NCBI GenBank assembly: GCA_903905445.1
Contig: CAIVGO010000249.1
Coordinates: 1 to 33,529 of the forward strand
Source: an uncultured Bacteroidota bacterium
GTDB lineage: Bacteria; Bacteroidota; Bacteroidia; Chitinophagales; Saprospiraceae
Length of the DNA stretch: 33,529 nucleotides
Direction: 5' to 3'
Of this stretch, positions 1 through 33,529 are shown in pieces. Position 1 is the stretch's first letter; every line of letters begins with the position of its first letter. A program made the position numbers and the translations under genes. The notes beneath the pieces were generated by a model. It saw nothing but the letters and a program-made list of their open reading frames with translations. It had not been told where the DNA came from and did no database searches.

Positions 1-3000
1 GCTGACGCTCGCTGAAATTGTTTTTGTGCAATTGTTGGCATCTGTTACGGTTACCGTGTAGGTACCCGCTGCCAAACCGCTGCGATCCTGGGTTGTTGGC
101 TGACCAGCACCCCAGTTATAAGTGTATGGTGAAACACCGCCACTTACTGTTAAATCAATTGAACCATTGGCATTACCGCAAGTTGCGTTAGAAGCAGTAA
201 CACTCAGCACCACAGCACTCGGCTCGGTGATTGTAGCACTAGCTGTTTTGGTACATCCACCTGCATCTGTTACGGTCACAGCGTAAGTTCCAGCGGCCAG
301 ACCCGAACGGTCTTGCGTTGTTGGCTGACCTGCGCCCCAGTTATAGGTGTATGGTGCAGTGCCTCCTGTTACGGTCAAATCAATCGAACCGGTGGAAGCA
401 CCAAAACACAATACATTTACTTGTGATGAAGCTACTACTAAATTCGGAGCAATGGTAAGGGTGCGTGTTGCACTTGCCGTACAGCCTTGTGCATTGGTTA
501 CTGTAACAGTATAAGTACCAGCAGTACTTACGGTAATCGAAGCAGTAGTAGCAGATGTATTCCAAAGGTAAGTCCCACCGCCAGTAGCAGTGAAGACTGT
601 ATTGCCACCGAAACAAATAGAATTCACCCCGGAAATCGAGGCAGTTGGCACACTATTTACGGTAACGGTTTTGGTTGATGTTGCGGAACAACCGTTCGCG
701 TTCGTAACGGTTACGGTGTAAGTAGTTGTAATTGCTGGAGTTACGGTAATTGCCGCAGTTGTAGCAGCATTACTCCAAAGATATGTTCCACCACCTGTTG
801 CAGTTAAAACAGTACTGCTGCCATTACAAATGGTTGTTGTTCCTGAAATCGAAGCAGTAGGTAAGCTATTTACCGTAACTGTTTTAGTAGCAGTTGCAGT
901 ACAACCGCTACTTGCACTTGTAACAGTAACTGTATAAGTAGTTGTAGTCGAAGGTGTTACAGTAATTGCCGCTGAAGTTGCGCCGTTGCTCCAAACATAA
1001 GTACCACCTCCACTTGCAGTTAAAGTCGTACTTGCACCATTACAAATAACGTTATTTCCGGTAATCGCTGCGGTTGGCGGCGTACCAATTGTTACAACTT
1101 TAGTAGCCACTGCGGTACAACCCAAAGCCCCTGTAACGGTTACGGTATAGGTGGTTGTAACAGTGGGCGATACAGTAATAGCAGCTGTTGTAGCGCCATT
1201 ACTCCAAGCATAGGTACCACCACCAGTTGCTGTCAAAGTAGTGCTTTGGCCATTACAAATCGTGCCATTACCATTAATGGTTGCTGTTGGAGGCAAATTC
1301 AAACAGGCAATACAAGAAGAACCGGAGAGTTCATTGTTAATATCAAATTGGCCGCCTGGTGCAATTGTATAATTTGAATTATCTGGCTGATTTACCAAGG
1401 TTGGACTCAACCATCCAGAACCACCAAATACATCCTGATGCTGGTTAGCACCTGTTCCAATTTGGAATGCAGGGGTCATATTTATAAAGCGTACCTGAGC
1501 ACCTGCATAATTGCCTAAGCCGGTTAACAAACCTGTATAATTGGTGTAATAATAGAAGTCTGTTGGATCAAAGGTGTAATTGTTGCAATTAGGAGTTTCA
1601 GGGCTGCCGGCAGGTACTGTAGTAATTCTGCCTGTAAATGCAAAATCAAAATTAAATTGAGCACCAGAGGAAGGATCCGTTGCAACACCGCTATAATAAG
1701 CGGTTCCATCTGTGTATTCTACAAACGTTGCGCCACTAATCGGGAAATAAATAGCGCCACTTCCTATCAATTGGCTTCCATACAAGCCGTAGCTATTTCC
1801 ACTGCCACACGCAGTTGTGTTGCTTGCCGTGCGACTGTAACAAACCGAACCACAATTGTAAGGAAGTACTGCACGCTTTACAACCTCCGTACAACCTCCA
1901 GCAGCCGTTACAGTAACGGTGTAAGTGGTAAGCGTAGTCGGTGAAACTGAAATTGCCGCAGTGGTTGCACCCGTATTCCAGGAATAGGTATTGCCACCTG
2001 TAGCAGTAAGTGTTACACTCGAACCGCTGCACACAGTTTCTGCGCCGGTGATTGCGCCGGTGACTGCCGAATTCACAGTTACTGTTTTTGTAGAAGTAAT
2101 AGTACAACCTGCCGCATTTGTAACAGTAACGGTATAAGTTGTTGTATTACTTGGTGTTACAGTGATAGCAGCAGTTGTTGCTCCCGTATTCCAGGCATAT
2201 GTACCTCCGCCGGTAGCAGTTAAAGTGGTGCTTCCGCCGCTACAAACCGAAGTATTTCCAGAAATACTCGCTGTAGGCAAGCTATTTACAGTTACTGTTT
2301 TGGTAGAAGTTACGGTACATCCGCTCGCGTTGGTAACGGTTACTGTGTAAGTAGTCGTAGTTGCTGGAGTTACGGTAATTGCCGCAGTTGTAGCGGCATT
2401 ACTCCAAAGATATGTTCCACCACCCGTAGCAGTTAAAACAGTACTGCTGCCATTACAAATGGTTGTTGTTCCTGAAATCGAAGCAGTAGGTAGGCTGTTT
2501 ACCGTAACCGTTTTAGTAGCCGTTGCGGTACAACCACTGCTCGCACTTGTAACAGTAACCGTATAAGTAGTTGTGGTAGAAGGCGTTACAGTAATAGCAG
2601 CGGTAGTAGCGCCATTACTCCACACATAGGTACCTCCACCGCTTGCAGTTAAGGTCGTGCTTACTCCATTACAAACAGTAGTATTTCCGGTAATGGCAGC
2701 CGTTGGTGGCGTACCAAGGGTTACAACTTTGGTCGCAACTGCCGTACAACCCAAAGCCCCTGTAACGGTTACGGTATAGGTGGTTGTAACAGTGGGCGAT
2801 ACAGTAATAGCGGCTGTTGTAGCGCCATTACTCCAAGCATAAGTGCCGCCACCTGTTGCAGTCAAAGTAGTGCTTTGGCTATTACAAATGTTGCCATTAC
2901 CGCTGATCGTAGCTGTTGGAGGCAAATTCAAACAAGCAATACAAGAAGAACCTGAAAGTTCATTATTTATATCGAATTGACTGCCAGGCGCAATCGTGTA

Positions 3001-6000
3001 ATTTGAATTATCTGGCTGATTCACCAAAGTTGGACTTAACCATCCCGAACCGCCAAATACATCCTGATGTACGTTGGCACCTGTTCCTATTTGGAAGGCA
3101 GGCATCATATTCACAAAACTAACCTGAGCACCCGCATAATTACCTAGGCCTGTTATCAAACCTGAGTAACTTAAATAATAATAGTAATCCGTCGGATCGT
3201 GGGTGTAATTGCCGCAATAAGGTGTTTTAGGGCTACCAGCAGGTGCCGTTGTGGTCCTGCCTGTAAACACAAAGTCAAAGTTAAATTGAGCCCCGGTTGA
3301 TGGCTCCGTGGCAACGCCACTATAATAAGCGGTCCCATCCGTATATTCCACAAAACTTGCCGCACTAATTGGTAAGTAATTTGCGCCACTGCCTATTAAC
3401 TGACTGGCGTAAAGACCATAATCCGCACCGCTATTACATTCAATGGTGCTGCTTGCAGTTCTACTTGAACAAACGCTTCCGCAACCATATGGAAGTACCG
3501 CTCTTTTCACGACCTCTGTACAACCTCCTGCAGCGGTTACCGTTACAGTATACGTCGTAAGGGTGCTTGGTGAAACAGAAATAGCGGCCGTAGTTGCACC
3601 CGTGCTCCAAACATAGGTGTTCCCACCTGATGCTGTGAGGGTTACACTTGAGCCACTGCATACCGTTTCAGCCCCACTAATAGCGGCATTTGCCACCGAA
3701 CTTACGGTTACGGTTTTGGTAGAAGTGACTGTACAACCAGCTGCATTGGTCACGGTAACCGTGTAAGTGGTCGTGGTACTTGGTGTTACCGTTACGGCAG
3801 CAGTCGTTGCCCCCGTATTCCAAACATAGGTACCTCCGCCCGAAGCGGTTAAGGTGGTGCTACTACCTGTACATACGGTGGTGTTACCCGAAATAGACGC
3901 TGAAGGCAAACTATTTACAGTAACTGTTTTAGTTGCAGTCGCGGTACAACCATTAGCACCTGTTACCGTAACGGTATAAGTAGTCGTAATAGTTGGAGTA
4001 ACCAATATCGCAGCCGTAGTTGCATTGTTGCTCCAAACATAAGTGCCGCCACCTGTTGCAGTTAAGGTCGTGCTCTGCCCATTGCAAATGGTGCTGGTGC
4101 CCGAAATCGAAGCAGATGGAGCAGGATTTACGGTAACAACTTTGGTCGCAGTCGCCGTGCAGTTGTTCGCGTTGGTTACAGTAACCGTATAAGTGGTGGT
4201 CGTACTTGGACTAACCGTAATGGCTGCCGTTGTGGCGCCGTTACTCCAAGTATAACTAGTGCCACCACTTGCAGTCAAAGTCGTACTCTGACCATTGCAA
4301 ATGGGCGAGTTGCCTGATATACTCGCGGCAGGCAAACCATTTACCGTAACTGTTTTGGTATCGGTGTCCGTGCAACCGTTGGCACCTGTTACTGTAACGG
4401 TATAATTGGTACTTGCCGATGGCGTAACTGTAATAGCAGCTGAAGTAGCGCCCGTATTCCAGACATAAGTACCTCCTCCTGTTGCAGTAAGGGTCGTACT
4501 CTGCCCAGTACAAAGGGCAAGGTTGCCGGTAATTGCACCCGCTGGAGCTGGATTTACCGTTACAACCTTTGAATGGGTATCCGTACAATTGTTCGATGCT
4601 GTTACGGTTACCGTATAGGTTGTGGTTGTAGTGGGAGTTGCTATAATGACCGCGGTAGTTGCGCCATTACTCCATAAATAAGTAACACCACCGCTTGCGG
4701 TTAGTGTTGTACTTCCACCAGCACAAATGGTCGAAGTCCCCGTAATGTTGGCAGTTGGAGCACCTGGTTCACTCACTGTAGCAGTTCCAGTTGCGGTACA
4801 TCCTTCCCCATTGGTAATGGTCAGGTTGTAAGTACCCGCAGTAAGACCGGTAATGCTAAAGGGCTCGGTCGTGATGCCTGAGCCTGAACCAGATCCGCCG
4901 CCCGTCTTAGTCCAGTTATAACTGAAGTTAGGAACGATTTCTTTGGTGATATTGACCGTTATTTTACCATTCGTTCCACCACAGGTCGAAACAGAGGTGG
5001 TTGTGGTCGTAAAGGTCATTGCGGTTGGTTGTTTCAAATATACCGTTGAAGTAGCGGTACAACCAATGCCGTTGGTAATCGTAACATAATAGGTGCCCGC
5101 TGAAAGCCCTGTTATATTAAATGGTTCGGTTGTGATGTTACTGCCCGAACCAGATCCGCCTGCAGCAGAAGTCCAGTTAAAACTGTAATTAGGAAATATT
5201 GCCGACTCAATATCAATGTTGATTTTACCGTCTGTACCATTCGCACAAGTCGGATCTGTTGGGGTTCCTTTAAATTTCATCGAACCCTGTACTTCTTTCT
5301 TAACTACATTTGAAATGCCCGCATAACTAGAACACCCTGCACGACGTGCAAGGCGGACATAATAGGTAGAAGCAGAAATACTGGGCGGATCATAAGTAGC
5401 CGCCGTAGCGCCTGATATTGTCGTCCAAGTACCACCGGGTGGCGGCGTTGAAGAGGAGGAGGATTGCCATATATACTCCAGCGTACCCGAGCCGCCCGAA
5501 GCTCCAGTAATGCTGGTAATCAAAGCGGGATTGTAACCGCCGCATTTGTTTTCGTTACTACCGATCGTACCACCACTGGTAACGTTGTCGCAAGTAACAC
5601 TGCAGCCCGACGCATTCCCTGCAAATTCAGCGATATGCACTTCACCCGCACATTGGGTAAAACTTACACCCACAATCTGACCCTCCACATTGCTGCTGCT
5701 TGTTTTAACAATGTGCGCGTTGGGCGCCAAAATGGAACCCTCTACCATCGCACCAGATGGAATATTCAAGTTCGTGCAATTGTAAAAGTTCCAGATGATG
5801 TATTGCGCCTCGGTCCGGCCAATGCCAGCCATATTTGGTACATCCCAGTTGAAAGTGCCCGCTGCATCAACATTGATCACCAACGTTTTTGTCGCACTTG
5901 GTAAGGTGTTGAAGGTCATTCCAGACCAGCCGTTCAAAGCAGTGCCTGTAATGTTCCAAATATTCAGACCAGCGTTCAAACTGATGGTCGGATTACCACC

Positions 6001-6594
6001 AGAAAACGTCGGGGTAACCGTGTTAGCACAACCCGAAAGAGAGGTGCTACTACCACGCATACTTGTCATAGCCGTAGAAAATGCCACTAAACCAGTACCG
6101 GTTATGGTATTGATCGGCTGATTTGTAGCATTTACCTGTATTTTTGGTGTACCATTTTGTATGTTGATGATACTACCATTTAAGGTTGCTGTTCCACCCC
6201 CCAAATTGCCAAATTTGACATAATGGTCTGATAACGTACCGTTTACCTGAAATATTCCAGAGGTATAAACGATACCCCCATGCACCACCATGGCATACTT
6301 AGTACTGCCAATGAGTACATACGGATTGCCCGTACCTGCATTGGTGGCAGTATACTGACCCGTGCCAGCAATTTCGAAACTACCACCTGCTGCTATTGCC
6401 CCCTCCACATCACCGCCAGTAATATTGACGTTTTGTTCAGTAAATATATTGAAATCAAGTGCCGGAGAAAACGGATTCTGAGCAGTCGATTCCAAAAAAG
6501 GAAACAAACCCACTAAAAGAACTGTTGCCAAACGAATGATACCAAACGGTTTTACATTGTTTGAAACGGACTGGAATGTAGAGCAATGCATCAT
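1..6594 (-). CDS. Giant secreted adhesin-like repeat protein, C-terminus outside window
   Basis: This frame stays open from ATG 6594 (a second ATG follows at 6591) to base 1, giving 2,198 codons with no stop, so the C-terminus is missing. The N-terminus has a hydrophobic export signal ending near STAQN (about residue 40). Residues about 40-325 resemble the choice-of-anchor A (ice-binding-like adhesive) domain: they open with SPALDFNIF and close with GSILAPNAHI and EGQIVG. An Ig-like stretch (about 335-430) and two SprB-type repeats (about 438-609; GLSAGTYYVTITNGIGCTAT) follow. Then come about 15 Ig-like repeats of about 72 residues (STTLTA..GGTY.W..GATTAAITV..TTTYTVTVT), interrupted twice by an unrecognised domain of about 190 residues. 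Two more SprB-type repeats run to the window edge. By family precedent, such proteins are exported by T9SS and act in adhesion or gliding; the sorting domain would lie beyond base 1. Function is inferred. Confidence 0.88.
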   Translation of the reverse strand, partial: MMHCSTFQSVSNNVKPFGIIRLATVLLVGLFPFLESTAQNPFSPALDFNIFTEQNVNITGGDVEGAIAAGGSFEIAGTGQYTATNAGTGNPYVLIGSTKYAMVVHGGIVYTSGIFQVNGTLSDHYVKFGNLGGGTATLNGSIINIQNGTPKIQVNATNQPINTITGTGLVAFSTAMTSMRGSSTSLSGCANTVTPTFSGGNPTISLNAGLNIWNITGTALNGWSGMTFNTLPSATKTLVINVDAAGTFNWDVPNMAGIGRTEAQYIIWNFYNCTNLNIPSGAMVEGSILAPNAHIVKTSSSNVEGQIVGVSFTQCAGEVHIAEFAGNASGCSVTCDNVTSGGTIGSNENKCGGYNPALITSITGASGGSGTLEYIWQSSSSSTPPPGGTWTTISGATAATYDPPSISASTYYVRLARRAGCSSYAGISNVVKKEVQGSMKFKGTPTDPTCANGTDGKINIDIESAIFPNYSFNWTSAAGGSGSGSNITTEPFNITGLSAGTYYVTITNGIGCTATSTVYLKQPTAMTFTTTTTSVSTCGGTNGKITVNITKEIVPNFSYNWTKTGGGSGSGSGITTEPFSITGLTAGTYNLTITNGEGCTATGTATVSEPGAPTANITGTSTICAGGSTTLTASGGVTYLWSNGATTAVIIATPTTTTTYTVTVTASNNCTDTHSKVVTVNPAPAGAITGNLALCTGQSTTLTATGGGTYVWNTGATSAAITVTPSASTNYTVTVTGANGCTDTDTKTVTVNGLPAASISGNSPICNGQSTTLTASGGTSYTWSNGATTAAITVSPSTTTTYTVTVTNANNCTATATKVVTVNPAPSASISGTSTICNGQSTTLTATGGGTYVWSNNATTAAILVTPTITTTYTVTVTGANGCTATATKTVTVNSLPSASISGNTTVCTGSSTTLTASGGGTYVWNTGATTAAVTVTPSTTTTYTVTVTNAAGCTVTSTKTVTVSSVANAAISGAETVCSGSSVTLTASGGNTYVWSTGATTAAISVSPSTLTTYTVTVTAAGGCTEVVKRAVLPYGCGSVCSSRTASSTIECNSGADYGLYASQLIGSGANYLPISAASFVEYTDGTAYYSGVATEPSTGAQFNFDFVFTGRTTTAPAGSPKTPYCGNYTHDPTDYYYYLSYSGLITGLGNYAGAQVSFVNMMPAFQIGTGANVHQDVFGGSGWLSPTLVNQPDNSNYTIAPGSQFDINNELSGSSCIACLNLPPTATISGNGNICNSQSTTLTATGGGTYAWSNGATTAAITVSPTVTTTYTVTVTGALGCTAVATKVVTLGTPPTAAITGNTTVCNGVSTTLTASGGGTYVWSNGATTAAITVTPSTTTTYTVTVTSASSGCTATATKTVTVNSLPTASISGTTTICNGSSTVLTATGGGTYLWSNAATTAAITVTPATTTTYTVTVTNASGCTVTSTKTVTVNSLPTASISGNTSVCSGGSTTLTATGGGTYAWNTGATTAAITVTPSNTTTYTVTVTNAAGCTITSTKTVTVNSAVTGAITGAETVCSGSSVTLTATGGNTYSWNTGATTAAISVSPTTLTTYTVTVTAAGGCTEVVKRAVLPYNCGSVCYSRTASNTTACGSGNSYGLYGSQLIGSGAIYFPISGATFVEYTDGTAYYSGVATDPSSGAQFNFDFAFTGRITTVPAGSPETPNCNNYTFDPTDFYYYTNYTGLLTGLGNYAGAQVRFINMTPAFQIGTGANQHQDVFGGSGWLSPTLVNQPDNSNYTIAPGGQFDINNELSGSSCIACLNLPPTATINGNGTICNGQSTTLTATGGGTYAWSNGATTAAITVSPTVTTTYTVTVTGALGCTAVATKVVTIGTPPTAAITGNNVICNGASTTLTASGGGTYVWSNGATSAAITVTPSTTTTYTVTVTSASSGCTATATKTVTVNSLPTASISGTTTICNGSSTVLTATGGGTYLWSNAATTAAITVTPAITTTYTVTVTNANGCSATSTKTVTVNSVPTASISGVNSICFGGNTVFTATGGGTYLWNTSATTASITVSTAGTYTVTVTNAQGCTASATRTLTIAPNLVVASSQVNVLCFGASTGSIDLTVTGGTAPYTYNWGAGQPTTQDRSGLAAGTYAVTVTDAGGCTKTASATITEPSAVVLSVTASNATCGNANGSIDLTVSGGVSPYTYNWGAGQPTTQDRSGLAAGTYTVTVTDANNCTKTISASVS
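1293..1864 (-). other. Unrecognised ~190-residue domain, C-terminal copy
   Basis: This non-repetitive insert lies between Ig-like repeats of the adhesin (residues about 1579-1768). It opens with VLPYNCGSVC and ends with SSCIACLNLPP, and contains FVEYTDGTAYYSGVA, FNFDFAFTGR and HQDVFGGSGWLSP. Paired cysteines at both ends suggest disulfide closure outside the cell. I do not recognise the family. By eye it is about 80-85% identical to the copy at 2921-3493, with the last 50 or so residues nearly unchanged. Confidence 0.6.
2921..3493 (-). other. Unrecognised ~190-residue domain, N-terminal copy
   Basis: Partner of the domain at 1293-1864, at residues about 1035-1225 of the adhesin. It opens VLPYGCGSVC and ends SSCIACLNLPP. 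Differences from the other copy cluster in its first two thirds, while the stretch from HQDVFGGSGW onward is almost invariant. This suggests that the C-terminal half carries the constrained function or fold. The family is not recognised. Confidence 0.6.
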
Positions 6595-7360
6595 GATAGT
6601 GTTTTAAAAATATTAATTGGGCAATATTTTAAAAATATGACAAGCTGCTAAGGGCTTCTCCGTCAACACTTTACATGCGCGGAAAAACCAAACAGTTATT
6701 CATCAATAAAACCATGACTTTGGAAAACCAAATAAGCGATACACCTACCTGTGATCAACACAAATAAGTACAATACACGCGAAATCTCAAACGATATAGT
6801 ATCGAAAGAAAAGTGTGGGACAGGCTTACGCCTGAATCCAAAGCCAGAAAAGAAGCTGTTAAATGGAAATGATTAAGTTGGTGCAGAAGCGGGCACACAA
6901 AGATGATGCAGTGACAGGCACTGATGAGGGGTAGATTAATAAGCGTAGAAGCGACGCAAAATGATAGTGTCGTTTAGGAGAACTAAACGAATCATGAAAA
7001 GATTACATATACACTATACAGGGAAAATCCAAATCGTCAGGAGAAAAACGATTATCGAGAAGCAAAATGATTGATGTTGTTGTGTGTAGATTGCTTTCTG
7101 CTACAAATGTAGGAATATAAGTCTTTATGTAGTTAAAGCCCCAAATAAAAAATGATTAAATCCGACATATTAAAGTAAACACAAAGTTTCAAAAAATTAA
7201 CAATCAATAATTTATGACAAAAAAATAATGTCATTTAACAATCATTAACATATAAAATAATTTACACTTTCTATTTATAGTGTACATACAAGCGTTTTAT
7301 TCAATATATCATACTACATAAAACAGAGCTGGGACCCACCTGAATTATAACCATGGCCAG
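6595..7360. other. Gene-free intergenic stretch upstream of the adhesin
   Basis: I found no convincing gene on either strand in these 766 bp. The right half (about 7140-7320) is strongly AT-rich. A 12-bp direct repeat TTTTAAAAATAT occurs at 6602-6613 and 6627-6638, just upstream of the adhesin start on the minus strand, and could be a regulatory or leader element. A -7-like TACATTTG is present on the minus strand at 7104-7111, but it has no matching -33 TTG at usual spacing and would imply a leader of about 500 nt. The adhesin promoter is therefore not assigned. Confidence 0.5.
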
Positions 7361-7362
7361 CT
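7327..7362 (-). terminator. Weak hairpin at the end of the 496-residue gene
   Basis: AGCTGG (7327-7332) and CCAGCT (7357-7362) form a 6-bp stem with a 24-base loop that overlaps the TAG stop. On the minus strand the stem is followed by CTGTTTTATG. The stem is short and the T-run brief, so this is a weak terminator candidate. Confidence 0.25.
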
Positions 7363-8851
7363 ACAAGGTACCTAGCACCATCTCCCACAAATCTTCATAA
7401 GGAATCAATTCTACCTCATGCGATTGGTTCGCAAAGTCGAGCGGAACTGCTTTCAGCAATTTTACAAACCGGTCCGCATGCCTTTTTGTTGCAACTTTAT
7501 GGAAACCCGCTTCAGGTATTACAAGCAGCATTTTTATAAAACAGTTACTCCGATAGGTGTCATCCTTAACCAGGTATCGGGTGCTGTAGCGCGCAATCGC
7601 ATCCATACGATCGATCGTTTCACTCTGCTTCCGCTGATGAATCAAATAAACAATCTGAAAAATTAAGATCGGAATGTTCAACCCTCGCCGATCTCTCGAA
7701 AACAACGGGGTCTCATTGGCAAAACGCGCAATTCTAAACCGACTCAATATGGACTCCTCCCCTTCCACATCGATCAACCCTAACTCTTTCAAATAGTATT
7801 GGTATGCCTCGATGATCTTCCAATATTGTCGTGTACTTTCCGGTAAGGAACTATACTTCCGATGTAATAATACGCGCTTCAGTACATCATACGCTTCTTG
7901 ATAAGCCCTGGTATGAAATGCCAATATAATGAGCAACTCCTGATATTTAAACCAGTTAAATGTACCATCCTCTAATAAACTGATGCCTTTCCGCGCAATT
8001 TCTTTCCCATGCTCATAGTCCCGCAACTGCACACAGCAAACCATCGATTGATAATAAAATGCTTGTAAAGGAACATTGGCTACATAAGACCGCTTTTCAA
8101 AAAACGCAATCGCTCGGGCGCACACCCCAACGGTCTGCTTATAATCATTTACACTCGAATGGATCAATACCTCAATTAACCGCCCACATAAATGCATCTT
8201 ATAGGTTTCAAATTGATTCAAATCTGGCTCAATCTGTGCAAAATACGACAACGCCTGTTCGTGTACTTCCTTTTTCGCTGACTTGTTGTTCACAAAACGA
8301 ACAATTAAATCAGTATACAGTTCTTCTGCCTGATTCTCCGCGCGTACAACCAAATCTAGATGCTTTGCCAAAATCCCAAACTGCTCAAACTTCTTTAAAT
8401 CGCCCAAAACAGAACCATATTGCAGTCGCAGTGTGCGCGCTATATCCAAGGCAATATCCGAAAAATCATAACGACGTGATATTTGTAACAAATCCGAAGC
8501 GATGTCTAAGGTGCTCGCGCGGGCATTTTTACCCACCAATATTTTCATTGCCGCCCAACTACGATGGCACTCGAAATAGGCCTTCTGACGTAGTTGATAA
8601 TGTGGTAGATTTAACTCCACAATAAATAACATCCGATTCAAATATTTCTTCAGCTGTTGCTTTACACGTTGGTAGGTCTCCGCTGGATATTTTTTGCTCA
8701 ATAAGTCGCTCGCTTGCTCATCTGTTTTGACAAACCCATCCTTAATTATATCATATAAATAACATGTGGGCGCATCCGGAAATCCCGGTGCGCCCGCAGC
8801 TTTTAATCGCTTTTTGGATACGATATCTACGAGTTCCAGCAAATTCTGCAT
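7361..8851 (-). CDS. Hypothetical helical (TPR-like) cytoplasmic protein
   Basis: The 496-residue protein has no signal peptide and no clear membrane segment. It is predicted by eye to be almost entirely alpha-helical, with degenerate paired-helix spacing like TPR-type proteins (for example LCGRLIEVLIHS, ALDIARTLRL, AYQEAYDVLKRVLLH). It begins MQNLLELVDIVSKKR. No catalytic motif is visible. It is preceded on the same strand by a 39-codon ORF (8900-9019) and followed by a gene-free region. I do not recognise the family; a structural or protein-binding role is inference from the helical repeat look only. The ATG at 8851 is the first in frame and gives a plausible N-terminus. Confidence 0.8.
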   Translation of the reverse strand: MQNLLELVDIVSKKRLKAAGAPGFPDAPTCYLYDIIKDGFVKTDEQASDLLSKKYPAETYQRVKQQLKKYLNRMLFIVELNLPHYQLRQKAYFECHRSWAAMKILVGKNARASTLDIASDLLQISRRYDFSDIALDIARTLRLQYGSVLGDLKKFEQFGILAKHLDLVVRAENQAEELYTDLIVRFVNNKSAKKEVHEQALSYFAQIEPDLNQFETYKMHLCGRLIEVLIHSSVNDYKQTVGVCARAIAFFEKRSYVANVPLQAFYYQSMVCCVQLRDYEHGKEIARKGISLLEDGTFNWFKYQELLIILAFHTRAYQEAYDVLKRVLLHRKYSSLPESTRQYWKIIEAYQYYLKELGLIDVEGEESILSRFRIARFANETPLFSRDRRGLNIPILIFQIVYLIHQRKQSETIDRMDAIARYSTRYLVKDDTYRSNCFIKMLLVIPEAGFHKVATKRHADRFVKLLKAVPLDFANQSHEVELIPYEDLWEMVLGTL

Positions 8852-8899
8852 GGCCCAAAGATAAACATAATATCCACTTAACGAACCTGTAACAAATAA

Positions 8900-9019
8900 T
8901 TAGACGCCGCTGATATCAATGATGATAACGTCGCGTCCGCTGTCGGAACTGCCTAATGATTCGATGCCTAAAGCAAAAAACAGGTAAAGGTCGAGCAATG
9001 TTGAGAATGTGTTATTCAT
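8900..9019 (-). CDS. Candidate 39-residue small protein upstream of the helical hypothetical
   Basis: ATG at 9019 to TAA at 8900 encodes a peptide starting MNNTFSTLLDLYLFFALGIE and ending DVIIIDISGV. It has a hydrophobic N-terminal half (LLDLYLFFALGI), a Ser/Asp/Gly linker and an Ile/Asp-rich tail. This is not a low-complexity or antisense-like composition. It ends 48 bp before the ATG of the 496-residue gene on the same strand, so the two could be cotranscribed. It may be a small amphipathic or membrane peptide, a leader peptide, or chance. It is too short to decide from sequence alone. Confidence 0.4.
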   Translation of the reverse strand: MNNTFSTLLDLYLFFALGIESLGSSDSGRDVIIIDISGV

Positions 9020-9662
9020 GAAGCGAATTTAAGTTGATTACATACCAGGTTGCCTTCGCAAAGGCGGGTGCCAACGAACGTACCGATCCGGGTAAAGCGC
9101 GGTGCTTTACATGATCTTGTGGCGCTTGCGATCGCCACCAAAACAGTCATAGTGTAGTTTGAAATCTGGATCGTTCTGAGCCGTAACTCCTAAAACGAAG
9201 GTTCATAAACGTTGCAAAGGAAAGCCTCCAGCCAGCTGTCTCTTTTGCGATTTGTTCTTTTTGATGCTATTAATACACCATTGCCATGTACCCTCGTTTT
9301 ATGCTTGTTACTATTACTAATACAAAATCAGGCCAATTTTTTGGCACTAAAAAAACGAATGCCGCGTTCATATCACATAAAAAAAACAAGTATTTGAGGT
9401 CGGTTTATTCCGAATTTTAATATTTAACCTTCCATTAAAAGACCTTCATACTAAACCCCAAAGCGCCCAGAACAGTTAATTATAAAATGATTATAAATTA
9501 AAAATACACACTATAATTAGTACAAAAATACTATTGCGCGCATGAAAAACATACACTATATAGCAGCCCGACAAAGAATAATGTCAGCCCCAAAACACCC
9601 GAAATTTATTTTGAAAATGCTAAATTTTGCAAGCCGCCCGACAATTCAAACAAACCAGGTCG
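9020..9662. other. Gene-free stretch with a cluster of small inverted repeats
   Basis: No convincing gene is seen in these 643 bp. The right part (about 9340-9640) is AT-rich. The left part holds three short inverted repeats in a row: GCCTT/AAGGC (9052-9065), GTAAAGC/GCTTTAC (9092-9110) and GTGGCG/CGCCAC (9119-9138). They are more GC-rich than the surroundings and could be a structured RNA or a decayed palindromic repeat. A plus-strand frame at 9212-9397 encodes a Leu-rich peptide but shows no supporting features. Confidence 0.45.
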
Positions 9663-10823
9663 CTAGTTGCCCACGGTTTTAACCACTTTTTTCACGACCG
9701 TTTTTTCGCCAGACTTGAACTGAACGAAGTATACACCAGGTGAAAGGTTGGGCATCTCTAAGCGGTACATACCGGCATTCAGGTTTTTAAGTGGCAAAAG
9801 GATGCCAACAATGCGTCCTGTCTCATCTGTAACATCAATGGCCACTGCCGAAGCTTTCGCCAAGTCAAGATCAATGGTGACCTTGGTAACATATGGGTTC
9901 GGATATATTTTTACGTCAAAAATGGGATCTGTCAAACCCGTTCCAGCACGCAACAACTCTTCACTTCGCTTTGGTGATTTAGAAACCCAGTTGAATTCAC
10001 CGCTGCTGGTGGAGGTCGAAACCCCTACTGATCGCTTAGGCTGCGCGATCCAACGGATTGTGTTTGCCAAAAAGTGCGAACTCTCTATTTCATCATAATA
10101 ATACTCTAACCCTAAATAAGCCACTTTACCCGCTGCTAAACATTTATAGCCCATCACCGGATACCCACGTACATCTGCAATGGTTACAAAGCCCGGATCA
10201 GAAATGTCCAACGGATAAGCATAGTTCTTTAATGCCTTTTCACCAGAAAAACCAGCCAAAACTGGATGGTCCAAAACCACGGAATGAATCATCGGCTCTG
10301 CACAGAAATACCCAAAATCCAAATCAAACAAACCCAATTGTTGTAAGATCGAAAATTCGTGCGTCCCAGTCAAGATAATCCCGCCGCCATTTTTTACATA
10401 CTGCGTCAGTATTTTGCTGTACGCCTTCAAAATTTCGGCATTGCCGCCAGAAGGATAAGCAATCACCACAACCTCATTACCTGTAAGTGCCTGTTGTAAT
10501 TCCTCCGCAGAACCATCCCAAAAGTCGGAAACCACACTCGAAGGCAAACGCTGTTGTATAATACGATGCACCTTGTTCGCATACGCACTGTCATAAGCCG
10601 TATAATTCATCATTAATACGTGCAGCGGGGCACTCGTATCCGCTTCAACAACGGCCTCCGAAAAGATGCCCATAGGCACACTCCGATCGTTCGAGTGAAA
10701 AAAATGCGATTCTGTTGTGTTAACAGAAAATGGGCGCTCGCCAAACTTTGGCTTTTCTGCCCGAAAGGCAGAAAGACCCACAAGGCCCGTCACCAACGCA
10801 AAAATGAAAGCAGCGCGAAGCAT
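9663..10823 (-). CDS. Secreted glutamine-amidotransferase-like protein with T9SS sorting domain
   Basis: I chose ATG 10823 because it starts directly with a signal peptide (MLRAAFIFALVTGLVGLSAF); the frame upstream offers only a TTG. The product is 386 residues. The central part (about 75-275) looks like a GATase1-like/ThuA-type fold: strand HVLMMNY, VVVIAYPSGG, the turn NGGGIILTGTHEF, then a late KVAYLGLEYYYDE strand. I see no clear catalytic Cys-His-Glu triad of active amidotransferases. The last 80 or so residues form a T9SS type A sorting domain: FDVKIYPNPY, GRIVG, LNAGMYRLEM, SPGVYFVQF, ending KTVVKKVVKTVGN. The protein is expected to be exported across the outer membrane and possibly surface-anchored. 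The substrate is unknown. A good promoter lies at 10918-10948. Confidence 0.8.
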   Translation of the reverse strand: MLRAAFIFALVTGLVGLSAFRAEKPKFGERPFSVNTTESHFFHSNDRSVPMGIFSEAVVEADTSAPLHVLMMNYTAYDSAYANKVHRIIQQRLPSSVVSDFWDGSAEELQQALTGNEVVVIAYPSGGNAEILKAYSKILTQYVKNGGGIILTGTHEFSILQQLGLFDLDFGYFCAEPMIHSVVLDHPVLAGFSGEKALKNYAYPLDISDPGFVTIADVRGYPVMGYKCLAAGKVAYLGLEYYYDEIESSHFLANTIRWIAQPKRSVGVSTSTSSGEFNWVSKSPKRSEELLRAGTGLTDPIFDVKIYPNPYVTKVTIDLDLAKASAVAIDVTDETGRIVGILLPLKNLNAGMYRLEMPNLSPGVYFVQFKSGEKTVVKKVVKTVGN

Positions 10824-10917
10824 GTAGAGTATTTTTATACGATAACAATGTTTAACCAACTAACGCAAAAGCACATTCACTTGGTATGCAGCATTTCAGA
10901 TGCTTTTTAAAAGTGCG

Positions 10918-10948
10918 CAAAGATACGCCTTTTGCATCAGCATCCAAA
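10918..10948 (-). promoter_or_regulatory. Bacteroidota-type promoter for the T9SS-tailed protein
   Basis: On the minus strand TTTG (10948-10945) is followed after 19 bp by TATCTTTG (10925-10918), matching the Bacteroidota -33 TTTG / -7 TAnnTTTG pattern. Transcription would start about 85-90 bp before ATG 10823. Confidence 0.7.
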
Positions 10949-10983
10949 ACCTACCTTTACCTTATTATAAACGCCCTTCGCTC

Positions 10984-11029
10984 AAAAAACTAAGCGTCCT
11001 GTTGGACTTCATGCCCAACAAGACGCTTA
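10984..11029 (-). terminator. Intrinsic terminator after the YceI-family gene
   Basis: A near-perfect hairpin pairs AAGCGTC-TGTTGG (from 10992) with CCAACA-GACGCTT (to 11028). On the minus strand it is followed immediately by AGTTTTTTG (10984-10989). It sits about 27 bp past the stop of the YceI-family gene. Confidence 0.8.
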
Positions 11030-11055
11030 AATATCATGCTTCGGTTAACCCAAAA

Positions 11056-11637
11056 TTACTTGGTTGCAACCAGGTTTACTTGAAGATCAAACTCGTCATA
11101 AATGGTTTTATCGCCCAAACCATCAAAGAAAGAACCTGAACCGTACTTAACGTTGAACTCAGAACGGTCAACTACGATTTTACCAGAAGCGGTAACTTTA
11201 TTTCCGCTATCAGTAACGGCAGCAAGAAACTTCACCTCTTTGGTCGTTTCTTTAATCGTCAGATTACCAATGATTTTGTAATTGCCTTTGCTATCTTGTG
11301 GAATGGCGCGGGTGATGACAAATTTTGATGTAGGGAATTTCGCTACGCCAAAAAAGTCTTCGCTAGCCAAGTGACCAACTAATTTAGTAGCATACTCGCC
11401 TTCCATATCGGTATCCTTAATGGTCGTCATGTCGATGTCAAATGAACCACCACTCAATTTGCCATCTGTAAACTGTACAGTACCGTTTTTCACTTTCACT
11501 GTGCCCGTGTGTTGGCCGGTAACTTTGTAACCTGTCCAAACAATAACGCTCGCATTGGTGTCAACGTTGTAATTTACTGGAGCAATTGCTGCCATCGCAA
11601 GAATAGCCAACAAGGGGAGGAAAAGAAATTTTTTCAT
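11056..11637 (-). CDS. YceI-family periplasmic lipid-binding protein
   Basis: The 193-residue product starts at ATG 11637 with a signal peptide (MKKFLFLPLLAILAMAAIA). The frame continues upstream only to a TTG that lies inside the promoter -7 element, so that start is excluded. The mature part carries YceI lipocalin-like beta-barrel features: VDTNASVIVWTGYKVTGQHTGTV near the N-terminus, LSGGSFDIDMTTI, then LASEDFFGVAKFPTSKF and the late VDRSEFNVKYGSG. Family members bind isoprenoid or other apolar molecules in the periplasm; the ligand here is unknown. The gene is monocistronic, with its own promoter (11677-11709) and terminator (10984-11029), and is divergent from rplS. Confidence 0.92.
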   Translation of the reverse strand: MKKFLFLPLLAILAMAAIAPVNYNVDTNASVIVWTGYKVTGQHTGTVKVKNGTVQFTDGKLSGGSFDIDMTTIKDTDMEGEYATKLVGHLASEDFFGVAKFPTSKFVITRAIPQDSKGNYKIIGNLTIKETTKEVKFLAAVTDSGNKVTASGKIVVDRSEFNVKYGSGSFFDGLGDKTIYDEFDLQVNLVATK

Positions 11638-11676
11638 TGTTTTAATTTTAATGTGATTTAAGAACTTTTTGTACTG

Positions 11677-11709
11677 CAAAGATACACATTTTTGATGTCA
11701 TAAAAACAA
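11677..11709 (-). promoter_or_regulatory. Promoter of the YceI-family gene
   Basis: On the minus strand TTG (11709-11707), a 22-bp spacer and TATCTTTG (11684-11677) match the Bacteroidota consensus. The predicted leader is about 32-35 nt before ATG 11637. Confidence 0.7.
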
Positions 11710-11836
11710 GTGTCGTAACACTAAATTAACATTTTAAACACCCAAACCGGAAAAACAACCCCTCAACCAGGCATTTGAAGCACTCAAATCGGATGAATTT
11801 ACTAACCATAAAGAATTTTTAAACTTTTTACAGGGA

Positions 11837-11871
11837 TTGTTTTAATTTCCTGGCAAATAGATATACCTTTG
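11837..11871 (+). promoter_or_regulatory. Promoter of rplS
   Basis: TTG at 11837-11839 is followed after 24 bp by TACCTTTG (11864-11871). The -7 element fits the Bacteroidota consensus well; the spacing to the TTG is slightly long. The leader would be about 33 nt. Confidence 0.6.
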
Positions 11872-11911
11872 CGCCTCTAAATTTTGGAAGTACCATAAAC
11901 ATAATATTACA

Positions 11912-12283
11912 ATGAAAGAATTGGAAGCAATTCAGTTTGTACAGGACCAACTGCTGACAAAGCCGGCGTTTCCTAGTTTCAAAACGGGCGATACCATCAT
12001 CGTGACCTATAAAATTGTAGAGGGTGACAAAACCCGTGAGCAGGATTATCGTGGCGACGTGATTCAAATCAAAGGCCATGCATTGACCCGCACCTTCACC
12101 GTTCGCAAAATTTCCCATGGCGTTGGTGTTGAGCGTATCTTCGCCTTCTCTAACCCAAACATCGCTGGCATTCAGGTGATCAAGCGTGGTCGCGTACGTC
12201 GTGCACGTCTGTACTACCTCCGTGGATTGGTAGGTAAAAAAGCACGTATCAAGGAATTGAAATATACCAGCAACGATAATTGA
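11912..12283 (+). CDS. rplS: 50S ribosomal protein L19
   Basis: The 123-residue product is a full-length L19, which lies at the 30S-50S interface of the ribosome. Diagnostic blocks are FKTGDTIIVTYKI near residue 23, the central GVGVERIFAFSNP, and GRVRRARLYYLRGLVGKKARIKE at the C-terminal end. It stands alone between the divergent YceI-family gene and the convergent pruA, with a Bacteroidota-type promoter upstream and a strong hairpin terminator downstream. It is not in the rpsP-rimM-trmD-rplS operon seen in many other bacteria. Confidence 0.98.
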   Translation: MKELEAIQFVQDQLLTKPAFPSFKTGDTIIVTYKIVEGDKTREQDYRGDVIQIKGHALTRTFTVRKISHGVGVERIFAFSNPNIAGIQVIKRGRVRRARLYYLRGLVGKKARIKELKYTSNDN

Positions 12284-12305
12284 TTTTTTCGCTTCGCTGA
12301 CTTGC

Positions 12306-12344
12306 AAAAGCGGCACTCGGTTAATTCCGAGCGCCGCTTTTTTA
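12306..12344. terminator. Bidirectional terminator between rplS and pruA
   Basis: The hairpin AAAGCGGC-CTCGG / CCGAG-GCCGCTTT has a TTAATT loop. It is followed by TTTTTT on the plus strand and TTTT on the minus strand. It lies 22 bp past the rplS stop and 20 bp past the pruA stop, so it can serve both converging genes. Confidence 0.85.
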
Positions 12345-12363
12345 TTGCCTTTTTTAAGACTCC

Positions 12364-13995
12364 CTACGATTCTAACATAAATGGATACCGATAGTCGGTA
12401 GGAGAAACCAAGGTTTCCTTGATCGTACGCGGTGACAACCAACGGTACATATTCAATATCGACCCCGCCTTATCGTTTGTGCCTGAAGCACGGCCGCCGC
12501 CAAATGGCTGTTGCCCAACTACTGCACCGGTAGGCTTGTCATTGACGTAATAATTGCCCGCCGCATGCCGCAACTTGCTGTTCGCCAACGCCAACGCATC
12601 CCGATCCCGAGCAAAAATAGCCCCGGTTAATGCATAAGGTGAAGTGCTGTTTACCAAATCCAAGGTCGATTCATAAGCAGCATCCGGGTAAACATAAATA
12701 CTGAGTACCGGACCAAAGATCTCTTCACACATGGTCACATAATTCGGATCGGATACCAATAATACCGTTGGTTCGATAAAATAACCCTCCGTTTTATCAA
12801 AATTTCCACCTGCAATTACCTCAACTTTATCCGATTTTTTGGCAGCAGTCAGATAAGCGGCAATCTTGTCAAAGGACTTTTCATCAATAACCGCATTGAC
12901 AAAATGGCTAAAATCTTCAACGGTGCCCATTTTTATGTCGGCTAAATCCGCCAGCATGCTTGTTTTTACCGCAGGCCACAAACTTTCAGGCACGTACGCA
13001 CGCGAGGCTGCCGAACACTTCTGACCTTGATACTCAAAAGCACCGCGCACCAAACCAACCGCAACCGCTTGCGCATCGGCAGAAGCATGTACCATCACAA
13101 AGTCTTTACCACCCGTTTCCCCCACGATACGCGGATAGGTTCGATATAAGGGCAGATTTTCTCCGATTGTTTTCCATAAACGCTGAAAAACACCCGTACT
13201 TCCTGTGAAATGCAAACCCGCAAAATCTGGGTGCTTAAAGACAATCTCACCAACGGTCGGACCATCAACATACACCAAATTAATAACGCCCGCTGGTAAA
13301 CCCGCTTCCTGTAAGATTTCCATGATGACTGCTGCCGAATAAATTTGTGATTCAGCGGGCTTCCATACCGCTACATTGCCCAACATCGCGGGCGCGGAAG
13401 GCAAATTACCCGCAATCGCGGTAAAATTGAAAGGCGTCAACGCAAATACAAACCCCTCCAGCGGACGCCAATCGGTCCGATTCCAGGTGTTTTTGGTACT
13501 CAAAGGCTGCACTTTGTATATTTCTTCCATAAAATACACATTGTAACGCCAAAAATCAGCCAACTCACAAATACAGTCTATCTCGGCCTGAAACGCATTT
13601 TTACTTTGGCAAAGCATGGTCGCAGCGGCCATTTTTGCCCGATATGGACCGGTTAACAGATCGGCTGCCCGTAAAAAAATAGCGGCACGCTCTTGCCAAG
13701 GCATAGCTTCCCAACTTGGTTTTGCAGCCAGCGCAGCATCAATAGCAGCGGTAACATGGCTTGCATTCCCCTTCGAATAATGGCCCAGGTGCTGCTTTAA
13801 CGCATGTGGCGGATGCATGGCCACTTTTGCGTCGGTAAATACCTCGGCACCACCAATGTACATCGGGATATCGCGGGAATTGCTGTGGGCCGCTGCTAGG
13901 GCGGCCTTTAAAGCCACTTTTTCCGCAGAACCCGGCGCGTAATTGAGCACCGGTTCATTCACTGGACGTGGAACGGTGAATATTGCATCAGTCAT
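12364..13995 (-). CDS. pruA: L-glutamate gamma-semialdehyde (delta-1-pyrroline-5-carboxylate) dehydrogenase
   Basis: The 543-residue protein is a class-4-type aldehyde dehydrogenase of the usual length for stand-alone P5C dehydrogenase. It oxidises glutamate semialdehyde to glutamate with NAD+ in proline catabolism. The catalytic glutamate is E293 in VGETGGKD and the catalytic cysteine is C327 in YQGQKCSAASR. GSTGVF is the nucleotide-binding segment, and EIFGPVLSIYVYPD and QPFGGGRASGTNDKAGS are typical late blocks. There is no proline dehydrogenase domain, so this is the single-domain form. It lies 46 bp downstream of coaD on the same strand and may be read with it, though the functions are unrelated. 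ATG 13995 gives the conserved N-terminus. Confidence 0.96.
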   Translation of the reverse strand: MTDAIFTVPRPVNEPVLNYAPGSAEKVALKAALAAAHSNSRDIPMYIGGAEVFTDAKVAMHPPHALKQHLGHYSKGNASHVTAAIDAALAAKPSWEAMPWQERAAIFLRAADLLTGPYRAKMAAATMLCQSKNAFQAEIDCICELADFWRYNVYFMEEIYKVQPLSTKNTWNRTDWRPLEGFVFALTPFNFTAIAGNLPSAPAMLGNVAVWKPAESQIYSAAVIMEILQEAGLPAGVINLVYVDGPTVGEIVFKHPDFAGLHFTGSTGVFQRLWKTIGENLPLYRTYPRIVGETGGKDFVMVHASADAQAVAVGLVRGAFEYQGQKCSAASRAYVPESLWPAVKTSMLADLADIKMGTVEDFSHFVNAVIDEKSFDKIAAYLTAAKKSDKVEVIAGGNFDKTEGYFIEPTVLLVSDPNYVTMCEEIFGPVLSIYVYPDAAYESTLDLVNSTSPYALTGAIFARDRDALALANSKLRHAAGNYYVNDKPTGAVVGQQPFGGGRASGTNDKAGSILNMYRWLSPRTIKETLVSPTDYRYPFMLES

Positions 13996-14041
13996 CTTGA
14001 AATGGTTTTATAAATTTGGATAGGTATTCTTGCATGCAGCA

Positions 14042-14506
14042 TTACTGCAATTCAATTTTTATCTCGGTGGGTATAAAAGGAGTTGCATCCGCTCCCCCTA
14101 CGATGATTTCCCGCACAATTGTACTGCTTATATGAGAAAATTCTGGCTGCGCAATCAAAAATACGGTTTCAATGCCGCCACCTACAATATGATTCAACTG
14201 CGAAATGGTCTTCTCATAATCAAAATCAGAAGCATTTCTAAGTCCGCGCAATAAGTACCGGGCACCGATCCGCTGACAGTAGTGGGCCGTCAAGTTTTGA
14301 AACTGATCTACCCCAACGGTAGGGTAACTTTCAAAAACAAGCCGCAACCACGCCAAACGTTGCTCAAGTGGAAACAAGTACTTTTTGGTGGAATTCACGC
14401 CAACCGCAATGATGATTTTATCAAAAAGCGGAAGTGCCCGCCTGACTAAATCAACGTGGCCCGTGGTAATCGGATCAAAAGACCCTGGGAAAACAGCAAT
14501 TTTCAT
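14042..14506 (-). CDS. coaD: Phosphopantetheine adenylyltransferase
   Basis: The 154-residue protein transfers AMP from ATP to 4'-phosphopantetheine, the penultimate step of coenzyme A synthesis, in the cytoplasm. It begins MKIAVFPGSFDPITTGH, with the nucleotidyltransferase (H/T)xGH motif as TTGH. RGLRNASDFDYE and ISSTIVRE match the conserved substrate and ATP sites of the family. The length is normal. The next gene on the strand, pruA, follows after 46 bp. No clear promoter was found upstream. Confidence 0.97.
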   Translation of the reverse strand: MKIAVFPGSFDPITTGHVDLVRRALPLFDKIIIAVGVNSTKKYLFPLEQRLAWLRLVFESYPTVGVDQFQNLTAHYCQRIGARYLLRGLRNASDFDYEKTISQLNHIVGGGIETVFLIAQPEFSHISSTIVREIIVGGADATPFIPTEIKIELQ

Positions 14507-14637
14507 AGAATCAACTTAAGATCGGGCGAAGTTCCGAATTTTACACCACGAAGCCAAAACACAACGCGCCAATTTGCAATCGCGTTAAAATGATCACAAA
14601 TTTTTCGCCCCTCAAACAAATAAACCATTTTATCGTC

Positions 14638-14645
14638 TAAATTTG
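14638..14645 (+). promoter_or_regulatory. Possible -7 element of the YqaE/TM2/DUF2752 cassette
   Basis: TAAATTTG fits TAnnTTTG and lies 84 bp before ATG 14730. No TTG is found at normal -33 spacing, so this is tentative. Confidence 0.35.
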
Positions 14646-14669
14646 CGCATCGGGTTCATTTGTAACCAG

Positions 14670-14702
14670 ACTCGGGCCGAAGCCGAAAAGCCCTAATCGA
14701 GT
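14670..14702 (+). promoter_or_regulatory. Leader hairpin before the membrane cassette
   Basis: ACTC-GGGC (14670-14677) can pair with GCCC-(TAATC)-GAGT (14690-14702), leaving a 12-base loop and a bulge. It would lie in the 5' leader if transcription starts near 14652. There is no T-run, so it may affect stability or translation rather than terminate. Confidence 0.3.
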
Positions 14703-14729
14703 AGGCGCTAAATTCTAATTAATTACTTT

Positions 14730-15209
14730 ATGAAACAACTCATCCTTTCGTTTGTATGCCTGTTGTTCGTTGCAACTATGGCAAATGCTGAAATTACAGC
14801 ATTGAACACCCCACTGTCTGAGTGCAACAGCGCTTCTGACATCAAAGCAATCGACCCACAGTTGGTGAAACTTGGAATGGACAAATTCCTTGAAATCACT
14901 CCTGCTGAGTACAAAAAAATCACAGGCAAACGCCTTGGTTTGAAAAACTCTTTGGCGCTGAAAGCTGCTCAGGTGAAAGTTAAACACGAGATGAAAAATG
15001 CTACGATCTCTCCTGTTGGAACAGCAGGAGACGGCATTACCAAGGGTGTTTACATCCTTTTAGCTATCTTTGGCCTCGCTTGGATCGCTATGGGCTTGAA
15101 ATCTGACTGGTCTGGTAATGACTGGATCGTTAACTTGATCCTGACTTTCCTTTGCTGGTTGCCTGGTTTGATCCACGCACTTGTTAAAATGAAAGACTAC
15201 TACAAGTAA
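14730..15209 (+). CDS. Exported protein with C-terminal YqaE/Pmp3 membrane domain
   Basis: The 159-residue protein has a signal peptide (MKQLILSFVCLLFVATMANA), a charged helical module (about residues 25-90), and a C-terminal two-helix membrane domain of the YqaE/Pmp3 type. The last is seen as WIVNLILTFLCWLPGLIHAL, where the family hallmark is N-x-x-L..W-x-PG-x-x-HA. Stand-alone YqaE proteins are about 50 residues, so this one carries an extra exported module. That module (MDKFLEITPAEYKKITGKRL) is shared with the TM2-domain protein at 15613-16101. A DUF2752 gene follows after 63 bp, which include a hairpin. Pmp3 relatives affect membrane potential and stress responses, but the role here is unknown. 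Confidence 0.8.
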   Translation: MKQLILSFVCLLFVATMANAEITALNTPLSECNSASDIKAIDPQLVKLGMDKFLEITPAEYKKITGKRLGLKNSLALKAAQVKVKHEMKNATISPVGTAGDGITKGVYILLAIFGLAWIAMGLKSDWSGNDWIVNLILTFLCWLPGLIHALVKMKDYYK

Positions 15210-15225
15210 TTTTTGTAAGTCCACC

Positions 15226-15256
15226 GCATTGGCGCGACCAACCGTCGCGCCAATGC
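15226..15256 (+). terminator. Strong hairpin between the YqaE and first DUF2752 genes
   Basis: GCATTGGCGCGAC (15226-15238) pairs perfectly with GTCGCGCCAATGC (15244-15256) across a 5-base loop. The following CCTTTTG is a poor T-run. It may be a weak or partial terminator that lowers expression of the downstream genes. Confidence 0.55.
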
Positions 15257-15272
15257 CTTTTGAAATGACAAT

Positions 15273-15599
15273 ATGAAAACCGGAAAGTTATTCGATTATG
15301 CATACTTGGTGTTTTTGATCCTAACACCGGTAATTGTATTGATTTTACCTGCGGACTATTTCGATTATGGTCCAACAATATGCCCTTCTAAGCGCTTTTT
15401 TGACATCGAATGCTTCGGCTGTGGCATGACAAGAGCAGTCATGCATCTGGTGCACCTCGACTTCGACAGCGCTATTTATTTTAATAAAGGAAGTTTACTG
15501 CTCGCACCTGTGCTGGGCGCCCTTTGGGTATTTTGGATCAAAAATGCCACCATCAAAGTATTGGAAAAGCCAACTCCTGCACCAACTGATCTTCATTAA
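15273..15599 (+). CDS. DUF2752 membrane protein (first copy)
   Basis: The 108-residue membrane protein has DUF2752 hallmarks: a first membrane helix (YLVFLILTPVIVLILPADYF), a cysteine block ECFGCGMTRAVMHL, and a second helix containing LLLAPVLGALWVFWI. A third cysteine lies in TICPSKRFF. Function is unknown for the family. It is clearly paralogous to the protein at 16085-16405 (LPAD[YF]FD.G.[TS]IC and EC..CG[ML]TRA[VL]MHL[VI]H). It lies between the YqaE-domain and TM2-domain genes; the TM2-protein ATG follows 13 bp after its stop. Confidence 0.85.
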   Translation: MKTGKLFDYAYLVFLILTPVIVLILPADYFDYGPTICPSKRFFDIECFGCGMTRAVMHLVHLDFDSAIYFNKGSLLLAPVLGALWVFWIKNATIKVLEKPTPAPTDLH

Positions 15600-15612
15600 A
15601 ATTTTCCAGTCT

Positions 15613-16101
15613 ATGAAACACTTGATTATGCTGACATTCCTCGGAATGTTCCTTACTCCCATGTTTGCGAATACCGCAGCAAACTATTCCAGCGCACAAC
15701 TTGCCATAAAAGTTAAGGAATCTGGCCTCCCTGCTCAAATAAGCCAAATGTCTGTTGAGCAATTTATCGCCTTAACGCCAACCCAGGTAAAAAATATGAC
15801 TGGGGAACGCATGCGCTTTAAGGATATTGTTGCCCTAAAAAGCATTCAAAAAGCAGTAAAAAAAGAAATCGCACAGGAAGGAAATGCCGCTGGAGGCAAA
15901 AGCCAACTAGTTGCTCTACTACTGGTTATTTTTGTGGGTGTTTTTGGAATTCACCGGTCCTACCTTGGATATCCTTTAATTGGGTTCCTTCAACTCATTA
16001 CACTTGGTTTTTGCGGTATCGGAACACTGATTGATTTCTTCCGAATCATTTTTGGCGATTTAAAACCAAGTCGCGGCAGAGAATATGACCCTGCATTCTA
16101 A
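15613..16101 (+). CDS. Exported protein with C-terminal TM2 domain
   Basis: I chose ATG 15613 because it starts a signal peptide (MKHLIMLTFLGMFLTPMFA). The frame extends upstream to an ATG at 15544, but that segment overlaps the preceding gene and lacks signal character. The 162-residue product has a helical exported module (VEQFIALTPTQVKNMTGERM) like that of the YqaE protein, then a TM2 domain: LLLVIFVGVFGIHRSYLGY with the GxxGxHRxYLG signature, and FLQLITLGFCGIGTLIDF. TM2 proteins are small membrane proteins of mostly unknown function. The stop overlaps the start of the next DUF2752 gene by 17 bp, which implies translational coupling. Confidence 0.82.
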   Translation: MKHLIMLTFLGMFLTPMFANTAANYSSAQLAIKVKESGLPAQISQMSVEQFIALTPTQVKNMTGERMRFKDIVALKSIQKAVKKEIAQEGNAAGGKSQLVALLLVIFVGVFGIHRSYLGYPLIGFLQLITLGFCGIGTLIDFFRIIFGDLKPSRGREYDPAF

Positions 16102-16405
16102 ATATCTAAAAATTTGGCGCTACCTGCGCATCCTGTTCTGGATCATCGTGCCGGTAATACTCCTCGTATTACCGGCCGATTTTTTTGACCAAGGCCAATC
16201 AATTTGCCTGTCTATTCTATTATTTAAGCAGGAATGCTATGCTTGTGGACTAACCCGGGCACTGATGCACCTGATCCACTTCGAGTTTGCTGAAGCATAC
16301 TACTATAATATACTTGCATTTATCGTATTCCCCCTACTCGCCTACCAATGGGCCCTTTGGTTTTGGGACGATTGGAAAAAACTTAAACTTACTCGGGCTT
16401 CCTAA
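16085..16405 (+). CDS. DUF2752 membrane protein (second copy)
   Basis: The 106-residue paralogue of the protein at 15273-15599 keeps the same layout: helix ILFWIIVPVILLVLPADFF, cysteine block ECYACGLTRALMHLIHFEF, and a second helix FIVFPLLAYQWALWF. It starts inside the TM2 gene (17-bp overlap). Its TAA (16403-16405) interleaves with the TAG of the convergent 80-residue gene, so no terminator fits between the plus-strand cassette and the minus-strand respiratory block. Function is unknown. Confidence 0.85.
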   Translation: MTLHSKYLKIWRYLRILFWIIVPVILLVLPADFFDQGQSICLSILLFKQECYACGLTRALMHLIHFEFAEAYYYNILAFIVFPLLAYQWALWFWDDWKKLKLTRAS

Positions 16406-16644
16406 TCCTGTTTCCGGTTGCGCCACCACCAAATTGCAATGCCGCCTACAATCAAATAAGGAAGGGAAAGCATATACAAAATACCGGCATTCAACCCAAC
16501 TGGATCGCCACCACCGGCCTTCAAATTCGACTCTGAAGACGCCTTACACATTGCACATTGCGCAAAAAGGGGATCCGAAAGCGCCGCGATCATCAACAAA
16601 ATCACAACGAGCACAGAAATTTTAAATAACTGACTGGTCTGCAT
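16402..16644 (-). CDS. Small membrane protein with CAMC motif, last gene of respiratory block
   Basis: The 80-residue protein has a hydrophobic N-terminal helix or signal peptide (LFKISVLVVILLMIAALSDP), then QCAMCKASSESN, a Gly-rich turn, LNAGILYMLSLPYLIVGGIAIWWW and a basic tail RNRKQD. The CxxC placed just after the first helix would face the periplasm and could bind copper or take part in thiol exchange. It follows the DUF420 gene by 32 bp at the end of an oxidase cluster, so an assembly or accessory role is a reasonable inference. I do not know an established family name. Confidence 0.7.
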   Translation of the reverse strand: MQTSQLFKISVLVVILLMIAALSDPLFAQCAMCKASSESNLKAGGGDPVGLNAGILYMLSLPYLIVGGIAIWWWRNRKQD

Positions 16645-16676
16645 AGTTTATCAATTTTAAAGTGAGCAGTGCTTGC

Positions 16677-17204
16677 CTATTTATAATAAGGCATCAGCAT
16701 CAGGTAACATATTGGGCCTGTCACGGCAACGTATAGCCAAATTGGGAAAACCCAACGCGCCATCTTGCGGTGGCGCTCAAACTGATTGGTGTAGGCGCGA
16801 ATGAAGGTCAACAAAATAAAAGGTAAGGACGTTGCCGCTAAAAAAATATGCGTCAACAATAGGAAAAAGTAAACTACCCGTAGCGACCCTTCACCTCCAT
16901 AACGCGTTTCTGGCGTCGTAAAATGATAGAGCACATACGACAACAAAAACAAACCCGAGGTGACCATAGCCACGTAAATAGCCTTACGATGGTTTTCAAC
17001 CTGCTTGTTTTTGATAAAATAAAGCGCAACAAGCAAAATGACGGCGGTAAGAGCGTTCAGACTCGCATGAAAGGGCGGCAGAAAACTAAAATCTACCCCT
17101 AAATCTATTTTGTAGCGACGCATGGCCACCACCAGCAAAAGCACCGCCGCAGAAACGATATAGGCTACGGTGTTTAATTTCTTTTCCAACTGAATATCAG
17201 CCAT
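16677..17204 (-). CDS. DUF420 membrane protein, likely oxidase assembly factor (CtaM-like)
   Basis: ATG 17204 (MADIQLEKKLN) is preferred, since the frame upstream offers only a TTG. The 175-residue protein has about five membrane helices, including VAYIVSAAVLLLVVAMRR, ALTAVILLVALYFI and WVFPIWLYVAVTGPICYLML. It has the histidine pattern of DUF420: FHASLNA, NHRKAIY, LYHFTTPE, LLLTHIFLAA. The family includes YozB/CtaM, reported to be needed for assembly of certain haem-copper oxidases in Firmicutes. Its place after SCO-like and oxidase genes supports a similar role here, but this is inference. Confidence 0.82.
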   Translation of the reverse strand: MADIQLEKKLNTVAYIVSAAVLLLVVAMRRYKIDLGVDFSFLPPFHASLNALTAVILLVALYFIKNKQVENHRKAIYVAMVTSGLFLLSYVLYHFTTPETRYGGEGSLRVVYFFLLLTHIFLAATSLPFILLTFIRAYTNQFERHRKMARWVFPIWLYVAVTGPICYLMLMPYYK

Positions 17205-17245
17205 CTTCAAAAACAAAAAGTGAAATCAATGAATGAAAATAAGCA

Positions 17246-17872
17246 TTACTGCTTAGGCAACAACATCGCAATATGTTCTACCATACGGCCAATCTCATGA
17301 TCATCCTCCGCATTATAAAACCGCCGTATGGTCCCTGAAGTATCACATAAAGCAAAATATTCTTTTACAGCAGGTGTACCGGAAGCAAGACTATATGATT
17401 CATACCCGTTTTCGAGTATCGTGCGCCAAGAACCCAATCCTCCGGTCCAAACCCAGGTAGCAAAATCCGAACTTGGACGAGTCTGCGCATAGGTTTTAAA
17501 CTCCGCAGTTCCCCCACCCTCTTTGATCATACACAAGGTAAAACTGTAGTTCTTACCAAATTGATTGAACAGGTTTTCGCCTGTATCCAATATCTTCTGG
17601 TTAACGGGCGATATATCAGGATTTTCACCAAATATGTGCAATACAACCACCTTTTCCTTTAATTGATCGCGCTTTTCGCCATCGGGAAAAATGATAAACG
17701 CAGGGCGTATTTTACCATAGTTACCCAACTCCGCATAGGCTTTTTTATGCCAGTTTAGCCCAGAACTCAAATAGTACCAAGACATGCCTGGTAATGCAAC
17801 GAAGATCAAAAACATCGCGGCGAAAATGATCAATTTCCGCTTGTTAGTTACTTTTTCTTTTTCCTGACTCAT
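17246..17872 (-). CDS. SCO1/SenC-like thioredoxin-fold protein lacking the CxxxC copper site
   Basis: The 208-residue protein has one N-terminal membrane anchor (LIIFAAMFLIFVALPGMSWYY) and a periplasmic thioredoxin-like domain. Position in the operon and general layout (KVVVLHIF, then a helix, then LCDTSGTIRRFYNAEDDHE near the end) fit the SCO family, which delivers copper to the CuA site of oxidase subunit II. However, the site where SCO proteins carry CxxxC reads IFGENPDISPVNQ with no cysteine. The only cysteines are in SFTLCMIK and FALCDTS. Usual copper binding therefore seems lost. It could be a degenerate paralogue or a redox-inactive chaperone. The identification is by context and is less certain than for its neighbours. 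Confidence 0.65.
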   Translation of the reverse strand: MSQEKEKVTNKRKLIIFAAMFLIFVALPGMSWYYLSSGLNWHKKAYAELGNYGKIRPAFIIFPDGEKRDQLKEKVVVLHIFGENPDISPVNQKILDTGENLFNQFGKNYSFTLCMIKEGGGTAEFKTYAQTRPSSDFATWVWTGGLGSWRTILENGYESYSLASGTPAVKEYFALCDTSGTIRRFYNAEDDHEIGRMVEHIAMLLPKQ

Positions 17873-17899
17873 AGTTCAAATCGTGTTACAAAAACAAAA

Positions 17900-17925
17900 A
17901 AGGCGAGGTTTAGTTGCCTCGCCTT
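17900..17925 (-). terminator. Terminator inside the oxidase cluster, after the subunit IV gene
   Basis: AAGGCGAGG / CCTCGCCTT with a TTTAGTTG-type loop forms a strong hairpin. On the minus strand it is followed by TTTTGTTTTTG. It lies between the subunit IV stop (17990) and the SCO-like start (17872). Confidence 0.75.
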
Positions 17926-17945
17926 ACTATATTTTAGCCTGAAAA

Positions 17946-17970
17946 GGTTTCAAAACGTTGAATTGAAACC
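17946..17970. repeat. Second inverted repeat after the subunit IV gene
   Basis: GGTTTCAA (17946-17953) and TTGAAACC (17963-17970) are a perfect 8-bp inverted repeat around AACGTTGAA. It sits just upstream (minus strand) of the hairpin at 17900-17925 and may be part of a compound termination or RNA-processing site. Confidence 0.4.
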
Positions 17971-17989
17971 CAGGTTGAGGTCCAACCAA

Positions 17990-18433
17990 TTAACCCAGTT
18001 TTACCTGCTTTTCCGTCCCCGGAATGATGTAATAACCTTGGGTGTTACTTCCAGAAGCAGGTTTTACCGTTTCTTCATTGCGCTGACGGATGTTTTCCCG
18101 GCTACGGCCCCAGTAGCTGCCTTCACTGAAAAAAGCGATAATCGCCCAAACCAGTAACAAAACAGGCAACAATACACTCATCACCAAGCCCCGAACCTCA
18201 TAAGCCATGTGCATGAAGAAAAAAATGATGAAATAGGCTTTGTAAATTGAAAACCCAATCATAAGCAGCATATAAACGTAATGCCCAAAACCATGGGAAA
18301 AGTTGACTCCATGAATCAGGTGACCCTTTGCCAGGAGCGCTACAACTACTTCTATAATTGTGATCGCACCCAACAACATCAAGCCCCGGAAAACGAGTGC
18401 TTTTGCTTCTTCGTATGTTTGATGTTCAGCCAT
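17990..18433 (-). CDS. Cytochrome c oxidase subunit IV
   Basis: The 147-residue small subunit has three membrane helices: VFRGLMLLGAITIIEVVVALL, HYVYMLLMIGFSIYKAYFII, and LVMSVLLPVLLLVWAIIAFF. Between the last two lies FFFMHMAYE, the conserved FxMHL-like segment of prokaryotic COX4. It is not catalytic and stabilises the oxidase core. The C-terminal 35 residues form a hydrophilic tail. It follows the main subunit III gene by 63 bp and is the last gene before an internal terminator. Confidence 0.9.
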   Translation of the reverse strand: MAEHQTYEEAKALVFRGLMLLGAITIIEVVVALLAKGHLIHGVNFSHGFGHYVYMLLMIGFSIYKAYFIIFFFMHMAYEVRGLVMSVLLPVLLLVWAIIAFFSEGSYWGRSRENIRQRNEETVKPASGSNTQGYYIIPGTEKQVKLG

Positions 18434-18496
18434 TATTTTAAATCAATAAGGTTAGTTAAAAGAAAAATTGAAGTCAAGGTGTTTCAACCAGTTTGT

Positions 18497-19426
18497 TTAC
18501 AACAGGTAAAAAACAAGGAATACAAACACCCAAACCAAATCCACAAAGTGCCAATACAAACCAATCTTCTCTACCATCTCATAACCGTTTTTGCGGGCAG
18601 CATACAAGCCACTTCCTGCATTAATCATGATGATAGCAAGAAACAATACACCGGAAAATACGTGGAAACCGTGGAAACCCGTAATGAAGAAAAATAAAGC
18701 ACCAAACGCTTTTGGACCAAAGGCCGCTTCCTTCACCTGCCCTGCATAGGCACCTGTTGTGTACTTAATTTTCAGGTTTTCGTGCGAAGTCATTCCTTCT
18801 CCACGTTGTGCCGGATCATGATAAACCAAACCGCTTGGCTTGCCATCATGCATATGGATCAAATAGCTCTGATCCTTGAAAAATGTTTTTGGCGTACCGT
18901 CTGCATTTTTTGCTTCTGAGCCATCTGCATTCAAGTAAACACCATCCGCTGTATGCCGACCAAATGGATTTTGCGTAACCGTTACGTTTTCTTTAACGAT
19001 CAAGGTAGTCCATTCGTAAGCCTGGCTACCAAGGAAAGTTGCACCGCCAAGCACGGTTAAAAACATCCAAAATACAACACCACGCTGATTTTCACGGTGG
19101 CCTTCTTGTACCGCACGTACCATTGTAACCGAACTAAAGATCAGTACAAACGTCATAAACGTTACGAAAATAAGCGGCCAATGTGCATCAACAAAAGGGA
19201 AAGAAGCAAATACGAAATCCGGCTCAGGCCAGGTAGGCATACTAAAACGCAGTGCTCCATAAGCAATCAGGAAGCCCGCAAAAGTAAAGGCATCCGATAC
19301 CAGAAAGTACCACATCATAATTTTACCATAACTCGCACCAAAGGGCGATACCGCACCTTCCCAGCGTTGGGATTCATCAACATGTTCGTGCGTGTCGTGC
19401 GCGTGGTCAACAGAAGTTTCTGCCAT
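18497..19426 (-). CDS. ctaE: Cytochrome c oxidase subunit III with large hydrophilic loop
   Basis: ATG 19426 (MAETSVDHAHDTHEHV) is chosen because only a TTG lies upstream in frame. The 309-residue protein has a His/Asp-rich N-terminus, then subunit III helices: KIMMWYFLVSDAFTFAGFL, HWPLIFVTFMTFVLIFSSVT, FGALFFFITGFHGFHVFSGV and GLYWHFVDLVWVFVFLVFYL. FHGFHV and YWHFVDLVW are the strongest family signatures. Residues about 140-235 form a polar insertion after the SQAYEW helix that most subunit III proteins lack. This is the second of two adjacent subunit III genes, after the one at 19476-20051. Subunit III lies next to the catalytic subunit and supports proton uptake. Confidence 0.93.
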   Translation of the reverse strand: MAETSVDHAHDTHEHVDESQRWEGAVSPFGASYGKIMMWYFLVSDAFTFAGFLIAYGALRFSMPTWPEPDFVFASFPFVDAHWPLIFVTFMTFVLIFSSVTMVRAVQEGHRENQRGVVFWMFLTVLGGATFLGSQAYEWTTLIVKENVTVTQNPFGRHTADGVYLNADGSEAKNADGTPKTFFKDQSYLIHMHDGKPSGLVYHDPAQRGEGMTSHENLKIKYTTGAYAGQVKEAAFGPKAFGALFFFITGFHGFHVFSGVLFLAIIMINAGSGLYAARKNGYEMVEKIGLYWHFVDLVWVFVFLVFYLL

Positions 19427-19475
19427 AACGTTCAATCAATTATGTAATAGAGTTCTTAGTTTTGGTTCCGGTTAA

Positions 19476-20051
19476 TCAGGACTGTATGGTGAAAAAGAAA
19501 ATCAAATACACCCAAAGCACATCCACAAAATGCCAATATTGTACCACCAATTCAAAGCGTTGCTGCCTTCTGATCGTAGCTTTAAAGGGCAAATAATAAG
19601 CATGCACCAACGCTACAGTCAATCCCAACATGCCTCCTAATACGTGGGCCGCATGTAATCCAGATATCACGTAAATGAAGGAACTGGATGGATTAATGGT
19701 AAAAGTTGCCCCAATTGCATTTAGTGCTTCCCAACCCATGTACTGCATAATCACAAACGCCATTCCAAGCACAAATGTAGCAATCAACAGGCCTTTATAT
19801 TGTTGTTCTTTGCCTTGCTTAAAAGCGCGGTAAGACAACTGAATGGTCACACTGCTCAACAAAATCACTACCGTATTGATAAAAAACAAATCCGGTAATT
19901 TAAATTCAAACCAGTTTCCAGCAGCGCGACGCACAACATAAGCGCTCGTCAAAGAGCCAAACATCATGATCATTGCAGCAATGGCAACCCACAAAGCAAA
20001 TTTTTGAGAGTTGATATTACTTCTGCTGTATTGAGGCGTAATTGCAGCCAT
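19476..20051 (-). CDS. Haem-copper oxidase subunit III, short paralogue
   Basis: The 191-residue protein has the short form of subunit III with about five helices: FALWVAIAAMIMMFGSLTSAY, FFINTVVILLSSVTIQLSY, GLLIATFVLGMAFVIMQYMG, FIYVISGLHAAHVLGGMLGL and the end block VVQYWHFVDVLWVYLIFFF. It starts at ATG 20051, 11 bp after the ctaB stop, so the two are tightly coupled. Both this and the longer protein at 18497-19426 keep YWHFVD, so they are paralogues; one complex could contain both. Confidence 0.92.
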   Translation of the reverse strand: MAAITPQYSRSNINSQKFALWVAIAAMIMMFGSLTSAYVVRRAAGNWFEFKLPDLFFINTVVILLSSVTIQLSYRAFKQGKEQQYKGLLIATFVLGMAFVIMQYMGWEALNAIGATFTINPSSSFIYVISGLHAAHVLGGMLGLTVALVHAYYLPFKATIRRQQRFELVVQYWHFVDVLWVYLIFFFTIQS

Positions 20052-20062
20052 TTGTATTTAGT

Positions 20063-20965
20063 TTAAAACAGTTTATCCAACAACAAAACAATCAACGACA
20101 AGGGCAGATGTGCAAAGGAAAAGAACATTTGTGCCCTGGCTGCTTTTACGGAACAAGTTTTATACAAATTCCAGCACTTCAGCGCCCAATAAACATTCAA
20201 AACCACTAATGCAACCATCGCCACCAAACTGATATAACCCATGGCAAAAGCCAGGAAAGTATTCGCAATCAACAAAAGACAAAATCCAAAAGACAATAAG
20301 CCTGTAGTTTTATCCTTTTCCGCTGCCCCGGTAGGCAACAAATAAAAACCGGCCTTCCGATAATCTTCATCTGCCAGCCAAGCAACTGCCCAAAAATGAG
20401 GAAATTGCCAAAGGAACTGAAGTGAAAACAACATCATCGCAGTCGATGTAATCGTACCTTCATAAGCAACACTACCAATAATCAGTGGTAAAGCACCTGG
20501 TATCGCACCCACCAAAACAGCCAACGGACTCGAGCGTTTTAAAGGTGTGTACACAAAGGCATAACTAATCAAAGACAGTGTACCCAAAAAGCCTGTCAAC
20601 GGATTGAAAACAGAAAGTAAGGAAATCCCTACCAATGCCATCAAACCTGCCAACAAAACAGCCTTTGACACACTCATTCTTCCTGCTGCTACCGGACGAT
20701 TCGCAGTACGAGGCATCAACAAATCATAGTCGCGCTCCAATACCTGGTTCAGTGCGTTTGCAGCACTGGTCACAAAAAAACCACCCAATGCAAGCACCAA
20801 AGTTGCCAAAACTGTAATTTGACCCTCTGCCACAATCGCATACGACATTACTGCCGAAAAAACCACGGTTAGATTCAACCTGAATTTCACCAACAAACCA
20901 AAGTCGGTAATAGACTGGCTCAATGCTCCCCAAACCGCCGCTTGATTTGCCTGATTACGCTCCAT
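20063..20965 (-). CDS. ctaB: Protohaem IX farnesyltransferase (haem O synthase)
   Basis: The 300-residue integral membrane UbiA-family prenyltransferase adds a farnesyl group to haem B to form haem O, precursor of the haem A used by subunit I. The first Asp-rich site reads NQVLERDYDLLMPRTANRP (residues about 69-87). The second is ADEDYRKAGFYLLP. Nine or so membrane helices are visible. It lies between subunit I and the short subunit III gene, with a hairpin upstream (20994-21034). No haem A synthase (ctaA) is in the window, so that step must be encoded elsewhere. Confidence 0.96.
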   Translation of the reverse strand: MERNQANQAAVWGALSQSITDFGLLVKFRLNLTVVFSAVMSYAIVAEGQITVLATLVLALGGFFVTSAANALNQVLERDYDLLMPRTANRPVAAGRMSVSKAVLLAGLMALVGISLLSVFNPLTGFLGTLSLISYAFVYTPLKRSSPLAVLVGAIPGALPLIIGSVAYEGTITSTAMMLFSLQFLWQFPHFWAVAWLADEDYRKAGFYLLPTGAAEKDKTTGLLSFGFCLLLIANTFLAFAMGYISLVAMVALVVLNVYWALKCWNLYKTCSVKAARAQMFFSFAHLPLSLIVLLLDKLF

Positions 20966-20993
20966 TTTTTCAAAAAACTTTTATCACTGTAAT

Positions 20994-21034
20994 CATTTGC
21001 CGGAAACAACCATGCTGTTGTTTTCCGGCAAATG
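20994..21034 (-). terminator. Long hairpin between the subunit I gene and ctaB
   Basis: CATTTGCCGGAAACAAC (20994-21010) pairs with GTTGTTTTCCGGCAAATG (21017-21034), with one extra T and a 6-base loop. On the minus strand the stem is followed by ATTACAGTGATAAAAGTTTTTTG, so the T-run is 15 or so bases away. This is more like a partial terminator or RNA-stability hairpin than a full stop. Confidence 0.5.
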
Positions 21035-21043
21035 AACGATTAC

Positions 21044-22903
21044 TTAGTGGTTGCCGTGGTCATGCTCGTTTTCACCCAACGGAACATACTGTGGGATAAA
21101 CTCCTTACCATCCTTACCATAGTCATAAGCCCAACGTTGAACTGTAGGGATATTGCCAGGCCAGTTGCCGTGACCGGTTTCAATCGGTGTAGTCCATTCC
21201 AAAGTATTTGCACCCCATGGGTTCTTAGAAGTCATTTTACGACCGCTAAAAATGGAGTAAAAGAAGTTGATGATGAACAATACCTGAAGGAAAAATACCA
21301 CAATCGCTGCAACTGTGATGAATTTATTCAAATCGGTAAAGTGACGGAATGCATCGAAAGAGGCACCTGCGTCGTAATAACGACGTGGAACACCTGCCAT
21401 ACCAGTGTAGTGCATCGGCCAGAAAATCGCATAAGCACCGATCAAAGTACCCCAAAAGTGTACTTTACCTAAGGTTTCGTTCATGAAACGACCGAACATT
21501 TTGGGGAACCAGTGGTAAATACCCGCGAACATCCCAAAGAATGCTGCAATACCCATTACAATGTGGAAGTGGGCAATTACAAAGTAGGTATCGTGCAACT
21601 GAATATCGATCGCAGAGTTACCCAAGAAGATACCCGTCAAACCACCCGAAATAAACATCGAAACAAACCCGATTGAAAACAAACTCGCCGAATTAAATCG
21701 GAAGTTGGATCCGTATATCGTAGTAATCCAGTTGAACACTTTTACCGCCGATGGAACCGCGATGATCAACGTGAAGATTACAAAGAAGTTACTAATAAAT
21801 GGATTCACACCTGACATAAACATATGGTGCGCCCAAACAATGAACGACAAGAAACCAATCGCCAAAATTGAAAATACCATCGCGCGGTAACCAAAGATCG
21901 GTTTACGTGCGTGTACCGACATTACCTCGGAAACGATACCCATCGCAGGCAGGATGATGATGTACACCTCTGGGTGACCCAAGAACCAGAACAAGTGCTG
22001 GTACAAAATTGGGCTACCACCGATGCGGTCTAACACTTGACCACCTACCACGATTTCACTCAGGTAAAAAGAAGTACCCAAGCCGCGGTCGAACATCAAC
22101 AACAACAAGCCAGAAAACAATACAGGGAAAGACAATACGCCCAACACAGCCGTTACAAAGAACGCCCACATGGTCAAGGGCATACGCCACATGTTCATGC
22201 CTTTGGTACGCAAGTTCAATACCGTAGTAATATAGTTAATACCACCCAACAAGGCAGAAACTACGAAAAGTGCCATCGAAACAATCCACATAGTCATACC
22301 CGCTCCCGAACCATCGGAGGCTTGCGGTAGCGCACTTAATGGCGGATATGCTGTCCAGCCCCCCGAAAATGGTCCAGTACTAAGGAACAAAGACAAAAAC
22401 ATCACTACACCAGCCAAAAAGAACGCCCAGTAAGAGAATGCGTTCAACAGCGGTGAAGCCATATCGCGGGCACCCACCTGCAACGGAATTAACAAGTTGG
22501 AAAAAGTGCCACTCAATCCTGCCGTCAATACAAAGAACACGAGGATGGTACCATGCATGGTAACCAATGAGTAATAGAATTCAGGATCAAGTTTACCAAT
22601 GCCTGCTGCATTTACTTGAATCCATTTGCCTAAAAGCGGTTTCAGCCAAACCAAATCAGCTTCCGGGAAGCCCAATTGAAGGCGGAAAATAATTGACATC
22701 GCAGCACCAATGAAGGCCCAGAAAATACCTGTGATCAGGAATTGACGTGCGATCATTTTGTGATCGGTGCTGAAAATGTAGTGCGTCAGGAAGTTTGATT
22801 GAAACTTATCTCCATGATGATGTTCATGAAAATGATCGTTAAACCCAAGTTCTTGGGTTAGCGTTTCTTCCAAAGTTTCGGCGGCAGATATTACGTGAGC
22901 CAT
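21044..22903 (-). CDS. ctaD: Cytochrome c oxidase subunit I
   Basis: The 619-residue catalytic subunit holds the low-spin haem and the haem a3-CuB centre. TMHGTILVFF carries a haem ligand. GHPEVYIIILPAMG has the CuB histidine, the cross-linked tyrosine and the glutamate that ends the D proton channel, placing it in the A1 type. WAHHMF supplies two more CuB ligands. IAHFHIVMG gives the haem a3 and haem a histidines, and ARKPIFGYRAMV includes the K-channel lysine. The N-terminus is extended by about 50 His/Glu-rich residues (FHEHHHGDKFQ) before the first helix. It follows the subunit II gene by 68 bp. Confidence 0.98.
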   Translation of the reverse strand: MAHVISAAETLEETLTQELGFNDHFHEHHHGDKFQSNFLTHYIFSTDHKMIARQFLITGIFWAFIGAAMSIIFRLQLGFPEADLVWLKPLLGKWIQVNAAGIGKLDPEFYYSLVTMHGTILVFFVLTAGLSGTFSNLLIPLQVGARDMASPLLNAFSYWAFFLAGVVMFLSLFLSTGPFSGGWTAYPPLSALPQASDGSGAGMTMWIVSMALFVVSALLGGINYITTVLNLRTKGMNMWRMPLTMWAFFVTAVLGVLSFPVLFSGLLLLMFDRGLGTSFYLSEIVVGGQVLDRIGGSPILYQHLFWFLGHPEVYIIILPAMGIVSEVMSVHARKPIFGYRAMVFSILAIGFLSFIVWAHHMFMSGVNPFISNFFVIFTLIIAVPSAVKVFNWITTIYGSNFRFNSASLFSIGFVSMFISGGLTGIFLGNSAIDIQLHDTYFVIAHFHIVMGIAAFFGMFAGIYHWFPKMFGRFMNETLGKVHFWGTLIGAYAIFWPMHYTGMAGVPRRYYDAGASFDAFRHFTDLNKFITVAAIVVFFLQVLFIINFFYSIFSGRKMTSKNPWGANTLEWTTPIETGHGNWPGNIPTVQRWAYDYGKDGKEFIPQYVPLGENEHDHGNH

Positions 22904-22971
22904 ACCAGTAGATTTTGAACAGTTTTTAAAAAAAAATTGCGAGGGTTCTATTTGTCTCCGGTACTTAAATA

Positions 22972-24492
22972 TCAGGAGGGATTGGTTGTACCGCCACCCA
23001 GAATGGTGAATTCTGTCCGACGATTTTTTGCCCGATTCTCAGGCGTGTCATTTGGAACTGCCGGTTTAGTATCACCGAAACCATTGGCTTTTAATCGACC
23101 ACCAGAAATACCACGGGTAGTCAAATAATTGGCAACGGCATTCGCACGTTCAACGGACAAACTCATGTTTGCAGCAGGTTCTCCAACGTTATCCGTATGC
23201 CCAGCAATTGCGATAGACATTCCAGGATAAGTATTGAGTGCTGTAACCAGGTTATCCAGTTCGTACTTGCTGTCTTCGGTCAACTTTGCAGATCCTGTTT
23301 CAAAATTGATGAAACTCAATTGCAAGGTTTTGTCTGTTGCATTGGTAGATTCTACCGCTTTTTTCACTGATTCACCAAACGCTTTCGCGCGGATAGGCGC
23401 TTCGATTGGCAATGTCATTTTATCCTTGTTTGGATCATCTGCTTTACCGCGCACCTGTGTCAAGTAGTATGACTCCTGTTTTTTAAACCAGGCATCATAT
23501 TCTTCCTGCGTTACGATTTTTAATACGCGGCGCATTGAATAGTGGCCTTTACCACACAACTCTGCACATGCCAATTCGTAATCAAATTTTTCCCAACGCT
23601 TCGGACCTGTTGGATCTGCTGGATCAAAAGGCTCGTTGTATTCAGGGTATTTGCGCAATTCATTGCGATATTCTGCGGTTGTTTTGCTTGGTGTAAACAC
23701 AAACATGGTAGGCAAACCAGGAACAGCATCCATTTTTACCCGGAAATGCGGCAGATAAAAATTGTGCAACACGTCTTTTGCAATGATCCGTACCCGTACT
23801 TTTTTGCCTACTGGCAAGTACAATTCTTGTCCAGGAATCATATCGTCCCAGTTTTTGGAATCGGTAAAGTCCTGACCAATTGGATTGCCTGCTGTCGTCA
23901 ACTTATAGTCACGTGTTCCTAATTTGTTATCAGGACCAGGGTAACGAATACTCCAGTTGAACTGTTGACCAGTGGCTTCGATTTCCATGTAGTCTTCACC
24001 TTCCTTTACATCAGCCATTACTTCATTCCAAGCATTCAGGCCACGTACCACCAAAAGAGTCATGACAACTGCAGGAATTGCAGTCCACCAAACCTCTAAG
24101 CGGTTGTCGTGCGCAAGGAATGTTGCTTTGCGACCTTCTTGGTAGCGATATTTGTAAGCAAACCAGAACAACGCAATATGGGTGCCTACAAATACGATCC
24201 CGGTAAATACCAGGGTCAGGTTGAAAAGTGCATCCAGCATAGCGCCGTGTTTGGAAGCCGCTGCATGCGGGCCATAACCAAGCATCACATTTTTGAATTC
24301 ATAAGCAGAGATGATTACTCCACCTAAGAAGACAACAAGAAAAATGAGGGACAATAAGCCATTCCATTTGCTATTGTCGCGCAGAACTTCACGTTCACCT
24401 TTAATTTGAGCGGTGAGTTCAGTAACCTTACCAATTTGTACAAGTACAATGGTAATCAGAATAAAACAGAGTAGTATGATAAGCGCAGTCAT
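22972..24492 (-). CDS. ctaC: Cytochrome c oxidase subunit II fused to an OmpA-like domain
   Basis: The 506-residue protein has two extra N-terminal helices (ALIILLCFILITIVLVQIG; LLSLIFLVVFLGGVIISAY), then the two usual subunit II helices (LFNLTLVFTGIVFVG; WWTAIPAVVMTLLVVRGL). The CuA domain follows, with DVLHNFYLPHFRVKMDAVPG and CAELCGKGHYSM (residues about 309-320), giving all CuA ligands. There is no haem c motif. From about residue 390 an OmpA/peptidoglycan-binding domain follows: INFETGSAKLTEDSKYELDN, GHTDNVGEPAANMSLSVERA (with the Asp and Arg that bind diaminopimelate) and GFGDTKPAVPNDTPENRAKN. The frame is continuous, so this is a real fusion and not a frameshift. It may tether the oxidase to the cell wall. 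A candidate promoter lies at 24514-24540. Confidence 0.95.
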   Translation of the reverse strand: MTALIILLCFILITIVLVQIGKVTELTAQIKGEREVLRDNSKWNGLLSLIFLVVFLGGVIISAYEFKNVMLGYGPHAAASKHGAMLDALFNLTLVFTGIVFVGTHIALFWFAYKYRYQEGRKATFLAHDNRLEVWWTAIPAVVMTLLVVRGLNAWNEVMADVKEGEDYMEIEATGQQFNWSIRYPGPDNKLGTRDYKLTTAGNPIGQDFTDSKNWDDMIPGQELYLPVGKKVRVRIIAKDVLHNFYLPHFRVKMDAVPGLPTMFVFTPSKTTAEYRNELRKYPEYNEPFDPADPTGPKRWEKFDYELACAELCGKGHYSMRRVLKIVTQEEYDAWFKKQESYYLTQVRGKADDPNKDKMTLPIEAPIRAKAFGESVKKAVESTNATDKTLQLSFINFETGSAKLTEDSKYELDNLVTALNTYPGMSIAIAGHTDNVGEPAANMSLSVERANAVANYLTTRGISGGRLKANGFGDTKPAVPNDTPENRAKNRRTEFTILGGGTTNPS

Positions 24493-24513
24493 CGTAAGTT
24501 TTTTACTTTAACC

Positions 24514-24540
24514 CAAAGGTAAATGGATTGTTCGGAGCAA
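24514..24540 (-). promoter_or_regulatory. Candidate internal promoter for the oxidase genes
   Basis: On the minus strand TACCTTTG (24521-24514) matches the -7 consensus. A TTG lies at 24540-24538, but the 16-bp spacing is short. It sits in the 89-bp gap between actF and the subunit II gene. Confidence 0.4.
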
Positions 24541-24581
24541 CGTAAAGACTCCTTTTTGTTTAGAAACGTTCTAATTTAAGA

Positions 24582-26201
24582 CTAGTGATGATGAGCGTCG
24601 CCGTGACCGTCATCTTCGCCTTCAACAAGCGCTCCTGTATCATGATGCAAGCTTTCTTCAAGGTATGGATCCTTCATTGGCACCAGTGATACACGTTGTA
24701 ACTGGGCAAAAAAGAAGAACAAGAACAGACTTAGGAACCCAATAAAGACACCTAACTCTTCCAAACCAGGGATTGTATAGCCTAGTTTAAAACTTTTATC
24801 TGGACCATGTTCTGCATGTGCACCGTGTTCAGCATGTTCGCCCTGTTCTGCATGCGCACCGTGCGCACCTTCTTCATGGGTTGCTTCTGCAGTTGCAGGC
24901 ACTGCTTTATGGTCTTCAGCAGTAGCATGATCTGCTTCGGCATGGGTTGCTGATTCGGCAGTATGTGCTTCAGCGCTGTGTGCTGCTGATTCAGTGGCAT
25001 GTGCTGCTTCTGTATGTGTTGCAGTTTCGGCTGAATGTGCTTCTGTTGCAGGAGCCGCTTCTTTAGGTGCAGCTTCTGATAATGGCGCAACTTCTGCACC
25101 AGGCTTTTTGCCTTCGGCCATTTCTTTTGCTTCAAATGCTGCGATACGTGCACCTGGCTTGATCATATAGAAAAAGTCCCACCAGTGACCAACAAACACA
25201 AACAAGGCAACAAAAAACATCGTTCCGAATTTGCGTTTTGTATCATTACGCATCAAGATAAAGAATGGTAACACGAAGTTAATCAACAAGTTACCCCAGA
25301 ACAGAATTGGGTAATGTTCCATCCGTTCTTTGAAGTAGATCGTTTCCTCCCCGTTGTTTGCATACCAAATCAACATAAATTGGTCGAACCACAAGTATGT
25401 CCAAAACACACTGATACCGAAAAGGAATTTACCTACATCGTGCAAGTGGCTACGGTTAACATACTCCATATACCCCAAGGATTTGAGGTAAATGATAATC
25501 ATGGTTGTCAACGAAATAGAGGCCAACCACAAAGAAGCAGTTGCATACCACGCAAACATGGTTGAGTACCAATGCGGATCAACCGCCATCACAGATTCCC
25601 AAAGGAAAACTGTGCTCAAGAAGCCGCCAATGGGAAGGAAAGAAGCCGCCCATTTGCGTTGTTTTTTATAATAGTCGAAGGAAGGTGTTTCCTTCGTATC
25701 CTGATCAACCGATGCTTGACGCAATTTGAACGCCCAATAATACCAAAGCGCCAAAAAGCCAACAACCGATACGGTATAAAAGGTTGGATTCAAAAAGCCT
25801 TTTTTGCCCGCCAGGATTTTGTCATAGATCGGGCTGTTTGGATCTGTAATTCCTGGTGTGTTCCAGTGATAAAGGTGGTGGAGATGTCCCCAAACACCAA
25901 TGGCAAGTACACCCATCAGGATAATACCAACCCACATAAACTGGCTCATTGCTTCCCATATCCGCTTGATTACGGTATTCCAACCCGCGAAGGCTGTAAT
26001 TTGAGCGGCAAGGAAAAACATGGACATAAATGCAATTCCCGTGAAGTACACGGCATTGTGCAGGTAATTCGTCCAGAAACGGGTGTGAAACTCATCGTCG
26101 TTGAGGAACGACAAAACAAGGCAAATCACGCCCAACGCCATGCCACCAAGTAGCACGCGTTTTTGTTTGGCTTCAAATACAAATTGCGTATTCAGATTCA
26201 T
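24582..26201 (-). CDS. actF: Alternative complex III subunit ActF with His/Ala/Glu-rich insertion
   Basis: ATG 26201 (MNLNTQFVFEAKQKR) is chosen; upstream only TTG is available. The 539-residue integral membrane protein is the second quinone-type (NrfD-like) membrane subunit of the menaquinol:cytochrome c oxidoreductase. About ten helices are visible, for example FTGIAFMSMFFLAAQITAF, FLPIGGFLSTVFLWESVMAV and ILFWGNLLINFVLPFFILM. Between the penultimate part and the last helix (GVFIGFLSLFLFFFFAQL) lies a low-complexity stretch, residues about 370-468, made of Ala, Glu, His and Thr (AHATESAAHSAEAH and similar). The protein ends in an Asp/Gly/His-rich tail (GHGDAHHH). The insert has no stop or frameshift. 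Confidence 0.93.
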   Translation of the reverse strand: MNLNTQFVFEAKQKRVLLGGMALGVICLVLSFLNDDEFHTRFWTNYLHNAVYFTGIAFMSMFFLAAQITAFAGWNTVIKRIWEAMSQFMWVGIILMGVLAIGVWGHLHHLYHWNTPGITDPNSPIYDKILAGKKGFLNPTFYTVSVVGFLALWYYWAFKLRQASVDQDTKETPSFDYYKKQRKWAASFLPIGGFLSTVFLWESVMAVDPHWYSTMFAWYATASLWLASISLTTMIIIYLKSLGYMEYVNRSHLHDVGKFLFGISVFWTYLWFDQFMLIWYANNGEETIYFKERMEHYPILFWGNLLINFVLPFFILMRNDTKRKFGTMFFVALFVFVGHWWDFFYMIKPGARIAAFEAKEMAEGKKPGAEVAPLSEAAPKEAAPATEAHSAETATHTEAAHATESAAHSAEAHTAESATHAEADHATAEDHKAVPATAEATHEEGAHGAHAEQGEHAEHGAHAEHGPDKSFKLGYTIPGLEELGVFIGFLSLFLFFFFAQLQRVSLVPMKDPYLEESLHHDTGALVEGEDDGHGDAHHH

Positions 26202-26313
26202 ATCGCAAGACCGAATTAAGTCCGGTGTTTTTTTGATAGTTGGATGAGTGGTAGCCACTCCCCCGAACAATGATCTTAGTTAATAAGGTTGGCAAATGGG
26301 GCTTCGCACAAGT

Positions 26314-27138
26314 TTATTTTACAGGCGGTGCTGGTGGCGGCGGTGGCGCTTGAACGCGTGCCGGACCCGTTGCAACGCCTTTTGCAGGAACTTCTACATT
26401 ACTCAGGGTATTTGCCTTTTCATTATATTCCAGCGTTTTTGATTTTGCTTGCAAACCACGGATGTAGTGGATTACCTGCCAGCGTTCTTCAAAAGACAAC
26501 TTGTCGGAATAGCCCCCCATCACATTTTTACCGTACATGATTGCAAAATAGTAGCGACCATTTCCAGCAGCAACCATGTCATCGGCAATCATATTTTTGG
26601 GTTGTGCCGGATATTTGCTATCTGGTTGTGCTACCAACCAGCCTTGACCGTCGCCTTTCTCGCCATGGCAAATTCCACAATTCACTTCATAAAGTGCTTT
26701 CGCTTTCTCGAGCCCTTTTGTGGTGATTGGGAAGGGGTTCTGCACCATCTCCTGTTCGCAAAGCAAACGATCCTCTTCATTATTTGCATAATAGAAAGGC
26801 GCCTGACCATTTACTTGAGCAGCAATCGCGTTCGATGCATTTTTTCCACGAACAACGTCTAATGCAGCAGCGTCTCCGTAATACACCGCAGTATAACCGC
26901 GCGGGATTGTTCCTTCTACCTTCTTACGGGGCTGAGAAAGTTGTGCCTTGGTAAAAGTGCCCTTTCCTTCCCAGTGATTCCAGTAATATGCGCTATAAAC
27001 ATTTGCCTCATATGAAACCGGATGGTACATATCTGGCATATATTCATGCCCCGTTTTGTTAACTCCAGCGGGAGAGCAGAGCGAAAAAAGCCATGCAAAC
27101 AAGGCAATCCCGAGAATCACGCCAATTGCGTTTTTCAT
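26314..27138 (-). CDS. actE: Alternative complex III monohaem cytochrome c subunit ActE
   Basis: The 274-residue protein is a lipoprotein-type cytochrome: the signal VILGIALFAWLFSLCSPAG has a lipobox cysteine at about residue 21. A single haem c site, CGICHGEKGDGQGW, lies near residue 155, and MYGKNVMGGYSDKLS offers the axial methionine further on. It ends in a Pro-rich tail (APPPPPAPPVK). In the complex it accepts electrons from the pentahaem subunit and may pass them to the oxidase. It follows actD by 66 bp. Confidence 0.95.
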   Translation of the reverse strand: MKNAIGVILGIALFAWLFSLCSPAGVNKTGHEYMPDMYHPVSYEANVYSAYYWNHWEGKGTFTKAQLSQPRKKVEGTIPRGYTAVYYGDAAALDVVRGKNASNAIAAQVNGQAPFYYANNEEDRLLCEQEMVQNPFPITTKGLEKAKALYEVNCGICHGEKGDGQGWLVAQPDSKYPAQPKNMIADDMVAAGNGRYYFAIMYGKNVMGGYSDKLSFEERWQVIHYIRGLQAKSKTLEYNEKANTLSNVEVPAKGVATGPARVQAPPPPPAPPVK

Positions 27139-27204
27139 GCTTTATGAATTTATCTTTGTTAAAATGTGCGTTGCTAAATTGTTTGTTAAAACAAAAAAGG
27201 CAAC

Positions 27205-27735
27205 TTACATAGTTTTAATGTTCACTTCAGCAGCCTGTGTGGTGCCGAAAAACTGCTTCAATCCGTCTACCGCATTGTCAGACGCTGCTGTTACATCAAA
27301 AGCGATGCAAAATTTATCGTCTGTGATGCGATTGTCGAGTGATTGCGCTTTAACACCCGGCCATAAGCCGCAAATGGTGTAAAAAGTAAGCGTCATGCCC
27401 CATGCAGCAAACAACACCGTCAATTCGAAGGTGATTGGAATAAAGGCAGGTATAGACCAGTAAGGTTTACCACCAAATACAATGGGCCAGTCGCTTGTAA
27501 AAATCCAGGTCATGGTCAAAAAGGCAAAAAGGCAGCCAATTGTACCATAAATAAAACCGAGGTAGTGCAACCGGCTTTCCTTCAATCCCAGAATTGGATC
27601 CAGTCCGTGTACCGGAAATGGCGTGTACACGTCCATGATATCCAGGTGTGCCGCATTTGCAGCGCGTATTGCACCTTTCAGATCCTCTTCGTCGTTATAA
27701 AGTCCATACAGGACTTGCTTGCTATCAGAAACCAT
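27205..27735 (-). CDS. actD: Alternative complex III subunit ActD (DUF3341)
   Basis: The 176-residue protein is typical DUF3341. It has a cytoplasmic N-terminal domain (VLYGLYNDEEDLKGAIRAA and MDVYTPFPVHGLD), then two membrane helices (LHYLGFIYGTIGCLFAFLTM and FIPITFELTVLFAAWGMTL), then a C-terminal soluble part (TDDKFCIAFDV). YTPFPVHG and PITFELTVL are the strongest family signatures. The subunit is structural and carries no cofactor. It lies between actC and actE. Confidence 0.95.
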   Translation of the reverse strand: MVSDSKQVLYGLYNDEEDLKGAIRAANAAHLDIMDVYTPFPVHGLDPILGLKESRLHYLGFIYGTIGCLFAFLTMTWIFTSDWPIVFGGKPYWSIPAFIPITFELTVLFAAWGMTLTFYTICGLWPGVKAQSLDNRITDDKFCIAFDVTAASDNAVDGLKQFFGTTQAAEVNIKTM

Positions 27736-27824
27736 CCTTCTTTATTATGAATGATGAATTGTTAGTAGATTTCGGTGTATTAATGCTTGACCGGAAATGA
27801 ATCCAATGAAGCAGTATTGATTTA

Positions 27825-29243
27825 TTAGTGTTTAGGCTCCTCCACTTTTTCTGCGTCATCTGCGTGTTTCTTCGCATTTGGGCCGATATACTGATCACCT
27901 GCTACTTTTAAGATGGCTTTTACCTCTGCAATCGCGATTACCGGTGCAACCCGAGTAAAGATCAGATAAAGGGTAAAGAACAATCCAATTGTACCGGTGA
28001 AGATGCTAATTTCCACCCAGGTTGGGTTATAATAACTCCAAGATGATGGCAAATAGTCACGCGCCAGGGTAGTTGCAATGATTACGAAACGTTCGAACCA
28101 CATACCAATATTTACCAGGACAGAAAGGAAGAACGTCCACCAAACACTGCGGCGAATACTGCGCGACCAGAACAACTGTGGGCTAACCACGTTGCAGAAC
28201 ATCATACCAAAATAAGACCACCAGTAAATACCGAATACACGGTTATAGAAGGCAAACTGTTCGTAAATGTATCCTGAATACCAGGCAATGAACAATTCTG
28301 TCAAGTAAGCAACCCCTACAATCGTACCGGTCAACACAATAACCTTGTTCATCGATTCGATGTGGTTGATTGTGATGTATTCTTGCAGTCCAAGCACTTT
28401 ACGGGTTAATACCATCAGGGTTTGTACCATGGCAAAACCAGAGAAGATCGCACCTGCAACAAAATAAGGTGGGAAGATCGTGGTATGCCAGCCCGGGATT
28501 ACCGAAGTTGCGAAGTCAAAAGATACGATGGTGTGTACAGAAAGTACGAGTGGCGTAGAAATACCGGCCAAAACCAACGAAAGTGCTTCCCAACGTTGCC
28601 AGTGTTTGGCACTTCCTGTCCAACCAAAAGAAAACGTTTCGTATATTTTGCGACGGTAGCCTGTTGCACGGTCCCGTACAGTAGCAAGGTCAGGAACCAA
28701 ACCAGTGTACCAGAAGAGTAAAGAAACAGAGAAATAGGTAGAGATCGCAAATACGTCCCACAACAACGGGGAGTTAAAGTTTGTCCACAGCGGACCCCGT
28801 GTATTTGGGAATGGGAAGATAAAGAATGCCAGCCATACGCGGCCCATGTGGAAAATGGGGAACTGACCAGCGCAAATTACCGCAAAAATGGTCATCGCTT
28901 CTGCTGCGCGGTTTACACCCGTACGCCAGCGCTGACGGAACAACAACAGGATCGCAGAGATCAGGGTTCCGGCGTGACCGATACCGATCCACCACACGAA
29001 ATTGGTGATGTCCCATGCCCAGTTGATCGTACGGTTGGCGCCCCACTCACCAATCCCTTTCCATACTGTCCACACAATGGCGAAAAGATAGAGTCCGAGA
29101 AACGCGGAGGCAAGCGCAAAAGCGATTACCCATTCGCGGGAAGGAGCTTTTTCTGTGGGTGTGCACAAATCTTCCGTGATATTGTGGTAAGATTTGTTCC
29201 CTTCAATCAATATGTGCCGGACCGGCGCTACTGCTTGCGACAT
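27825..29243 (-). CDS. actC: Alternative complex III quinone-binding subunit ActC (NrfD/PsrC-like)
   Basis: The 472-residue protein has about ten membrane helices of the NrfD/PsrC family, the proposed site of menaquinol oxidation. Signatures include NRTINWAWDITNFVWWIGIGHAGT, FPNTRGPLW, SVSLLFWYTGLVPD, SVHTIVSFDFATSVIPGWHTTIFPPYFV (shown here as SVHTIVSFDF and PGWHTTIFPPYFV) and WWSYFGMMFCNVV. A short soluble tail ends KKHADDAEKVEEPKH. It lies 87 bp after actB on the same strand, with no clear hairpin in the gap. Confidence 0.96.
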   Translation of the reverse strand: MSQAVAPVRHILIEGNKSYHNITEDLCTPTEKAPSREWVIAFALASAFLGLYLFAIVWTVWKGIGEWGANRTINWAWDITNFVWWIGIGHAGTLISAILLLFRQRWRTGVNRAAEAMTIFAVICAGQFPIFHMGRVWLAFFIFPFPNTRGPLWTNFNSPLLWDVFAISTYFSVSLLFWYTGLVPDLATVRDRATGYRRKIYETFSFGWTGSAKHWQRWEALSLVLAGISTPLVLSVHTIVSFDFATSVIPGWHTTIFPPYFVAGAIFSGFAMVQTLMVLTRKVLGLQEYITINHIESMNKVIVLTGTIVGVAYLTELFIAWYSGYIYEQFAFYNRVFGIYWWSYFGMMFCNVVSPQLFWSRSIRRSVWWTFFLSVLVNIGMWFERFVIIATTLARDYLPSSWSYYNPTWVEISIFTGTIGLFFTLYLIFTRVAPVIAIAEVKAILKVAGDQYIGPNAKKHADDAEKVEEPKH

Positions 29244-29330
29244 ATTATTTCAGATATTGAGCGATTGAGAGATTGGGGGTCGGCTACCTGCCAAAAACGT
29301 TGGCGTATCACCGTACCAATTTCCTAATTG

Positions 29331-32300
29331 TTATGACAAAAGTTCTTCGTTGGTATTGCGAATTTTAGCAGAGTATTTTACTCCTGGGCGTACGTTGATT
29401 TCTTCCAAAACCTGGTATGCCAAGGCGCCTGCACCATTTCGCAGTTGATTTACTTCACTTTCCGGGTTGTTCAGGTTACCGAACACGATTGCACCGGTTG
29501 GGCAAGCGGTTTGACAAGCACTCCGAACATCGTTATCCATGATGGCACGTTCTTCTTTTTTAGAAGTCAGTTTACCTTCTTGAATACGTTGGATACAGAA
29601 AGAGCATTTTTCGATTACACCACGGGTACGTACGGTTACGTCTGGATTTAATACCATCCGCACCAAATCATCGGCATAGAATGGTTTATCATCACCTTCT
29701 GCCCAGAATACGCGTTCTTCGTTTGAAGGCCAGGTATCCGCAGTGGTGTAATCCAGCCAGTTGAAGCGGCGTACTTTATAAGGGCAGTTATTTGCGCAGT
29801 AACGGGTACCAATACAGCGGTTGTAGGCCATTTGGTTCAAACCTTCCATCGAGTGGTTGGTTGCATTTACCGGACAAACGTTTTCGCAAGGTGCGTTATC
29901 GCAGTGCTGGCACATCATAGGTTGGTAAACCACACCTGGATTTTCGAAATCTCCGTAGAAGTAACGGTCGATGCGCAACCAGGTCATTTCGTGGTGGCGT
30001 GCTACTTCTTTTTTACCAACTACTGGCACGTTATTTTCGCTCACACAAGCAACTTGACAAGCGCCACAACCAATACAAGCATTCAGATCGACGTACATGC
30101 CCCATTTCACCCCTGTTCCGTAGTAATCGGAATAGTCTGGATAAAGGGATTGTTCGTTCAAGTGCTTCGTTTCTTTATGGAATTCCGCCATTTCTTCGGC
30201 GAACTTAGGCAGTTCATTCAGGGTCGTTTGGAAAATGATCGAACGCTCTGTCAACGAACCTTGGAAACCTTTATAGCCCAATGATTTTTCATCGACATTG
30301 ATCACGGCATTTTCTTCTTTGCCCATTGCTTTTACCCCCATCGTGTGGTGGTGCTGAACGCTGGCAAAGTGTTTATCAACGGTGCCTGTTGCTTTGACTT
30401 TTACATCTGTAGCATAGTATTGTAACATACCGCCATCGAAAGGCAGCCAAGTATTTACATTTACACCGTATCCTACACCACAACCGCCTGCTTCGCGACC
30501 ACCACCCAAGGCGATGCTCACTGTGCCAGGCATTTGGCCGAATGTGCGGACTACAGTACAAGTCAATTTTTTACCATTCACTTCCACCTCTACATTGTCG
30601 CCATCTTTGAAACCTTTCCAGCCATCAATGTTATTGACCCCATCCCATTCGAGTGGAACGCTGAGGTAATTGCCCCAAACGGTACGATTTACCGGATCAG
30701 GCATTTCTTGCAACCATGGGTTGTGGGCATATTGACCACCACCAATGTTCACTGTTTCGTAGAAGGAAATTTCCAGTTCCGTACCAGAAGGTTTTGTAAC
30801 CCCGGCAGGATTGAGGCTTACTGCTGCATTGAAGGTAACGGCTGACTCTGCGGCGGGCATTTCAAAAACACCATCATGCAGGCTCATATCCCAAAAAGCA
30901 GCAGGAGTGCCGAATTTGGATTGTTTTTGGAACAGATCACCTGCCCAGTTAGATACCAGGTATTGGTAATAAGGTTGATCGTCCTGGCGGTTCAAGTTTT
31001 GGCTATCAGCCCATTCGAGCAGGCTCAATTCAGCCTGGCGGGTTTCGAACAGCGGTGCAATGGTAGGCTGTACGAGGCTATAATGCCCTGTTTTGGGTTC
31101 AACATCACCCCAAGATTCCAACAAATGGTGGGTTGGTGCGGCGTAATTACATTGCGCGGTTGTTTCGTCAACGGTAGTATTAAACGAAATCCGGGTGCCT
31201 ACTTTTGCAAATGCTTCTTTAAATTTATCTGCATTGGGCAATTCGTAAGCAGGGTTTGCATTCCAAACGATGGCAACTGCAACCTGACCTGCATTCATTT
31301 CTTCGATCAGGCGGAAAATCTGACGTTCATCACCCTGGCGTTGGTTTGAAGCCGCGCTGAAGTCGACGGTAACGTTGATATTTCCGAGCAGGTCGTTGAT
31401 TTTGTTTACGTAGATCTGTTCCATTACATTGTTGGAACCAGATACCACCAAAGACTTACCTGTTGCTTTTTTAAGATCTTCTGCAACTTTTTTGATTGCA
31501 GCGGCTGCTTTTTCATTCAATTGTGGTCCGCCAGAAGTGCCAGCAAGTGCATTATACAATGCCACGATTGCTGCACCTTGTTCGCTTGGCTTCACCAAAA
31601 TACGGTTGTCCGCGTTAGAGCCAGACAATGACATGTGGCTTTCTACCTGATAGTGGCGGGACATTTTCATGCCCTTTGCATCGCGAATTTTGCGGTTTTT
31701 GGCATAAGCGCGGGCATATTCTACCGGACTGATCCAAGTACCAAGGAAATCTGCGTTGAAAGAAACAATTACGTCTGCTTTATCAAAGTGGTAGGAAGGA
31801 ACTGCGAATTTACCAAAAGAAGCCTGGTTTGCAGCGAGCAATGCGGCGCTGGAAACTGGATCATAGGTAGCAACCGTTGTATTTGGGTATTTTGCAGTAA
31901 ATTCTGCGAGTGCCAACTTAGCCGTTGGGCTCATATTGGTTTGGGTAATGATGCGAATATTGCCACCAGCACCCAATTTTGCTTTGATTTCTTTGTCGAG
32001 ATCGGCCCAGGATTTCTTTTGCACTTCGCTGTCTGCGATGGTACCTGCAAATTTTATCCGGCGATTATCGTAGAGGCTCAATACGGAGGCTTGTGCCCGC
32101 GCACTGGTACCACCAGCAGTAATACCGCTCAGGGTATTGCCTTCAATTTTAATTGGACGACCTTCCCGTGTTTTAACCAACACTGCGCAATAATCGCCAC
32201 CATTTACAAAGGAAGAGGCGAAATAGTTGGCTACCCCTGGAACAATATCAGCAGGCTTGGTCACGTAAGGGATCGCCTTTTTTACTGGAATTTCGCAAGA

Positions 32301-32486
32301 AGCTGCTACTGTTGCAGCGCCCAGTCCGAAACCGAGTAGTTTCAGGAAGTCGCGGCGATTGGTAGACCATTTGCCATCGGTTTGGTCGATATTTTCAACC
32401 GAAAATTCTTTTTCAGCAGACTGCAGAAAGGATGCTTCTTGCATCAAATCTTCGGTGCTAACCCAAATACCGTTATCGTTGTGCAT
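29331..32486 (-). CDS. actB: Alternative complex III iron-sulfur subunit ActB
   Basis: The 1,051-residue protein joins a molybdopterin-oxidoreductase-like half, not expected to hold a Mo cofactor in this family, to a PsrB/NrfC-like ferredoxin half. A twin-arginine signal is visible near residue 44 (NRRDFLKLLGFGLGAATVA), followed by a Cys that could be a lipobox (AASCEIP). The C-terminal third has four clusters of cysteines: CIGCGACQVAC; CQHCDNAPCENVCP; CIGTRYCANNCP; and CSFCIQR with CQTACP. That is 15 cysteines, matching three [4Fe-4S] and one [3Fe-4S] cluster. It passes electrons from ActC to the pentahaem ActA. It is full length and starts 90 bp after actA. Confidence 0.96.
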   Translation of the reverse strand: MHNDNGIWVSTEDLMQEASFLQSAEKEFSVENIDQTDGKWSTNRRDFLKLLGFGLGAATVAASCEIPVKKAIPYVTKPADIVPGVANYFASSFVNGGDYCAVLVKTREGRPIKIEGNTLSGITAGGTSARAQASVLSLYDNRRIKFAGTIADSEVQKKSWADLDKEIKAKLGAGGNIRIITQTNMSPTAKLALAEFTAKYPNTTVATYDPVSSAALLAANQASFGKFAVPSYHFDKADVIVSFNADFLGTWISPVEYARAYAKNRKIRDAKGMKMSRHYQVESHMSLSGSNADNRILVKPSEQGAAIVALYNALAGTSGGPQLNEKAAAAIKKVAEDLKKATGKSLVVSGSNNVMEQIYVNKINDLLGNINVTVDFSAASNQRQGDERQIFRLIEEMNAGQVAVAIVWNANPAYELPNADKFKEAFAKVGTRISFNTTVDETTAQCNYAAPTHHLLESWGDVEPKTGHYSLVQPTIAPLFETRQAELSLLEWADSQNLNRQDDQPYYQYLVSNWAGDLFQKQSKFGTPAAFWDMSLHDGVFEMPAAESAVTFNAAVSLNPAGVTKPSGTELEISFYETVNIGGGQYAHNPWLQEMPDPVNRTVWGNYLSVPLEWDGVNNIDGWKGFKDGDNVEVEVNGKKLTCTVVRTFGQMPGTVSIALGGGREAGGCGVGYGVNVNTWLPFDGGMLQYYATDVKVKATGTVDKHFASVQHHHTMGVKAMGKEENAVINVDEKSLGYKGFQGSLTERSIIFQTTLNELPKFAEEMAEFHKETKHLNEQSLYPDYSDYYGTGVKWGMYVDLNACIGCGACQVACVSENNVPVVGKKEVARHHEMTWLRIDRYFYGDFENPGVVYQPMMCQHCDNAPCENVCPVNATNHSMEGLNQMAYNRCIGTRYCANNCPYKVRRFNWLDYTTADTWPSNEERVFWAEGDDKPFYADDLVRMVLNPDVTVRTRGVIEKCSFCIQRIQEGKLTSKKEERAIMDNDVRSACQTACPTGAIVFGNLNNPESEVNQLRNGAGALAYQVLEEINVRPGVKYSAKIRNTNEELLS

Positions 32487-32536
32487 ATAAACTTAGGATA
32501 AATGTTGTGCAATGCGTGGTGAAAGGTGTTTGCGAA

Positions 32537-32563
32537 TGCATACCCTGCTGTGCGGGATATGCA
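32537..32563. repeat. Hairpin between actA and actB
   Basis: TGCATACCC (32537-32545) can pair with GGGATATGCA (32554-32563) with a one-base bulge and an 8-base loop. No T-run follows. It may be a stability or processing element within the operon. Confidence 0.35.
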
Positions 32564-32575
32564 TGTGCGAAAATA

Positions 32576-33529
32576 TTAATAGTGGCATTTTTGGCACTCC
32601 AAACCGCCGATATCAGCAACAGTTACTTTAGTGCGTTTGCCTTCATTTAATTCTTTGTGGTAACGCTCGTACTGGTTGTAGTAAGCGTTGTCCGTAAATT
32701 TCACTTCCGTTTCACGGTGGCAAGTGATACACCAGCCCATGCCCAGGGTTGAGTATTGGTATACTTCCTCCATTTCCTGAATTGGACCGTGGCATTTTTG
32801 GCATTCAATTTTACCCACTGCAACGTGCTGGGCGTGGTTGAAGTAAGCGTGGTCAGCCAGGTTGTGTATCCGTGTCCATTCAATTGGACCCTGAATTTTG
32901 CCATTGGTGTCGTCTTTGAGTGCTTTTACCAAGCCATCCCATTGATTATCAACTGTTTGGCGACCGCTTTCATCCAAGGCAGTCAAGGTATTAGCGGCCA
33001 TGTATTCCTGGCCGATCCATTTTTTGTACAGGTCTTCAATTTGTTTCTCGCTCCAGCTTTCGTAGTTAGGAATGTAGGTTCCCGCGATTGGATCGAAACC
33101 GATGGAAGCGAAAATTTTAGTAATCTCTGAAGTACCGGAGATAGAGCCTTTTTTAATGGCCGCGTGGCAATTCATACAAGTGCTAGAACCCGGAATAGAA
33201 GACTGTTTAGAGCGCCGTGCCGAGTCGTGGCAATATTGGCAATCAATTTTATTGACGCCAGCGTGTATTTTATGGCTGAAAGCAACGGGTTGTGTTGGCT
33301 GATAATTTTGTTCGCGGCCCATGCGGGTTGCGTTATCCACTGATTTATAGCCAAACAGCAAGGTAATCGCAAACACCGCGAAGGCGATAAAGCCTTTAGA
33401 GGTTAATGAAGTTACCCAGTTTTTTTGAATAGGCGCTTCGCCTTCCTGTACCCGTGCAACATTACCGAGGTTGTCGATGATGCGCATGAGGGCAAATGCG
33501 AGCAAACCCAGGATGATGGCCATGCCCAC
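32576..33529 (-). CDS. actA: Alternative complex III pentahaem cytochrome c subunit ActA, 5' end outside window
   Basis: At least 317 residues are present; the true start lies beyond the right edge, and a GTG at the edge need not be the real start. One membrane helix is visible (GFIAFAVFAITLLFGYKSV), preceded by a hydrophobic stretch (MAIILGLLAFALMRII). Five haem c motifs follow: CQYCH, CMNCH, CQKCH, CITCH and a terminal CQKCH, with distal histidines such as AFSHKIHAG and YFNHAQH. This is the pentahaem subunit of the menaquinol:cytochrome c oxidoreductase, and the motif count is complete. It is the first act gene in the window and probably opens the operon. Confidence 0.95.
   Translation of the reverse strand: MGMAIILGLLAFALMRIIDNLGNVARVQEGEAPIQKNWVTSLTSKGFIAFAVFAITLLFGYKSVDNATRMGREQNYQPTQPVAFSHKIHAGVNKIDCQYCHDSARRSKQSSIPGSSTCMNCHAAIKKGSISGTSEITKIFASIGFDPIAGTYIPNYESWSEKQIEDLYKKWIGQEYMAANTLTALDESGRQTVDNQWDGLVKALKDDTNGKIQGPIEWTRIHNLADHAYFNHAQHVAVGKIECQKCHGPIQEMEEVYQYSTLGMGWCITCHRETEVKFTDNAYYNQYERYHKELNEGKRTKVTVADIGGLECQKCHY

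Follow-up and report, generated by a model that had tools for sequence, protein, structure and literature searches.

Tandem hairpin-DUF2752 gene pairs in a Saprospiraceae genome and the cysteine-bearing membrane partners of DUF2752

A four-gene membrane array and its history

The window, by which is meant the whole stretch of 33,529 nucleotides analysed here, corresponds to contig C249 in a draft genome of 5.86 Mb that is 95% complete. Between 14730 and 16405, all on the + strand, it carries four genes, which encode in order a protein with a signal peptide, a module and a Pmp3 domain, a DUF2752 protein, a protein with a signal peptide, the module and a TM2 domain, and a second DUF2752 protein. 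The features of this array are as follows.

14730..15209, + strand: exported hairpin protein of cassette 1, open reading frame intact, Pfam Pmp3; signal peptide about 14730-14789 (by eye), module about 14832-14993, Pmp3/YqaE hairpin about 15042-15206
15153-15155, + strand: codon of the hairpin cysteine of cassette 1
15226..15256, + strand: stem-loop of 13 pairs followed by CTTTT, -26.9 kcal/mol, between the Pmp3 gene and the first DUF2752 gene
15273..15599, + strand: DUF2752 protein of cassette 1, 108 aa; cysteine codons starting at 15381, 15411 and 15420
15613..16101, + strand: exported hairpin protein of cassette 2, with signal peptide (by eye), module and TM2 hairpin
16012-16014, + strand: codon of the hairpin cysteine of cassette 2
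16085..16405, + strand: DUF2752 protein of cassette 2, 106 aa; cysteine codons starting at 16205, 16235 and 16244
16150..16176, + strand: 11-pair stem-loop with a T run after it, lying within the beginning of the second DUF2752 gene (terminator scan)

The two-cassette layout described in an earlier note on this DNA is borne out, because the open reading frames are intact and the Pfam cut-offs are passed by Pmp3 (PF01679; 34.4 bits against 22.9, E 2.1e-8), by TM2 (PF05154; 56.8 bits against 27.9, E 2.6e-15) and by both copies of DUF2752 (PF10825; 59.7 and 52.4 bits against 27, E 3e-16 and 5.4e-14). The common module of the two exported proteins (BLASTP 31% over 115 aa, E 3e-13, signal peptide included) and the paralogy of the DUF2752 copies (BLASTP 45% over 87 aa, E 5e-30), both claimed in that note, are likewise found. 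The profile comparison that it had proposed, with the module alone, gave 99.8% probability between the Pmp3-type and TM2-type sets; because both module types had seeded the model used to collect these sets, the BLASTP match is the sole fully independent one for the module. The tight spacing noted before applies to the 13-bp gap between the cassettes and to the 17 bp by which the second DUF2752 gene overlaps the TM2 gene, but the 63 bp between the Pmp3 gene and the first DUF2752 gene had gone unmentioned.

On the - strand, at 16402-16644, the window encodes a small protein with a CAMCK motif and without a Pfam match, whose neighbours are DUF420 and, by eye, cytochrome oxidase-like genes. A third DUF2752 gene of the same genome lies on contig C264 (locus L013, 1050-1788), after a TM2 protein without an obvious signal peptide.

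Among the loci examined, the window shares the four-gene order with a single congeneric relative, recorded twice (L062 and L180). The latter, a Saprospiraceae metagenome-assembled genome, is the closest named relative among the best 80 of 395 loci, with a first DUF2752 that is 96% identical; this genome scan may lack records that are very close to the window's own genome. According to the earlier note, the array arose by local duplication of one two-gene unit and a subsequent swap of the C-terminal tail, as the common module and the paralogous DUF2752 copies might suggest. The DUF2752 phylogeny argues against this history. In a tree of 96 DUF2752 sequences, the first window copy branches with copies of the same genus that have a Pmp3 partner (support 90), and the second lies within a set of TM2-partnered sequences from other genera (support 91). 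Partners cluster strongly on this tree: the label needs 8 changes, compared with 21.1 in shuffles (0 of 500 as low), and the starred branches force at least 2 partner changes elsewhere. A single clade of the four array-type DUF2752 was rejected (AU p 0.00057, from 57 of 99 rows and a quick tree, in a test run after the first tree had been seen). Since the DUF2752 copies group by partner and the single clade is rejected, two already distinct cassettes were brought side by side, and local duplication with a tail swap is extremely improbable. Judged from the sequences, the array appears to hold two copies, inherited separately, of a two-gene membrane unit that is conserved.

Tails of the exported module and partners of DUF2752

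With a search model built from six module segments, the module was found in 100 of 298 genomes of the family (E up to 0.001), but only 4 of 148 genomes sampled from the whole phylum have it, with a weak match in two of these (E up to 0.01). The 119 regions fetched, together with the window, gave 128 module proteins, which end in Pmp3 (54), TM2 (15) or another tail (59). When 58 of the 59 other-tail proteins were compared with Pfam, one cut by a contig end being left out, DUF4190 was recognized in 13 of the 58 and another Pfam family in at most 5 more. The module also stands before many hydrophobic tails without a Pfam match (of the GFLLGLFLGLIGVLIA type), for example in L101, L116 and L131. 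The module is modelled by AlphaFold2 as confident helices (mean confidence about 88-94 over model residues 11-70). Its profile matched two chains of solved structures with E about 1e-8, HeliScrew4 and CAP REPEAT, which, going by their names, are presumably designed helical repeats; the 23 weaker matches were mostly to ribosomal proteins. The module, with its diverse tails, is an undescribed exported domain family.

Among module proteins, 42 of the 54 with Pmp3, 11 of the 15 with TM2 and 1 of the 59 with other tails are closely followed by DUF2752 (-60 to 400 bp, same strand), some of the misses falling near contig ends. The sole other-tail case, L083, carries a divergent Pmp3 as its tail, and L173, also an other-tail protein, has DUF2752 on the other strand. 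A genome scan with type-C DUF2752 turned up 395 relatives. The 80 best loci, a sample that was selected for its resemblance to the window copy and that overlaps the family set, contain 81 DUF2752, of which 74 come after a Pmp3 or TM2 protein. Upstream of these 81 are 39 module-Pmp3 and 7 module-TM2 proteins, 17 TM2 and 11 Pmp3 proteins without a recognisable module (28 of 81), 1 truncated module protein and, in 6 cases, none; of the latter, L204 and L235 lie at the end of a contig, and in L239 Pmp3 stands downstream. The earlier proposal that the exported module is paired with DUF2752 is therefore only partly upheld: the module does join different C-terminal membrane domains, but it is not what DUF2752 pairs with. 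Because DUF2752 is nearly absent after other-tail module proteins, the module is better regarded as a more general exported helical domain.

The pairing with hairpin proteins extends beyond the family. The neighbourhood survey called for by the earlier note, in 198 genomes of the phylum, places TM2 beside 75 of 117 DUF2752 and DUF2752 beside 74 of 142 TM2 (within 900 bp, same strand). In 89 fetched loci of this survey, 88 distinct DUF2752 were counted (from 90 rows, one place having been fetched twice), of which 53 adjoin TM2, 17 adjoin a CD225 or CCC-motif protein and 18 adjoin neither; 14 of these 18 were examined, and a DUF4234 protein adjoins two and a DUF5684 protein another two. CD225 occurs in 2 of the 198 genomes, by coordinates beside DUF2752 both times, and was not found in the window's own genome. 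Three family loci (L010, L012 and L024) share the order TM2, DUF2752, DUF4870-like protein and M48-like peptidase, TM2 and DUF4870 being Pfam-checked in L010 and the rest assigned by eye. At one place (recorded as both L303 and L351), a CCC-type gene lies between two DUF2752 genes.

A type-A DUF2752 query matched seven records of a plasmid collection, six of which were read. DUF2752 was confirmed by Pfam in all six, and in three of them, outside the phylum, a recognisable partner stands just before it: CD225 in Nonomuraea, TM2 in Subdoligranulum and DUF4234 in Paenibacillus. With these three cases, the pairing is found in Bacteroidota, Actinomycetota and Bacillota. In Tsukamurella, DUF2752 is preceded by a membrane protein that matches no Pfam family, and no partner was recognized in the Nocardia and Streptomyces records, the Streptomyces DUF2752 being degenerate by eye. 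Plasmids yielded no relatives of the window DUF2752, and viral contigs yielded none of type-C DUF2752 or the module. It is well supported that the constant element is the pair of hairpin protein and DUF2752, in which the hairpins are interchangeable. In the open-licence literature, no paper was found on DUF2752 or PF10825, on the 'CCC motif membrane protein', or treating at least two of DUF4870, the TM2 domain and DUF4190 together.

Cysteines and stem-loops of the pair

The hairpin cysteine co-occurs with DUF2752. Among exported Pmp3 proteins, it is present in 67 and absent in 2 of those scored as DUF2752 partners, and present in 2 and absent in 12 of the others, after a correction by hand; before this correction the counts were 66 and 2 versus 5 and 11 (Fisher 1.6e-8). 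The correction was made after the discordant rows had been seen: tandem row L117 was left out, L239 was set as paired (its gene order is reversed and there is no other hairpin), the first copy of L214 was set as lacking the motif cysteine, and the downstream copies of L099 and L081 were kept as unpaired. The last two sit just downstream of a DUF2752 that already has an upstream hairpin and, if counted as partners, change the figures to 67 and 4 versus 2 and 10. For these cysteine counts, rows without DUF2752 and with less than 500 bp of flank were dropped and near-duplicates were merged.

The other hairpin families show a similar distribution. In free Pmp3 proteins the cysteine is absent in 22 of 23, and of 70 TM2 proteins beside DUF2752, 68 have it (three on the strength of a reading by eye), L096 and L302 being the exceptions. 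The 29 TM2 proteins scored as not beside DUF2752 largely resemble other subfamilies: 9 are without the cysteine, 15 are without a readable motif and 5 have one nearby, and L312, one of these 5, in fact adjoins DUF2752. In CD225 and CCC proteins the cysteine is found in 28 of 28, of which 27 were scored as adjacent to DUF2752, and a di-cysteine in 27 of 28. In the arrays L099, L081 and L214 the cysteine is kept in the copy just upstream of DUF2752 and is missing in the further copies; L117 and L186 have it in both hairpins. It is present without an adjacent DUF2752 in the Pmp3 proteins L127 and L135 and in the TM2 protein L090.

Common ancestry may account for part of this correlation. The two traits change 12 and 13 times on a tree of short sequences with weak forks, and a phylogeny-corrected test, which was underpowered, gave three independent pairs on supported branches (2.4 agreeing on average, 0 opposing), a result that is not significant, as was that of an earlier scoring with five independent pairs. 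Because profile comparison of the Pmp3, TM2 and CD225/CCC sets gave at most 5.4% probability, and hence no detectable relatedness among these three, the cysteine common to the partners is not explained by a detectable common ancestor.

DUF2752 itself has three near-invariant cysteines (C...C..CG), located between two long helices. They are present in 56, 55 and 56 of the 56 rows of the family set, and all three are found in 201 of 213 distinct DUF2752 domains, including both window copies; 5 of the other 12 domains are incomplete. The third cysteine is replaced only by D, E or H, in six domains, and these replacements would suit metal binding. In the six loci concerned (L365, L368, L373, L376, L377 and L378), the TM2 neighbour keeps its own cysteine. 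Three type-C DUF2752 (L104, L109 and L096) face a partner without the cysteine, and two of them have lost the threonine after CGx: beside Pmp3 partners lacking the cysteine, L104 has T changed to F, and L109 has C changed to Y and T to I. This threonine is lost in 0 of 52 other rows of the family set, the distant L173 being left out.

The stem-loop at 15226..15256 (z -5.8 against dinucleotide shuffles) is terminator- or attenuator-like, and was missed by the terminator scan, whose rule for the tail it does not follow. Because only 16 nt are left after this stem, the first DUF2752 gene probably needs read-through and its product would be made in smaller amounts. Comparable folds (z below -3) occur in 42 of 54 distinct hairpin-DUF2752 gaps of 45-220 nt and in 37 of 160 control gaps, drawn from 251 between other same-strand ORFs of the same loci (Fisher 1.3e-12; mononucleotide shuffles in both sets, ORFs called mechanically); a stricter terminator-like pattern occurs in 26 of 54 and 29 of 160, respectively. 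Strong folds are found in 39 of 46 Pmp3 gaps and 3 of 8 TM2 gaps, many TM2 pairs overlapping, which leaves the case for unequal amounts weak in TM2 pairs, and several flavobacterial-type pairs with gaps of 36-45 nt have no fold. The second stem of the window, at 16150..16176, is identical in the near relative L062; the terminator scan gave three such sites in the stretch, compared with 2.4 expected by chance. A stem at this place within DUF2752 is found in 6 of 42 TM2-partnered and 4 of 72 Pmp3-partnered genes (near-duplicates included), compared with less than 1% of codon-shuffled copies. No promoter was detected by a scan of 14500-16700, where chance alone would give 4.2. In Pmp3 pairs, the stem-loops suggest that less DUF2752 than hairpin protein is made.

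Possible function and known relatives

In the model that we tentatively prefer, and to which we give nearly even chances, the cysteine hairpin and DUF2752 form a two-gene unit in which DUF2752 would be a scarcer maturation or assembly partner acting on the hairpin cysteine. The product of the first gene would be a small hairpin protein, of Pmp3 or TM2 type in this case, with a cysteine within a membrane helix; in the window, a signal peptide and a folded helical module would precede the hairpin, and the protein would be exported. In Pmp3 pairs the hairpin would be the abundant component. DUF2752 would work through its three-cysteine site, probably by metal-thiolate or thiol-handling chemistry, and its target would be the hairpin cysteine, for which it may serve as a maturation or assembly factor.

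The main rival to this maturation model is a stoichiometric complex, in which DUF2752 and the hairpin would together form an assembly that resembles a channel or modulates the membrane potential, with one structural metal site shared by all four cysteines. The sum of three DUF2752 cysteines and one hairpin cysteine, the D, E or H replacements of the third DUF2752 cysteine, and the short or overlapping spacing of many TM2 pairs are consistent with such a complex, as is the role of Pmp3 proteins, in yeast and among E. coli relatives, in membrane-potential modulation or salt tolerance, as reported in PMC7835403. The intergenic stem-loops, however, speak against equal amounts of the two proteins in Pmp3 pairs. 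Exported and non-exported TM2 proteins should moreover have opposite topologies, yet DUF2752 pairs with both, and a fused-chain model of hairpin and DUF2752 (pLDDT 84, pTM 0.53) lends no support to a contact, a point against the maturation model as well. A complex of this kind is thus unlikely. A structure search with the fused model returned 19 matches with E up to 10 and none at or below 0.001, and DUF2752 had no convincing match among solved structures (one match, E 0.42). The mean charges of exported Pmp3 proteins (+4.2 before helix 1 and -1.5 in the loop, at crude fixed offsets) run counter to the orientation implied by a cleaved signal peptide and fit an exported topology poorly, which weighs against the maturation model.

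DUF2752 might instead add or remove a lipid at the hairpin cysteine, by analogy with S-palmitoylation of the IFITM (CD225) di-cysteine in animal cells. The di-cysteine kept in nearly all CD225 and CCC partners would agree with this, and two mycobacterial IFITMs were S-palmitoylated, one of them weakly and without a di-cysteine (PMC4488726), although this took place in human cells. DUF2752 matches no transferase family and the D, E or H replacements are ill-suited to a catalytic cysteine, which makes thiol acylation quite improbable. Still less probable, to a degree that leaves it hardly credible, is an exported toxin with DUF2752 as its immunity protein: a small hydrophobic exported protein beside a small membrane protein, in tandem copies, would fit, but DUF2752 is likewise paired with non-exported TM2, CD225 and CCC proteins, in which no signal peptide was recognized by eye, the four window proteins have no match in an anti-phage defence library, and no related locus was found in the viral contigs.

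Beyond the maturation model for the two-gene unit, DUF2752 could be the constant half of a bacteria-wide two-part membrane device, whose three-cysteine site services, or shares a metal with, the single membrane cysteine of whichever family is plugged in (TM2, Pmp3, CD225/IFITM, CCC, DUF4234 or DUF5684). This generalization is possible, though we regard it as rather doubtful. If it is true, these six families would have one biochemical step in common, and IFITM and TM2D relatives in bacteria would have a partner of their own. The families TM2, Pmp3, CD225 and DUF2752 are widespread, with no settled molecular role in bacteria, and a single rule, a cysteine hairpin with a three-cysteine DUF2752, makes their function testable. 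DUF2752 is a possible bacterial partner of IFITM-like and TM2D-like proteins, for which the resemblances serve as leads and not as tests.

Each of the known families differs in some respect from the window proteins. The CCC motif membrane protein (NF040945, PF07666; named from one representative) is also a DUF2752 neighbour with conserved cysteines, but belongs to a different Pfam family, with no signal peptide seen by eye. CD225/IFITM proteins (dispanins) are likewise a hairpin family that adjoins DUF2752, with a conserved di-cysteine, and have no significant profile similarity to Pmp3 or TM2. The window protein of cassette 1 shares with Pmp3/YqaE (PF01679) the two-helix hairpin domain, and is distinguished from free Pmp3 by its signal peptide, folded module, hairpin cysteine and DUF2752 partner. 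Animal TM2D proteins have a signal sequence, a variable outer region, two helices and a short tail, according to PMC8714088, and the layout of the window TM2 protein is by eye like that of TM2D1-3 as described there, with a putative signal sequence, an outer region and TM2 near the C-terminus. In place of the DRF loop motif of the animal proteins, its loop reads GIHRSYLG (HRS), and, unlike TM2D, the window protein has a recognisable bacterial module as its outer region and DUF2752 as its partner.
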